In this document: piece after piece, positions 1-49,117 of the stretch
How the letters are laid out: each line of letters opens with the position of its first letter
Numbering within the stretch: the first letter of the stretch is position 1
NCBI GenBank assembly: GCA_020073005.1
Contig: JAIQFX010000040.1
Coordinates: 1-49,117 of the forward strand
From: Terriglobia bacterium
GTDB lineage: Bacteria > Acidobacteriota > Vicinamibacteria > Vicinamibacterales > CAVVIG01
Length of the DNA: 49,117 bases
Reading direction: 5' to 3'
Program-made: the position numbers and the translations under genes
Notes under the pieces: generated by a model
Seen by the model: only the letters and a program-made list of their open reading frames with translations
What the model was told of the DNA's origin: nothing
Databases searched by the model: none

Positions 1-92
1 GCAAAGGCGGCCGCGCTCCAGGCCACGAGGCACAGCGCAACGAGCGTGACAAAGGAAATGCGTCGAACGTTCTCGCGCGTCGATGTCGTCAT
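1..92 (-). CDS. N-terminus of an exported protein (partial)
   Basis: Reading the minus strand from an ATG at 90-92 gives an uninterrupted frame to the window edge (30 codons). The translation starts MTTSTRENVRR and is followed by a hydrophobic run (ISFVTLVALCLVAW) ending in small residues, which is a typical Sec signal peptide with positively charged n-region. A GAGG-like purine run lies about seven bases before the ATG. Nothing of the mature protein is visible, so no function can be given. It is transcribed in the same direction as the tRNA behind it. Confidence 0.6.
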   Translation of the reverse strand, partial: MTTSTRENVRRISFVTLVALCLVAWSAAAF

Positions 93-229
93 GGCTGCCT
101 CACGTCGCTCGGGGGAGCAGGTGGACAGGCGGGCCGACCTTCGATACAAGGGTCACTTGATGGAGACGTCAGTTCCGGTCGCGTATTACCGTGCGTGCGC
201 GGGAGATTGTCGAGCGAGCGTTGGGAGAT

Positions 230-306
<77 letters not shown>

Positions 307-362
307 TCACCTGAAGAATCCCTAATGTTAGCATAGGCACTCGCCGCATCCAAGGACATCAC

Positions 363-467
363 ATGTCTCGCCACGCGCCCCTCACCGCCATCGTCGCTCT
401 GTCGACGACGCTGAGCACGCTGCCGCTCGGCGCGCAGACCGTGACGGGCCGCTCAAACGCGGACTGA
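363..467 (+). pseudogene. Signal peptide cut off from the MBL hydrolase by a frameshift
   Basis: An ATG at 363 opens a 34-codon frame that reads MSRHAPLTAIVALSTTL, then a cleavage-like LGAQ, and stops at TGA 465-467. The next frame continues without a break as GPLKRGLKLTDFPRTLK into the metallo-beta-lactamase-fold protein at 509. A single base lost near 437-445 would restore one reading frame of signal peptide plus enzyme. Either the gene is really broken and the enzyme stays in the cytoplasm, or this is a sequencing or assembly error. Confidence 0.6.
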
Positions 468-508
468 AGCTGACGGACTTTCCGCGCACGCTGAAGCTCA
501 CCGACAAC

Positions 509-1285
509 GTGTACACCTACGAAGACTTCCACAGCGGCGACGAGAAGTTCACGACGACGAACATGTTCGTCGTCACCGACGAAGGCGTCGTCGTCGCGGA
601 CGGTCAAGGCTCTCCGGCGGAAACCAAGGGCCTCGTGGACGCGATCGCCAGGGTCACGTCGCAGCCGATCAAGTACGTCGTCGTCTGCTCGGACCACGGC
701 GATCACACGGCGGGCAACGCGTCCTTCCCCGCCGGCGTGACGTACATCATTCACCCGACATCGAAGGCGATTCTCGACGCGTCGCGGAACGGCTGGAAGC
801 CGCCGGCCAACGCCATCCTCGTCTCGGACCATTATTCGTTCACGCTCGGCGCCGACAACTTCGACGTCTACTTCCTCGGACGCGCGCACACCGGCGGCGA
901 CCTGAGCGTCGGCCTGCCGAAGCAGAAGATCCTGTTCCTGAGCGAGACGTTCCTGAACCGCGTCTTCCCCGCCATGCGCTCGGCGTATCCGACCGAGTGG
1001 CTGCGCGCGCTCGAGCGCGCGGAGGCGCTGCAGGCGGACATCTACATCCCCGGCCACGGCTTCACCGAGTTCGGCCCCGTCTCGCGTGAAGAGCTCGCCA
1101 CATATCGCAAAGCGCTGCGCGACGTGATCGCCGAAGCGAGGCGCCTCCACATTGAAGGCGTCCCGGTCGAGGAGGCGATCAAGCAGGCGAACTGGGGCGA
1201 GTACGCGACGTGGACGCTCGCCTCGTCGCAGGGGCCGATTGCGATTCGTCGGGTGTACGACGAGATGGACGGCAAGCTGAAATGA
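509..1285 (+). CDS. MBL-fold metallohydrolase
   Basis: 258 codons from a GTG at 509. The protein has the metallo-beta-lactamase layout: an N-terminal sheet, the metal motif region SDHGDHTAGN near residue 55-65, a second metal region around RAHTGGDLSV, and PGHG near residue 180. In the canonical HxHxDH motif the first His is Ser here, a variation found in some non-hydrolytic or quinoprotein-linked members. The true gene probably began at 363 with a signal peptide now out of frame, so the family is normally periplasmic. No RBS is evident at the GTG, which supports the idea that 509 is not the native start. Substrate unknown. A VRLKPD-type hairpin repeat follows the stop. Confidence 0.8.
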   Translation: MYTYEDFHSGDEKFTTTNMFVVTDEGVVVADGQGSPAETKGLVDAIARVTSQPIKYVVVCSDHGDHTAGNASFPAGVTYIIHPTSKAILDASRNGWKPPANAILVSDHYSFTLGADNFDVYFLGRAHTGGDLSVGLPKQKILFLSETFLNRVFPAMRSAYPTEWLRALERAEALQADIYIPGHGFTEFGPVSREELATYRKALRDVIAEARRLHIEGVPVEEAIKQANWGEYATWTLASSQGPIAIRRVYDEMDGKLK

Positions 1286-1290
1286 CCTCG

Positions 1291-1313
1291 GTCCGGCTGA
1301 AGCCGGACACCAC
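1291..1313 (-). repeat. GTGGT-headed hairpin repeat
   Basis: On the minus strand this reads GTGGT followed by GTCCGGCT-TC-AGCCGGAC, an 8-bp perfect stem with a two-base loop. Further copies lie at 2343-2365, 2414-2436 and 22762-22784. It sits in the 43-base gap between the MBL hydrolase and the dehydratase. Confidence 0.85.
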
Positions 1314-1328
1314 GGATTAACGGAGACG

Positions 1329-2303
1329 ATGGCTCAGACACTGACACTTCCCACATTCGCTGACGTCGAGAGCGCCGCGCGGCAGATTGCCGGCGTCGCG
1401 CATCGGACGCTGGTCGCGACGTCGCGCACGGTCGACGCGCGCACGGGCGCCACGGTCTTTTTCAAGTGCGAGAACCTGCAGCGCGGCGGCGCCTTCAAGT
1501 TCCGCGGCGCCTACAACGCGCTGTCGCGTCTCTCCGCGGACGAACGGCGGCGCGGCGTCGTCACCTTCTCGTCCGGCAATCACGCGCAGGCGATCGCGCT
1601 GGCCGGTCAAGTGCTCAACATTCCGCGCGTCATCGTCATGCCCTCTGATGCGCCGGCGGTGAAGCGCATCGCGACCGAAGGCTACGGCGGCGAGGTCGTG
1701 CTCTACGATCGCGACAAAGAAGATCGTGAGGAGATCGGACGACGGCTCGCGCGCGATCGCGGACTGACCTTGATCCCTCCGTACGATCACCCGCACATCA
1801 TCGCCGGCCAGGGCACGGCGGCCCGTGAGCTGCTCGAAGACGTCGGCGCGCTGGACTTTCTCTTCGCGCCGTGCGGCGGCGGCGGCTTGCTCTCGGGCAC
1901 GGCCATCGCCGCCCGCGCGATGGCGCCCGCCTGCAAGGTGATCGGCGTCGAGCCCGCGGCGGGCGACGATGGCGTGCGATCGTTTCGGACGAAGACGCTG
2001 CAGACGGTCAAGAATCCGAAGACGGTCGCCGACGGCGCGCGCACGCCGTCGCTCGGGTCGCTCACGTTTCCGCTCATCCTGCAGTACGTCAGCGACATGA
2101 CGTCGGTCGACGATCCCACGCTGCTCAAGACGATGTTCTATCTCTGGGAGCGGCTGAAGCTCGTGGTCGAGCCGACGGGCGCGCTCGGCGCCGCGGCGGC
2201 GCTCGACGGATCGTTTCCGATTCGCGGCGCGCGCGTGGGGATCATTCTGAGCGGCGGCAACGTCGATCTGACACAGGTGCCCGACTGGATCGCCTGCCGA
2301 TGA
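1329..2303 (+). CDS. Threonine/serine dehydratase (PLP fold type II)
   Basis: 324 residues, close to the length of catabolic threonine dehydratases and serine racemases; the C-terminal ACT regulatory domain of biosynthetic IlvA is absent. The PLP lysine is K57 in GAFKFRGA, the substrate Ser/Asn loop is SSGNHAQ at 81-87, the phosphate-binding glycine run is GGGGL around 183-187, and the C-terminal SGGNVD completes the cofactor site. The reaction is threonine to 2-oxobutanoate plus ammonia (or serine to pyruvate); racemase activity cannot be ruled out. The ATG follows a GGAG box. Its stop overlaps the start of the nucleotidase (ATGA), so the two are probably co-translated. Confidence 0.9.
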   Translation: MAQTLTLPTFADVESAARQIAGVAHRTLVATSRTVDARTGATVFFKCENLQRGGAFKFRGAYNALSRLSADERRRGVVTFSSGNHAQAIALAGQVLNIPRVIVMPSDAPAVKRIATEGYGGEVVLYDRDKEDREEIGRRLARDRGLTLIPPYDHPHIIAGQGTAARELLEDVGALDFLFAPCGGGGLLSGTAIAARAMAPACKVIGVEPAAGDDGVRSFRTKTLQTVKNPKTVADGARTPSLGSLTFPLILQYVSDMTSVDDPTLLKTMFYLWERLKLVVEPTGALGAAAALDGSFPIRGARVGIILSGGNVDLTQVPDWIACR

Positions 2304-3892
2304 AGCGCGTTCTCGTCGTCATCGCGCTGCTCGCGTTGGCCGGTCCGCCTGAAGGCGGACACCACGTACGTGATCTCGTATCGCACGTGGCGTCCGGCGA
2401 TCTTGCCTCGCACGTGGCGTCCGGCTTCAGCCGGACCGTTTCAGCGCAGCAGGAAGAGCCCGGCGCGCCGCGGGCGCGGGCGCCGCTCACCGTTCTGCAG
2501 ATCAACGACGTCTACCAGACGCTGCCGGTCAACGGACTGGGCGGCCTGGCGCGCGTCGCGACGATGAAGCGCACGCTCGCGGCCGCGGGCCGGACGCCCG
2601 TCCTGATTCTCGCCGGCGATTTCCTGTCGCCCTCGGTCGCCTCGGGCGTCTTCAAGGGCGAGCAGATGATCGCCACGCTGAACGCCGCGGGCCTCGACTT
2701 CGCCACGCTCGGCAATCACGAGTTCGACTTCGGCGACGACATGCTGATCCAGCGCATGCACGAGGCGACGTTCCAGTGGCTGGTCGCCAACGTCATCGAC
2801 ACGAAGACGAGCAAGCCGATCGGCGGCGCCGAGCCGTTCGTCGTCAAGACGTACGGCGCGCTCAAGGTCGGCTACATCGGGCTGTGCCTGACGACCCGCG
2901 AGATCAGCTTCGAGAAGCTGACGCACACGAAGTTCATCGACCCGATGGAAGCCGCCGCCGCTTACATCCCGCAGGTGAAACGGGCCGGCGCGAACGTCAT
3001 CGTGATGGTGACGCACCTGGCGATCGCCGACGATCAGCGGCTCGTCGACCGCTTTCCCGAGATCGATCTCATCATCGGCGGGCACGAGCACATCCCCATC
3101 ACGGTGACGCAGAACCGCACGCTGATCAGCAAGGCTGGATCCGATTCGCGCTTCGTCGCGCGGATCGACGTCGCCCGGCAGCCGAGCGGGCGCGTCGATC
3201 GATTCTTCGAGCTGATTCCGATGACGAGCGCGGTCGCCGACGATCCCGCGACGGCGGCGGTCGCGGCGTCGTACGAGGCGAAGCTCGGCAAGGAACTCGA
3301 GGTCGTCATCGGTTCGACGCGCGTCCCGCTCGACGGCGAGAGCATTCACCTTCGCGCGGCGGAAACGAATCTGGGCGATTTTGTCGCCGACGCCATGCGC
3401 GCCGATTCCGGCGCCGACATCACAATCATCAACGGCGGCAGCATCCGCGGCGACAAAGTCTACGCGGCCGGGCCGATCACGCGGCGGACGCTGATCGAGA
3501 TCCACCCGTTCGGCAACGTCGTCTGCACGCTCGCGATGACCGGGCGGGCGATTCTCGAGACGCTGAACATCGCGGTCTCGAAATTGCCCGCGGCCGCCGG
3601 CCAGTTCCCGCAGATTTCCGGCATGGCGATGAGGATCGACACCCGCGGACCGCCCGAGGATCGCGTGCGCGACGTCGTCATCAACGGTCGGCCGCTGGAC
3701 GTGAACAGGACGTACTCGGTCGCCACGCCGGACTTTCTGCTGACGGGCGGCGACAACTACTCGCTGTTCCCGACGCAGCGCGTCCTCGTCGGCCCGGAAA
3801 CCGGCGGCCTCATCGTCGCCGCGCTCGAGAAGTACGTCACCGCCAGACGCGAGATCGCCCCTCGGATCGACGGGCGCATCACGATCAAGTAG
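2300..3892 (+). CDS. Secreted 5'-nucleotidase / UshA-like metallophosphatase
   Basis: 530 residues. Residues 1-14 are a signal peptide (MKRVLVVIALLALAG). Residues 15-48 are made of three hairpin-repeat copies read in frame (PPEGGHHV, HVASG, HVASGFSRT). The calcineurin-like domain follows with LQINDVY (D70), LAGDF, GNHEFD and GGHEH metal motifs. The C-terminal nucleotidase domain shows NGGSIRGD and GGDNYSLF. Proteins of this family hydrolyse nucleotides or UDP-sugars in the periplasm. The ATG overlaps the TGA of the dehydratase. The usual DxHG of UshA is ND-V here, as in many acidobacterial members. The inserted repeats lie between signal peptide and domain, so they should not harm folding. 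Confidence 0.9.
   Translation: MKRVLVVIALLALAGPPEGGHHVRDLVSHVASGDLASHVASGFSRTVSAQQEEPGAPRARAPLTVLQINDVYQTLPVNGLGGLARVATMKRTLAAAGRTPVLILAGDFLSPSVASGVFKGEQMIATLNAAGLDFATLGNHEFDFGDDMLIQRMHEATFQWLVANVIDTKTSKPIGGAEPFVVKTYGALKVGYIGLCLTTREISFEKLTHTKFIDPMEAAAAYIPQVKRAGANVIVMVTHLAIADDQRLVDRFPEIDLIIGGHEHIPITVTQNRTLISKAGSDSRFVARIDVARQPSGRVDRFFELIPMTSAVADDPATAAVAASYEAKLGKELEVVIGSTRVPLDGESIHLRAAETNLGDFVADAMRADSGADITIINGGSIRGDKVYAAGPITRRTLIEIHPFGNVVCTLAMTGRAILETLNIAVSKLPAAAGQFPQISGMAMRIDTRGPPEDRVRDVVINGRPLDVNRTYSVATPDFLLTGGDNYSLFPTQRVLVGPETGGLIVAALEKYVTARREIAPRIDGRITIK
2343..2436. repeat. Three hairpin repeats inside a signal-peptide linker
   Basis: The first copy (2343-2365, minus) has stem arms GTCCGCCT and AGGCGGAC, changed on both sides compared with the other copies so that pairing is kept. 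A half copy (GTGGCGTCCGGC) begins at 2387. A full plus-strand copy with head GTGGC occupies 2414-2436. All are translated in frame in the nucleotidase. Confidence 0.85.
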
Positions 3893-4826
3893 CGCGAGGC
3901 ATTAGAGGTGGTGGCTGTGCCACCACGCGCGCAATTTGTCCCAGAAGCCTTCTTCGCTGTCGGCGGGCGCGGTCTTCCAGGCCTGTGACAGGTGCTCCGG
4001 CAGCGTGAACGTCGCCGGCCGGCCGTCGAGCTCCACATTGAACATCCACTGCACGACGCGCGCACTGAACGCGCGAAACGCCAACGTCCGGCGCTGTTCG
4101 GGCAGGAGCGTCTGGGCGACGTGGCCCGCCAGTCCCATGATGTCGTCCACCATCGGGTCCAGCGGGTGCGATGGCACGCCGAGGCCATCGGCCACCGGCG
4201 CCGGCAGAAAAAAGCGCAGCATCGCATCGGGGCAGCGCTTGAACCCATCCGGCAGATTCGTCCGCATCATGTCCAGCAGGGCCGCCGTCATCTCGCGCCC
4301 TTCGTCCGACGCGGCGATCTGCCGACGTTCGATCAGATCGGACAACGTGTGCGCTTCGTCCACGGTCGCGGGCAGCAGCGACGCCTCGACGCCCATCAAC
4401 CGGCCTACTGTTGGCCGGCTTCAGGTCGCGGTGCACGATGCCACGACCGTGGGCCGCATCGAGCGCGGAGGCGACCTGGCGCGCGATGGAGATCGCCTCG
4501 CGTGTCGGCACGCGTCCGCGCGCGATCCGCTCGGCCAGAGTGGGGCCGTCCACCAGCTCCATGATCAACGCGCGGGCGGCGCCGAGCGGCTCGAACCCGT
4601 GGACCGTGGCGATGTTCGGGTGGTTGAGCGAGGCAAGCACCAAGGCTTCGCGCTCGAACCATGACTGACGCTGACCATCAGCGAGACGATCGGCCGGCAG
4701 CACCTTGATCGCCACCTCGCGTTGCAGCGTGGTGTCGCGGGCGCGATACACCTCGCCCATGCCGCCCGAGCCGATGAGCTCAGCAATCACGTACGGGCCG
4801 AGCCGAGTCCCTGCGGTCAGAGGCAT
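3885..4826 (-). pseudogene. Truncated Ser/Thr protein kinase
   Basis: The minus-strand frame from ATG 4826 starts as a Hanks-type kinase: glycine loop GSGGMGEVY (19-27), lysine in VAIKVLP (K41), and the catalytic-loop HRDLKPAN (132-139). Homology ends exactly there, near base 4410; the rest of the 313-codon frame is an out-of-frame reading of the MpaB-like fragment and is Arg-rich noise. The DFG motif, activation segment and C-lobe are missing, so no active kinase can be made. A TATACT box lies 11 bases before the ATG. The abrupt join to another truncated gene points to a deletion, or less likely an assembly chimera. Confidence 0.75.
3902..4399 (-). pseudogene. C-terminal fragment of an MpaB-like (DUF2236) oxygenase
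   Basis: About 165 codons in a frame different from the kinase reading, from around RLMGVEASLLP to WWHSHHL and stop. The pattern (LMGVEASLLP, then an Asp/Glu-Ala helix, ERRQ, SDEGREMTAALLD, FFLPAPVADGLGVP) resembles the C-terminal half of the MpaB/rubber-oxygenase-like family. The usual N-terminal half with the haem-linked His and Arg residues is absent. There is no convincing RBS before the TTG/ATG at 4396-4399. The family call is from remembered motif order and is moderate; that the piece lacks its front end is clearer. Confidence 0.5.
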
Positions 4827-4870
4827 GGAGTGGCGCGAGTATAGCGCCAGATAATTCCGCGCGGGGGAAT

Positions 4871-5575
4871 CTAGCCGAGCGGAGAGCCTTCGAACCAGGC
4901 CCTGACGCGCGGCGCGACCTCGGGCGGCAGCTGCGCGAGGTCACGCTCGAGGCGCCGGAGATCGTTGATCGTGTCGACGTCGTAGTCGCCGCGGATCATC
5001 CGGAGCTCGACGCCGAGGCGATCGGCGGCGCGCAGTGTCTCGTCGAGCACCTCGTCACTGCCCCAGCGAATCCCCTCGAACAGACCGCGATGCAGCGTTG
5101 TCATCCCGATGAGGTAGTACCCGCCATCGTCTGACGGCCCCAGAACGACGCCGTCGTGCTTGCGCAGAAGCTCGGACGCCTCGGAGACGTGCTCGGCGCT
5201 CAGCAGCGGGACGTCGCTGCCGACGAGCATCGCGCCGACGTACTCGCCGCTCTGCAGCAAGTGATCCAGCGCCGCGGCCATGCGCTGACCGAGATCGCCG
5301 TCGACTTGCGCCACCATCGGCAGCGCACGATCGACCAGCGCCGCGATCTCGGGCCCGCCATCGGCCGGAGTGAAGAACACGAACGGATCGGCGTCGGCCG
5401 CGGCCGCCGCGACGGCGAGCGTATCGCGCAGGAGCGCCTCGCGCAATCCGCGCAGACGTGGTTCCGGAATGTCCGAGGCGAGCCGCGTCTTGCCGGGACT
5501 CGACGGCGCGCGCGCCATCACGCCGATGGCAAGGGGACGGGAGTCGGAGATAGGGGGGACGGGAGTCGGTTTCAA
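4871..5575 (-). CDS. TIGR04282-type glycosyltransferase (DUF2064)
   Basis: 234 residues from TTG 5575, which overlaps the msrQ stop (TTGA). The core has the nucleotidyl/glycosyl-transferase pattern FARAP-like VMARAPSSPGKTRL, then VGSDVPLL, GPSDDGGYYLIG and DYDVDTINDL. This family is known to occur with TIGR04283 glycosyltransferases, and a member of that family lies 1.8 kb upstream in the same direction. Residues 1-14 (MKPTPVPPISDSRP) come from a GGGGACGGGAGTCGG repeat, so the original start was probably closer to the LAIGVMARAP strand. Substrate unknown. Confidence 0.85.
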   Translation of the reverse strand: MKPTPVPPISDSRPLAIGVMARAPSSPGKTRLASDIPEPRLRGLREALLRDTLAVAAAAADADPFVFFTPADGGPEIAALVDRALPMVAQVDGDLGQRMAAALDHLLQSGEYVGAMLVGSDVPLLSAEHVSEASELLRKHDGVVLGPSDDGGYYLIGMTTLHRGLFEGIRWGSDEVLDETLRAADRLGVELRMIRGDYDVDTINDLRRLERDLAQLPPEVAPRVRAWFEGSPLG

Positions 5576-5653
5576 GAACTTTCGCCGGATTTCAGCGGGG
5601 CTCGGCGCCAGAGGATACGACTCCCGGCCCCCCTGATACCGACTCCCGTCCCC
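5533..5653. repeat. GGGGACGGGAGTCGG repeat cluster with inverted end
   Basis: Two direct copies (5533-5547, 5555-5569) and one inverted copy (5639-5653) border the msrQ end and the TIGR04282 start. The element encodes both the last residues of MsrQ and the first residues of the glycosyltransferase. A relative (GGGGACGGGTCTCGG) lies inside dnaE2. Confidence 0.8.
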
Positions 5654-6267
5654 TTTAGCAGACGAAACAGGAAAAGTGTCGCGACGACGGCGCCGTAGGT
5701 GTACGGCCGGCGGACGTCAGCCTTCACCAGCCACCAGTAATGCAGGACGCCGAGGCACACTGTCCCGTACACGAGGCGATGCAGCTGATTCCATCTCTTC
5801 CCGCCGAGCCGCCGGATCATTCCCGCCGTCGACGTCGCCGCGAGCGGCACCATCGTCGACCACGCCGTGAAGCCGACGGTGATGAACGGCCGCTTGTAGA
5901 TGTCCTCCCCGACCGACTTCGCGAGATTCTGAACGGTCGTCCACGCGACGATGCCGTTCGGGAAATCGAGACCGGCGAACCGATCGGCAATCACGTACGT
6001 CAGGAAGTGCAGCGTGCCGTAGAAGAACGCGAAGAGGCCGGCCATCCGCCGGAACTTGATCAGCGGATTCCAGCCGGTCAGGCGCCGCAGCGGCGTGATC
6101 GCGAGCGTCGCGCAGAGAAACCGTAATGTCCAGACGCCGGTTTCGTTCGTGAGATCGCTGAGCGGGTTCGCGCTGAGATTGCCGGTCAGCCCGGCCCAGA
6201 CGAGCCAGGCGACTGGACCAAGACTCGCGACAAAGACGATGGGCTTAAGAACGCGAGTGATGAACAT
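5572..6267 (-). CDS. msrQ: MsrQ haem-binding membrane subunit
   Basis: 231 residues from ATG 6267 (MFITRVLKPIVF). A longer frame to 6324 only adds an AATCCGC repeat and was not used. Six hydrophobic segments of the ferric-reductase-like fold are visible, with haem-ligand histidines in GTLHFLTYV, NQLHRLVYG and VLHYWW. MsrQ passes electrons from the quinone pool or flavin reductase to periplasmic MsrP, which repairs methionine sulfoxide. It follows msrP in the same direction after about 100 bases filled with repeats. Residues after FRLLKGTG are encoded by the GGGGACGGGAGTCGG repeat and replace the natural tail. Confidence 0.92.
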   Translation of the reverse strand: MFITRVLKPIVFVASLGPVAWLVWAGLTGNLSANPLSDLTNETGVWTLRFLCATLAITPLRRLTGWNPLIKFRRMAGLFAFFYGTLHFLTYVIADRFAGLDFPNGIVAWTTVQNLAKSVGEDIYKRPFITVGFTAWSTMVPLAATSTAGMIRRLGGKRWNQLHRLVYGTVCLGVLHYWWLVKADVRRPYTYGAVVATLFLFRLLKGTGVGIRGAGSRILWRRAPLKSGESS

Positions 6268-6357
6268 TGCGGATTGAGGAATGCGGATTGCGGATTGGAG
6301 AGTCAATTGTGAAATCGGCTTCACCTATCCGCGTTCCGCAATCCTCAATCCGCAATG
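6268..6357. repeat. AATCCGCA-type inverted repeat between msrP and msrQ
   Basis: One arm (6268-6299) is a run of ATTGCGGATTG units, the other (about 6333-6357) the complementary CCGCAATCCTCAATCCGC. The same family is found at 33826-33857 and 33977-34013. It could fold in the msrP-msrQ transcript. Confidence 0.75.
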
Positions 6358-6366
6358 TGTCCCGGC

Positions 6367-7335
6367 CTAGTAGTTTCTTCTCAAGTCTAGGCCGGTATAC
6401 AAACTCGCGACCTGATCGCCGTAGCCGTTGAACATGAGCGTCTTGCGCATCAGGAACTCGCCGATGCGGCGCTCGGTCGCCTGGCTCCAGCGCGGATGAT
6501 CGACGGTCGGGTTCACGTTCGCGTAGAAGCCGTACTCGTTCGCCGCCTGATCCTGCCACGTATTCAGCGGCTGCTTCTCGACGAACCGCACCTTGACGAT
6601 CGACTTGATGTGCTTGAAGCCGTACTTCCACGGCACCGCGAGCCGCAGCGGCGCGCCGTCCTGGTTCGGCAGGACCTCGCCGTACAACCCGACGACGAGG
6701 ATCGTCAGCGGGTGCATCGCCTCGTCCATGCGCAGCCCTTCGAGGTACGGCCACCGCAGGACCGGTGAGCGAAGTCCGGGCATCTGTTTCGAATCGCCGA
6801 GCGTCGTGAACTCGATGTACTTCGCCTTCGACGTCGGCTCGCACTGCTTGATGAAGTCCGAGAGCGGGAAACCAATCCACGGGATGACCATCGACCAGCG
6901 CTCGACGCAACGATGGCGGTAGATGCGCTCCTCGAGCGTCTTCCCTTTCAGGACGTCCTCGAGGTTCATCGCGCCCTTCTTGGCGCACTCGCCGTCGACC
7001 GTCACGGTCCACGGCGCGGTCTTGAAATTCCGAGCCAGCATCGACGGCTCGTCCTTGTCCGTGCCGAACTCGTAGTAGTTGTTGTAGGTGGTGATGTCTT
7101 CCCACTTGTTCGGCTTCTCGTCGGTGCTGAACGAGCTCTTCTTGATGCCCTCGAGCTTGCGTCCGTGCTGCGCCGGCGTGGACGCCTTCAGGAACGCCTC
7201 CGACCCGAGGATGCCCGTGGCCGCCGCCGCGACAGCGGTGCCGGTCGCCGCCTGGATGAACGCCCGGCGGTTGACGTACAGCTTCTTGTCGGTGATGTCC
7301 GAGCTCTTGATGTCGGCGGGTTTCTTGATCAGCAT
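6367..7335 (-). CDS. msrP: MsrP molybdopterin-dependent Met-sulfoxide reductase
   Basis: 322 residues. A Tat signal ([12 protein letters not shown], residues 20-32) directs export of the folded cofactor protein. The sulfite-oxidase fold follows; the Mo-ligand Cys is in [14 protein letters not shown], a stretch highly typical of MsrP. The C-terminal part has [11 protein letters not shown] and the LFNGY-like MFNGYGDQV. The enzyme reduces free and protein-bound methionine sulfoxide in the periplasm with electrons from MsrQ. The two genes form an operon, here placed between two genes for TIGR04282/TIGR04283 glycosyltransferases. Confidence 0.95.
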
Positions 7336-7386
7336 GGCTAGTTACTCAGATGCCGCACGCGGGTGCAGGGTTTCGGGATGACTTCA

Positions 7387-8097
7387 TTATAAGTACATCC
7401 GGGTCCGATTCCGCGCCGGGGCCAGGCGGACCAGCCGCTCGGGCGGCGTCCCGGCCAGATACCGCACGATCAGGGCGAGATGGCGGGCCGTCCGCCGGAT
7501 CCAGCCGTCCTCTTCCCAGCGGCGGGCGGACGTCACCGCCGGCAGCGACGAGCGGAACAGCCGGCCTTTCGCCCGCAGTCGACCGACGAGATCGACGTCC
7601 TCCATGATCGGAATGTCGGCGTATCCGCCGATCGCATTGAAGGCGTCGCGGCGCACGAAAAGCGCCTGATCGCCGTACGGCAGTCCGAACGCAGTGACGC
7701 GGAGCCGCGCGCCGATCTCGATCGCGCGCGCGAAGAGCGACCGCGAATCGAGCGCGAACCGGAAGCAGCCGAGGCTGACGCGCGGATCGCGCTCGGCGGC
7801 CTCGATCGCGTCACGCCAGTCGCGCGGCAGCCGCGTATCGGCGTGGAGAAAGATCAGCCAGCGTCCATGCGCCGCCGCGGCGCCGGCATTCATCTGCCGC
7901 GCGCGACCCCGCGGCGCCTCGAGCCAGACGATGCCGGGATGCGCCGCGCGGACGGGATCGAGCGACGCGTCACCGGCTGTCGCCGCGACGATCACTTCCG
8001 CGCGCGCAAAGTCGGTCGACGCCAGCATGCACGCCAGGGCGCCGGCATCCCGGAAGACGGGGACGACGACGCTGACGTCGTGCGTATAATTGGCCAT
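7387..8097 (-). CDS. TIGR04283-type family 2 glycosyltransferase
   Basis: 236 residues. The GT-A start VSVVVPVFRDAGAL, the GRARQMNAGA loop, FLHADTRLP (the DxD metal site as HAD) and the acceptor region GLPYGDQALFVRRDAF with IMEDVDL identify this group of GT2 enzymes. It belongs with the TIGR04282 protein at 4871-5575. Its ATG (8095-8097) overlaps the ATG of the divergent M20 peptidase (8096-8098), so each promoter must lie within the other gene. GAGG before the start acts as RBS. Substrate not predictable. Confidence 0.9.
   Translation of the reverse strand: MANYTHDVSVVVPVFRDAGALACMLASTDFARAEVIVAATAGDASLDPVRAAHPGIVWLEAPRGRARQMNAGAAAAHGRWLIFLHADTRLPRDWRDAIEAAERDPRVSLGCFRFALDSRSLFARAIEIGARLRVTAFGLPYGDQALFVRRDAFNAIGGYADIPIMEDVDLVGRLRAKGRLFRSSLPAVTSARRWEEDGWIRRTARHLALIVRYLAGTPPERLVRLAPARNRTRMYL
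8085..8090 (+). promoter_or_regulatory. TATAAT -10 box of the M20 peptidase gene
   Basis: A perfect TATAAT ends five bases before the ATG at 8096. With the usual 6-7 base distance, transcription would begin at the start codon itself, giving a leaderless mRNA; no RBS is present. No good -35 was seen. Confidence 0.6.
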
Positions 8098-9538
8098 GCC
8101 TCATCGATACTTTACCGCCCTCGTCTGCGGCCTCGCCCTGTCGATTTCCTCGCTCGCGCCGGCGCAGGACACGCAGACCGAAAAGGAAGCCGCCCGCGAC
8201 GTCCTGAAGAAGATGGACGCGCTCGAGAAATCGCTCGACGTGCCGGCGCTCGTCGCGCGTCTCACCGGGCCCAACGCCGCGCGCGATCAGGTGGTCGCGA
8301 GGGCAAAGCAGCTGATGGACACCGAGCTGCTCGCGCTCGCCGACGACATCGCGACGCATCCCGAGATCGGCTTCGAGGAAAAGCGATCCATCGGCAAGCT
8401 GATCGACTATCTGCGGAAGCACGACTTCAGCGTCGAGCTCGGGACCGGCGGGCTCTCGACCGCGTTCGTCGCCAAATTCCGCCGCAACAACGGCAGCCCG
8501 ACGCTCGGCGTCATCCTCGAGTACGACGCGCTGCGCGGCACCAAAGGCGCGTTCCACGGCGATCAGCACAGCGCGCAGGGCCCGGTCGGCATGGCCGCGG
8601 CGATCGCGATGGCCGAGTACCTCGATCGCACGCACACGCCCGGCAGCATCGTCGTCTACGGCACGCCGGGCGAGGAGATGATGCCGCCCAACGCGAAGAC
8701 CGTGATGCACGAAGCGCACGCGTTCGACGGCGCGGACATGATCATCCGCAGCCACGCGTCCTCGCAGACGTCGCGGCCCGCGCACGGCTTCGGCACGTGC
8801 TGCCTGAACATCGTCGGCGCGAAGTACACGTTCAGCGGCGCGCCCACGCATCAGATGACGCCGTGGAACGGCCGCAACGCGCTCGAAGCCGTCATTCACT
8901 TCTTCGAGAACATCGATGCCGTGCGCGCGAGCATCCGGCCGGAAGCGCGCATCCAGGGCATCATCACCGAAGGCGGATCGGCGCCCAACGTCGTGCCGGA
9001 TCGCACCGTCGCGGATTTCTATATCCGGTACCCCGACGAGATCTACCTGCAGCAGGTCGTCGAGTTCGTGGACAACGCGGCGAAGGCGGCCGCGCTCGCG
9101 ACGGGCACGAAGGTGAAGATCGATCACTACGGCAAGGACATCGACGGCGTGAGCGTCGCGACGCTCGGCGAGCTGGGCTTCGCCTACATGAAGCAGTTCG
9201 GCGCGACCGGCGTGAATCCGGAACCCGGTAAACCGCAGGGCTTCGAGGAAACCGGCAGCGTGTCGCGCGACATCCCCGGCATCGGCATCACGGCGCAGTC
9301 CTCGACGTGGTCCAACCACACGTACGAAATGGACGCGGACAATCTGAAGGAGATCGGCCACAAGGGCTTCACCATCGACGCGCAGACGATGGCCGCCGTG
9401 CTCTTCGACTTCGCGACGCACGAAGACTATCGCGCGGCGGTGAAGAAGGAGTTCGACGGGATCAAGGCGCTGTTCGGGGAATATCAGACAGCGCTCAAGA
9501 GGGTTTACACGGTGCCGGCGGTTCCGGACCCGAAGTAA
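8096..9538 (+). CDS. Exported M20 family amidohydrolase/peptidase
   Basis: 480 residues with signal peptide (YFTALVCGLALSISSLAPAQ). It resembles the AbgB/p-aminobenzoyl-glutamate hydrolase branch of M20: HPEIGFEE, EYDALRG, the metal region GDQHSAQGP (usual GCGHN), TPGEEMMPP with the catalytic Glu pair, RSHASS, and a dimerisation domain beginning KYTFSGAPTHQ. The Cys/His of the typical GCGHN loop is GDQHS here, so one metal ligand position differs. It should cleave an amide in a small acylated substrate in the periplasm. The stop is immediately followed by the stop of the convergent SpoIID-like gene with no base between. Confidence 0.88.
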   Translation: MPHRYFTALVCGLALSISSLAPAQDTQTEKEAARDVLKKMDALEKSLDVPALVARLTGPNAARDQVVARAKQLMDTELLALADDIATHPEIGFEEKRSIGKLIDYLRKHDFSVELGTGGLSTAFVAKFRRNNGSPTLGVILEYDALRGTKGAFHGDQHSAQGPVGMAAAIAMAEYLDRTHTPGSIVVYGTPGEEMMPPNAKTVMHEAHAFDGADMIIRSHASSQTSRPAHGFGTCCLNIVGAKYTFSGAPTHQMTPWNGRNALEAVIHFFENIDAVRASIRPEARIQGIITEGGSAPNVVPDRTVADFYIRYPDEIYLQQVVEFVDNAAKAAALATGTKVKIDHYGKDIDGVSVATLGELGFAYMKQFGATGVNPEPGKPQGFEETGSVSRDIPGIGITAQSSTWSNHTYEMDADNLKEIGHKGFTIDAQTMAAVLFDFATHEDYRAAVKKEFDGIKALFGEYQTALKRVYTVPAVPDPK

Positions 9539-11167
9539 CTACTTCACGTCCCGCCACGCTTTCCCGGATTGAATCTGCCGCGCGAAGCACGCGCGGGCGC
9601 GCGCGTAGGCGTTGCTCAGCGCGCCGGCCGAGACTGGACGCGCGAGCTCGTTGTCGTCCGGACACGACGGCCGCGCCGCGCTGACCGGCGGCGACGCGGC
9701 CGGATCCGCGAAGTACAAGGCCGCGCCTTCGCGCACCCACTGCGGCCGGCCCGCGAGCGCCGCCTCCGTCATCATGTGCACGAGCTCGTGACGAATCGTC
9801 TGCTCCAGCACGCCCCGATCGCGCAGCGCGGCCGGCGGCAGCAAGTGCAGCTCGCCGTCCACGTACGTGCCCGACGTGAACCAGGGCCGTCCCGTCGCCT
9901 GCTCGTAGTCGTCGGTCGTCGGATGGAACCGCAGGGTCAGCTTGACCGGCGCGGCAACGCCCAGCGTCCGCGCCAGCTCGTCGCGCGCGCGGGTGGTCTG
10001 CTGCAGGATCGCGTCGTGCTCGCCCTCGTCATCGTCCGGCAGCGACACGAGCACGTCCGGCGCGGGCGGACGCGGCGCGCCGGTCGCGCGCACTGACGGC
10101 GGCGGCGCGGGCGCGATGCGCGCGGCCAGCATGGCGGCCGTCGGCGCCATCTTCGAAATCTCCAGGCCCGGATAGTAGCGCGCGAGGATCTGATCGGCGT
10201 TCGTGCCCCGCTCGGCGAGCCGCACGGAACCGATCACGCACAGCCCGACACCGTGTCCCGACCCGTGGCCGCTGAAGTGAAACGAGTCGCCCTGCTTGCG
10301 CACGGTGAACGCGGCGCTCTTGATGTGCTGCCAGCCGAGCGTCCGCCCGACGACGGTCCGCAGATCCGCGCCGGAGATGACGTCGGGCTTCAGGCCGTCG
10401 AGCGTCAGGCGGCTCACGCGGCCGGACACGTTGCGCGCCGCGACGCGCAGATCCCGCAGCCGCCCGCCGCGGAATCCGCCGGCCCGCAGCGCCGTGAGCA
10501 GATCGGACGCGCGCAGGTCGGCCGTCCACGCCGGCGCGCCGTCGCACGCGTCATCGTCCTGCGCGGGCAGGTACGACGGATCCTCATGGCCCGGCCAGAC
10601 GTCCGAGGGTATCTCCGTGTGGCCGCCGCACGACGCGCTGAAATAAATCGACGCGGGCGTGCCGTTGCGCAGCAGGACGCGTCCCGCCGTCGCCTGCGCC
10701 GCATGCTCCGTCGCTGCGACGGCCGCGCGGACGACCTGACAGTGCGTCTGATCGCAGAGATCGAATCCGTCGGCGCGATGCCGTCCGCGATTCGCGAGCG
10801 CGAACGTGCGAATCGCGATCGCCAGCGCCTCGAGCGCGGCCGGCTGACTGTCGCGCGCCGCCTCGCCCGCGAGCACGCGCGCAACGTAGGTCTCCATGGG
10901 CAGCGTGACGACGGAATACTTCCCGTTCGGGCCCAGGAAGCCGACACGAACTGACAGGGGTTCGGGGTTCAGGGTACCGGATTCAGGGTTCTTGGTTCCG
11001 GGTTCGGGCGGCCGTGGCGCGAGGCGTGGCGTCTGCGGGCGCGCGGCGCCCCGCTGTTGTGCGGCGGCGTGAACGGGAAACTCAGAGCCAAGAACCCCGA
11101 ACCCTGAACCCGGTGCCCTGAACCCGATCGCGGCAACGATCACGAGCATCAGCGAGCGCGCGATCAT
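9539..11167 (-). CDS. SpoIID/LytB domain protein fused to a HELVH peptidase-like domain
   Basis: 542 residues. An N-terminal signal anchor is followed by two repeat-derived segments (GSGFGVLGSEF and GTKNPESGTLNPEP). The SpoIID/LytB domain comes next (LPMETYVARVLAGE, YFSASCGGHTE, HGSGHGVGLC), a family of peptidoglycan lytic enzymes. After a Pro-rich linker near residue 345 the C-terminal part has HELVHMMTEAAL, a gluzincin zinc site (HExxH), with VREGAALYFAD downstream. This suggests an envelope enzyme with two activities, but catalytic competence is inference. Its ATG overlaps the TGA of the hydrolase gene upstream (ATGA), making a three-gene operon with the SET-domain gene. Confidence 0.8.
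   Translation of the reverse strand: MIARSLMLVIVAAIGFRAPGSGFGVLGSEFPVHAAAQQRGAARPQTPRLAPRPPEPGTKNPESGTLNPEPLSVRVGFLGPNGKYSVVTLPMETYVARVLAGEAARDSQPAALEALAIAIRTFALANRGRHRADGFDLCDQTHCQVVRAAVAATEHAAQATAGRVLLRNGTPASIYFSASCGGHTEIPSDVWPGHEDPSYLPAQDDDACDGAPAWTADLRASDLLTALRAGGFRGGRLRDLRVAARNVSGRVSRLTLDGLKPDVISGADLRTVVGRTLGWQHIKSAAFTVRKQGDSFHFSGHGSGHGVGLCVIGSVRLAERGTNADQILARYYPGLEISKMAPTAAMLAARIAPAPPPSVRATGAPRPPAPDVLVSLPDDDEGEHDAILQQTTRARDELARTLGVAAPVKLTLRFHPTTDDYEQATGRPWFTSGTYVDGELHLLPPAALRDRGVLEQTIRHELVHMMTEAALAGRPQWVREGAALYFADPAASPPVSAARPSCPDDNELARPVSAGALSNAYARARACFARQIQSGKAWRDVK
10957..11127. repeat. GGGTTCAGGG-type repeat arms inside the SpoIID gene
   Basis: Arms at 10957-11009 (TTCGGGGTTCAGGG, ATTCAGGGTTCTTGG) and 11087-11127 (its complement, AAGAACCCCGAACCC) lie in the signal-peptide and linker region and are translated in frame. 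Confidence 0.75.
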
Positions 11168-11829
11168 TCCACCAGCCCCAGAAACAGCGCGACATCGTTC
11201 CAGATCCGCGGCAGGCTCTTGATCAGTTGATGGTCGTCGTCCAGCAGCGAGAGCGTGATGGTGGGACGCGTTCGGGCGAACGCTTCGACCGTGCGGTGAT
11301 CCACTGACGTGTCGTGCAGTCCCTGAAAGATCATCGTGGGCTGAGTGATCGCTGCGCCGAACGCATCGTACCGCAGACTGTCTTCATAGAACGTGAAATT
11401 CAGCGGGCGCTCGGCGTTGTCCGCGTAGTGGAAGAACGGGAGCGCGCCCTTGCGCCGCCATTCCTCAATCCGCTCCGGCGGCAACAAATGATGACCCGGC
11501 TTGGCGAACATCACGGCCGGCGCGAGCAGCACGAGGCGATCGATGCGCGCCGGCCAGCGCGCCGCCGCGAGCATCGCCAGCGTCCCGCCGAGGCTCGATC
11601 CGAACAATGTCACCGGGGTCGCGGACGCGGGAGCGGATGCAAGAGCCTCGTTCAACTGGTCGAGCATGCGCGTCATCGTCAGCGTCTGAAAGTCCGGCAG
11701 GTTGAAATCGGGACACCGGACCTCGACGTGATGTCCGGCGAGACGTTCGGTGAAGAAGGCGACCTTGGTCGAGCGCGGAGACGAGGCGAAGCCGTGGAGA
11801 TAGAAGACCGTCACAGGAAGGACTGGCAT
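11164..11829 (-). CDS. Alpha/beta hydrolase, YqiA-like
   Basis: 221 residues from ATG 11829. FYLHGFASSPRSTKV near the N-terminus, the nucleophile elbow GSSLGGTLA (Ser in GxSxG), an Asp in LHDTSVDH and a His in DDDHQL give a full Ser-Asp-His triad. Small cytoplasmic esterases of the YqiA/YcfP kind look like this. It overlaps the end of the SET gene by 19 bases and the start of the SpoIID gene by four, so all three are translated from one message. Substrate unknown. Confidence 0.88.
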   Translation of the reverse strand: MPVLPVTVFYLHGFASSPRSTKVAFFTERLAGHHVEVRCPDFNLPDFQTLTMTRMLDQLNEALASAPASATPVTLFGSSLGGTLAMLAAARWPARIDRLVLLAPAVMFAKPGHHLLPPERIEEWRRKGALPFFHYADNAERPLNFTFYEDSLRYDAFGAAITQPTMIFQGLHDTSVDHRTVEAFARTRPTITLSLLDDDHQLIKSLPRIWNDVALFLGLVE

Positions 11830-12203
11830 CCCGGCCGGCACCGGCACACCATCTGCGCGTCGCCGCCGGTGTTGTAGTGATACGTGATCTCTTCCCCCGC
11901 GCGGATCCGGCGGGCCGCGCGGATCCAGATCACGCCGTCCTTGATCTCGATGTAGCAGTTGGGCCGGCAGGCGTGGTTGATGAAACGCGCGATGTTGCCG
12001 CCGACTGCGGCGTCGACAACGGTGCGCTGCGTCAGCGTGAAGCACCAGACGCGGCCGCGTTTCATGTACCGGCGCTCGCGCTTCTCGCTCTCCCGAACGG
12101 AAATCTTCTCGCCAGCGTAGTCGATGATGCGCGTGTTCTTGTTGATGGTCCGCGTCGCGTACACGCCCCATCCATGAATCCTCGATCGCCGCTGCTCAAT
12201 CAC
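11811..12203 (-). CDS. SET-domain protein (putative lysine methyltransferase)
   Basis: 130 residues from GTG 12203. SET motifs are clear: RIHGWGVYA at the start, DYAGEKIS, NIARFINHACRPNCY (the pseudoknot NHxCxPN motif that binds S-adenosylmethionine), and GEEITYHY with the catalytic Tyr. A C-terminal CRCRPGC looks like the zinc-binding post-SET segment of eukaryotic enzymes. Bacterial SET proteins methylate protein lysines; the target is unknown. A TATTGT box seven bases before GTG may give a leaderless start. It leads an operon with the hydrolase and SpoIID-like genes. Confidence 0.88.
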   Translation of the reverse strand: MIEQRRSRIHGWGVYATRTINKNTRIIDYAGEKISVRESEKRERRYMKRGRVWCFTLTQRTVVDAAVGGNIARFINHACRPNCYIEIKDGVIWIRAARRIRAGEEITYHYNTGGDAQMVCRCRPGCQSFL

Positions 12204-12230
12204 CGCTCATACAATAACCTGCCGGGACTC

Positions 12231-12353
12231 GTAGCGCGAGTCTCGCCCTGTAGCGCGAGCCTCGCCCTGTAGCGCGAGCCTCGCCCTGTAGCGCGAGCCT
12301 TTCAGGCGAGCGTAATCTCAGAGCGGTTGTAGCGCGAGCCTTTCAGGCGAGCG
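12231..12353 (+). repeat. REP array upstream of the RAYT gene
   Basis: Three 19-base units (12231-12249, 12250-12268, 12269-12287) of GTAGCGCGAGCCTCGCCCT type are followed by two full 25-base REPs (12288-12312 and 12329-12353). A full REP has the head GTAG, then arms CGCGAGCC and GGCGAGCG around TTTCA. The stem pairs three outer and four inner base pairs (the inner set closed by T-A) around tandem G-A mismatches, the imperfect hairpin expected of a REP. Confidence 0.9.
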
Positions 12354-12382
12354 ATGGATCGCGGTTTGCTGATGCGTCCCGC

Positions 12383-12877
12383 ATGCCCCATCGACGTCCG
12401 CCGCGCCTGCCCCAGACGGAGTACCTCGGCATCCGCCGGATCCTGTTGACCATGTGCACGTTCGACCGGCTTCCCTACTTCACGTCCCCGTCCGCGGTTG
12501 AAGCGACCCATGGTGAGCTTCTGCGTACTGCCGCGGCGTACGATGTGGAAGTTATTGCGTACTGCTTCATGCCCGATCACCTCCACGCGCTGTTTCACGG
12601 TGCCGGCGCCGCGACCCACCTGGAGAAGTGTGCAGCGATGTTCCGTCAGCGCTCAGGCCACGCGCATCGTCGCCATTCACGCATGCGATTGTGGCAGGAG
12701 GGATATCACGACCGGATTCTGCGCGACGAGGAAAGCACGTTTGACGTCGTGAGCTACATCGTCGGGAATCCCGTTCGGGCCGGCCTCTGCTCCGACGTTC
12801 GCTTGTATCCGTACGCGGGATCAAGTCGATACTCGCTCGAGGAACTTGCTGTATTCGTGCAGTGGAGGCCACACTGA
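12383..12877 (+). CDS. RAYT: REP-associated tyrosine transposase
   Basis: 164 residues of the IS200/Y1 HUH superfamily. The HUH metal site is H66-L-H68 in FMPDHLHALF; the catalytic tyrosine is most likely Y125 in VVSYIVGNPVRAGL; LWQEGYHDRIL is a further hallmark of RAYTs. Such enzymes nick and rejoin single-stranded REP hairpins next to a GTAG head and are usually single copy and not self-mobile. Direct REPs lie 29 bases upstream and inverted REPs begin one base after the stop, so the gene is boxed as in bacterial REPtrons. No transposon ends of an IS are present. The ATG has no strong RBS. Confidence 0.93.
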   Translation: MPHRRPPRLPQTEYLGIRRILLTMCTFDRLPYFTSPSAVEATHGELLRTAAAYDVEVIAYCFMPDHLHALFHGAGAATHLEKCAAMFRQRSGHAHRRHSRMRLWQEGYHDRILRDEESTFDVVSYIVGNPVRAGLCSDVRLYPYAGSSRYSLEELAVFVQWRPH

Positions 12878-12878
12878 T

Positions 12879-12934
12879 CGCTCGCCTGAAAGGCTCGCGC
12901 TACAGTTCCTGCTCGCCTGCAAGGCTCGCGCTAT
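12879..12934 (-). repeat. Inverted REPs downstream of the RAYT gene
   Basis: 12879-12903 is a perfect inverted copy of the 25-base REP. 12910-12934 is a decayed copy (GTAG changed to ATAG, one loop base changed). Confidence 0.9.
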
Positions 12935-12962
12935 AACTGCCGCTCGCGCCACGACCGTCGTT

Positions 12963-14543
12963 CTAGAGTCGCGCGATCTCCTCCGCCGACCGCAGCGTCA
13001 GCGCGACGAACGTCAAGGTGCCGTTCGTGCAGCCGCCGGTCGGCGTCGTCGGGGCGCCGACGACGAACAGATTCCGGTGGTCGTGCGTGCGGCCGAAGCT
13101 GTCGCAGACACTGGCCGCCGGATCCGTGCCCATCCGGCAGCCGCCGCCCGGATGATCGAGGTAGTCGCCTTCGCTCGTGTTGACGATGCGGCCGTTGCTC
13201 GCCTTCCCTAGCGTGTTGAACACGCCGAGCACGTGCTCCGTCGTCGCGGCCTGGCGCGCGAGCGTCGGCCCGTCGAAGTGGTGCTCGATCTTCGGCATCG
13301 GATCGCCGTGACGATTCTTCTTCGACGCGTCCAGCGTCAGGCGACTGTCCGCGGACGGATGGACGTCGACGTAGGCGCGCAGCCGGACCGAACTTCCCTT
13401 CGTGCGCGACCGCCAGTCGGCCATCAGCTCATCGCCGAGCAGCAGCCTCCCGTCCGGCGTCCGCAGGCGCGGATCGCGGCCGGACGAGCTCTCCCACACG
13501 CGCGTGTCGTGGCGGACGAACGGACGATCCGCCCGGCAGCGGAAGTACTCGCGCGAGATCAGGCTGTGCGTCATGTTCTGGCCGGGATACGTCTGATCGT
13601 CGATGGTCGCGGTCGCGTTGATGAATCGGTGGCCGTTCATGTAACGGCCGACGAGGCCCGAGCTGTTGGCGAGACCGTTGGGGAATCGCGCGTTCGCCGA
13701 CAACAGCAACAGATGCGAGCTCCAGCAATAGCCCGACGCGACGACGAACGTCTTCGCGCGGTACTCGATCGTTTCAGCGGGACGATCCTGATGTGCCGCT
13801 GACGCGGAGACGATGGCCGACGTCCGATCGTCGAGCACGAGCTTGCGCACGAGCGTGCGGTCGTGAAGCACGATCTTCTTCGGCTGCATCAGCTGGCGGA
13901 ACGTGAAGTCCGGCGAATACCGCGCGCCCGACGGACACACCTCGCCGCACGTGTCGTAGACGCAGCAGCCGCCGCGGCCGTCGAACGGCGTGAGGTTGCG
14001 CGCCATCGGCAGCGACTGGAATGTCAGCCCGCTCCGCTCCGCCCACGCTTTCAGCAGCTGCAGATTGTAGGACAGCGGGATCGGGCCCTGCGGGTACGGC
14101 TGCGATCGCGCGTCTTCGGGATGCGGGCTCGGCTCGCCGCTCACGTGGAGGCGGCGCTCGGCTTCGCAGTAGTAGCGCTCGAGTTCCTTCCACTCGATCG
14201 GCCAGTCGGTCGCGAGCCCGTACATCGACTTCAGCCGCAGGTCCTCCTCCGAGAACCGGTTGCACGCCCCGCCCCAATGCAGCGCGAGCCCGCCGACCGC
14301 CATCGTCATCGCGATGATGCCCGCGGCCTGTTGATCTTCGATGTAGTCCTCGGGCCAGGGATGCTCGCCGTACTCGAGCGCGCGCTCGCGATACCGTCCA
14401 CGGTTCTGCACGTCGAAAATCGATCGGCCGGCTTCGACGACGGTCAGGCGCAGATTCGGCCGCAGCTCCGACAGTGTGAGCGCGAGCATGGCGGAGGTGA
14501 TGCCGCCGCCGATGAGGCAGATGTCAGTTTCGTGGATGGGCAT
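12963..14543 (-). CDS. GMC-type FAD oxidoreductase, large dehydrogenase subunit
   Basis: 526 residues from ATG 14543; the longer frame to 14627 only reads through a REP. FAD site IGGGITSAML at the N-terminus, then the GMC pattern LALHWGGACNRFSEED, a Cys-rich loop GGCCVYDTCGEVCPSGA (possibly a Fe-S or structural site), and the C-terminal HPGGGCRMG and GGCTNGTLTFVAL active-site region. This is the sugar/alcohol dehydrogenase branch related to gluconate and fructose dehydrogenases. The gene upstream in the same direction encodes the matching small subunit; no cytochrome c subunit is next to it, so the electron acceptor is unknown. The large subunit has no signal of its own and is probably carried out by the Tat signal of the small one. 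Confidence 0.9.
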   Translation of the reverse strand: MPIHETDICLIGGGITSAMLALTLSELRPNLRLTVVEAGRSIFDVQNRGRYRERALEYGEHPWPEDYIEDQQAAGIIAMTMAVGGLALHWGGACNRFSEEDLRLKSMYGLATDWPIEWKELERYYCEAERRLHVSGEPSPHPEDARSQPYPQGPIPLSYNLQLLKAWAERSGLTFQSLPMARNLTPFDGRGGCCVYDTCGEVCPSGARYSPDFTFRQLMQPKKIVLHDRTLVRKLVLDDRTSAIVSASAAHQDRPAETIEYRAKTFVVASGYCWSSHLLLLSANARFPNGLANSSGLVGRYMNGHRFINATATIDDQTYPGQNMTHSLISREYFRCRADRPFVRHDTRVWESSSGRDPRLRTPDGRLLLGDELMADWRSRTKGSSVRLRAYVDVHPSADSRLTLDASKKNRHGDPMPKIEHHFDGPTLARQAATTEHVLGVFNTLGKASNGRIVNTSEGDYLDHPGGGCRMGTDPAASVCDSFGRTHDHRNLFVVGAPTTPTGGCTNGTLTFVALTLRSAEEIARL

Positions 14544-14553
14544 GAAGAGTCTC

Positions 14554-14578
14554 TGCTCGCCTGAAAGGCTCGCGCTAC
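14554..14578 (-). repeat. REP that supplies a stop codon
   Basis: A 25-base REP (one end base changed) lies between the two dehydrogenase genes. Its GTAG head contains the TAG stop (14575-14577) of the small subunit gene. Confidence 0.85.
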
Positions 14579-15141
14579 AGGCTCGCCGGACGTTTGGTCG
14601 TGATCTGAATCGGCCGGCACACCTCACGGTTGATCGCGGCGTGGTAGCAGAGATCGTTCGCCTCGCTGCTTCTGAAGTAGTGCGCCATCAGATCGGCGAT
14701 GACGTGCTGGCCCAGCGGCCTCTGCGGCAGGTTCCGCACGCCGGCGTTCGTGAACGCCGCGTCGAGGAGCGCGCGCCGCGCGTCCAGATCGAGCGCGCTC
14801 CAGCGGCCGCCGCGCGCGCGGGCGGCGGCCTCGAGCGACGACAGCTGCGCGAGGTACGCCGGCACGGGCGACGCGCCGGACCGCTGCAGCCGCGGATGGC
14901 CGTACCCGTGCGCCAGCGCGACGCCTTCACGATAGCCGCGCGTCCAGGCGACGAACTTGTCGACCTCCGTCCGCAGTTGCGCGGCGCCGATCGACGCCGG
15001 CAGCACGGTCGGCGCGATCTCGTGCAGCAATGCGATCGCCTCCCGCGTCAGCTCGCGCGGCTGCGCGAAGACGCGCAGGCGGCTGAACGGCAGGACGGCG
15101 GGCAGCGCGGCGATCCACTGAATGAGCGTGCGTCGTTTCAT
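14575..15141 (-). CDS. Gluconate 2-dehydrogenase subunit 3-like protein
   Basis: 188 residues. The Tat-like leader MKRRTLIQWIAALPAV is followed by a helical domain of the gluconate 2-dehydrogenase subunit 3 family (LLHEIAPTVLP, LAQLSSLEA, LMAHYFRSSEANDLCY). This subunit escorts the FAD subunit across the membrane and helps maturation. The stop is the TAG in the REP, so the last few residues (RPASL) may have been set by the repeat's arrival. Upstream there is a divergent radical SAM gene 45 bases away. Confidence 0.85.
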   Translation of the reverse strand: MKRRTLIQWIAALPAVLPFSRLRVFAQPRELTREAIALLHEIAPTVLPASIGAAQLRTEVDKFVAWTRGYREGVALAHGYGHPRLQRSGASPVPAYLAQLSSLEAAARARGGRWSALDLDARRALLDAAFTNAGVRNLPQRPLGQHVIADLMAHYFRSSEANDLCYHAAINREVCRPIQITTKRPASL

Positions 15142-15186
15142 GCAGGCCTCCGCAATCTGGAGGAATCCTAGCAGCGACGAGGGCGG

Positions 15187-16212
15187 ATGCTATACTTTTT
15201 GATCGTGGCTGTGCTCACCACGGTTGGCCGTAAGGCGCGCTCGGTGCGCGAGTTCGTGCGCGGACTGACGCACACGGCGCACCCGCTGCTCGTGCAGATC
15301 ATTCCGATCCGCCGCTGCAACATCGACTGCGGCTACTGCAACGAGTACGACAAGGTCTCGGCCCCGGTGCCGACCGACGTCATGCTGCGCCGGATCGACA
15401 AGCTCGCCGAGCTGGGCACGTCGGTCGTCGCCTTCAGCGGCGGCGAGCCGATGCTCCACCCGGACCTGGACGCGCTCATCCGCCGCATCCGCGGGCGCGG
15501 CATGATGGCCGGCCTGATCACGAACGGCTACTTCCTCGTCCCGAAGCGCATCGAGCAGTTGAACGAGGCGGGATTGGACTTCCTCCAGATCAGCATCGAC
15601 AACGTCGAGCCCGACGAGGTTTCGAAGAAGAGCCTCCGGCTGCTCGACAAGAAGCTCGAGCATCTCCGCGACCACGCCGCGTTCGACATCAACATCAACT
15701 CGGTCCTCGGCGGCGGGATCAAGAACCCGGAGGACGCGCGGACGATCAACAACCGCGCGCGCGCGCTCGGCTTCTCCACGTCCATCGGGATCATCCACGA
15801 CGGATCGGGCCGGCTGAAACCGCTGGGACGCGTCGAGCGCAAGGTGTACGACGAAGTCTCGGCCGCCATCAATGGGCCGTGGCAGGTCTTCAAGAATCTC
15901 TACTCGGGGATCACGAGCTTCCAGGACAACCTGGCCGACGGCAAGCCGAACGAGTGGCGCTGCCGCGCGGGCGGGCGCTACCTCTATATCTGCGAGGAGG
16001 GCCTGGTCCACTACTGCTCGCAGCAGCGCGGATTCCCGGGCGTGCCGCTCGAGACCTACACCGTCGACGACATCCGCCGCGCGTTCAATACGCCCAAGCC
16101 CTGCGCGCCGTACTGCACGGTCGGCTGCGTCCACCGCGTGTCGACGATGGACTTCTGGAGAAGTCCTCAGGAGGCAGTCGCCGGCGCCGAGTCTTCAGTC
16201 GTTAGTCGTTAG
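15187..16212 (+). CDS. Radical SAM protein with C-terminal Cys cluster
   Basis: 341 residues from ATG 15187. C44-x3-C48-x2-C51 in RRCNIDCGYC binds the SAM 4Fe-4S cluster; FSGGEPMLHPD is the following strand motif. The C-terminal region has Cys in WRCRAGG, ICEEG, YCSQQRG and CAPYCTVGCVH, a SPASM-like set for one or more auxiliary clusters, so a peptide or small-molecule modification is possible. No precursor peptide was found next to it. A TATACT box overlaps the ATG, and GTG 15205, 18 bases further, would fit a leaderless start. The last codons and stop (VVSR, TAG) come from the start of a GTCGTTG tandem repeat. Confidence 0.85.
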   Translation: MLYFLIVAVLTTVGRKARSVREFVRGLTHTAHPLLVQIIPIRRCNIDCGYCNEYDKVSAPVPTDVMLRRIDKLAELGTSVVAFSGGEPMLHPDLDALIRRIRGRGMMAGLITNGYFLVPKRIEQLNEAGLDFLQISIDNVEPDEVSKKSLRLLDKKLEHLRDHAAFDININSVLGGGIKNPEDARTINNRARALGFSTSIGIIHDGSGRLKPLGRVERKVYDEVSAAINGPWQVFKNLYSGITSFQDNLADGKPNEWRCRAGGRYLYICEEGLVHYCSQQRGFPGVPLETYTVDDIRRAFNTPKPCAPYCTVGCVHRVSTMDFWRSPQEAVAGAESSVVSR

Positions 16213-16260
16213 TCGTTGGTCGTTAGTCGTTGGTCGTTGGTCGTTGGTCGTTGGTCGTTT
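16198..16260 (+). repeat. Nine-copy heptamer tandem repeat
   Basis: Nine 7-base units of GTCGTTG or GTCGTTA (last unit GTCGTTT). The first two units encode the end of the radical SAM protein. Confidence 0.95.
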
Positions 16261-16283
16261 CAGGCTGAAAGCTGACAGCCTCA

Positions 16284-18401
16284 TCACGGCAGACTCACCC
16301 GAATCCCAATTCGAACAGTCCGTGGCGCGCCGATCATCGTGACCGGCGTCGCGCGGACGTCGTAGGAACTGTCCAGGATGTTCTCGACCGCGCCGATCAG
16401 GCGCGCGCGGGACGTGATCGGCACCGACACCGAGCCATCGAGAATCGATGTGGTGTCGAGGCGCAGCAGATTGCGATCGTCGTCGTACTGCGTGCCCGTG
16501 CTCCGGTATTCGCCGACCGCGATGATGTCGAGCGGCGCGTTGAACTGCACCCGGATCGACGAGCTGATCGACGGCAGCTGCGGCATGCTCTTCCCGTCCA
16601 GCGTGGGATCACCCACGTTCTGGAACGTGGAGTCGACGAACTGCTCGCCGAGCACGAGACGTAGCCGCGACCCGATCGTCACGTCCTCCTCGAGCTCGGC
16701 GCCGCGCGCGCGAATCGTCGCGGCGTTCCGCCGCTGCCGGATGATGAGCCCGGGCGCCGAGCCGGCGGACACGTCCACGATGGCGTCGTCCATCTCAGTC
16801 CAGAATCCCGCGACCCGGACCGCGCTGGGCGAAAGGTTCAGCAGAATCGCCGCGTCGGCGCCCATCAGCCGTTCCGGCGTCAGCCGATCGTTCGCCGTGA
16901 CGAGCGTGTTGCCGACCTGCACGCTGCGAAACAGCTCGGTCGGCGTCGGCGCGCGAAACGCCATCGTGCCCGCGCCCTCGAGCGTCATCAGCTTGTTCGC
17001 GCGCCACGTGACCGACGCCTTCGGGCTGACGGCCTGGTCACTGGTTCGCGCGCCGGTCGATGTCGTCGTGTCGGAGACCCAGTAGTCGCCGCGAACCGAT
17101 CCCGTGAGCGTGACGCGATCCGCCGCGTCGACGATCGCGCGCGCGAAGCCGGCCCCGTCGAGACGCCCCCCGCCCCCCGACGCGACCACGCCGGACGGCG
17201 TCTGCGTGTCGTCGCTCGTGCCTTCGTCGAACGTGCCCTCGGCGCCGACCGTCCAGGACATCCGGCCGCGGAGGCCGCTGGTCTGCACGGTCAGCCCGGC
17301 GCTCGAGCTCGGCAGATGTTGACTCACGGTCGGCACTTCCACGGTCCGCGCGGCGTTCACCGACGAGAACGTTTCGTTGTAGGTCTGCAGGCGGCCGTAG
17401 CCGCGCGCGAGCCACAGCCGTCCGCCCGCGGTGCCGGTCACTTCGCCGGTGACGCTCCCGGCGACAGTGTCGCCGCCGGTCAGCGGCGTGCCGCCGTCGT
17501 GCGTTTCGCTGAACGCGTGGCCCCGCAGCGTCGCCTGCCACGCGCCCAGGCGCGCGCCGGCGCTTCCATAGAACGTCTTGTACTGATTGCCGACTGAGGT
17601 GTCGATCGGTCCACGCGCGCCCGGCGCGACCGTGAGGAAGCCGTTGTCGTTCTGCCATTCGGCGGACGCGAATCCGTTCCAGCGGCCGGGCGCCGCGCCG
17701 AGCCAGATGGACGCGCGCCGCACATCGAGCGACCACGCGTCCACCGCGAGGCGCGCGCTGGCGCGCGACGGCGCGTCCGTGACGATCTGGATCACGCCGC
17801 CCTCGGCGCCCGAGCCAGAGATGTCGCTCGCGCCGCCGCGTCCGACCTCCACGCGATCCACGGCGGCAAGCGGCACGCGATTCCAGTCCACCCAGCCCGC
17901 GAACGCGTCGTTCAGCGGCACGCCGTCGACGAGGACGAGGCTGCGATTCGCGGTCGCGCCAGACAGGCCGCGCAACGTGACGGTCTGCTCGGGCGGATCC
18001 GTGGCGCGCGAGGACCATCGTCGGTACAGCGAGAAGCCCGGGACGATCTTCAGTTGATCGTCGAGGGTGAGACCCGGCAGAGACTCGAGCGTCGCGGCGG
18101 TCAGCGACACGCCCTCGTTCAGCGTTCCGCCCGCCAGCACGATGAGGATGGGCGTGGAGCGTTCGCCGGCGCTGACGTGCTGCGTCTTCTCGACGAAGCC
18201 GCCCGCGCGGACGCGCAACGTGAGGTCGCCCGCTTCAGACGTCTCGACCGTAAAGCGGCCTTGCGGTCCGGTGAGGGTCTGCGTTTCGGCGCCAGACGCC
18301 GACTGCACGATGACCAGCGCGCCGGCGACACCACCGCCGCTCGAATCGTGGACGGCGCCGCTGATGGTCGAAGCCGCGGCGAAGAGCAGTACGGCGATCA
18401 T
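16284..18401 (-). CDS. TonB-dependent receptor, short form
   Basis: 705 residues. A signal peptide and a carboxypeptidase-regulatory-like domain (GAVHDSSGGGVAGALV, residues 15-90) precede a plug with PGFSLYRRWSSR, LRGLSGATANRSLVLVDG and VDRVEVGRGGASDISGSGAEGG; the remainder is a 22-strand barrel pattern. Compared with the paralogue directly upstream it lacks the TVTVTPTR segment that serves as TonB box and the helix after it, so TonB coupling is doubtful. Substrate unknown; it is likely to act with the PQQ dehydrogenase and its sister receptor, 39 bases apart on one operon. Confidence 0.88.
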   Translation of the reverse strand: MIAVLLFAAASTISGAVHDSSGGGVAGALVIVQSASGAETQTLTGPQGRFTVETSEAGDLTLRVRAGGFVEKTQHVSAGERSTPILIVLAGGTLNEGVSLTAATLESLPGLTLDDQLKIVPGFSLYRRWSSRATDPPEQTVTLRGLSGATANRSLVLVDGVPLNDAFAGWVDWNRVPLAAVDRVEVGRGGASDISGSGAEGGVIQIVTDAPSRASARLAVDAWSLDVRRASIWLGAAPGRWNGFASAEWQNDNGFLTVAPGARGPIDTSVGNQYKTFYGSAGARLGAWQATLRGHAFSETHDGGTPLTGGDTVAGSVTGEVTGTAGGRLWLARGYGRLQTYNETFSSVNAARTVEVPTVSQHLPSSSAGLTVQTSGLRGRMSWTVGAEGTFDEGTSDDTQTPSGVVASGGGGRLDGAGFARAIVDAADRVTLTGSVRGDYWVSDTTTSTGARTSDQAVSPKASVTWRANKLMTLEGAGTMAFRAPTPTELFRSVQVGNTLVTANDRLTPERLMGADAAILLNLSPSAVRVAGFWTEMDDAIVDVSAGSAPGLIIRQRRNAATIRARGAELEEDVTIGSRLRLVLGEQFVDSTFQNVGDPTLDGKSMPQLPSISSSIRVQFNAPLDIIAVGEYRSTGTQYDDDRNLLRLDTTSILDGSVSVPITSRARLIGAVENILDSSYDVRATPVTMIGAPRTVRIGIRVSLP

Positions 18402-18440
18402 GAAGGCCCCGTCGCTGGCGACAGGACCGGCCGAAGCCGC

Positions 18441-20831
18441 CTATCGCCCTGAAAAGCGGACGCGCACGCCGACGTTGACCAGTCTCGGCGAGCCGATCGT
18501 GGTCGGCAGCGTGCCCACGAAGTACTCCCGGTTCAGGAGGTTCTGAGCGCCCGCGAACACCTCAACGTATCGGCCGATCGGGCGCGTGGCTGTTATGTCG
18601 ACGATGGCATAGCCCGGCAGCCCGGGATCGGTGGTCACGTCGAGCCCGGCCTCCGTGAGCGCCGGCCCCGGAATCCCTCGCGTGTTCTGATCGTCGTCGA
18701 ACTGGCGGCCGAAGAACTGGACGTCGGCCGACACCGTGAACTCGTCGGGCTTCGTGTAGACGGCGCGGATCGATCCGCGGTGCGTGGGCACCTGCGGCAG
18801 GAACTTGCCGACGAGCGACGCGTTCGCGACGCCGCCGTCGATGATCGTGGCCTGGTTATAGAGGTAGGCCGCGGCCACCTTGAACGTCGTCCCGAACCGG
18901 TATTCGACGTCGCTCTGCACACCCCAGATCTGCGTCTCGCCCAGATTCTGCCGCTGCTGCGTGACGTTGGCGCCCACGGTGGTCAGCGTGACGTTCGAGA
19001 CGGGATTGGTGACGCGGTTGTCGAACCACGTCGTCCGGATGGTCACGTCGCGCGTCGGCGTGAGCGTGACGCCCGCCTCGCCGCCGACGAGACGCTCCGG
19101 TCCGAGTTGATCGTTGGCCGTCGTCAGCACCGTGCCGACGCGGAACTGGCGATAGAGCTCGTTGAGGGTCGGCGCGCGGAAGCCGCCGCCGATGTCGCCC
19201 CAGACATTCAGCCAGTTCGTCGCCTGGTAGCGGGCGGCGACGCGCGGGCTGACCGTGTTGTCGCTGCGATCCTGCAGACAGGTCGGCGGCACGCCGCCCG
19301 ACGTGGCGCACGCGGGCCTGTTCGACACGGCCGTGCCGGCGATGACCGCGGTCTCGAGATTGTGCGGATCGTAGTTGCGCCACGAGTCCACGCGCGCGCT
19401 GAAGGTCAGCGTCACGTTCGACGCGGGCGTCATGATGTCCTGCGCGTAGAAGCCGAGACTGCGCTGCGCGCCGCCCGACACGCGCTGCAGCGCGAGGATC
19501 GCGCCCTGCGTCGGCGGGATGACCGCGCCCGGCGCGGCGTTGTACGAGTCTTCCTGGCTGTCGCCGTCGACCCAGTGAAAGTCGAAGCCCGCGGTCGCGT
19601 AGTTGGTGAGGTTGAGGGCCTTCCCCCACTGCACCATCCCGCCCACGGCGTTGGTCGGCACGTGCTGATCGATCGTGAGCCGGACGATGCTGCGCGCCGC
19701 GACGGTCGCCGACGGCGCGGTCACGGCGAGGAAGGTGCTGTGGAAATTCTCGTGGTCCCCGTACACGGTCGCCTGCAGCGTGCTCTCGTCCGGCATCTGC
19801 GCGCGCGCGCCGCCGCTGACCGACGTCCAGCGCGTGTCGTTCACTTCGCCGACCTTGCCGTTGACGCGGTCCTCGGTGAAGTAGCCGGTGCGGAAGAACG
19901 CCTTCACGCGATCGCTCGGGCTGAACTCCGCTTTCGCGTTGACGTTGCGGTACTTGACGGTCGCGTTGATGTCGATGATCCCGCGCTCGCTGGACGTCAC
20001 GATCGGGAAGCCATCCGTGTTGAACGCGCTCGCGTCGACGATGACGCCGACTTTGCCCCAGACGTCGCTGCCGAACAGGTCCACCTTCGGACTGTTGTCG
20101 TTGCCGTACTGCGTCTTGAAGTCCACGGTCCGGCGGGTCGGCCGGTTCGGGACGATGTTGATGACGCCGCCCATCGCGTAGTTGCCGTACAGGCTCGAGC
20201 TGGATCCATCGACGACTTCGACGCGGTCCGTGTTCTCGAGCGGCACACGCGTCCAGTACACCCAGCCGCCGAACGGATCGTTGAAGGGCGTGCCGTCCAC
20301 GAGCACGAGGGTCCGGCTCACGCCGCTCGGGCCGATGCCGCGCAGCGAGACGCCCTGCGCCGTCGGATGCGAGGACAGGCTGCTCGTGCGGCGGAAGAGG
20401 CTGAACGTCGGAATCTGCCGCAGCACGTCGTCGGCGACGACGGCGGGCGAATTCCTGATCTCCTCGCTCGTGAGGATGTTGACGCTCGCCGGTATGTCAC
20501 CGGCGCGCTGTTCGGTGCGCGTCGGCGTGACGGTGACGGTTTCCGTCAGCGTCGCGGGCGACAAGACAATCTCGAGCGCGCTCGACGTGCCGCTCACGCG
20601 CTCGGTCTTCTCGGCGAAGCCGCCCGCGCGCACGATGACCGTGACATCGTTTCCAGGGCCGCCCGGCGCTTCGACCGTGAAGTGTCCGTCCGGACCGGTG
20701 ACCGTTCTGAGCTCCGGCCCGCTCGCCGGCCGGACGATGACCGCCGCGTCGGCGACGACGGCGCCCGTCGTGTCACGCACGACGCCTGAAATCGATGAAA
20801 GCGCTAACGAGAGGATGAATGCCGCAATCAC
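18441..20831 (-). CDS. TonB-dependent receptor
   Basis: 796 residues. Signal peptide, carboxypeptidase-regulatory-like domain (SGVVRDTTGAVVADAAV), TonB box region TETVTVTPTRTE near residue 115, plug (LRGIGPSGVSRTLVLVDGTP, DRVEVVDGSSSSLYGNYAMGG) and a full barrel ending VGVRVRF. Outer-membrane uptake of a ligand with energy from TonB is the family role. It resembles the next gene residue for residue in the plug (PTFSLFRR against PGFSLYRR), which indicates tandem duplication. It follows the PQQ dehydrogenase by 55 bases. Confidence 0.92.
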   Translation of the reverse strand: MIAAFILSLALSSISGVVRDTTGAVVADAAVIVRPASGPELRTVTGPDGHFTVEAPGGPGNDVTVIVRAGGFAEKTERVSGTSSALEIVLSPATLTETVTVTPTRTEQRAGDIPASVNILTSEEIRNSPAVVADDVLRQIPTFSLFRRTSSLSSHPTAQGVSLRGIGPSGVSRTLVLVDGTPFNDPFGGWVYWTRVPLENTDRVEVVDGSSSSLYGNYAMGGVINIVPNRPTRRTVDFKTQYGNDNSPKVDLFGSDVWGKVGVIVDASAFNTDGFPIVTSSERGIIDINATVKYRNVNAKAEFSPSDRVKAFFRTGYFTEDRVNGKVGEVNDTRWTSVSGGARAQMPDESTLQATVYGDHENFHSTFLAVTAPSATVAARSIVRLTIDQHVPTNAVGGMVQWGKALNLTNYATAGFDFHWVDGDSQEDSYNAAPGAVIPPTQGAILALQRVSGGAQRSLGFYAQDIMTPASNVTLTFSARVDSWRNYDPHNLETAVIAGTAVSNRPACATSGGVPPTCLQDRSDNTVSPRVAARYQATNWLNVWGDIGGGFRAPTLNELYRQFRVGTVLTTANDQLGPERLVGGEAGVTLTPTRDVTIRTTWFDNRVTNPVSNVTLTTVGANVTQQRQNLGETQIWGVQSDVEYRFGTTFKVAAAYLYNQATIIDGGVANASLVGKFLPQVPTHRGSIRAVYTKPDEFTVSADVQFFGRQFDDDQNTRGIPGPALTEAGLDVTTDPGLPGYAIVDITATRPIGRYVEVFAGAQNLLNREYFVGTLPTTIGSPRLVNVGVRVRFSGR

Positions 20832-20886
20832 TGTTGACCTCCGGGCCGCTGAAGCCGGCCGCGACGTTTCTGAGCTAGAACGGTAC

Positions 20887-22842
20887 TCAACGATCCGCTT
20901 GAATGGCGAACGCGACGAGCGAGGCGTCTTCGCCTCCGCCGGTCGCGATGATTATGAACTGCCGCCCGCCGCTCGAACGATACGTCATCGGCGTACCGTT
21001 TGCACGGCGCGGCAGGTCTCCGCGCCAGCGCTCGGCCCCGGTCGCCGCATCGATCGCGTGCAGCGCCAGATCGCCGCCGCCGGCGAAGACCAGTCCGCTC
21101 GCGGTCGCGAGGACGCCCGGCGCGCCGGCGACGCCGAGCACCGCCGGCAGCGCGACGCCCCTGAGCGCGGGATGCCGTCGCAGCGACGGCGTGTCGCCCA
21201 ACGGCACGCGCCACTTGATCGCGCCGCGGTTGAGATCGATCGCGACGAGATGACCGAACGGAGGTTTGAGCAGCGGCAGGCCGTCCATGAACGTCGCGTT
21301 CGTGTCGCCGACGCGCGTGAGATCGGCGTCGACTTCGGACGCGCGCGGATTGGCGCTGCTGCGATCGGGCGCGCCGACGCGCGCGATGTTCGCCTCGTTG
21401 GTCGTCTTGAAAAACAGGACGCCACTCTGCGCATCGAACGCCGCACCGCCCCAGTTGGCGCCGCCGATCAATCCCGGACGCTGCACCGTCCCCTTCGCGC
21501 TCGGCGGCGTGAAGACGGGGCCGATGCGGTACTTCTGCAGTTCCTTCTGCGCCGCCGCCTTCAGTTCCGGCGTCGCATCGAACGCATCGTCGAGCGTCAC
21601 GCCCTGCTCGGTGAACGCCGGCGGCCTGGTCGGAAACGGCTGCGTCGGCCAGGCGTGTTCGCCGGCGATGTCGCTCGGCGGAACAGGACGCTCTTCGATC
21701 GGCCACACGGGCGCGCCGGTCACGCGATCGAAGACGAACGCGAAGCCTTGCTTCGTGAGCTGTACGACCGCGTCGATCGTGCGTCCGTCGACGTGAATCG
21801 TCACGAGACTCGGCGGCGACGGGTTGTCGTAATCCCACAATCCGTGGTGGACGAGCTGGTAGTGCCACTTGCGCTTCCCGGTGTTCGCGTCGAGACAGAC
21901 GATCGACTCGCCGAACAGACCCGCTCCGGGGCGGCGGCCGCCGTAGAAATCGTTGCTCGGCGTCGTGACGGGCAAGTAGACGAGCCCGCGCGGCTCGTCG
22001 AGCGTCATCGGCGCCCAGACGTTGGTGTGGCCCGTGAACGCCCACGAGTCGTTCTGCCACGTGTCGTTGCCGAACTCGCCCGGCTGCGGAATCGTGTGGA
22101 ACGTCCAGACCTGCGCGCCGGTGCGCGCGCTGAACGCGCGCACGTCGCCAGGCGGATCGTTCTTGTACGCGAGGCGATCGCCGACGCCGTTGCCGAGGAT
22201 CACGAGGTCTTTGTAGACGATCGGCGGCGACGTGTTCGTATAGTGGCGTGCGTTGATCTCCCAGACGAGGCCCTTGCTCAGGTCGGCGACGCCGTGCGCG
22301 CCGAAGCTCTCGACGGGACGGCCGGTCGCCGCGTCGAGGCAGAACAAGCGATAGCGGCTGTTGATGAAGATGCGCAGCGCGCCGCCGGCGGCGCTGTCGC
22401 GCCACGCGGCGACACCGCGGTGCACGAAGCCGGTCCCGTTGGGCGGCTGGCCGTCTTCGTACGCCTTGGGATCGAACGACCACCGCTCGGCGCCGGTGTC
22501 GGCGTTCAGCGCGACGACACGGTTGTACGCCGTGCTGAAGTACAGCACGTTGTCGATCATCAGCGGCGTCGCTTGAAAGTTGCCCGGCCGCGTGCCGAAT
22601 TCGGCGAGCGCTTTCTCGCCAGCAGCCCACTGCCACGCCACCGTCAGCCGCGTCACATTCGACGCGTTGACGTCGGTGAGCGTCGAGTATTTCGTGCCGG
22701 CCTGGTCGCCGCCGTAGTACGGCCAATCGTGCGCGACGGGACGGCCGGACTGGGCCGCGATGTCCGGCTGAAGCCGGACACCACGAGGACCAGGTGCGAC
22801 AACCCCGGCGACGATGAGCGCGCCGAAAATCGGTTTCAGCAT
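20887..22842 (-). CDS. PQQ-dependent dehydrogenase (quinoprotein)
   Basis: 651 residues. After a short signal peptide (PIFGALIVAGVVA) a VRLQPD segment is encoded by a hairpin repeat at 22762-22784, then the eight-bladed propeller starts at WPYYGGDQAGTKYS. Blade signatures include LVYLPVTTPSNDFYGG, HHGLWDYDNPSPP, VKGT-like SAKGTVQRPG and the tryptophan-docking repeats WFD/WRVPLG and ATGAERW. Such enzymes oxidise alcohols or sugars in the periplasm. No cytochrome domain is attached. It heads the operon with two TonB receptors, suggesting that they import the PQQ cofactor or the substrate. Confidence 0.9.
   Translation of the reverse strand: MLKPIFGALIVAGVVAPGPRGVRLQPDIAAQSGRPVAHDWPYYGGDQAGTKYSTLTDVNASNVTRLTVAWQWAAGEKALAEFGTRPGNFQATPLMIDNVLYFSTAYNRVVALNADTGAERWSFDPKAYEDGQPPNGTGFVHRGVAAWRDSAAGGALRIFINSRYRLFCLDAATGRPVESFGAHGVADLSKGLVWEINARHYTNTSPPIVYKDLVILGNGVGDRLAYKNDPPGDVRAFSARTGAQVWTFHTIPQPGEFGNDTWQNDSWAFTGHTNVWAPMTLDEPRGLVYLPVTTPSNDFYGGRRPGAGLFGESIVCLDANTGKRKWHYQLVHHGLWDYDNPSPPSLVTIHVDGRTIDAVVQLTKQGFAFVFDRVTGAPVWPIEERPVPPSDIAGEHAWPTQPFPTRPPAFTEQGVTLDDAFDATPELKAAAQKELQKYRIGPVFTPPSAKGTVQRPGLIGGANWGGAAFDAQSGVLFFKTTNEANIARVGAPDRSSANPRASEVDADLTRVGDTNATFMDGLPLLKPPFGHLVAIDLNRGAIKWRVPLGDTPSLRRHPALRGVALPAVLGVAGAPGVLATASGLVFAGGGDLALHAIDAATGAERWRGDLPRRANGTPMTYRSSGGRQFIIIATGGGEDASLVAFAIQADR
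22762..22784 (-). repeat. GTGGT-headed hairpin repeat in the PQQ dehydrogenase leader
   Basis: A copy identical in stem to the one at 1291-1313, translated in frame just after the signal peptide (RGVRLQPD). Confidence 0.85.
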
Positions 22843-22895
22843 CAGCGAAGATTCGCAGGATTATAATGCGCCACGCGTCAATTCACGGGGGCATC

Positions 22896-24119
22896 ATGCG
22901 ATCCAAAAGTGCGTTGCTCGTCGCCTCGCTGCTCGCGCCGTTCGCGGTCGCTGTCACACTTCCGGCACAAACGCAGACGATTCGCATCCGCGCAGCCGCC
23001 GTGGTGGACGGCACCGGCAAAGTGACGCGGAACGCGACAGTGGTCGTGCAGGGATCCAAAATCACGGCGATCGAAACGGGAACCAACGGCGCCGCGACGT
23101 ACAACCTCGGACAACTGACGATCATGCCCGGGATGATCGACGTCCACGCGCACGTCGGCTGGCATTTTGACAAAGACGGCCGGTACGCCGCGCGCCCCGG
23201 CACGCCGGCGCAGGAAATGCTCTACAGCGCCGAGAACGCGTTCGTGACGCTGATGGCCGGCTTCACGACGATCCAGAGTCCGGGTCAGTCGAACGACGTC
23301 GAGCTGCGCGAGGCGATCGCGCGCGGCATCCTGCCCGGCCCGCGCATCCTCACCTCCATCCGTCAAATCAACGAACGCAGCGGGACGCCGGACGAGATTC
23401 GCCAGAAGGTCCGCCAGCTGAAAGCCGACGGCGCCGATGTCGTCAAGATCTTCGCGTCGGCGAGCATCCGCGACGGCGGCACGCAGACGATGACCGACGC
23501 GCAGCTGCAGGCGGTCTGCGGCGAGGCCAACGCGCAGGGCATGCGGACGATGGTCCACGCGCACAGCCCGGAGTCGATCAAGGCGTCGGTGAACGCGGGC
23601 TGCCAGCAGATCGAGCACGGCGTGTTCGCGAACGACGAAGTGCTGAAGCTGATGGCGGACAAGGGCGTCTACTTCGATCCGAACGTCGGCGTCGTGCTGC
23701 AGAACTATCTCGCCAACCGCGCGCACTACGAGGGCATCGGGAACTACAACGCCGAAGGGTTCGCGTACATGGAGAAAGGACTCGCGATCAACGCGGCGAT
23801 GATGAAACGCGCGGTCGCGACGCCGAACCTGAAGATGGTGCTAGGGACGGACGCCGTGGCGGGCGCGCACGGCCACAACGCCGACGAGCTCGTCGAGCGC
23901 GTGCGCCAGGGCGGCCAGAAGCCGATGGACGCGATCATCTCCGCGACATCGATCTCGGCGAAATCGCTGCGCCTCGAGAAGACGATCGGGACGCTGGCCG
24001 CCGGCTACGACGCGGATCTGATCGCGGTCGACGGCGATCCGACGACGGACATCGCCGCGGTGACGCGCGTGGCGTTTGTGATGAAGGGCGGGAAGATTTA
24101 TAAGAACGTGAGTAAGTGA
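22896..24119 (+). CDS. Exported metal-dependent amidohydrolase
   Basis: 407 residues from ATG 22896, chosen over 22866 because a GGGGG box lies four bases before it and a TATAAT box (22862-22867) overlaps the earlier ATG. Signal peptide SALLVASLLAPFAVAV. The amidohydrolase set is complete: HAH in DVHAHVGW, bridging Lys in DVVKIFAS, His in MVHAHSPE and QQIEHGVF, Asp in LGTDAVAG. It is closest in style to imidazolonepropionase/Xaa-Pro dipeptidase-like secreted enzymes. It diverges from the PQQ operon with 53 bases between the start codons. Confidence 0.88.
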   Translation: MRSKSALLVASLLAPFAVAVTLPAQTQTIRIRAAAVVDGTGKVTRNATVVVQGSKITAIETGTNGAATYNLGQLTIMPGMIDVHAHVGWHFDKDGRYAARPGTPAQEMLYSAENAFVTLMAGFTTIQSPGQSNDVELREAIARGILPGPRILTSIRQINERSGTPDEIRQKVRQLKADGADVVKIFASASIRDGGTQTMTDAQLQAVCGEANAQGMRTMVHAHSPESIKASVNAGCQQIEHGVFANDEVLKLMADKGVYFDPNVGVVLQNYLANRAHYEGIGNYNAEGFAYMEKGLAINAAMMKRAVATPNLKMVLGTDAVAGAHGHNADELVERVRQGGQKPMDAIISATSISAKSLRLEKTIGTLAAGYDADLIAVDGDPTTDIAAVTRVAFVMKGGKIYKNVSK

Positions 24120-24122
24120 AAA

Positions 24123-24178
24123 GGTAGAAGGAAGAAGGAAGAAGGCCTTCTGCCTTTTTCCTTTTTCCTTCTTCCTTC
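24123..24178. repeat. Purine/pyrimidine inverted repeat (possible bidirectional terminator)
   Basis: An AGGAAGAAGGAAGAAGGC arm faces a GCCTTTTTCC...CTTCCTTCC arm between two convergent genes. The T-rich flanks fit a two-way terminator, though the purine strands are not a typical GC stem. Confidence 0.5.
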
Positions 24179-24517
24179 CTAATGTTTGTGCCGTTCTCTC
24201 CGCGCCATCACTTCCGCGACGCCGACTTCGAGCGCGTGGACGAGCGCGATCTCCTGCTTGTCGAGCGGAATCGTCTGCAGATACGAGACGATCGACGCGC
24301 GCTCGATGAAGAGCTGATGGATCGTCATCGTGTTTCCCAGCAGTTCCACGGAACGACTGGCCGTTGCGGGCGTGACGTCCTGATGCATCGTCTCCTGAGG
24401 CGCGATGTCGGCCACAGCGGTACCCTCCCAGCGCCGGTTCATCTGCCTGGCGGCGCGATACCTGTAACTGTCGCAAGCCCGGTGCCAGGGGTTCGGCCCG
24501 CAATCGCGCGCATTCAT
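24179..24517 (-). CDS. Small protein of unknown function
   Basis: 112 codons from ATG 24517, which has GGGGA just ahead; an internal ATG at 24442 would give 87 residues. Not recognised. The N-terminal part is Cys/Trp/Arg-rich (DCGPNPWHRACDSYR). The C-terminal half looks like two helices (TMTIHQLFIERASIVSYL and KQEIALVHALEVGVAEVM) and could be a small regulatory or dimerising protein. It lies downstream of the RluA-like gene in the same direction with 32 bases between, so it may share its promoter. Coding status is supported by clean helical periodicity rather than by a known family. Confidence 0.5.
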   Translation of the reverse strand: MNARDCGPNPWHRACDSYRYRAARQMNRRWEGTAVADIAPQETMHQDVTPATASRSVELLGNTMTIHQLFIERASIVSYLQTIPLDKQEIALVHALEVGVAEVMARRERHKH

Positions 24518-24549
24518 GTTCCCCGTGTTACGAAACAGCGCATGGCCAA

Positions 24550-25506
24550 TCACAATATTCGCCGGCGGAGCCTGGCGGCCAGCCCGGCCATGTCCTCGGG
24601 AAGGGGCACTTCGAAGTCCATGGCGCGGCCGTCGACCGGATGGCGGAACGTCAGCCGGTGCGCGTGCAGCGCCTGCCGGGGAAACGCAATCGTCCGCAGC
24701 GAATCGGGACCGTACACGTAGCGCTGCTCGCCGACGAGCGTGTGCCCGCGCAGCCGCGCCTGCAGGCGGATCTGATTCCGCCGCCCGGTGAGCAACCGCA
24801 CTTCGATGAGCGAGGCGCCCGCGAATTTCTCGATCACGCGATAGTGGCAGACGGCATCCTTGCCCTTCGGATCGCGCGGATGCGTCTCTTTCTGGATGAG
24901 CGCGCGTTCGTCCCACACCATGCGATCGCGCCACGTGCCCGACGCCGGCGCCGGATGGCCGTACACGATCGCCAGGTAGACGCGCTCGGGCTCGTGACGC
25001 TTGAACTGCTCCTTGAGCGTCTTCTGCGCTTTCGCCGTTTTCGAAAACAGCACGAGCCCCGACGTGTCGCGATCGATGCGATGGACGACGAACGGCCGCC
25101 GCCGCCCGCGGCGCCCGAGGTAACTCTCGAGATCCTCGAACACCGAGCGCTCGTCGCGGCTGCGCGTCGGCGGCAGCGGCACCGCCAGCACGCCCGCCGG
25201 CTTGTTCAGGACGACGAGCGTGTCGTCCTCGTACACGATCGGCAGATCGCGATCCTCGCCGATCGCCGATCGCCGCTTCGCGCTGCCCGGCCGGTCCATC
25301 CACACGCGGACGACGTCGCCTTCCGCCAGACGGACGCCGGCATCCGCGATCGTGACCTCGCGCTGGTTGAGAAACACCTTTCGGCGATCGAGCGCGGCGA
25401 CCGCCTTGCCGCGCGATCCGAGGCGCGCGGCGGCAGCCAGAAACTTGTCGAGCCGTACGCCGGCGTCGTCAGCGTCGATCGTCCACTGGGGCGTCGATTG
25501 CGGCAT
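24550..25506 (-). CDS. RluA-family RNA pseudouridine synthase
   Basis: 318 residues. An S4 RNA-binding domain (AGVRLDKFLAAAA, KVFLNQREV) precedes the catalytic domain with VVLNKPAGVLAVP and the motif II HRIDRDTSGLVLF that carries the catalytic Asp. VRLLTGRRNQIRLQ and GQRYVYG-like VGEQRYVYG complete the RluA/RluD pattern. It converts specific uridines of rRNA (or tRNA) to pseudouridine; which sites cannot be told. It is divergent from the cupredoxin gene with only 20 bases between starts. Confidence 0.93.
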   Translation of the reverse strand: MPQSTPQWTIDADDAGVRLDKFLAAAARLGSRGKAVAALDRRKVFLNQREVTIADAGVRLAEGDVVRVWMDRPGSAKRRSAIGEDRDLPIVYEDDTLVVLNKPAGVLAVPLPPTRSRDERSVFEDLESYLGRRGRRRPFVVHRIDRDTSGLVLFSKTAKAQKTLKEQFKRHEPERVYLAIVYGHPAPASGTWRDRMVWDERALIQKETHPRDPKGKDAVCHYRVIEKFAGASLIEVRLLTGRRNQIRLQARLRGHTLVGEQRYVYGPDSLRTIAFPRQALHAHRLTFRHPVDGRAMDFEVPLPEDMAGLAARLRRRIL

Positions 25507-25512
25507 GCAGAC

Positions 25513-25518
25513 TAGAAT
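25513..25518 (+). promoter_or_regulatory. TAGAAT -10-like box of the cupredoxin gene
   Basis: TAGAAT ends eight bases before ATG 25527, without an RBS between, consistent with a leaderless or near-leaderless start. Confidence 0.45.
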
Positions 25519-25526
25519 TGTTGATC

Positions 25527-26177
25527 ATGCGGTCGTCGCCCGTCCGTGGTGTGTGCATGGCCATCGCGCTGGCCGCGTGGATGTCCGTCTGGGCCTGCTC
25601 GAAAACGCCGGAGCCGCCGCCCGCCGCCGCAGCGCCGGTTGCCGCGCCGCCCACGTCGTCCGGCGCCGGACGCGTCGACGGCAAAGGGCCGGCGCCGGCG
25701 CCGGGCGCGTCAGTCGTCGTCGTGCTGGAGCCCAGGACGCCGCAGTCGTTTTTGCCGCAGGACGAGGTTCCCGTGATGGATCAGGTGGGACAGACGTTCT
25801 CGCCGGCGCTCCTCATCGTGCGGACCGGGCAGCCGGTGAAGTTCCGCAACAGCGACGACACGCTGCACAACGTCAACGTGAAGGAAGAGGGCACGCGCGT
25901 CCAGTCGTTCAACGTGGCCATCCCCACCGACGGCGTGTACGAGTTCACGTTCCCGCACGACGGCTTCTACCGCGTCGGCTGCGACATCCACCCGGCGATG
26001 GCGGCGTCGATCTTCGCCGCGTCGACGCCGTTCGCGGCGCTGGCCGACGGCGACGGCGGATTCTCGTTCAGCGACGTGCCGCCCGGCGCGTGGACGATCA
26101 CGATCTATTCGGCCGGACGGAAACTGCAGCGCGACGTCGACGTCAAGGGCGGCGCGACGCAGGTGACGGTCGAGTAG
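25527..26177 (+). CDS. Cupredoxin-domain lipoprotein
   Basis: 216 residues from ATG 25527. The leader ends in a lipobox SVWAC with lipidated Cys24, followed by an Ala/Pro-rich linker. The cupredoxin fold shows type 1 copper ligands His114 (TLHNV) and the Cys152-x2-His155-x2-Met158 set in GCDIHPAM. A C-terminal beta-sandwich (FSFSDVPPGAWTITIY) looks like a carboxypeptidase-regulatory-like domain. It is probably an electron carrier or copper holder on the outer face of the membrane. Its stop abuts the start of the next gene. Confidence 0.88.
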   Translation: MRSSPVRGVCMAIALAAWMSVWACSKTPEPPPAAAAPVAAPPTSSGAGRVDGKGPAPAPGASVVVVLEPRTPQSFLPQDEVPVMDQVGQTFSPALLIVRTGQPVKFRNSDDTLHNVNVKEEGTRVQSFNVAIPTDGVYEFTFPHDGFYRVGCDIHPAMAASIFAASTPFAALADGDGGFSFSDVPPGAWTITIYSAGRKLQRDVDVKGGATQVTVE

Positions 26178-27536
26178 ATGGCGGAGCCGCTGGTCCGCCT
26201 ACCGTCGGCGCGCGGCGGCGACGCGCGCGCGGCGCTGGGGATCGCGTGCGGCGCGCTCGTGCTCCGATTGCTCGTCGTCGCGCGGGGCCTGCACCTCGGA
26301 CTGTTCTCCGACATGCAGGAGTACTACGACCGCGCGGTCTACTTGCTCGATCACCATCACTTTCTTCCCGATGCCTTCCGCCCGCCCGCGTATCCGGTGC
26401 TGCTCGCGGCAGTGTTCAGCGTTTTCTCGCGGAGCCTCGCGGCCGTTCGCATCACGCAGGCGCTGCTAGGTGCGGCAGCGGCGGCGGTCACGTTTCTGCT
26501 CGCGCGACGCAGCGGCTCGCGCCGCGCGGCGATGTGCGCGGGCGTGATCGTGGCGGTGTATCCCGCATGGTGCCTTTACCCGGCCTACGTGCTGTCGGAG
26601 AACTTATTCGCGCCGCTGCTGATCATCGGCTTCTGGTTGTGGTTCCGCGACAGCCCGTCGAATGCGTTCGCCGCCGGGCTGGTGCTCGGCGCGGCGACGC
26701 TCACGCGCACCGTGGGCGTCGCGGCAATCGGCGGCATCCTCGTCGGCGAGGCCGCCACCGGCGGAGCGCAGCGACTGTCAAAGCACGCGCCCGCGCTGCT
26801 CGTGGGCTTCGTGCTGATCGTCGGCGCGTGGACCGCGCGCAACGCCGCGCTCTATCACCGGTTCGTTCCAATAGACACGAACAATGGCTACAACTTTCTC
26901 GTCGGCAACAATCCGCAGGCGACGGGTCGGCTCGAGCTCGCCGACTGGGATCGCATCCACGCGACGTACTTGAAGGGCGCGGCGACTGACGCGGAGGCGA
27001 ACGCCGTCGCGTATCGCGAGGCCGTCAGATTCATGCGCGAGCATCCGGGGCAGGCCGCGGGACTTGCCGTCCGCAAGCTCCAGTTTCTGATCGGCCTCGA
27101 AGGGCGCGAGCACGCGTGGATGTACGGCGAGCGCTACTGGGGCCGCGTGTCCACGCCGTTCATCTGGTTCTGGGGCCTCGCGCTGCTGGCGAGTTTTCCG
27201 GCGCTGCTCACCGCCGTAATCGCGGGCCTGGCGGGCGGCGCAGCGCGTGCGCGACTCGACTGCGTCTTCGTCCTGACGCTGGCGATGATGAGCGGACTGC
27301 AGCTGCTGTCGTTCGGCGAGACGCGGTTCCATCTGCCGTGGATACCGCTGCTCGCGATCGCGGCCGGTCATCTTTTCGAGCCGCGGCCCGAGCGGTACTC
27401 GCGCGTTCGTCTCGGTCTCGCCGGGGCCGCGCTGCTCTTTCTCTTCGCGACGTGGACGACGCAGTGGTCCGGCGCCTTCGCGCCCGTGCGACTCTTCGCG
27501 ACGACGCCGGGCGCGCCGCCTCGTCTTCCGTATTAG
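26178..27536 (+). CDS. GT39/ArnT-like membrane glycosyltransferase
   Basis: 452 residues with about ten membrane segments. The first periplasmic loop after TM1 has a SDMQEYYDRAVYLLDH stretch with an acidic residue and FRPPAYPVLLA, as in GT-C enzymes (PMT/ArnT type). RYALPLIP-like LRFHLPWIPLLAIAAG near the C-terminus (here GETRFHLPWIP) is another family sign. It should transfer a sugar from a polyprenyl phosphate donor to an unknown acceptor. The ATG directly follows the TAG of the lipoprotein gene, so translation is coupled. Confidence 0.82.
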   Translation: MAEPLVRLPSARGGDARAALGIACGALVLRLLVVARGLHLGLFSDMQEYYDRAVYLLDHHHFLPDAFRPPAYPVLLAAVFSVFSRSLAAVRITQALLGAAAAAVTFLLARRSGSRRAAMCAGVIVAVYPAWCLYPAYVLSENLFAPLLIIGFWLWFRDSPSNAFAAGLVLGAATLTRTVGVAAIGGILVGEAATGGAQRLSKHAPALLVGFVLIVGAWTARNAALYHRFVPIDTNNGYNFLVGNNPQATGRLELADWDRIHATYLKGAATDAEANAVAYREAVRFMREHPGQAAGLAVRKLQFLIGLEGREHAWMYGERYWGRVSTPFIWFWGLALLASFPALLTAVIAGLAGGAARARLDCVFVLTLAMMSGLQLLSFGETRFHLPWIPLLAIAAGHLFEPRPERYSRVRLGLAGAALLFLFATWTTQWSGAFAPVRLFATTPGAPPRLPY

Positions 27537-27539
27537 GCG

Positions 27540-27947
27540 CTACCGCGGGCGCTTCATGAGCAGCGTCGTGCCGTCCGCCGTCGTCCAGGCGATGCCGGTT
27601 GTCTCCCAGCCCTCCGCGCCGGCCTTCGCCAGCGTCCGTGCAGCGTCGTCTGCGTCTGTCACCCTGACCGTCTGATAGTCCCAGACGGACGGGACGAGTT
27701 GCACGCGCAGGGCGTGCGTAGATCCGCTTCCCGGCTCGCCGTTCGCCACGAGCACACGCAGCGGCGCGTCGAGCGTGGCGTCGCGCAGATTGACGGGCAC
27801 GGCTTCGGTCCGGCCGCTGTTCATCACCCAGACGCGGGCCTGCGTCATCTGTCCAGGCTGCGGCGTCAGTTGATCGGGCGCGGCGAGCATCGCTGAACCA
27901 CCAAGAAGAAGGACGACGACGCCGAGCGCGGACGCGAATGCACGCAT
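27540..27947 (-). CDS. Exported protein of unknown function
   Basis: 135 residues from ATG 27947, which has GGAGG seven bases upstream. Signal peptide RAFASALGVVVLLLGGSAML. The mature part is a small beta-rich domain (VWVMNSGRTEAVPVNLRD, TALRVQL) ending in a pattern seen in DUF4177-like proteins (WDYQTVRV, AGAEGWETTGIAW, LLMKRPR). That likeness suggests a short carbohydrate- or peptide-binding module but gives no activity. Convergent with the GT39-like gene. Confidence 0.75.
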   Translation of the reverse strand: MRAFASALGVVVLLLGGSAMLAAPDQLTPQPGQMTQARVWVMNSGRTEAVPVNLRDATLDAPLRVLVANGEPGSGSTHALRVQLVPSVWDYQTVRVTDADDAARTLAKAGAEGWETTGIAWTTADGTTLLMKRPR

Positions 27948-27966
27948 ACGGGAACCTCCAGGAAGA

Positions 27967-28010
27967 GAATGAACCACAAAGATCGCAAAGAACACAAAGA
28001 AAGCCGGAGT
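27967..28010. repeat. AACCACAAAGA-type repeat remnant
   Basis: A short AACCACAAAGATCGCAAAG run with AAAGAAC units, a known type of degenerate intergenic repeat; no second arm was found next to it. Confidence 0.5.
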
Positions 28011-28051
28011 TATGACGGCGTTGGCGGGAGATTAGCCGAGGGATTTGCGGT

Positions 28052-31000
28052 TCAGTAAAAATCGTGGGCGTCGAACTCGATCTTCGTGCCGCCCAGGCCC
28101 TGCACCTGCTCGGCGCGGATCGACGTCACGCCTTCCTGATTCTGCAGCACGCCGTCCACGATCAAGAACGGCTCTTCGATGATGACGAGGCGGTCGCGCG
28201 CGAACAGATCGGGCCGGACGATGATGTTGGCGACGCCGGTTTCGTCCTCGAGCGTGAGGAAGACGAAGCCTTTCGCCGTGCCGGGCCGCTGGCGCGTGAT
28301 GACCATGCCGGCGACGCGCACGCGCCGTCCCTGCCGCGCCGATTTCAGATCGATCGCGCGCAGGATGCCGCGCATCGCCAACTCCTCGCGCCGCAGCGCC
28401 ATCGGATGGCGGCCGATGGTCAGCCCCATGCCGGCGTAGTCGGCGACGAGGCGCTCGGATTCGGTCATGGGTTTCAACGGACAGTCAGGTGGCTGGGGGC
28501 TGGTGGCTGGGGACTGGAGAGAAGAATTAACCGCGGAGAACGCTGAGTCCGCAGAGACAGTTGTTTGGTTTTCCAAGAAACTCTCCGCGCTCTCTGCGTT
28601 CTCCGCGGTTAAATCTTCGTCGAAAAGCTCTCCGCTGGGCCGAATCGCTCGCTCGGCCTGCCAGAGCGCGGACCGGCGGTCATAGCCGAACGCGTTGAGC
28701 GCGCCGACGTCGGCGAGCGTGACGACTTCGTCGCGCCGCAGGCCCGTCCGCGCGACGAGCTCGTCGAGCGAGGAAAAGCGGCGTTGCGGTTGTAGCGCGA
28801 GCCTTTCAGGCGAGCGTGTCGTCCACTCGCACGAGCAGACGTTGCAGAACATCCCGCCTTCATCCGTCGGCTCGAGCATGGACTCATCGTCGCAGCCGCA
28901 CTTTGGGCACAGCGGTTGGCTGGCTTGCCCGCCGAAGCCGGCGAGCCGGCGAAGGCGGGTGGCTGGTGGCTGGCCACGCTCGCCTGAAAGGCTCGCGCTA
29001 CGAGACCGAGGTCCTGAAAGGCTCGCGCTACGAGACCGAGGTCCTGAAAGGCTCGCGCTACAAATCGTTCGGCCGGCTTGTTCGCGCAATCCGCTCACGT
29101 AGCGCAGGCCGAGGCGGATGCCGCCGTCGCCTTCGACCGTGCAGTTCCAGTCCGACACCTGCACGTCGATCGGATGGAACCGCACGCCGCGGCGCTGCGC
29201 GTCCTTGACGAGCGTCGCCGGATGGTAGAACCCCATCGGCTGGTTGTTGAGCAGCGCCGTGTAGAACGCCGACGGGTAATGCATCTTGAGATACGCGCTC
29301 GCGTACGCCAGCAGCGCGAAGCTCGCCGCGTGCGACTCGGGGAAGCCGTACAGCGCGAACGACGAGATCGACAGGACGATCTGATCGGCGGCGGCGCCGG
29401 CGATCCCGTTCTTCGCCATCCCCTCGCGCAGCGCGCCCTCGATCTGTTTCATCCGGCGTTCGGATCGCTTGAATCCCATCGCGCGGCGCAGATCTTCAGC
29501 CTGGCCGCCGGTGAATCCCGCGGCGACCATCGCGATCCGCAGCAGCTGCTCCTGGAACAGCGGCATGCCGAGCGTCCGCTTCAGGATCGGCTCGAGCGAC
29601 GGGTGCGCGTACTGCACGGGCTCGCGCCCCGCGCGGCGATTCAGGTACGGATGCACCATCTGGCCGACGATCGGCCCGGGCCGGATGAGCGCGACCTCGA
29701 CCACGAGATCGTAGAAGCACGACGGCTTGAGCCGCGGCAGCGTCGCCATCTGCGCGCGCGACTCGACTTGGAAGACGCCGATGGTGTCGGCCTCCTGCAG
29801 CATCTTGTAGACGGCGGGATCGTCAGCGGGAAGATGCGCGAGATCGATATGGGGACGGGTCTCGGTGAGGAGGGGACGGGTTTCCCTGTCGGACACATCG
29901 TGAGACCCGTCCCCTCGCGGCCGAGACCCGTCCCCATTCACCAGCGCGAGCGATTCCTGAATGACGGCCATCATCCCGAGTCCGAGCAGATCGACTTTCA
30001 CGATCCCCATGTCCGCGCAATCGTCCTTGTCCCACTGCACGACGACGCGGCCGGGCATGCTGGCGTTTTCGAGCGGGACGACGGCGTCGAGCTGGCCCTG
30101 GCAGATCACCATCCCGCCCGAGTGCTGGCCGAGATGCCGCGGCAGATCCTGCATCTCCTTCCACAACCGCGCGAAGTGCCGCACGCGCTCGGACTGCAGA
30201 TCGAGGCCGACGGAGGCGAGATGCCGTGGCATCGTCTCGTTCGGATCGTTGAACTCGAAGTGATTCAGGATTTTCGCGAGCCGGTCGACCTGCGTGGGAT
30301 CGAAGCCGAGCACCTTGCCCACTTCGCGCGCCGCGCTCCGCCCGCGGTACGTGATCACGTTGGCCGTCATGGCCGCGCCCAGCCGTCCGTACTTCTCGTA
30401 CACGTGCTGGATGACGCGCTCGCGCCGATCGCCGCTCGGCAGATCGAGATCGATGTCCGGCCACTCGCCGCGCTCCTCGGAGAGAAACCGCTCGAACAGC
30501 AGATCCATCCCGACCGGATCGACCGCCGTGATGCCGAGGCTGTAGCACACGGCGCTGTTGGCCGCGCTGCCGCGGCCCTGCACGAGGACGTCGTGCTGCC
30601 GGCAGAAATTGACGATGTCCCAGACGATGAGGAAGTAGCCGGCGAGGTTCAGCTTCTCGATGAGATCGAGCTCGCGCGCGATCTGCGCGCGGGCGCGGTC
30701 GTGATACGGGCGATAGCGCTCGCGCGCGCCGACCTCGGTGATCTTGCGGAGAAACGACGCCTGCGTTTCGCCGCGCGGGACGGGATAGTCCGGAAACCGG
30801 TAGCCGAGATCCGCCATCGTGTACTGCAGGCGATCGGCGAGCTCGGCCGTGCGCGCGACCGCGTCCGGCATGTCGCGGAACAATTCCGCCATGTCGCCGG
30901 GCGGCTTCAGGTACCGCTCGGCGTTGGGCGCGAGCCGCCGTCCCGCCGCGGCGAGATCGGTGTGATGGTGGATGCACGTGAGGACGTCGAAGAGCGGCCG

Positions 31001-31657
31001 CGCGGCCGGCGCCGCGAAGCGGACGCCGTTGGCCGCCACGATCGGCACGCGAAACGCGCCGGCGAGCGCGACGAGCGCGGCGTTGTCGTGCTCTTCGTCG
31101 CGCCGGCAATGGCGCTGCAGCTCGACGTACACGTTGCCGCGGCCGAACACGCCGACGAGCCGATCGACCAGCCCGCCGACGCCGTGGCGGCGGCCGTCGA
31201 GCGCGGCGCGTCCCGCGAGCGCGACGAGGCCGCCGGTCCGGCCGTCGAGTTCCTCGAGCGAGAGCGCGCCCTCGCCTTTCGGCGCGCGCAGTTTCATGCG
31301 CGTGACGAGCTGGCAGAGATTGCGGTACCCCTCCTGCGATTCGCAGAGGACCGGCAGAATGATGTTGGGCTGGTGAGGCGGGTAAGGCGGGTGGGGCTGG
31401 TGGAGAAAACGTTCTTCCCTACCTGCCTCACCCGCCCCATCCGTCCTCATCGTCAGCTCCGCGCCGATGATCGCTTTCAGACCGGCGGCGCGCGCCGCCT
31501 TGTGAAATCTCGGCGCGCCGTACACGCCGTCGCGATCGAGCAGCGCGACGGCGGGATAGCCGAGATCGGCCGCGCGATCGACGAGCGCTTCAGGAAGCGA
31601 GGCGCCTTGCAGAAAGCTGAAGGCGGAGGCTGCGTGGAGCTCGATGTAGGAGGACAC
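28052..31657 (-). CDS. dnaE2: Error-prone DNA polymerase DnaE2 with in-frame insertions
   Basis: 1201 residues, about 130-150 above the family norm. PHP-like domain (YIELHAASAFSFLQGAS) first; the polymerase core has GRGSAANSAVCYSLG, the catalytic PDIDLDLPSG pair and VKVDLLGLGMM; the C-terminus has the OB-fold (GMVITRQRPGTAKG). Four stretches are repeat-derived: about residues 69-96, 571-602, 861-954 and 1011-1056. They fall between conserved blocks. The third carries a CPKC...CNVC zinc-ribbon-like module. DnaE2 works with ImuA and ImuB in SOS mutagenesis. It starts at GTG 31657 and is last of the imuA-imuB-dinB-like-dnaE2 series. Whether the inserts affect activity is open; motifs are intact. 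Confidence 0.92.
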   Translation of the reverse strand: MSSYIELHAASAFSFLQGASLPEALVDRAADLGYPAVALLDRDGVYGAPRFHKAARAAGLKAIIGAELTMRTDGAGEAGREERFLHQPHPPYPPHQPNIILPVLCESQEGYRNLCQLVTRMKLRAPKGEGALSLEELDGRTGGLVALAGRAALDGRRHGVGGLVDRLVGVFGRGNVYVELQRHCRRDEEHDNAALVALAGAFRVPIVAANGVRFAAPAARPLFDVLTCIHHHTDLAAAGRRLAPNAERYLKPPGDMAELFRDMPDAVARTAELADRLQYTMADLGYRFPDYPVPRGETQASFLRKITEVGARERYRPYHDRARAQIARELDLIEKLNLAGYFLIVWDIVNFCRQHDVLVQGRGSAANSAVCYSLGITAVDPVGMDLLFERFLSEERGEWPDIDLDLPSGDRRERVIQHVYEKYGRLGAAMTANVITYRGRSAAREVGKVLGFDPTQVDRLAKILNHFEFNDPNETMPRHLASVGLDLQSERVRHFARLWKEMQDLPRHLGQHSGGMVICQGQLDAVVPLENASMPGRVVVQWDKDDCADMGIVKVDLLGLGMMAVIQESLALVNGDGSRPRGDGSHDVSDRETRPLLTETRPHIDLAHLPADDPAVYKMLQEADTIGVFQVESRAQMATLPRLKPSCFYDLVVEVALIRPGPIVGQMVHPYLNRRAGREPVQYAHPSLEPILKRTLGMPLFQEQLLRIAMVAAGFTGGQAEDLRRAMGFKRSERRMKQIEGALREGMAKNGIAGAAADQIVLSISSFALYGFPESHAASFALLAYASAYLKMHYPSAFYTALLNNQPMGFYHPATLVKDAQRRGVRFHPIDVQVSDWNCTVEGDGGIRLGLRYVSGLREQAGRTICSASLSGPRSRSASLSGPRSRSASLSGERGQPPATRLRRLAGFGGQASQPLCPKCGCDDESMLEPTDEGGMFCNVCSCEWTTRSPERLALQPQRRFSSLDELVARTGLRRDEVVTLADVGALNAFGYDRRSALWQAERAIRPSGELFDEDLTAENAESAESFLENQTTVSADSAFSAVNSSLQSPATSPQPPDCPLKPMTESERLVADYAGMGLTIGRHPMALRREELAMRGILRAIDLKSARQGRRVRVAGMVITRQRPGTAKGFVFLTLEDETGVANIIVRPDLFARDRLVIIEEPFLIVDGVLQNQEGVTSIRAEQVQGLGGTKIEFDAHDFY
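28486..28612. repeat. Composite repeat in dnaE2 (GGCTGGTG run plus 17-bp inverted repeat)
   Basis: A GGCTGGTGGCTGGGGACTGG run (28486-28518) is followed by perfect 17-base arms TTAACCGCGGAGAACGC (28527-28543) and its complement (28596-28612). It is translated as a LTAENAESAE-type insert. Confidence 0.85.
28792..29061. repeat. Inverted REP pair and 30-bp tandem repeats in dnaE2
   Basis: A plus-strand REP (28792-28816) and a perfect inverted REP (28977-29001) enclose 160 bases coding for the zinc-ribbon-like module. After the second REP, a 30-base unit (CCTGAAAGGCTCGCGCTAC plus CGAGACCGAGGT-type spacer) occurs at 28983, 29013 and 29043. Everything stays in the dnaE2 frame. Confidence 0.9.
29851..29935. 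repeat. GGGGACGGGTCTCGG element in dnaE2
   Basis: 85 bases with perfect 15-base terminal inverted repeats (29851-29865 and 29921-29935) and two inner partial copies. In frame, between the polymerase middle blocks. Confidence 0.9.
31367..31438. repeat. GGTGAGGCGGGT element in the PHP part of dnaE2
   Basis: Arms GGTGAGGCGGGTAAGGCGG and its imperfect complement ACCTGCCTCACCCGCC surround a short middle. Translated as a Gly/Glu then His/Pro-rich loop between GAELTMR and ILPVLCES. Confidence 0.85.
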
Positions 31658-31687
31658 GGAAGAGATCCACTACGGAAGCAAAACATT

Positions 31688-31766
31688 AACCACGGAGGAC
31701 ACTGAGGACACGGAGGTAAAACCAGTACAGGTATTCTTCTCAGTGTCCTCCGTGTCCTCCGTGGTT
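31688..31766. repeat. ACCACGGAGGACAC inverted repeat before dnaE2
   Basis: Perfect 15-base arms at 31688-31702 and 31752-31766 (AACCACGGAGGACAC and complement) lie between dinB-like and dnaE2. In the transcript this would fold into a long hairpin, which could attenuate dnaE2 or protect its message. Confidence 0.8.
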
Positions 31767-31773
31767 TTCTTCT

Positions 31774-32274
31774 TTACATGCCTTCATCGGCCGAGGGCCC
31801 GTAGATCGACGGCACGGGAATGTTGTTGAGCCGGAGGTACACGCTCAACTGGCCGCGGTGGTGAATCACGTGATTCATGACGAAGCTGCGGACGCAGACG
31901 GCGCGCGGCATCGTGAACTGCACCTTCGCGCCGGCCTTCAGCGACCAGGGCACGAAATACTCGGCGTCGCTCTTCGTCAGCGCCGCGCGCGCCTTGACGA
32001 CGTTCGCGTCGAACCACGACAGCAGCTCGGTCCGCGACTTCGCCACCTGGTTCGCCTGCTCGGGCGTCACGCTCATCACGTCGAACTCCGTCGCGTTCAT
32101 CGTCACGTCGGTCCAGCCGAGCATGTTGGCGATGTGACTGGCCAGCGCGCCCATCGACCACGATTTCTCGTGCGGCTTCCAGCCCAGCCTGTCGTCGGGC
32201 ACGCGCTCCAGGACGCGCCGGGTCGTCGCCATTTCCTGATCGAATTCTGGGAGAAGGGAATCGGTGATTGCCAT
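31774..32274 (-). CDS. DinB/YfiT-superfamily protein
   Basis: 166 residues from ATG 32274 with GGAG five bases ahead. It has the four-helix DinB pattern: N-terminal helix with LLPEFDQEMATTRRVLERVP, the first metal His in MGALASHIANMLGW, and the paired His in MNHVIHHRGQLSVYL. Members are metal-binding proteins, several of them DNA-damage-inducible in Bacillus or bacillithiol/mycothiol S-transferases; the function of this one is unknown. It is not the Y-family polymerase also called DinB. Its place between imuB and dnaE2 suggests expression with the SOS cassette. Confidence 0.88.
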   Translation of the reverse strand: MAITDSLLPEFDQEMATTRRVLERVPDDRLGWKPHEKSWSMGALASHIANMLGWTDVTMNATEFDVMSVTPEQANQVAKSRTELLSWFDANVVKARAALTKSDAEYFVPWSLKAGAKVQFTMPRAVCVRSFVMNHVIHHRGQLSVYLRLNNIPVPSIYGPSADEGM

Positions 32275-32289
32275 AAGCACTCCTTCGGT

Positions 32290-32334
32290 GAATTGGGTGA
32301 TTGGGTAATTGGGTAATTGGGTAATTGAGTGATT
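32290..32334 (+). repeat. TTGGGTAA 9-base tandem repeat
   Basis: Five imperfect units of GGGTAATTG or GGGTGATTG fill the gap between the dinB-like start and the imuB stop. Confidence 0.85.
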
Positions 32335-32337
32335 GCT

Positions 32338-33867
32338 TCAATCGGCTATCGCGTCGATGAACCAGCCCTGTCTGGCGCGATCCTGGAAAATTCTATAGAC
32401 GGCGCCGTCGGCGAGCGCGACGTCCCATTCGTCGCGATCCCACGGGGACTGGTGGCTGGTGGCTGGTGGCTGGTGACTGGCGATGGGAACGCGCTCTTCC
32501 CCACCCGGCTTACCTGCTTCACCTGCCCACCAGTCTCCAGACGTTCTCCACGGTCCCACGCACTGCGTCACCTGCCCGCCCGCGAAGCCACGGCGATCCG
32601 TCGTCACGCGCGCGGGCCGGCCGTCGACGACGGCGACGCGCGCGGGGACGGGTTGACGGCAGCGACGAAGAGCGGAGGCTAGTGGCTGGGGGCTGGGGGC
32701 TGGTGATTCAGCACAATCGAACGCAGAGACCGCAGAGTTCGCAGAGACGGAAACATTATTCACTCTGCGTTCTCCGCGATCTCTGCGTTCAACGTTGTAA
32801 TCAGTCGTGAACGGGGTCATCGCGAACGCGCCGGGCCGGTGCGAGTCGACTACGGCGGGCGCGCCGAAGCGGTCCTGCCCCATCAGCGCGCCGAGCCGCG
32901 CGAGAAGCGTCGAGAGCTGCTCGGGCGTCGGGTGCGCGCGCGTGAAGAGCGTGTGCTGCAGCACGCGGCCCGGCGTGGGATCGATGACGAGGGTGACGCG
33001 ATCGATGGCGCCGCCGGGCGGATGCGCCTCGAGGTCGAGCAGCGCGAGCGTCCGGAGCGCGCGCACGTCGCGCATCGGCGACGGCAGTTCCAGCCGGCGC
33101 GCGACGGTTTCCCGCTCTGAGCACGAGTTCGTGACGAGCCGCAGGAGGACGTGCAGCACCGCCGCCCCGCGATCGCGCCGCTCGAGACGCGTCGAGAGCG
33201 GCTCGAGGAGCCGCGTGAGCACGAACGACAGCGGCTCGAGGTCTTCGATGGGCCACTCGAGATCGAGCGACGCGTCGAATCGTTCCTCGGGCAGCGCGGG
33301 AACGAGCGGCCAGCGGTCCTCACCGCGCGCCGTCGCCTGCCACGCGAGCGCCTGCTTTCCGAGCCGCGCGGTGAGCTCGCCTGCGGGCAGCGCTGCCAGC
33401 TCGCCGAGCGTGCTGAGGCCCCAACGTTTAACCGCGGAGAGCGCAGAGGATCTACTCGGCGGGCTCTGCGGTTCAACGTGAATGCGTTCCAGAAAGTCGA
33501 TCGGAATCGGCGCGAGCGCGGCGGCTTCGTCGCCGGGCGCGACAACGGTCAATCCGGGCCGCGCGAGCGCGAGGACCATCGCGGCTGTACGCGTGGAGGC
33601 GATCGCCACGTGCGCGCGCACGCCGCGGGCCGCGAGCTCCCGGCGCACGGCGTCGCCGATCGCGCGCGCGTCGCCGAACATGCGACGGAGCCCGCTGACG
33701 TCGATCGCCACGAGATCGTCGCCGTGACACTGAAAGCGCGGCGAGAATTCGTGCGCGACGGCGGCGAGCGTGCCATCGCCAGCCGGCCGAGGCGAGCCCG
33801 GCGGCTGATAGAGGCACGCGTACGATTGCGGAGTGAGGATTGCGGATTGCGGATTGGTCTCAGGCAC
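32338..33867 (-). CDS. imuB: ImuB, Y-family polymerase-like mutasome protein
   Basis: 509 residues. After a repeat-made start (PETNPQSAILTPQS) comes the ImuB pattern: YACLYQPPG, FSPRFQCHGDDLVAIDVSGL, HVAIASTRTAAMVLA, WGLSTLGELAALP and the C-terminal GPWRTSG...WDRDEWDVALADG. The catalytic acidic residues of true Y polymerases are absent, as is usual for ImuB, which is a hub contacting DnaE2 and the clamp. Three more repeat insertions lie at about 33425-33478, 32678-32794 and 32443-32533; the last splits GPWRTSGDWW from WDRDEW, normally a few residues apart. It overlaps the end of imuA by eight bases. Confidence 0.9.
   Translation of the reverse strand: MPETNPQSAILTPQSYACLYQPPGSPRPAGDGTLAAVAHEFSPRFQCHGDDLVAIDVSGLRRMFGDARAIGDAVRRELAARGVRAHVAIASTRTAAMVLALARPGLTVVAPGDEAAALAPIPIDFLERIHVEPQSPPSRSSALSAVKRWGLSTLGELAALPAGELTARLGKQALAWQATARGEDRWPLVPALPEERFDASLDLEWPIEDLEPLSFVLTRLLEPLSTRLERRDRGAAVLHVLLRLVTNSCSERETVARRLELPSPMRDVRALRTLALLDLEAHPPGGAIDRVTLVIDPTPGRVLQHTLFTRAHPTPEQLSTLLARLGALMGQDRFGAPAVVDSHRPGAFAMTPFTTDYNVERRDRGERRVNNVSVSANSAVSAFDCAESPAPSPQPLASALRRCRQPVPARVAVVDGRPARVTTDRRGFAGGQVTQCVGPWRTSGDWWAGEAGKPGGEERVPIASHQPPATSHQSPWDRDEWDVALADGAVYRIFQDRARQGWFIDAIAD
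32443..32794. repeat. GGCTGGTG and CGCAGAGACC repeats in imuB
   Basis: GGCTGGTG run and GGTGAGGCGGGT-like piece at 32443-32533; a GGCTGGGG run plus GCAGAGACCGCAGAG arms and complement (CTCTGCGTTCTCCGCG) at 32678-32794. Both are translated in frame. Confidence 0.8.
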
Positions 33868-34013
33868 TGTGGGCCGCGACCGTGGGAAACGCCACTGCCG
33901 CCTCCTCGCGTGAATGCGCGCGAGCGCGAACGATCCGCGCCCCGACGTTCAGCCCGTCGAACACGCGGTCGCCGAACCTCAATCCGCAATCCGCATTCCG
34001 CATTCCGCATTGC
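33826..34013. repeat. AATCCGCA repeats at the imuA-imuB border
   Basis: ATTGCGGATTGCGGATTGG at about 33836-33855 forms the first codons of imuB; AATCCGCAATCCGCATTCC units at 33977-34013 are read in the last third of imuA as CGMRNADCGLRFG. Confidence 0.8.
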
Positions 34014-34618
34014 ACCGTCAGTCCCGCCGAGCTTCGCGCCATCGCTTCGCTCCCGACCAGCACGCACGCCGTCTGGCTGCCTTCGATCATTCGCTGCAGC
34101 CGCAGCCAGGTGGTGAACGGCAGCCGGCGCACGGCGTCGGACGGCGCCTCGGCCACGTCGAAGGCGACGACGCCGAAATTGCCGGCCTGCAGCACGAGCG
34201 CGATGGCGCGGATCGCCTGCTCGAGCGCGCGCTGGTTGAGATCGCGGCACATCCCGGGACTCATGACGACGTGCCCGCGGACCCAGAGCAGCCGATCGAG
34301 ATCGACGCCGGCGGCCGCCGCCGACTCGACGTCGAGCATGTCGAGCGCGTCGACCAGCGCCACGAGCTCGCCGCGCGCGGTGGCCGCGGCCAGCGTCCGC
34401 AGCAGGACGCTCGTGCGGCCCGACGATCGCGGGCCGACGAGCTCGGACAGCTGCCCGCGCGGAAACCCGCCGCCCAATCGCGCGTCCAAAGCGGTGATGC
34501 CCGAGGGCGCGACGGCGACGTCGTCACCTGGATTGACAGGCGGCAGCGACGTCGTCAGCGTGCGATCGAGCTGGCGGGCGCGCAGGAGCGATTCGAGATC
34601 AGCGCGGGCAAGCGGCAT
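33860..34618 (-). CDS. imuA: ImuA, RecA/SulA-like mutasome protein
   Basis: 252 residues. The RecA-like core has GITALDARLGGGFPRGQLSELVG with a diverged P-loop GPRSSGRTS, LVALVDALDMLD, and LRLQRMIEGSQTACVLVG. ImuA proteins help assemble DnaE2-ImuB mutasomes. A repeat-derived stretch (QCGMRNADCGLRFG, near residue 205) interrupts the C-terminal part. It is first in the cassette: a TATAGT box at 34649-34654 and a direct repeat between it and the ATG may be its promoter and operator. Confidence 0.88.
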   Translation of the reverse strand: MPLARADLESLLRARQLDRTLTTSLPPVNPGDDVAVAPSGITALDARLGGGFPRGQLSELVGPRSSGRTSVLLRTLAAATARGELVALVDALDMLDVESAAAAGVDLDRLLWVRGHVVMSPGMCRDLNQRALEQAIRAIALVLQAGNFGVVAFDVAEAPSDAVRRLPFTTWLRLQRMIEGSQTACVLVGSEAMARSSAGLTVQCGMRNADCGLRFGDRVFDGLNVGARIVRARAHSREEAAVAFPTVAAHSA

Positions 34619-34620
34619 GG

Positions 34621-34635
34621 TTTCGCCTTATGTTC
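34621..34635 (-). promoter_or_regulatory. Candidate SOS operator, TTTC-N7-GTTC
   Basis: On the plus strand TTTC, seven bases, GTTC; a nearby second GCCTT repeat gives TTCGCCTT twice. The direct-repeat form differs by one base from the GTTC-N7-GTTC boxes bound by alphaproteobacterial LexA. It lies between the possible -10 and the imuA start, where a repressor would act. Assignment is inference. Confidence 0.35.
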
Positions 34636-34648
34636 GCCTTTCGCGCGC

Positions 34649-34654
34649 ACTATA
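34649..34654 (-). promoter_or_regulatory. Possible -10 box of the imuA operon
   Basis: Minus-strand TATAGT, 30 bases before the ATG of imuA; no clear -35. Confidence 0.35.
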
Positions 34655-34702
34655 CCGCAGCCCGGAAACCGGATCAAGTTAAGGTAAGATTGTCGGCACG
34701 GT

Positions 34703-34727
34703 CGGCAGGACTAAAGTCCGGCCCTAC
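34703..34727 (-). repeat. GTAG-headed REP-like hairpin, second type
   Basis: On the minus strand GTAG is followed by GGCCGGACT-TT-AGTCCTGCC. The inner GGACT/AGTCC stem is perfect. Head as in the RAYT-linked REP, but the stem sequence differs. It fills the gap between imuA and the MFS gene. Confidence 0.7.
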
Positions 34728-34744
34728 ATCCGTTTACACCGCTA

Positions 34745-36076
34745 TTGGCTGAATCCGCAGAATCCGTCCAGGCAGGCGCCCCTCCGGCCGAGGCATCGAC
34801 ATCGTCAACGGCGACGGCAGCAGCCTCGCTGGGTGAGCGCACGATGCGCCGCATGCTCGTGGCGTTCACCTACCGCGACTTCCGCGTGCAGTGGCTCGGC
34901 GCCTGCTCGTCGAGCATCGGCACGTGGATGCAGATCGTCGCGCAGAACTGGCTGGTCGTCTCGCTGACCAACTCGACGTTCTACCTCGGCCTCGACGCGT
35001 TCCTGCAGCAGCTGCCGATCATTTTGTTCTCGCTCATCGGCGGCGTGTTCGCCGATCGCTACGACCGGCGCCGCACGCTGCTGGCGTCGCAGTACATCCA
35101 GATGGCGACGTCGGGCACGCTGTCGGTCCTGATGTACTTCCACGCGGTCCAGATCTGGCACATCCTCGCGCTGTCGTTCACGACGGGCATCGCGCAGTCG
35201 TTCGGCGGGCCGGCGTATCAGTCGCTGATCCCGTCGCTCGTGGACAAGAAGGATCTGCCGAACGCGGTCGCGCTCAACTCGATCCAGTTCAACGTGGCGC
35301 GCGTCCTCGGGCCGCTGCTCTTCGGCGTCACGCTGGCGCTGTTCCGCGGCCGGGGCTACAACGAGCCGCAGGCGATGAACGCGTGCTTCCTGCTGAACTC
35401 GCTCTCGTTCCTCGTCGTGATCAACACGCTGATGATGCTGCGCGTGAAGCACATTCCGCCGGCCACGTCGGGCCGTATGCGCGAAGAGCTCAAGGGCGGC
35501 TTGTCCTATGTCAGGCATCACGACAGCCTGACCGCGCTGATCGTCCTGGCCGCGGCGACGACGTTCCTCGGCTTCGCGCTGCTGACGTTCCTGCCGATCT
35601 TCGCCAAGCAGATCTTCCACGAGGGCGCGGACACGTTCAGCCATCTGATGGCGTTCTCGGGCGCCGGATCGATCCTGGGCGCGCTGATCGTCGCGTGGCT
35701 CGGCAAGTTCAGAAAGATGGGGCGGACGGCGCTCCTCGTGCAGGCGGTGTACGGCGCGCTCATCATCGGCTTCGCGGTCTCGCGCGTGATGTGGCTGAGC
35801 GACATCCTGCTGTTCTGCACGGGCGCGGCGCTGATGGTCGTCTTCTCCACCGTCACGTCGCTCGTGCAGCTCATCGCGCCGAACGAAATGCGGGGGCGCG
35901 TGATGAGCATCTACATGCTCGCGTTCCGCGGCGGCATGCCGCTCGGCAGCCTCTGCAGCGGGTATCTCGCGACGTTCATCGGCGCGCCGATGGTCATCGG
36001 GATCAACGGCGGGCTGCTCATCCTCGTTGCGGGCTACTTCCTGGTGATTCGGAGCCACGGGATTAGAGAAGCCTGA
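34745..36076 (+). CDS. MFS transporter (EntS/MFS_3-like exporter)
   Basis: 443 residues if started at TTG 34745; a later ATG at 34844 (MRRMLVAFTYRDFRVQWLG) is the usual family start and may be the true one. Twelve membrane segments; GACSSSIGTWMQIVAQNWLV in TM1-2, the loop GGVFADRYDRRR between TM2 and 3, and IPSLVDKKDLPNAVALNS in the middle are typical of this drug/siderophore exporter group. The first 33 residues are Ala/Ser-rich and low in complexity. Substrate unknown. Confidence 0.88.
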   Translation: MAESAESVQAGAPPAEASTSSTATAAASLGERTMRRMLVAFTYRDFRVQWLGACSSSIGTWMQIVAQNWLVVSLTNSTFYLGLDAFLQQLPIILFSLIGGVFADRYDRRRTLLASQYIQMATSGTLSVLMYFHAVQIWHILALSFTTGIAQSFGGPAYQSLIPSLVDKKDLPNAVALNSIQFNVARVLGPLLFGVTLALFRGRGYNEPQAMNACFLLNSLSFLVVINTLMMLRVKHIPPATSGRMREELKGGLSYVRHHDSLTALIVLAAATTFLGFALLTFLPIFAKQIFHEGADTFSHLMAFSGAGSILGALIVAWLGKFRKMGRTALLVQAVYGALIIGFAVSRVMWLSDILLFCTGAALMVVFSTVTSLVQLIAPNEMRGRVMSIYMLAFRGGMPLGSLCSGYLATFIGAPMVIGINGGLLILVAGYFLVIRSHGIREA

Positions 36077-36106
36077 CGGAATTCAGAATTCAGAATTAAG
36101 AACTAA
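36077..36106 (+). repeat. GAATTCAGAATT repeat
   Basis: Three GAATTCAGAATT/AAGAACT units between the MFS and deacetylase genes. Confidence 0.6.
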
Positions 36107-36119
36107 GAACGGAGGACGT

Positions 36120-37070
36120 ATGACTCGCACCTGGCTGGCGACGACGGGTCTTGCGATTCTCGGCGGCGCGGCGCTCCTCGCGCAGGCGCGGCCGCAGCCG
36201 GGGACGAAGCTGCCGCTCGCGCAGATCGACGCGCAGATGTTTCACGTCAGCGCCGGCAAGCGGCTGAAGCCGGCGGCGTGGCCCAACGGCGCGCGCGTGG
36301 CCGTCGGCCTGAGCTTCGACGTCGACAACGCGACGGCGGATCTCGCCACCGGCAATCTGATCTCGGAATCGATCTCGCGCGGCGAGTACGGCGCGGTCGA
36401 CGGCCTGCCGCGCATCCTGCGGCTGCTCGACAAATATCAGGTCCCCGCGTCGTTCTTCATCCCCGCGGTCAGCCACCTGCTGCACCCCGACATGATCCCC
36501 GCGATCATGAAAAGCGGCCGCCACGAAATCGGCGTGCACGGCTGGATCCACGAGCATCTGCCGTCGGTGAACGACGCCGCGGCCGAACAGGACATGCTGA
36601 ACCGCGCGATCGACACGCTGACCAAGGCGATCGGGAAGAAGCCGGTCGGGTATCGCGCGCCGTCGTGGCAGTTCAGCCAGTGGACGATCGGTCAGGTGAA
36701 GGCGGCGGGATTCCTGTACGACAGCAGCCTGATGGCGAGCGACGACGCGTACGAAATCCTGCTGGACAAGCAGCCGACCGGCCTCGTCGAGCTGCCGATC
36801 GAACGGATCGTCGACGACTTTCCGTACTACGGCGGCGCGACCAACGGCGGCATGCCGAATCCCGACGAAGTCGAGAAAGTTTTTCAGTCGGAGTTCGACG
36901 TCGCGTACGCGGAGGGCGGCCTCTTCATCCTGACGATGCACCCGCACATCACGGGGCACCGGTCGCGCGTGGCGGGACTCGAGAAGCTGATCCAGCACAT
37001 GCAGTCGAAGCCGGGCGTGTGGCTGGCGACGCACGAACAAATCGCGCGGTACGTGAAGAACGTGAAGTGA
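36120..37070 (+). CDS. Secreted polysaccharide deacetylase (NodB domain)
   Basis: 316 residues, GGAGG five bases before the ATG. Signal peptide LATTGLAILGGAALLAQA. NodB-homology motifs are present: VGLSFDVDN (metal and base Asp), EIGVHGWIHEH (metal His pair), GYRAPSWQ and a C-terminal MHPHITGHRSR His motif. This version with FDVDN and YRAPSW is nearest to the PuuE/chitin-deacetylase-like group and may act on N-acetyl sugars of the wall or on an allantoin-type amide. Single gene, flanked by repeats on both sides. Confidence 0.9.
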   Translation: MTRTWLATTGLAILGGAALLAQARPQPGTKLPLAQIDAQMFHVSAGKRLKPAAWPNGARVAVGLSFDVDNATADLATGNLISESISRGEYGAVDGLPRILRLLDKYQVPASFFIPAVSHLLHPDMIPAIMKSGRHEIGVHGWIHEHLPSVNDAAAEQDMLNRAIDTLTKAIGKKPVGYRAPSWQFSQWTIGQVKAAGFLYDSSLMASDDAYEILLDKQPTGLVELPIERIVDDFPYYGGATNGGMPNPDEVEKVFQSEFDVAYAEGGLFILTMHPHITGHRSRVAGLEKLIQHMQSKPGVWLATHEQIARYVKNVK

Positions 37071-37137
37071 AAACCGAAAAGTGAAGACGGAAAAGGGAGA
37101 ACTGAGCAGGCAGAATCACTAGTTTTCACTTTTCAGT
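37071..37137. repeat. GAAAAGTGAA inverted repeat
   Basis: AAAACCGAAAAGTGAAGACGG on one side and CTAGTTTTCACTTTTCAGTTTT on the other face each other between convergent genes; possibly a terminator. Confidence 0.55.
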
Positions 37138-37150
37138 TTTGAGTTTGTGA

Positions 37151-37495
37151 TTATTCCTTCTTCCTCCCCGGCCGGTACAGCAGCACTTCGGCGCGCTCGA
37201 GCGTGATCAACCCGTCGCCCACCATCTTCTCGAGATCGGGCATGAACGCCTCGATCTTCTCCGGCGCGTCGACGATCTCGACGACGATCGGCAGGTCCTG
37301 CGACAGCTCGAGCAGCTTCGCCGTGTGAATGCGGCTGTGCGCGCCGAAGCCCATGAAGCCTTTGGTGACGGTCGCGCCGGCGAGGCCCCGCTTGCGCGCT
37401 TCGAGCACGATCGCCTCGTAGAGCGGCTGGCCCTGCCAGTGATCCCGCTCGCCGATGAAGATGCGCAGCAGCTTGCCTTCAGTTGGTAATGACAT
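37151..37495 (-). CDS. DUF190 protein
   Basis: 114 residues from ATG 37495. It matches the small DUF190 family (GKLLRIFIGERDHWQGQPLYEAIV, RGLAGATVTKGFMGFG, LPIVVEIVDAPEKIEAFMP), a PII-like ferredoxin-fold protein usually linked to crcB. It overlaps the end of crcB by 17 bases, so the two are translated together, and is likely to regulate or support fluoride export. No ligand is known from the sequence. Confidence 0.93.
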   Translation of the reverse strand: MSLPTEGKLLRIFIGERDHWQGQPLYEAIVLEARKRGLAGATVTKGFMGFGAHSRIHTAKLLELSQDLPIVVEIVDAPEKIEAFMPDLEKMVGDGLITLERAEVLLYRPGRKKE

Positions 37496-37844
37496 AGCCC
37501 GCCCACAATCCGACGAGGCCGGCCACGACCTGGCCGACGATGTTGACGATGGCACCAAGGAACTGGCCGTCGCGCACCAGCGAGAAACTCTCGAACGCGT
37601 AGGATGAGAACGTCGTGAAGCCGCCGAGCACGCCGATCAACAGGAACGCGCGCAGATCGGGAGACAGCGGCACGCGTTGTTCGGCCGCGCCCGCGATCGC
37701 GCCGAACACGGCGCAGCCGACGACGTTGACGGCGAACGTCCCGAGGGGAAACAGCGTGCCGGACACGCGCAGCACCCACGAGGAAAACAGGTACCGCGCC
37801 ACTGATCCGAGCGCGCCGCCAATCGCAATGACGAGAAGATTCAC
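37479..37844 (-). CDS. crcB: Fluoride channel/exporter CrcB
   Basis: 121 residues from GTG 37844. The four-helix Fluc pattern is clear: GGALGSVARYL, PLGTFAVNVVGC (the Asn of the pore) and GGFTTFSSYAFE with the Phe-box and Ser/Thr track. CrcB forms dual-topology dimers that let F- leave the cell. The downstream DUF190 gene overlaps it. The 28-base gap to the divergent UreH gene is too small for a fluoride riboswitch, so the usual control element is missing here. Confidence 0.95.
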   Translation of the reverse strand: MNLLVIAIGGALGSVARYLFSSWVLRVSGTLFPLGTFAVNVVGCAVFGAIAGAAEQRVPLSPDLRAFLLIGVLGGFTTFSSYAFESFSLVRDGQFLGAIVNIVGQVVAGLVGLWAGYVITN

Positions 37845-37872
37845 GTTAGAATACCCAGCGACCGCCGACATT

Positions 37873-38565
37873 ATGCCAGTTCTCGAGCTTCTCACCAGTT
37901 CCGGCCTCGGATCGCTGCTCGGCATGCGCCACGCGCTGGAGCCGGACCATCTCGCGGCTGTTTCAACGCTCGTCGCCGACGAACGCAGCAGCGCGAAGGC
38001 GGCGCTGCTCGGCGTCTGCTGGGGGCTGGGCCACACGCTGACGCTGGTGATCGTCGGCGCCGCGCTCGTCGTCCTGCGCGCGGAGATGCCGGCGCGCGCG
38101 GCCGACGGCTTCGAGTTCTGCGTCGCGCTCATGCTTATTGGTCTGGGCCTGCGCGCCATCTATCTCGCGGCGCGGCAAGGACCGGCGGGTCCGGTGCACG
38201 TCCATCACCACGGTCACGTCGTCCACGAACATCGCGGCGCGCCCGCGCACATTCACATCGGCGCGTGGACGCTCGCGCGGCGGCCGCTCCTGGTCGGCGC
38301 GGTGCACGGCCTCGCCGGCAGCGGCGCGCTGACGGCCCTCGTCCTGACGACGCTGCCGTCGGCGGCGGCGCGGCTCAGCTACATCGCGCTGTTCGGGTTG
38401 GGATCGACGCTCGGCATGGCCGCGCTGTCGGGACTGCTCGGCTGGCCGATCGCGCGGCTCGGTCAGAACCGCCGTCTCGCGCGGGCGGTGTCGCTCGTTG
38501 TCGGCTGCGTGTCGACGACGCTGGGCGTGTGGTGGGGGTATCCGTTGATTGGAAGGCTGTTCTAG
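37873..38565 (+). CDS. UreH/NicO-type nickel or cobalt transporter
   Basis: 230 residues with six membrane segments. The HX4DH motif of Ni/Co permeases is in GMRHALEPDHLAAVS; a second HGLAGSGAL motif is in the fifth segment. A His-rich cytoplasmic loop (HVHHHGHVVHEH, near residue 113-124) can bind metal ions. UreH-like proteins bring nickel for urease or other enzymes; no urease genes are in the window. A TAGAAT box lies 20 bases before the ATG. Confidence 0.88.
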   Translation: MPVLELLTSSGLGSLLGMRHALEPDHLAAVSTLVADERSSAKAALLGVCWGLGHTLTLVIVGAALVVLRAEMPARAADGFEFCVALMLIGLGLRAIYLAARQGPAGPVHVHHHGHVVHEHRGAPAHIHIGAWTLARRPLLVGAVHGLAGSGALTALVLTTLPSAAARLSYIALFGLGSTLGMAALSGLLGWPIARLGQNRRLARAVSLVVGCVSTTLGVWWGYPLIGRLF

Positions 38566-38689
38566 AAAACGGGGTGCGGGAAATCCGGCAGCAGCGCTGA
38601 CGAATCCCCGTCGGCACCGCCCACAATCAGGCGTTCGCGGAAAATCCTCGGAAAAACGAGCCGTCGTCGGCTGGCACGGTCCGTGCTCC

Positions 38690-38695
38690 TATAAC
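38690..38695 (+). promoter_or_regulatory. TATAAC -10-like box of the metal efflux operon
   Basis: TATAAC ends six bases before GTG 38702; transcription would begin at or near the start codon. Confidence 0.45.
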
Positions 38696-38701
38696 GGCAC
38701 C

Positions 38702-39061
38702 GTGGTCGATCTGCGCATCCGGCTGTCGGCGCTCGTCCTCATGGCGGCGGTCATCGCCACCAACGGGGCGGCTCTGCTCGCCGCTGGACCTCAGCACGCC
38801 GCCTGCGTGACGACGCACCACGAGTGCGACCAGACCACGACAATCCGCTCCTGCTGCTGCAACCCTCGGGATGACTCGTCGAATCAGGGCGGGCCTCTCG
38901 AATCCCGCGTCCAAATCGGCGCCGACGCGTCCGCCGTTCCGCTCGTGCCGGCCATCATCCTTGTCGCCGACTCGTCTCACCTGTCCGTGCCGGTGCACAC
39001 GTCGCCGCCACGTGCCGTCCCGCTCGATCTTCCCACGCTCTTCGCTGCTCTGCTGATCTAG
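38702..39061 (+). CDS. Cys-rich exported small protein of the efflux operon
   Basis: 119 residues from GTG 38702. A hydrophobic leader (LSALVLMAAVIATNGAALLA) is followed by a Cys/His cluster CVTTHHECDQ...SCCCN around residues 38-58, able to bind soft metals, then a low-complexity tail with a hydrophobic stretch and Pro-rich end. The family is not recognised. The leaderless-looking start and place ahead of cusC suggest it is a periplasmic metal scavenger or sensor for this operon. Confidence 0.65.
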   Translation: MVDLRIRLSALVLMAAVIATNGAALLAAGPQHAACVTTHHECDQTTTIRSCCCNPRDDSSNQGGPLESRVQIGADASAVPLVPAIILVADSSHLSVPVHTSPPRAVPLDLPTLFAALLI

Positions 39062-39109
39062 CTCTCGATCTCGCCGCGATTTCTTCACGCAGTTTTGCGC
39101 GAGGTCGAT

Positions 39110-40360
39110 ATGCGTTTGCTCTACGGTTTTCTCGTCACGGCTCTGTTCGTTTTGCCGCTGCACGCGCAGGCGCCGGCTCGGCTGTCGCTGGACGAGGTCG
39201 TCGCCGACGCGCTGGCGCGAAACCCTGAAATCAGCGCCGCCGAACGGCGCCATGACGCGGCGCTTCAGCGCCCGGCGCAGGAGCGCAGCTTGCCGGATCC
39301 AATGGTGTCGGCGGGTTACAGCGCGAATGGCCGCCCCTGGCCGGGCGCCGGTCTCGGCACCGAGCCGACCTCGAACATCGGTTTCATGGTCAGTCAGGAG
39401 GTGCCGTATCCGGGCAAGCTCGATCTGAAGGCATCCATCGCGTCGCGCGAGGCCGACGCGGAGTCTCAACAGATTGAAGCGGCTCGCCTGAGCGTCACCG
39501 CGCGTGCGAAGCAGGCGTACTACCGGCTCGCGTACACCTACGCGGTCGGCGACGTGCTGACCCGCAATCGTGATCTGCTCGACACGCTTCTGAAGGTGAG
39601 CGAGAACCGGTACGCCGTGGGGCAGGCCGCGCAGCAGGACGTCATCAAGGCGCAGACGCAGCTCAGCATCCTCGAGCTGCAGCTCGAACGCGTTCACCAG
39701 GAACGGGCGACGCGCGAAGGCGACCTCAACGCGCTCCTCGCGCGCCCGGCGGCGACACCGGTTGGGCGACCGGATGACCTCCAGCTGACCGCGTTCGACC
39801 TCTCGCTGGATTCCCTCGTCACGCTGGCGAACGAACACGCGCCGATGTTGCGCCGCGACCAGATCATGATCGACCGCTCGCAGCTATCCGTCGATGCGGC
39901 GCGCAGGGATTACAAACCCGACTTCGCCGTCACCGGCGGCTACTACTACATGGGCGCGATGCCGCCGATGTACGAGTTCCGCTTCGACGTGAAGGTCCCG
40001 CTGCAGCGCGCGCGGCGGGCGGCCGCGGTGGCCGAACAACTGAGCACCGTCGAGCAGGCGCGCAGCACGTACGACAGCACGCGGCTTGGCCTCCAGGGTC
40101 GCGTCCAGGAGGACTACCAGATGGCGTCGACGTCGGCGCGCCTGGCGCGACTGTATCGCGACACCGTGCTGCCCCAGGCCCGCCTCGCGCTCGAATCGTC
40201 GATGGCGAGCTACGAAACGGGCCACGTCGACTTCCTGTCGGTCCTGACGAATTTCGGGACGGTGCTCGAGTACGAAATGACCTATTTCGAGGAGCTGGCC
40301 GGGTATCACACGGCGGTCAGCCGCCTGGAAGAGATGACCGGCACTCCGCTGGTGCATTGA
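39110..40360 (+). CDS. TolC-family outer membrane channel (CusC-like)
   Basis: 416 residues from ATG 39110, GAGG ahead. Signal peptide YGFLVTALFVLPLHA. Two OEP repeats with the TolC pattern SLDEVVADALARNPEI and a second LVTLANEHAPMLRRDQ, long coiled helices and QEVPYPGKL at the first barrel turn. It forms the exit duct for the RND pump encoded by the next two genes. The spacing to the adaptor gene is seven bases. Confidence 0.9.
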   Translation: MRLLYGFLVTALFVLPLHAQAPARLSLDEVVADALARNPEISAAERRHDAALQRPAQERSLPDPMVSAGYSANGRPWPGAGLGTEPTSNIGFMVSQEVPYPGKLDLKASIASREADAESQQIEAARLSVTARAKQAYYRLAYTYAVGDVLTRNRDLLDTLLKVSENRYAVGQAAQQDVIKAQTQLSILELQLERVHQERATREGDLNALLARPAATPVGRPDDLQLTAFDLSLDSLVTLANEHAPMLRRDQIMIDRSQLSVDAARRDYKPDFAVTGGYYYMGAMPPMYEFRFDVKVPLQRARRAAAVAEQLSTVEQARSTYDSTRLGLQGRVQEDYQMASTSARLARLYRDTVLPQARLALESSMASYETGHVDFLSVLTNFGTVLEYEMTYFEELAGYHTAVSRLEEMTGTPLVH

Positions 40361-40367
40361 GACTGCC

Positions 40368-41900
40368 ATGAAAATTGTCAAAGCCTTCGCGCTCCTTCTC
40401 CTCATCACGCTGGCCTTCGGGGGCGGCTACGTCATGCGGGCGACGAAATCGACGGGCACCGCGTCGAAGGCTCGCAAGATTCTGTATTACGTCGACGCCA
40501 TGAATCCGGCGTACAAGTCGGACAAGCCGGGCATCGCTCCCGATGGCATGGCGCTCCAGCCTGTCTACGCGGATGAACCGACCGCCACCGGCGGTACCAG
40601 TGGCGCCGATGGACACGCTGGGCGCACGATTCTCTACTACCAGGATCCGCAAGACCCCAAGTACCACGCGGACAAGCCCGGCCTCAATCCCGAAACCGGG
40701 AGCACCCTCGAACCGGTGTACGCCGACGCGACTTCAGCGGTCCCGCCGGGTGCGATCCAGATCGCGCCCGAACGGCAACAGCTGATCGGCGTGAAATTCG
40801 CCACGGTCGAACTGAGCGGGCAAGCGCGATCGATTCGGGCGGTCGGCAAGGTGACCTATGACGAAACGCGCGTGTCACACGTCCACACACGCATCGACGG
40901 ATGGATCGAGAAAGTGTTCGTCGACTTCACCGGTGATTTCGTCAAGCAGGGCCAACCGATGCTGACCATCTACAGCCCGGAGATGCTGGCCTCCCAACAG
41001 GAGCTGCTGCTCGCCGCACGCGCGCGGGATCTCATGCGCGACAACCCGCTGGCATCCGCGGCAGAGCACGGCAACTCTCTCTTCGAGGCGGCCAGGCGGC
41101 GCCTGGAGCTGTGGCAACTGAAAGACGAGGAAATCGACCAGGTGCTCAAGACGGGTCAGACGATTCACAGCATCACGGTGTACGCCCCGGCCAGCGGATT
41201 CGTGACCGAGCGGAAGGCGTTTCCCAATCAAAAGGTCACGCCCGACAGCGACCTGTACACGATCACCGACCTGAGCCGGATCTGGATCGTGGCCGACGTG
41301 TTCGAGTCGGACATCACGTCGATCAAGGTCGGCGACGCGACGTACGTCTCCTTCCCGAGCGGCCACACGCCGCCGCTCGCCGCCAAGGTCACCTATATCC
41401 AGCCGCAGGTCGATCCGATGACGCGCACGCTGAAAGTCCGGCTGGACGCGCCGAACCCTGGGCTCCGGATGAAGCCGGACATGTACGTGAACGTCGAGTT
41501 CGGCATCGCCGGCGCCAAGGAGCTCGTTGTGCCGGCCGAGGCTGTGCTGGACACCGGCGATCGGCAGACCGTGTTTGTCGATCTCGGCAACGGCTATCTC
41601 GAGCCGCGCCAGGTGGTCGTGGGCGAACGCTACGGGGACCGCGTCGCCATCACGCGCGGACTAACGGCCGGCGAGCGGGTCGTGTCGTCTGGCACGTTCC
41701 TGATCGATTCGGAGAGTCAACTGAAGGCCGCGGCGAGCGGCATGGGCGCTCCGCAGCACCAGCACGGCAGCGCGCCGGCCGCGAAGCCGCCAGCCGCAAA
41801 CCAGCCGACCGTGAATCCGCCGGCGGCGAAGCCGATGGATCCGTCGATGCCGATGCCGGAGCCGAAGACGCCGGCACCGGGACGGGGCCGCCATGATTAA
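40368..41900 (+). CDS. RND metal efflux adaptor (CusB-like) with two HMBD domains
   Basis: 510 residues. N-terminal anchor (FALLLLITLAFGGGYVM), two heavy-metal-binding HMBD/YHS-like domains in tandem (38-69, 88-120), then barrel-sandwich, alpha-hairpin and beta-barrel parts (TRIDGWIEKVFVDFTGDFVKQG, IWIVADVFESD). A His-rich and Pro/Ala-rich C-tail (QHQHGSAPAA) may bind metal too. Both HMBDs lack the usual CPMHP Cys; the first has DAMNP. It links the pump to the TolC channel in the periplasm. It overlaps cusA by eight bases. Confidence 0.92.
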   Translation: MKIVKAFALLLLITLAFGGGYVMRATKSTGTASKARKILYYVDAMNPAYKSDKPGIAPDGMALQPVYADEPTATGGTSGADGHAGRTILYYQDPQDPKYHADKPGLNPETGSTLEPVYADATSAVPPGAIQIAPERQQLIGVKFATVELSGQARSIRAVGKVTYDETRVSHVHTRIDGWIEKVFVDFTGDFVKQGQPMLTIYSPEMLASQQELLLAARARDLMRDNPLASAAEHGNSLFEAARRRLELWQLKDEEIDQVLKTGQTIHSITVYAPASGFVTERKAFPNQKVTPDSDLYTITDLSRIWIVADVFESDITSIKVGDATYVSFPSGHTPPLAAKVTYIQPQVDPMTRTLKVRLDAPNPGLRMKPDMYVNVEFGIAGAKELVVPAEAVLDTGDRQTVFVDLGNGYLEPRQVVVGERYGDRVAITRGLTAGERVVSSGTFLIDSESQLKAAASGMGAPQHQHGSAPAAKPPAANQPTVNPPAAKPMDPSMPMPEPKTPAPGRGRHD

Positions 41901-44900
41901 CGCGCTGATCGAACTGTCGGCGAAGAATCGCTTCGTCGTCTTCTTGCTCGTCGCGGTCGCGACCGCGGCGGGCGTGTGGTCGATGAAGACGGTGCCGATC
42001 GACGCCATCCCCGACCTGAGCGACACACAAGTGATCGTGTACTCGCGCTGGGACCGCAGCCCGGACATCGTCGAGGACCAGGTCACGTATCCCATCGTGA
42101 CGAAGATGCTCGGCGCGCCGAAGGTGAAGGCGGTCCGCGGCTTCTCCGATTTCGGCTTCTCGTACGTCTACATCGTGTTCGAGGAGGGGACCGACATTTA
42201 CTGGGCGCGCTCTCGCACGCTCGAATACTTGTCGGGCGTGCTGCCGCGCCTGCCGCAGGGCGTGCGCACGGAGTTGGGGCCCGACGCGACCGGTGTGGGG
42301 TGGGTGTTTCAGTACGCGCTCGTCGATACGAGCGGCCGGCAAAGCCTCGCCGAGCTGCGCAGCTATCAGGACTGGTACCTGCAGTACTACCTGAAGTCCG
42401 TGCCGGGCGTCGCCGAAGTGGCGCCGCTCGGCGGCTTCGTGCGGCAGTACCAGGTCCAGGTCGACCCGAATCGGCTGCGCACGTTCAACATTCCGATCGG
42501 GAAGGTGCTCGACGCCGTGCGCGCGGGCAACAACGACGTCGGTGGGCGGCTCGTCGAGATGACCGGCGCCGAGTACATGGTCCGTGGCCGGGGCTACGCG
42601 AAGACGACCGCCGATATCGGGGAGATCGTGCTCGCCCGCAACGCGGATGGCGTCCCGGTGCGCGTCCGCGACGTCGGCGACGTGACCCTCGGTCCCGACT
42701 TGCGTCGCGGGATCGCGGACCTGAATGGCAACGGCGACGTCGTGGCGGGCATCATCGTCATGCGACAGGGCGAGAACGCGCTCACCGTCATCGATCGGGT
42801 GAAGGCCAAGCTCAAGGAGCTCGAGCCCACCCTGCCGCCGGGCGTCAAGGTGGTCACGACGTACGACCGGTCGGACCTGATCCTGCGGTCGATCGAGAAC
42901 CTGAAGCGCACGCTGATCGAAGAGCTGGTGATCGTCTCCGCGATCATTCTGCTGTTCCTGTGGCACGTTCCGAGCGCGATCATTCCCATCATCACGATCC
43001 CGGTGGCGGTGGCGATCGCGTTCATCCCGATGCGGATGATGGGCCTGACGTCCAACATCATGTCGCTCGGCGGCATCGCCATCGCGGTCGGCGCCATGGT
43101 GGACGCGGCGATCGTCGTCGTCGAGCAGACGCACAAGAAGCTCGAGCAGTGGCAACGGACCGGTCGCACAGAGGATTACCACCGGGTCGTCATCGACGCG
43201 GTGAAGGAAGTGGGAGGGCCGAGCTTCTTCGCGCTATTGGTGATCGCGGTGTCGTTCCTCCCGGTGCTGACGCTCGAAGCGCAGGAAGGGCGGCTCTTCA
43301 AGCCCCTGGCGTACACGAAGACCTTCTCCATGATCGTCGCGGCGGTCCTCGCGCTGACGCTAGACCCGGCGATGCGGCTCATGTTCACCCACATGAAGAA
43401 CTACGCGTTCCGGCCCGCCTGGCTGGCGCGCCTCGCCAACGGGGTCCTGGTCGGCACGATTCATTCGGAGGAGACGCACCCGATCAGCCGCGTCCTGATC
43501 TGGGCGTACGAGCCGATCTGCGCGTGGGCGCTGCGCTGGAAGTGGCTCGTGTTGGCCGGCGCCGTCGCGACGGTCGCCGTCACGGTCCCGGTGTTCGAGC
43601 GCCTGGGATCGGAGTTCATGCCGCCGCTCGACGAAGGCACGCTCCTCTACATGCCGTCCACCCTTCCCGGGATCTCCGTCGGCGAAGCGCAGCGGCTGCT
43701 CCAGACCCAGGACACTATCATCAAGCAGTTTCCGGAAGTCGACACGGTGATGGGGAAAGCCGGTCGCGCGGAAACGTCCACGGATCCCGCCCCGTTCTCG
43801 ATGATGGAAACGGTCATCGTCCTGAAGCCGCACGACGAGTGGCGGCACGTCGACACGTGGTACTCCGACTCAGCGCCCGAGTGGTTGAAGCCGGTGCTGC
43901 GGCGCATCACGAGCGATCGTCTGTCGACCGACCAGCTCGTGCAGCAAATGAACGACGCGCTCAAGCTGCCCGGCACCTCCAACGCCTGGACGATGCCGAT
44001 CAAAGCACGCATCGACATGTTGACGACCGGTGTGCGCACACCGGTGGGCATCAAGATCTACGGCGCCAACATCCACGAGATCGAGCGGATTGGCACCGAG
44101 ATCGAGTCGGTCCTGCCGCCGGTCGTCGGCACGCGCAGTGTCTTCGCCGAGCGCACGTCGGGCGGCTACTTCGTCGACTTCGACTGGAAGCGCGACGAGC
44201 TCGCGCGGTACGGCATGTCGATCGACGACGCGCAGATGGTCGTGATGTCGGCGATCGGCGGGGACACGGTGACGACGACGATCGAAGGCCGCGAGCGGTA
44301 CGCCGTCAACGTGCGGTACTTCCGCGACTATCGCAGCGACCTCGACCGGCTCCGGCGCGTCATGGTACCGGCGATGGATGGCCGGATGCAGATCCCGGTG
44401 AGTCAACTGGCGACCGTGAAGCTGGTCAGCGGTCCGGCGATGCTGCGCGATGAAAACGGCCTACTGGCCGGGTATGTCTACGTCGACGTCGCCGGCCGTG
44501 ACATCGGCGGCTACGTCACCGACGCAAAGCGCGTGATCGCGGAGCACGTCACGCTGCCGCCTGGCTACTCGCTGTCGTGGAGCGGGCAGTACGAGGCGAT
44601 GGAGCGTGTCAAGGAGCGGATGAAGCTCGTGCTACCGGTGACGGGGTTCTTGGTGCTCATGTTGCTCTACATGAATACGCGGTCGCTGGCGAAGACGCTG
44701 CTCTATCTCGACATCGCGTATGAGGACGCCCGCCGCGAAGGACGCCTGCGATCGGCCGGCGACCTCCGTAACGCCATCATGCACGGCGCGGTGAAGAGGA
44801 TTCGTCCGAAGTTCATGACCGTGGCCGTGATGTTCATGGGCCTCGTGCCCATCATGTGGTCCGCGGGTGTGGGCGCGGATGTGATGAAGCGCATCGCAGC

Positions 44901-45045
44901 GCCCATGATCGGCGGCATCTTCACCTCGTTCGTCCTGGAACTCGTGGTCTATCCGGCCATCTACGAAATCTGGAAGTGGCACTTCGGGCTCAAGCGTGAG
45001 CTGGCGCTCGCGCCGTCGTCCCCAACGCAAGGAGCGCTGTCGTGA
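41893..45045 (+). CDS. Heavy-metal RND pump (CusA-like) with an internal deletion
   Basis: 1050 residues of the HME-RND family: VDAIPDLSDTQVIVYSRW, DFGFSYVYIVFEEGTDIYWA and the TM4 motif GGIAIAVGAMVDAAIV with proton-relay Asp404. After TM8 (LVLPVTGFLVLMLLYMNT) the chain goes straight from NTRSLAKT to LLYLDIAYEDARREG at residues 935/936. About 45-50 residues that usually form TM9 and most of TM10, with the conserved DAETGVFM acidic site, are missing, in frame. TM11 and TM12 follow normally. The protein would thus have ten membrane spans. Function is likely lost or changed. Confidence 0.9.
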   Translation: MINALIELSAKNRFVVFLLVAVATAAGVWSMKTVPIDAIPDLSDTQVIVYSRWDRSPDIVEDQVTYPIVTKMLGAPKVKAVRGFSDFGFSYVYIVFEEGTDIYWARSRTLEYLSGVLPRLPQGVRTELGPDATGVGWVFQYALVDTSGRQSLAELRSYQDWYLQYYLKSVPGVAEVAPLGGFVRQYQVQVDPNRLRTFNIPIGKVLDAVRAGNNDVGGRLVEMTGAEYMVRGRGYAKTTADIGEIVLARNADGVPVRVRDVGDVTLGPDLRRGIADLNGNGDVVAGIIVMRQGENALTVIDRVKAKLKELEPTLPPGVKVVTTYDRSDLILRSIENLKRTLIEELVIVSAIILLFLWHVPSAIIPIITIPVAVAIAFIPMRMMGLTSNIMSLGGIAIAVGAMVDAAIVVVEQTHKKLEQWQRTGRTEDYHRVVIDAVKEVGGPSFFALLVIAVSFLPVLTLEAQEGRLFKPLAYTKTFSMIVAAVLALTLDPAMRLMFTHMKNYAFRPAWLARLANGVLVGTIHSEETHPISRVLIWAYEPICAWALRWKWLVLAGAVATVAVTVPVFERLGSEFMPPLDEGTLLYMPSTLPGISVGEAQRLLQTQDTIIKQFPEVDTVMGKAGRAETSTDPAPFSMMETVIVLKPHDEWRHVDTWYSDSAPEWLKPVLRRITSDRLSTDQLVQQMNDALKLPGTSNAWTMPIKARIDMLTTGVRTPVGIKIYGANIHEIERIGTEIESVLPPVVGTRSVFAERTSGGYFVDFDWKRDELARYGMSIDDAQMVVMSAIGGDTVTTTIEGRERYAVNVRYFRDYRSDLDRLRRVMVPAMDGRMQIPVSQLATVKLVSGPAMLRDENGLLAGYVYVDVAGRDIGGYVTDAKRVIAEHVTLPPGYSLSWSGQYEAMERVKERMKLVLPVTGFLVLMLLYMNTRSLAKTLLYLDIAYEDARREGRLRSAGDLRNAIMHGAVKRIRPKFMTVAVMFMGLVPIMWSAGVGADVMKRIAAPMIGGIFTSFVLELVVYPAIYEIWKWHFGLKRELALAPSSPTQGALS

Positions 45046-45098
45046 GAGTCACCGCGTCGCTCATTCTGATGACGGCGACGTACGTCTGTGACTATTGA
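45042..45098 (+). pseudogene. Stub of a following gene in the efflux operon
   Basis: A GTG overlapping the cusA stop (GTGA) opens an 18-codon frame RVTASLILMTATYVCDY then TGA. It looks like the start of a signal peptide whose rest has been lost. Small metal-chaperone genes are common at this place in cus operons. The next 58 bases show nothing recognisable before the GGAGG of the following gene. Confidence 0.45.
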
Positions 45099-45156
45099 CG
45101 ACGTGTGGGTGGACCTGAGCCAACGTTGTGTCGCGGCCCTGAGGGGGAGGCACATC

Positions 45157-45591
45157 ATGTCTGAAAGCAACAACGGCGACGCAGAGCGTGCGGCAGCCGC
45201 CGGGGCGCTCGCGCGGGCGGACAGCTCGTGCACCTTCGGCCCGAGTTTCTTCCTCGGTCAGCTTGGAGGATTCGTGCGCGACCACTGTCCTACTCCAGAC
45301 GAGCACCTGCCGATGGTCCAGATTCTCCTCGCCGATGGCCGGACGCTCGACCTGTGCCATATCATCGGCGTGTCGCCCCGCTGGGTCATGTTGGCTGTCG
45401 GTGACGCCACCGGCCGGCAGGGCGAGATGGCGATCGAGCTCGTGCCGTTCGAGATGATCCACGGTGTCCGCATTCGTACTCGGCACGATGAAGGCAGCAC
45501 GGTCGGCTTTGCCCAGCATCACGCCCCGTCGGTGATTGCGGCAGAGACGCTGCTGGGGGCGGCGATGAGGCCGGCCCACGAACGCGCCTGA
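45157..45591 (+). CDS. Protein of unknown function
   Basis: 144 residues from ATG 45157, which has a strong GGGGGAGG six bases ahead. Not recognised. The N-terminus is Ala-rich and charged; the centre (MVQILLADGRTLDLCHIIGVSPRW, MLAVGD, EMAIELVPFEMIHGVRI) looks like a small beta-barrel or PilZ/Sm-like domain. No signal peptide. It is placed directly after the broken end of the efflux operon and before a nuclease-like gene, so it may be part of a transferred piece with that gene. Confidence 0.65.
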   Translation: MSESNNGDAERAAAAGALARADSSCTFGPSFFLGQLGGFVRDHCPTPDEHLPMVQILLADGRTLDLCHIIGVSPRWVMLAVGDATGRQGEMAIELVPFEMIHGVRIRTRHDEGSTVGFAQHHAPSVIAAETLLGAAMRPAHERA

Positions 45592-45718
45592 CAGGACGGC
45601 CAGGACAGTGCCCAATCGCGTGGGTGCATGCCGTGCAGGATGAGGGTCCGTCTGTTTGTCCGAAACGTCACCGGCCGCATAGACTGCTGACCACGCTGCT
45701 CAATGCTTGGAGGCATCG

Positions 45719-46975
45719 TTGACGGATCCGTCCGTGCGAACGCTGATCGAACGATGGCGCGATGATCCGGGCGGCACGTACCGCACGTGGTTCCTGTGGG
45801 AGGAGCGTCTCAAGAACTTCCGGTCGATTCGACGGGGGCTGTCCCAAGTTGTCGACGAGATCGACAAGGGTTCATTCGGAAACGTGTACAAGGGCTCGTC
45901 GCTCGAAACTGTCGTTGGCTCGATCGCCGAGCAACGACAGATCTTCAAGGGCGCGGACCACGCGTTTCTCTGGAAGCCGAAACTTCGTATCCCTGATATC
46001 TACGAGTCACCGGAGAACCAGCGGGCATTCGGGGCGTTTCTGAACACGTGCTGCTGTTGCTCGCGCGAAGACGACATTCTTCGCGCGATCCGCGACCTGG
46101 ATGCCCGCCAGATCAAGGGCCTCGGGCCGGCGGCTGCGAACTTGCTCTATTTCCTGCACCCGACGCTCGTGCCGCCGTTCAACACCGCCATCGTGAAGGG
46201 CTACAACGCGCTGACCGGCGCGAACGTCAAACTCGGACGCTGGTCCGACTACCTGGCGATGCGGGAAGGCGTGATGCGGCTCAACGCCACGTATCGGGAA
46301 CTCTTGTCAAACGATCTCGGTGCGGTCGGAGGCCTGCTGTTCGACATCGGGTCGGGTCGATATCCGCCGCCGCCTAACGGCGACGATGCCGCTCGTGCAT
46401 CATGGGAGGCCGATCTCGCGCGCGTGCGTGAGGAGGCAGCGAGTCGACCGGCCGATCGGAATGCGGATCGGACGCACACCGAGATTCAGGCGTGGCTGCG
46501 CGATCTCGGCAGCGCATTCGGCTTTTCCGTGCACGTCGCGGCAAACGACCGCGGCCGGCCGTTCGGCGACGGACGCCTTGGCGATGGCTGTCTCGACGAA
46601 CTGCCGCTGGCGCTGGCGCAAGGTCCCGGAGGCGAGGCGATTCGGCTGATCGACGTCTTGTGGCTCGATGCCGCGGGCACGGTGACGGCTGCGTTCGAGG
46701 TTGAGCATTCGACGTCGATTTACTCGGGCATCGTGCGGCTGTTGGATCTGGCGCTGGGCGGTGGCGCGCGTGCGACCCGCGAGCTGTTTCTCGTCGCTCC
46801 TGACGATCGCGAGGACCAGGTCCGCGCCCAAGTCAGACGGCCCGCGTTCCAACACGTCGCCGATCTGCAGGTCCGATTCCTTCCTTACAGTGCGCTCGAG
46901 CAGCATCGCGACGCGATGGCACGATTCGGCCAAGGTCTGAAGGCGGTCCATGCGGTGGCAAGAACGATTACGTAA
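45719..46975 (+). CDS. Putative DNA-binding/nuclease-like protein
   Basis: 418 residues from TTG 45719, chosen because GGAGG (45709-45713) is five bases before it. The first third is helical; [18 protein letters not shown], then [22 protein letters not shown], resembles a helix-hairpin-helix domain of DNA glycosylase/endonuclease type. The C-terminal third has RLIDVLWLD...[23 protein letters not shown], with an Asp and ExE spacing similar to PD-(D/E)xK restriction enzymes. A CCCC run ([10 protein letters not shown]) lies near residue 110. Neither part is assigned to a named family with confidence. A stand-alone restriction-like defence role is one possibility. Confidence 0.6.
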
Positions 46976-46988
46976 CCAGCGGCGTGCG

Positions 46989-47447
46989 TCACTTCACCAT
47001 CACCGACCAGCTGACCGGCACGGACTCCGGCGCGTAGCAGACCTTGTCGTCGCACGCCTGGAAGCTGAGCGTGCCCGCCACGGTGACGGTCGACCCGACG
47101 GCGACCGACTTGCCGAGCGTGACGTCCTGCGTGATGCGGAACGGCTTCTGGAACACCGGCACGTGCTCGTTCAGCGGCTCGAAGAACATGTCCTCGGATT
47201 TCGGGAACGTCGCCCGGCCGGCCTTCACGTCCGGCCGCGCATCCAGTTTCAGCGCGACGGCGATGTAGTCCTTCGCGCCCGGCGCATACACATGGATGCC
47301 GGGCTTCGGCACGATGTCGACAAACAGCGAGACCTTCGCGCCAGCCTTGCCGGCGACGTCGGCGGGCGACGCGGTAACGGTGGCGTGACGATTGGCCGGA
47401 GCCGGCGTGAGCTGGGCGAGAACAGCCGCAACAAGTGCGATACGCAT
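46989..47447 (-). CDS. DsbD alpha-domain-like periplasmic protein
   Basis: 152 residues from ATG 47447 (a longer start at 47456 overlaps a TAGAAT box). Signal peptide RIALVAAVLAQLTPAPA. The immunoglobulin-like N-terminal domain of DsbD is suggested by IHVYAPGAKDY, FPKSEDMFFEPLNEHVPVF and the Cys pair in FQACDDKVCYAP near the C-terminus. Stand-alone alpha domains of this kind take part in periplasmic thiol transfer. The beta and gamma domains are absent here. Convergent with the nuclease-like gene. Confidence 0.85.
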   Translation of the reverse strand: MRIALVAAVLAQLTPAPANRHATVTASPADVAGKAGAKVSLFVDIVPKPGIHVYAPGAKDYIAVALKLDARPDVKAGRATFPKSEDMFFEPLNEHVPVFQKPFRITQDVTLGKSVAVGSTVTVAGTLSFQACDDKVCYAPESVPVSWSVMVK

Positions 47448-47454
47448 GAGCCAC

Positions 47455-47460
47455 ATTCTA
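47455..47460 (-). promoter_or_regulatory. TAGAAT -10-like box of the DsbD-like gene
   Basis: Minus-strand TAGAAT, ending seven bases before ATG 47447, with no RBS. Confidence 0.45.
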
Positions 47461-47465
47461 TAGAG

Positions 47466-47531
47466 GCTGGGGACTGGGGACTAGGGGCTGGAAGAACAAT
47501 CCCCAGCCTCCGGCCTCCAGCCTCTGGCCCC
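47466..47531. repeat. GGCTGGGGACTGG inverted repeat
   Basis: GGCTGGGGACTGGGGACTAG on one side and the complement-type CCCCAGCCTCC...CCTCTGGCCCC on the other fill the gap between divergent starts of the DsbD-like and regulator genes. Confidence 0.75.
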
Positions 47532-47535
47532 GGAA

Positions 47536-47541
47536 TAGAAT
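47536..47541 (+). promoter_or_regulatory. TAGAAT -10-like box of the response regulator gene
   Basis: TAGAAT ends ten bases before ATG 47552. Confidence 0.4.
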
Positions 47542-47551
47542 GGTTCTGCCA

Positions 47552-48256
47552 ATGCCGACGCGCATCCTGATCGTCGAGGACGATCCGGACATCGCCCACC
47601 TCGTGGTTCGCTATCTCGAAAAGGCCGGTTTTGCGACCGAGCACGTCGCGTCGGGACGCGAGGGGCTGCAGGCCATCGCCGCCCGCCCGCCCGATCTGCT
47701 CGTGCTGGATCTGATGCTGCCCCAGGTGGACGGCCTCGAAGTCTGCCGGCGTCTCCGCGCGAACGACGCGACCGCGGGCATTCCGATCATCATGCTCACC
47801 GCCCGCGCCGAGGAGTCCGAGAAGATCGTCGGCCTCGAGATCGGCGCCGACGATTACCTCGCGAAGCCGTTCAGCCCGAACGAGCTCGTCGCGCGGGTGC
47901 GCGCCCTGCTCCGCCGCGCGCAGCGCGGCACGCCGGCGACCAAGACGCTGACGTACGGCCCCATCACGCTCGACAGCGAGCGCCACGTCGTGTCGCTCGC
48001 GGGACAGCCCGTCACGCTGACGGCGAAGGAATTCCTGCTGCTCGAGTACCTGCTGAAGCACCGCGGCCGCGTGCTCTCGCGCGACCTGCTGCTCACCGAC
48101 GTCTGGGGCTATCGCTACACCGGCGGCACGCGCACGGTCGACGTCCACGTCCGGCGCCTGCGCGAGAAGCTGCCGGTGCTCACCGAAGCGCTCGTCACCG
48201 TGAAGCAGTTCGGCTACAAGCTCGCGGACCTTCCGGCATCGCGGACCGCGTCATGA
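47552..48256 (+). CDS. OmpR/PhoB-family response regulator
   Basis: 234 residues from ATG 47552. Receiver domain with acidic pocket VEDD (9-11), phosphorylated Asp53 in VLDLMLP, and Lys105 in YLAKPFSP; the C-terminal winged helix is GPITLDSERHVVSLAG, TAKEFLLLEYLL and GTRTVDVHVRRLREKL. It is a DNA-binding regulator activated by its partner kinase. The histidine kinase gene overlaps its stop (ATGA). PhoB-like similarity is strongest (RPDLLVLDLMLP and the HVRRLR helix), but no phosphate genes are near. Confidence 0.95.
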   Translation: MPTRILIVEDDPDIAHLVVRYLEKAGFATEHVASGREGLQAIAARPPDLLVLDLMLPQVDGLEVCRRLRANDATAGIPIIMLTARAEESEKIVGLEIGADDYLAKPFSPNELVARVRALLRRAQRGTPATKTLTYGPITLDSERHVVSLAGQPVTLTAKEFLLLEYLLKHRGRVLSRDLLLTDVWGYRYTGGTRTVDVHVRRLREKLPVLTEALVTVKQFGYKLADLPASRTAS

Positions 48257-49117
48257 CGCCGGGCGCGGGTCGATCGACGTTTCAGCTCAAGTTCTTCTTC
48301 GCCGCGATTTCGGCGGCGATCATCGCCCTCGCCGTCGCCGGCGCGCTGTTCGCCACATCGATGCGCCGTCAAATGGACCAGCGCATCGAGGACACACTCG
48401 TCGTCGAGGCGCGACTGGCGGCGGATCTCCTTGCCGCGTCGACGGCGCAGACGACGGTGCCCGCGCTCGACGCCGAAGCGGACCGCATCGGCGAGCTGAT
48501 TGGCGCGCGCGTCACGCTCATCGCGGCCGACGGGAGGGTCGTCGGCGATTCGTTCGAGACGCTCGACGGCGTCGCGGCGATGGAGAATCACGGCCGCCGG
48601 CCGGAGGTGGTCGAAGCGGGCGCGACGGGGCTCGGACGATCGCGGCGCTTCAGCGACACCATCAAGCTGGACATGGAGTACGTCGCCGTGCCCGCGCGGC
48701 ATCCCGCCGTCGCGTTCGTGCGCGTCGCGCTGCCACTGACCAACGTGCGGCATCAGCTCCAGACCGTGCTCACGGCGACGCTGACCGCGCTCGGCCTGGC
48801 GCTCGTGGGCGGCGCGATCATCGCGTGGGTGTTCTCGGCCCGCATCGGGCAGCGCGTGCGGCTCATCGCGGGCGTCGCGGAGCGGTATCAGCGCGGCGAT
48901 CTCACGCCGCCGCGGCTCGGCTTCGGCGACGACGAGCTGGGCACGGTCGCGCGGGCCCTGGACGCGTCGGTGCAGGAAGTGGGCCGCCGGCTCGAGGAAC
49001 AAGCGCGCGATCGCACGCGGATGGAAGCGATCCTCGCCGGGATGGTCGAAGGCGTGATTGTCGTCGACGCGCAGGGCCGGCTGCAGCTCGTCAACGACGC
49101 CGCGCGCCACATGTTGA
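48253..49117 (+). CDS. Sensor histidine kinase, N-terminal part
   Basis: 288 codons from ATG 48253 to the window edge. TM1 (FFFAAISAAIIALAVAGAL), a periplasmic sensor domain of about 125 residues, TM2 (LTALGLALVGGAIIAWVF), a HAMP domain (GQRVRLIAGVAERYQRGDL, GFGDDELGTVARALDAS) and the beginning of a PAS domain (ILAGMVEGVIVVDAQGRL). The catalytic His and ATPase parts lie beyond the edge. It senses an envelope signal and phosphorylates the regulator at 47552-48256; PhoR-like in layout. Confidence 0.9.
   Translation, partial: MTPGAGRSTFQLKFFFAAISAAIIALAVAGALFATSMRRQMDQRIEDTLVVEARLAADLLAASTAQTTVPALDAEADRIGELIGARVTLIAADGRVVGDSFETLDGVAAMENHGRRPEVVEAGATGLGRSRRFSDTIKLDMEYVAVPARHPAVAFVRVALPLTNVRHQLQTVLTATLTALGLALVGGAIIAWVFSARIGQRVRLIAGVAERYQRGDLTPPRLGFGDDELGTVARALDASVQEVGRRLEEQARDRTRMEAILAGMVEGVIVVDAQGRLQLVNDAARHML

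Follow-up and report, generated by a model that had tools for sequence, protein, structure and literature searches.

In-frame repeat insertions recur in the same flexible loops of ImuB and DnaE2 across a family of Acidobacteria

Short repeats, both hairpins and tandem arrays, inserted in frame at a small, shared set of flexible loops in ImuB and DnaE2, repeatedly and family-wide, whereas the replicative paralogue DnaE1 was almost untouched. The window, which is the whole stretch of 49,117 nucleotides that was analysed, belongs to a MAG of Acidobacteria and contains the genes imuA, imuB and dnaE2 (Table 1). We consider it probable that such inserts persist because they lie in disordered loops of a mutasome that is dispensable and only episodically in use, and that their GTAG subset was moved by a RAYT.

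Repeat stretches in the cassette

The DnaE2 protein was assigned above the cut-off of its model; ImuA and ImuB remained below theirs, yet both genes are syntenic in relatives. For ImuA, NCBIfam ImuA_translesion gave 56 bits and did not reach the cut-off of 150, and the call is supported by orthologues that adjoin imuB in relatives. The NCBIfam matches of ImuB were Pol IV families, below cut-off, and no Pfam match was obtained. A Foldseek search pointed to a Y-family fold (E 3e-16), but with low TM-scores. Judged from sequence, the grouping of the three genes and the error-prone subfamily of DnaE2 identify a putative ImuA-ImuB-DnaE2 mutasome.

The preliminary description had claimed at least eight intergenic-type repeat stretches in the three genes, none of them causing a stop. 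We counted 10, partly by eye, all read through in frame (5 in dnaE2, 4 in imuB and 1 in imuA). A scan with intergenic words listed 5, 3 and 1, respectively, as internal; it also matched the N-terminal heptads of imuB, which were excluded as internal because they lie less than 60 nt from the gene end. The family alignments agreed that the repeats fall between conserved blocks, including WRTSGDWW and WDRDEW of ImuB.

Table 1. Genes and repeat stretches of the cassette and the RAYT region (window positions)
Feature	Positions	Strand	Location or identity	Details
imuA	33860..34618	-	252 aa	RecA Pfam match
imuB	32338..33867	-	509 aa; Y-family polymerase relative	
dnaE2	28052..31657	-	1201 aa; error-prone DNA polymerase	NCBIfam NF004225, 1218 bits (cut-off 939)
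DinB-superfamily gene	31774..32280	-	imuB/dnaE2 interval	Pfam DinB 7e-15
GGCTGGT-type heptads and CGGAG hairpin	28484..28618		dnaE2, GELF / CPLKPMTE interval	fold z -9.4 for 28517-28618
GTAG REP	28786..28816		dnaE2	identical to 12323-12353; DnaE2 model residues 946-956, pLDDT <50
Heptad stretch and three GTAG REPs	28948..29072		dnaE2, ahead of zinc ribbon	GTAG elements at 28983-29072
GGGGACGGG hairpin	29849..29937		dnaE2, ESLALVN / IDLAHLP interval	fold z -7.8
9-mer hairpin	31370..31446		dnaE2, PHP-domain loop	fold z -5.3
CGGAG hairpin	31688..31766		spacer upstream of dnaE2	fold z -8.2
GGCTGGT heptads and 9-mer stretch	32447..32530		imuB, WRTSGDWW / WDRDEW interval	pLDDT <50 at 450-453, 455-472
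Heptads and CGGAG hairpin	32677..32796		imuB, FAMTPF / LRRCRQP interval	pLDDT <50 at 357-395; fold z -5.3 for 32700-32796
Half CGGAG element	33424..33448		imuB, another loop also invaded in other genomes	word scan and alignment
GGATTGC heptads	about 33822..33860		imuB, first codons	pLDDT <50 at 1-10
GGATTGC heptads	33975..34016		imuA, near 3' end	word scan
RAYT-like transposase gene	12383..12877	+	IS200-like Y1 family	Pfam PF01797
GTAG REP array	12231..12355		one RAYT flank	
GTAG REPs	12879..12936		opposite RAYT flank	

Single-strand folding gave strong hairpins for five larger elements, among them the one in the spacer (z -5.3 to -9.4). No strong hairpin was obtained for the lone REP, for the three REPs together or for two tandem stretches (z -1.1 to +1.5). 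Partners outside the cassette were found in the window for the GTAG repeat (12231-12355, 12879-12936 and 14555-14581), the GGGGACGGG hairpin (5531-5655), the GGATTGC heptads (6264-6358), the CGGAG hairpin (31688-31766) and GGCTGGT-like heptads (47462-47494). Some of these overlap gene ends and so are not strictly intergenic. For the 9-mer hairpin no window partner outside the cassette was found; related 9-mers are present in relatives. Rfam at the gathering score reported only a tRNA in the window.

In the GTAG elements of dnaE2 the tag stands beside a palindrome (GTAGCGCGAGCCTTTCAGGC, with a GCCT..AGGC stem). The same REP flanks the RAYT gene, so the window holds a REPtron (a RAYT gene with GTAG REP flanks) whose REP occurs in dnaE2, which accounts for the GTAG subset only. 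The genome carries 156 copies with at most one mismatch and 0 of the reversed pattern; the repeat is thus high-copy and dispersed. Taken alone, one copy shows no more stable fold than its shuffled versions (z -0.8). Among the other elements of the cassette, the heptad, 9-mer, CGGAG and GACGGG types were rejected as REPs because the tag beside the palindrome is missing: GTAG/CTAC is absent from 8 of 9 stretches (spacer included), and the lone CTAC lies inside 31370-31446, away from its foot. The number of RAYT genes was also tried as a driver of insert number and rejected (rho -0.05).

Excess over other genes and over DnaE1

The cassette was compared with 1.05 Mb of the same genome by means of k-mers that recur in intergenic DNA, the cassette being excluded from the word library. 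Its word matches were 7 to 18 times above those of other genes, and dnaE2 and imuB ranked first to third among 790 genes in intergenic-word clusters. Observed against expected clusters in the cassette were 8 vs 1.2 (k=13), 7 vs 0.68 (k=14), 5 vs 0.29 (k=15) and 4 vs 0.24 (k=16), and 5 vs 0.21 for k=15 when only matches at least 100 nt from gene ends were taken. An earlier test trained also on coding DNA was too noisy (24 vs 11.7, about twofold), which led to the intergenic-only word library. Inverted repeats inside genes of the own genome numbered 2 in dnaE2 and 12 in 778 other genes, as called by a gene finder that is incomplete (it missed, e.g., the RAYT gene). The claim that the cassette collected more repeats than other genes here was therefore upheld in the own genome and, independently, in relatives.

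In the family, window included, insert density was not equal across genes, which was the comparison proposed in the preliminary description. There were 4.3 inserts per 1000 residues in ImuB (53 in 22 proteins) and 2.1 in DnaE2 (45 in 19), against 0.18 in 21 control families (18 in 210 proteins). One of these families, DnaE1, gave 0.11 (2 in 16), so that the insert rates of DnaE1 and DnaE2 are about 18- to 20-fold apart despite a common core fold. Control families of 45-60 percent identity ranged from 0 to 1.05 per 1000. Without the three frame-broken ImuB rows and the one DnaE2 row the counts were 38 in 19 ImuB and 38 in 18 DnaE2; with the window's own proteins also removed they were 49 in 18 and 34 in 17. 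Not all three genes collected repeats to the extent claimed: ImuB and DnaE2 did so, and ImuA was weaker, with 4 inserts in 22 proteins, found in 4 of 22 genomes. Among called genes of relatives, inverted repeats were present in 7 of 18 dnaE2 against 1 of 395 other genes, and in 0 of 12 imuB and 0 of 15 imuA.

Mutasome rows were stop-to-stop frames and controls start-to-stop frames, and inserts were scored away from ends only. Rows cut by contig ends were kept (ImuB of L032; DnaE2 of L046, L047 and L050). The analysis omitted the DnaE2 of L031, L032 and L041 (absent or 74 aa) as well as L052 (decayed) and L053 (distant). The control count excludes 136 of 346 proteins, which fell in groups of fewer than 5, and the 80-locus set contains 20 duplicate family loci.

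Loops, disorder and the survival of inserts

The same loops carry different kinds of repeats in different genomes, and one DnaE2 loop holds at least 7 types (by eye). A repeat signature was seen in 54 of 93 loops of at least 15 aa, whereas control windows taken from these genes showed one in 8 of 93 cases; the remaining 39 loops were signature-free, and thus part of the loop variation is of other or older origin. Sharing of 13-mers failed as a repeat measure, being positive in 84 of 98 control windows and 62 of 98 inserts, and was replaced. These loops could be ordinary variable linkers holding repeats by chance or assembly error, since they also differ in length across other Acidobacteriota and four frames are broken in relatives. 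The signature count contradicts that explanation for over half of the long loops, identical words occur elsewhere in the genome, and recurrence extends to many separate MAGs; we regard it as extremely improbable. The broken frames (three ImuB, one DnaE2, some at insert loops) indicate that insertions are sometimes harmful, or that assembly errors lie there.

In the ImuB model, pLDDT falls below 50 at repeat stretches only (residues 1-10, 357-395, 450-453 and 455-472). The loop between WRTSGDWW and WDRDEW (WW loop) spans 3 to 180 residues across the family, and 32 of 57 homologues from other Acidobacteriota have one of no more than 12 aa. Many homologues are thus short-looped, which runs counter to the possibility that the same segments occur in repeat-free genomes. 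The suggestion that the cassette tolerates loops agrees with the coincidence of repeats with predicted disorder and with the range of WW loop lengths, but tolerance is not separated by these data from a preference in insertion. Of the two causes first proposed, loop tolerance appears the better one on sequence grounds, with moderate confidence.

Retention of the inserts for a benefit, with longer loops changing mutasome assembly or mutation rate, is decidedly unlikely. Recurrence is high, and some inserts look common to relatives (such as the NPQSA stretch at the ImuB start, in the window, L032 and L033). In addition, a 2013 report, in its accessible part, ascribed a possible hypermutator function to repair genes tagged by REPs (PMC3733652). 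Against this, sequence, length and presence vary freely, as in the WW loop, and many homologues lack long loops.

The cassette can apparently be lost. An ImuB match was found in 24 of 27 family genomes, own included, and was absent in G003, G013 and G017 (98, 97 and 66 percent complete); G022 retains cassette remnants only and no full dnaE2. These four genomes suggest that the cassette is dispensable. Insert number tracks the repeat load of the genome (Spearman 0.54, p 0.009, n=22, six of them with incomplete genes; 0.50, p 0.048, n=16). The survival of inserts may accordingly be pictured as follows. Several unrelated kinds of short, self-spreading repeats would insert widely across these genomes, and gene-borne copies would mostly be purged. 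Frame-preserving copies would persist in a small number of disordered loops in ImuB and DnaE2, where loop flexibility and an episodic, losable mutasome may weaken purifying selection so far that it fails to eliminate them. The GTAG subset would be moved by the RAYT encoded 16 kb away in the window.

It had also been suggested that mutagenic repair and repeat spread are linked. Repeats are indeed few in the three genomes that gave no cassette match, with 3 in 229 kb as compared with 43 in 467 kb of 21 bearers (own genome excluded). Yet they are likewise few in G004 and G012, cassette-bearing sisters of two of the three (0 in 29 kb), and a causal link was not supported. G022, of the same genus and with a decayed cassette, has 6 in 38 kb, per kb on par with the own genome. 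G017, one of the three without a match, is only 66 percent complete, and phylogeny accounts equally well for the low numbers. A causal role of the mutasome in making or spreading repeats is therefore very unlikely.

Known intragenic repeats and other repair genes

Rickettsia palindromic elements (RPE) are palindromic repeats that occur in frame in many protein genes. Compared by description, the repeats found here are of several unrelated kinds, belong to another phylum and are strongly concentrated in one cassette. The heptanucleotide STRR repeats of cyanobacteria are dispersed 7-base tandem units, sometimes located in genes; likened by description, the units here are also 7-base tandems, but often paired as inverted arms. 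RU elements of enterobacteria, small mobile repeats translated as protein, are longer, MITE-like units in the part of the report available (PMC2759123).

The closest precedent is that of Di Nocera et al. 2013, who described intragenic GTAG and CGTC REPs, among them REPs inside DnaE2 and other repair genes, and whose accessible text also mentions RPE (PMC3733652). GTAG-tagged repeats in coding frames, the repair-gene excess and DnaE2 are common to both studies. In the same portion of the text, the authors discuss flexible loops and non-fortuitous targeting as alternatives, and genes of the same category have REPs at different sites, except recB of two Xanthomonas (PMC3733652). By comparison with that portion, here ImuB is invaded too, heptad, 9-mer, CGGAG and GACGGG elements occur besides REPs, and the same loops are invaded in many genera, as counted against control genes and DnaE1 (PMC3733652). 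Among the matches listed, mostly open-access, in the literature on ImuB, Acidobacteria and Vicinamibacter repeats, we found no report of ImuB inserts or of such a pattern in Acidobacteria. What is new is thus the ImuB inserts, the many repeat kinds at common loops and the paralogue-controlled count; REPs in DnaE2 and repair genes were known. The remark of 2013, in the text available, that repair-gene REPs go beyond the fortuitous can now be stated as a measured excess, for which the paralogue serves as a clean control (PMC3733652). The DnaE1/DnaE2 contrast, together with this excess, makes the choice between tolerance, targeting and adaptation directly testable. Through such insertions, selfish DNA could also give rise to new stretches of disordered protein, and do so at shared sites in many lineages.

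Repeat capture is not unique to the mutasome, since LigD, UvrC, Ku and a UvrA-like gene are also invaded. Inserts were present in 13 of 20 LigD and 14 of 22 UvrC proteins of the family, both families having been picked because their own copies had inserts; the Ku, UvrC and UvrA-like stretches come from a contig picked after a repeat match. Repair genes made up 4 of 26 scanned genes with repeats against 0 of 30 controls (Fisher 0.04), in a Pfam scan that covered 26 of 27 internal-match genes (L080 left out) and 30 of 40 drawn controls at unequal cut-offs (1e-3 or 1e-12 for repeat-bearing genes, 1e-15 for controls). They seem to be over-represented, which plain loop tolerance alone does not predict.

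A preference in insertion would fit these counts: damage-triggered repeats would move via single-stranded intermediates into genes transcribed at that time, and damage-induced repair genes would collect them. REP transposases of the RAYT class work on single strands, in agreement with this, and inverted repeats seem frequent in the cassette spacers (3 in 1.02 kb, a tiny number). The repair excess is small, however, and the choice of LigD and UvrC and of the Ku contig was biased toward repeat matches. Moreover, the DinB-superfamily gene inside the cassette had 0 repeat clusters and 0 word matches in the intergenic-word scan, the MFS neighbour had no word match, and the MFS group had 0 inserts in 15. 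We consider such a preference unlikely. The wider proposal, that repeat mobilisation is coupled to DNA damage and favours the genes induced for its repair (mutasome, Ku-LigD end joining and UvrA/UvrC), is quite doubtful. If true, past damage could be read from the repair toolbox, and with each insertion loops in the machinery that controls the mutation rate would grow longer.

Excess over intergenic DNA was considered as proof of targeting and dropped. The own dnaE2 has 0.57 inverted repeats per kb against 0.14 in own intergenic DNA, but dnaE2 and imuB of relatives have 0.12 against 0.10-0.18, and are not above short spacers (0.16-0.77). Elements of the GACGGG type were found inside enolase, PFOR, a gyrase-A-like subunit, acyl-CoA dehydrogenase and others; one of the ten drawn controls outside the Pfam scan, L054:6837-9308, is a gyrase-A-like gene.

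In-frame repeats in the cassette genes

The preliminary description had claimed that imuA, imuB and dnaE2 carry repeats in frame. The repeats were present: ten stretches were counted, five in dnaE2, four in imuB and one in imuA, and every one is read through. The dnaE2 product (1201 aa) scored well over the NCBIfam cut-off for error-prone DNA polymerase. ImuA and ImuB scored below the model cut-offs, yet both are syntenic with orthologues in relatives, and Foldseek assigned a Y-family fold to the ImuB model, with low TM-scores. The ImuB of this group begins late: residues 38-312 match positions 93-365 of a Pol IV profile, and on this alignment part of the N-terminal palm therefore seems to be absent.

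The repeats in the cassette comprise the GTAG repeat (REP), the GGGGACGGG hairpin, the CGGAG hairpin, 7-base tandem units of the GGCTGGT and GGATTGC types, and a 9-base unit. Folding as DNA yielded strong hairpins for the larger elements (z -5.3 to -9.4) but none for the REPs or for two tandem stretches. The GTAG repeat that occurs in dnaE2 also flanks a RAYT-type (REP-associated transposase) gene in the window, which, judging from this arrangement, is probably the mover of the GTAG repeats. The repeat was found in 156 copies in the own genome, 274 in the family genome G009, and 40 and 9 in the two genomes of the same genus. Its distribution is patchy, with no copies in 16 of the 27 family genomes. 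Across these genomes, no correspondence was found between the number of RAYT genes and the number of inserts.

Coordinates of the features discussed (L numbers are sequence loci in the own genome or in genomes of the same family)
Feature	Position	Remark
imuA	window 33860-34618	minus strand
imuB	window 32338-33867	minus strand
dnaE2	window 28052-31657	minus strand
Zinc-ribbon-like block of DnaE2	window ~28836-28935	beside repeat site
RAYT-type gene	window 12383-12877	flanked by GTAG repeats
REPtron (RAYT-like gene with GTAG repeats on either side)	window 12231-12936	complete
Ku, own genome	L103:12496-13533	internal repeats
UvrC, own genome	L103:14750-16627	internal repeats
UvrA-like, own genome	L102:14679-17789	internal repeats
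LigD, own genome	L095:10944-13061	internal repeats
GACGGG-type hairpin	L099:7004-7049, L087:18957-19002, L054:8789-8836 and others	in frame within genes

Excess of inserts over other genes

The own-genome sample consisted of 58 stretches (1,054,944 bp, 18 percent of the genome), part of which (contigs such as C75, C73, C42 and C50) was selected after a repeat search, with 790 genes called by a simple hexamer gene finder. Fifteen repeat words gave 652 matches (their reversals gave 94) and defined 253 elements, of which 109 were intergenic, 65 lay at gene edges and 79 within genes. When elements at least 60 nt from both gene ends were counted as internal, dnaE2 had five, the highest number of any gene; imuB and LigD had three each and imuA one. 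Because some of these words were derived from the cassette itself, the test was redone using k-mers recurrent in intergenic DNA only, with the cassette masked. The clusters observed in the cassette were 8 vs 1.2 expected at k=13, 7 vs 0.68 at k=14, 5 vs 0.29 at k=15 and 4 vs 0.24 at k=16. The excess persisted for matches at least 100 nt from gene ends and was just twofold in a looser version; the own-genome p-values are not blind, since the cassette was chosen by a reader already aware of the repeats.

The preliminary description had also proposed aligning the proteins to close relatives and comparing insert density with single-copy housekeeping genes. The relatives provide an independent test. 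An ImuB match was obtained in 24 of the 27 family genomes, including the own one; G022 holds remnants only and the match in G023 is distant. With an insert defined as at least 10 residues in the aligned proteins, ImuB had 53 inserts in 22 proteins (19 with at least one), DnaE2 45 in 19 (17 with at least one) and ImuA 4 in 22 (in four proteins), vs 18 in the 21 control families (210 proteins, 100,606 residues). The corresponding rates per thousand residues are 4.31, 2.13, 0.67 and 0.18. Together with the own-genome clusters, these rates bear out the claim that the cassette has collected more repeats than other genes. Without the frame-broken rows (ImuB of L031, L040 and L051; DnaE2 of L049) the rates were 3.7 for ImuB and 1.9 for DnaE2, and when the proteins of the window were also removed they were 4.9 and 1.8. 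Some of these frame breaks lie at repeat loops, and the breaks would stem either from changes in the repeats that led to decay or from errors of assembly. Divergence does not account for the excess, as controls at 45-60 percent identity had 0-1.05 inserts per thousand residues.

An inverted-repeat detector blind to repeat family, applied to the relatives, found 7 repeats in 18 called dnaE2 genes vs 1 in 395 other called genes, and none in 12 called imuB or 15 called imuA genes. Under another labelling, with full imuB frames, there were 4 in 34.7 kb of imuB, 7 in 59.4 kb of dnaE2 and 3 in 491 kb of other genes. The insert hot spot in the cassette is real, strong and repeated.

Insertion sites and predicted loops

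With frame-broken rows excluded, most inserts in ImuB and DnaE2 fall at three or four sites per protein. In ImuB these are between WRTSGxWW and WDRDEW, where a repeat had been described earlier and which the family alignment confirms as a recurrent site, between the RPGAF..PF block and LRRCRQP, and in one or two loops further upstream. The DnaE2 sites lie within the PHP domain, in the loop from LALVN to IDLAHLP, around a zinc ribbon and in the loop from GELF to CPLKPM. The same loop is filled with different repeats in different genomes (seven or more types, by eye, in the case of the LALVN loop), so the inserts are repeated independent events, or repeated replacement, rather than a single ancient insertion. 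A single ancient event may explain the CGGAG type, which occupies the GELF loop of at least five genomes. A tandem, inverted or library repeat signature was found in 54 of the 93 loops of at least 15 residues vs 8 of 93 matched windows from the same genes; the other 39 loops gave no such signature. In 60 further acidobacterial loci (57 ImuB, 38 DnaE2) length varied at the same sites, some with visible repeats. The possibility raised earlier, that homologues elsewhere contain the same segments, fails because many of these homologues have short loops, so the segments do not represent an ancient conserved feature of either protein.

The AlphaFold2 model of ImuB had a mean pLDDT of 80.8, with values below 50 at residues 1-10, 357-395, 450-453 and 455-472, all repeat stretches, and 60 further residues at 50-70, mostly in 301-360. 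The DnaE2 model was poorer (mean 68.6), with 17 segments below 50. Five of them (73-93, 575-597, 869-910, 946-956 and 1009-1060), with the four longest among them, match the five repeat stretches; no repeat matched the remaining twelve (3-11 residues). The zinc-ribbon-like block CPKCGCDD...FCNxCxHxW is usual in acidobacterial DnaE2 and absent from that of locus L044; a single term look-up in PMC3919608 found no mention of it for DnaE2.

Possible causes: tolerance or damage-coupled insertion

Tolerance is the most likely cause of the hot spot. In-frame inserts would survive owing to the disorder of the loops and to a mutasome required only from time to time. The three family genomes with no ImuB match (G003, G013 and G017, the last only 66 percent complete) suggest that the mutasome is dispensable, as does G022, of the same genus, with remnants only. 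At locus L052 of G022 the cassette is decayed to an N-terminal piece of imuA and C-terminal pieces of imuB, and no full dnaE2 was found in this genome. Insert number tracks the repeat load of the genome (rho 0.54 for n=22, of which six have incomplete genes, and 0.50 for n=16). This is the pattern expected when repeats arrive throughout the genome and are not purged from the cassette. The relatives' cassette genes have an inverted-repeat density close to that of intergenic DNA and lower than that of short spacers, which fits tolerance; the density in the own dnaE2 exceeds both. The replicative paralogue DnaE1, one of the control families, had 2 inserts in 16 proteins (0.11 per thousand residues), which suggests that fold alone is not decisive and that use, or insertion, decides.

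Insertion coupled to DNA damage would be a bold alternative. LigD, Ku, UvrC and a UvrA-like protein occur among the 26 scanned genes with internal hits, and no repair gene was recognised among 30 length-matched controls (Fisher 0.04). In relatives, too, LigD had 18 inserts in 20 proteins and UvrC had 15 in 22, with 14 of the UvrC inserts in a single linker, but these two were picked for the family count because the own-genome copy carried inserts, and the repair-gene excess is no more than suggestive. Repeat counts show no link of the kind proposed earlier between mutagenic repair and the spread of repeats. Three repeats were found in 229 kb of genomes without a cassette match, but 0 in 29 kb of the cassette-bearing sisters of two of these genomes, and the decayed-cassette genome had 6 in 38 kb.

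The phenomenon is already known in kind, as Di Nocera and colleagues (PMC3733652) describe GTAG and CGTC REPs within genes, many of them repair genes, and name DnaE2, UvrA, RecBCD and a ligase. Flexible loops are weighed there as an explanation, and fortuitous occurrence is doubted. Among the literature matches listed, there was no report of inserts in ImuB or of the pattern in Acidobacteria, no case of many repeat kinds sharing the same loops, and no insert count set against controls and the DnaE1 paralogue. A GACGGG-type hairpin of ~46-48 bp was found in frame in enolase, PFOR and a gyrase-A-like subunit. Its placement is much like that of the Rickettsia palindromic elements, which sit in frame inside genes.
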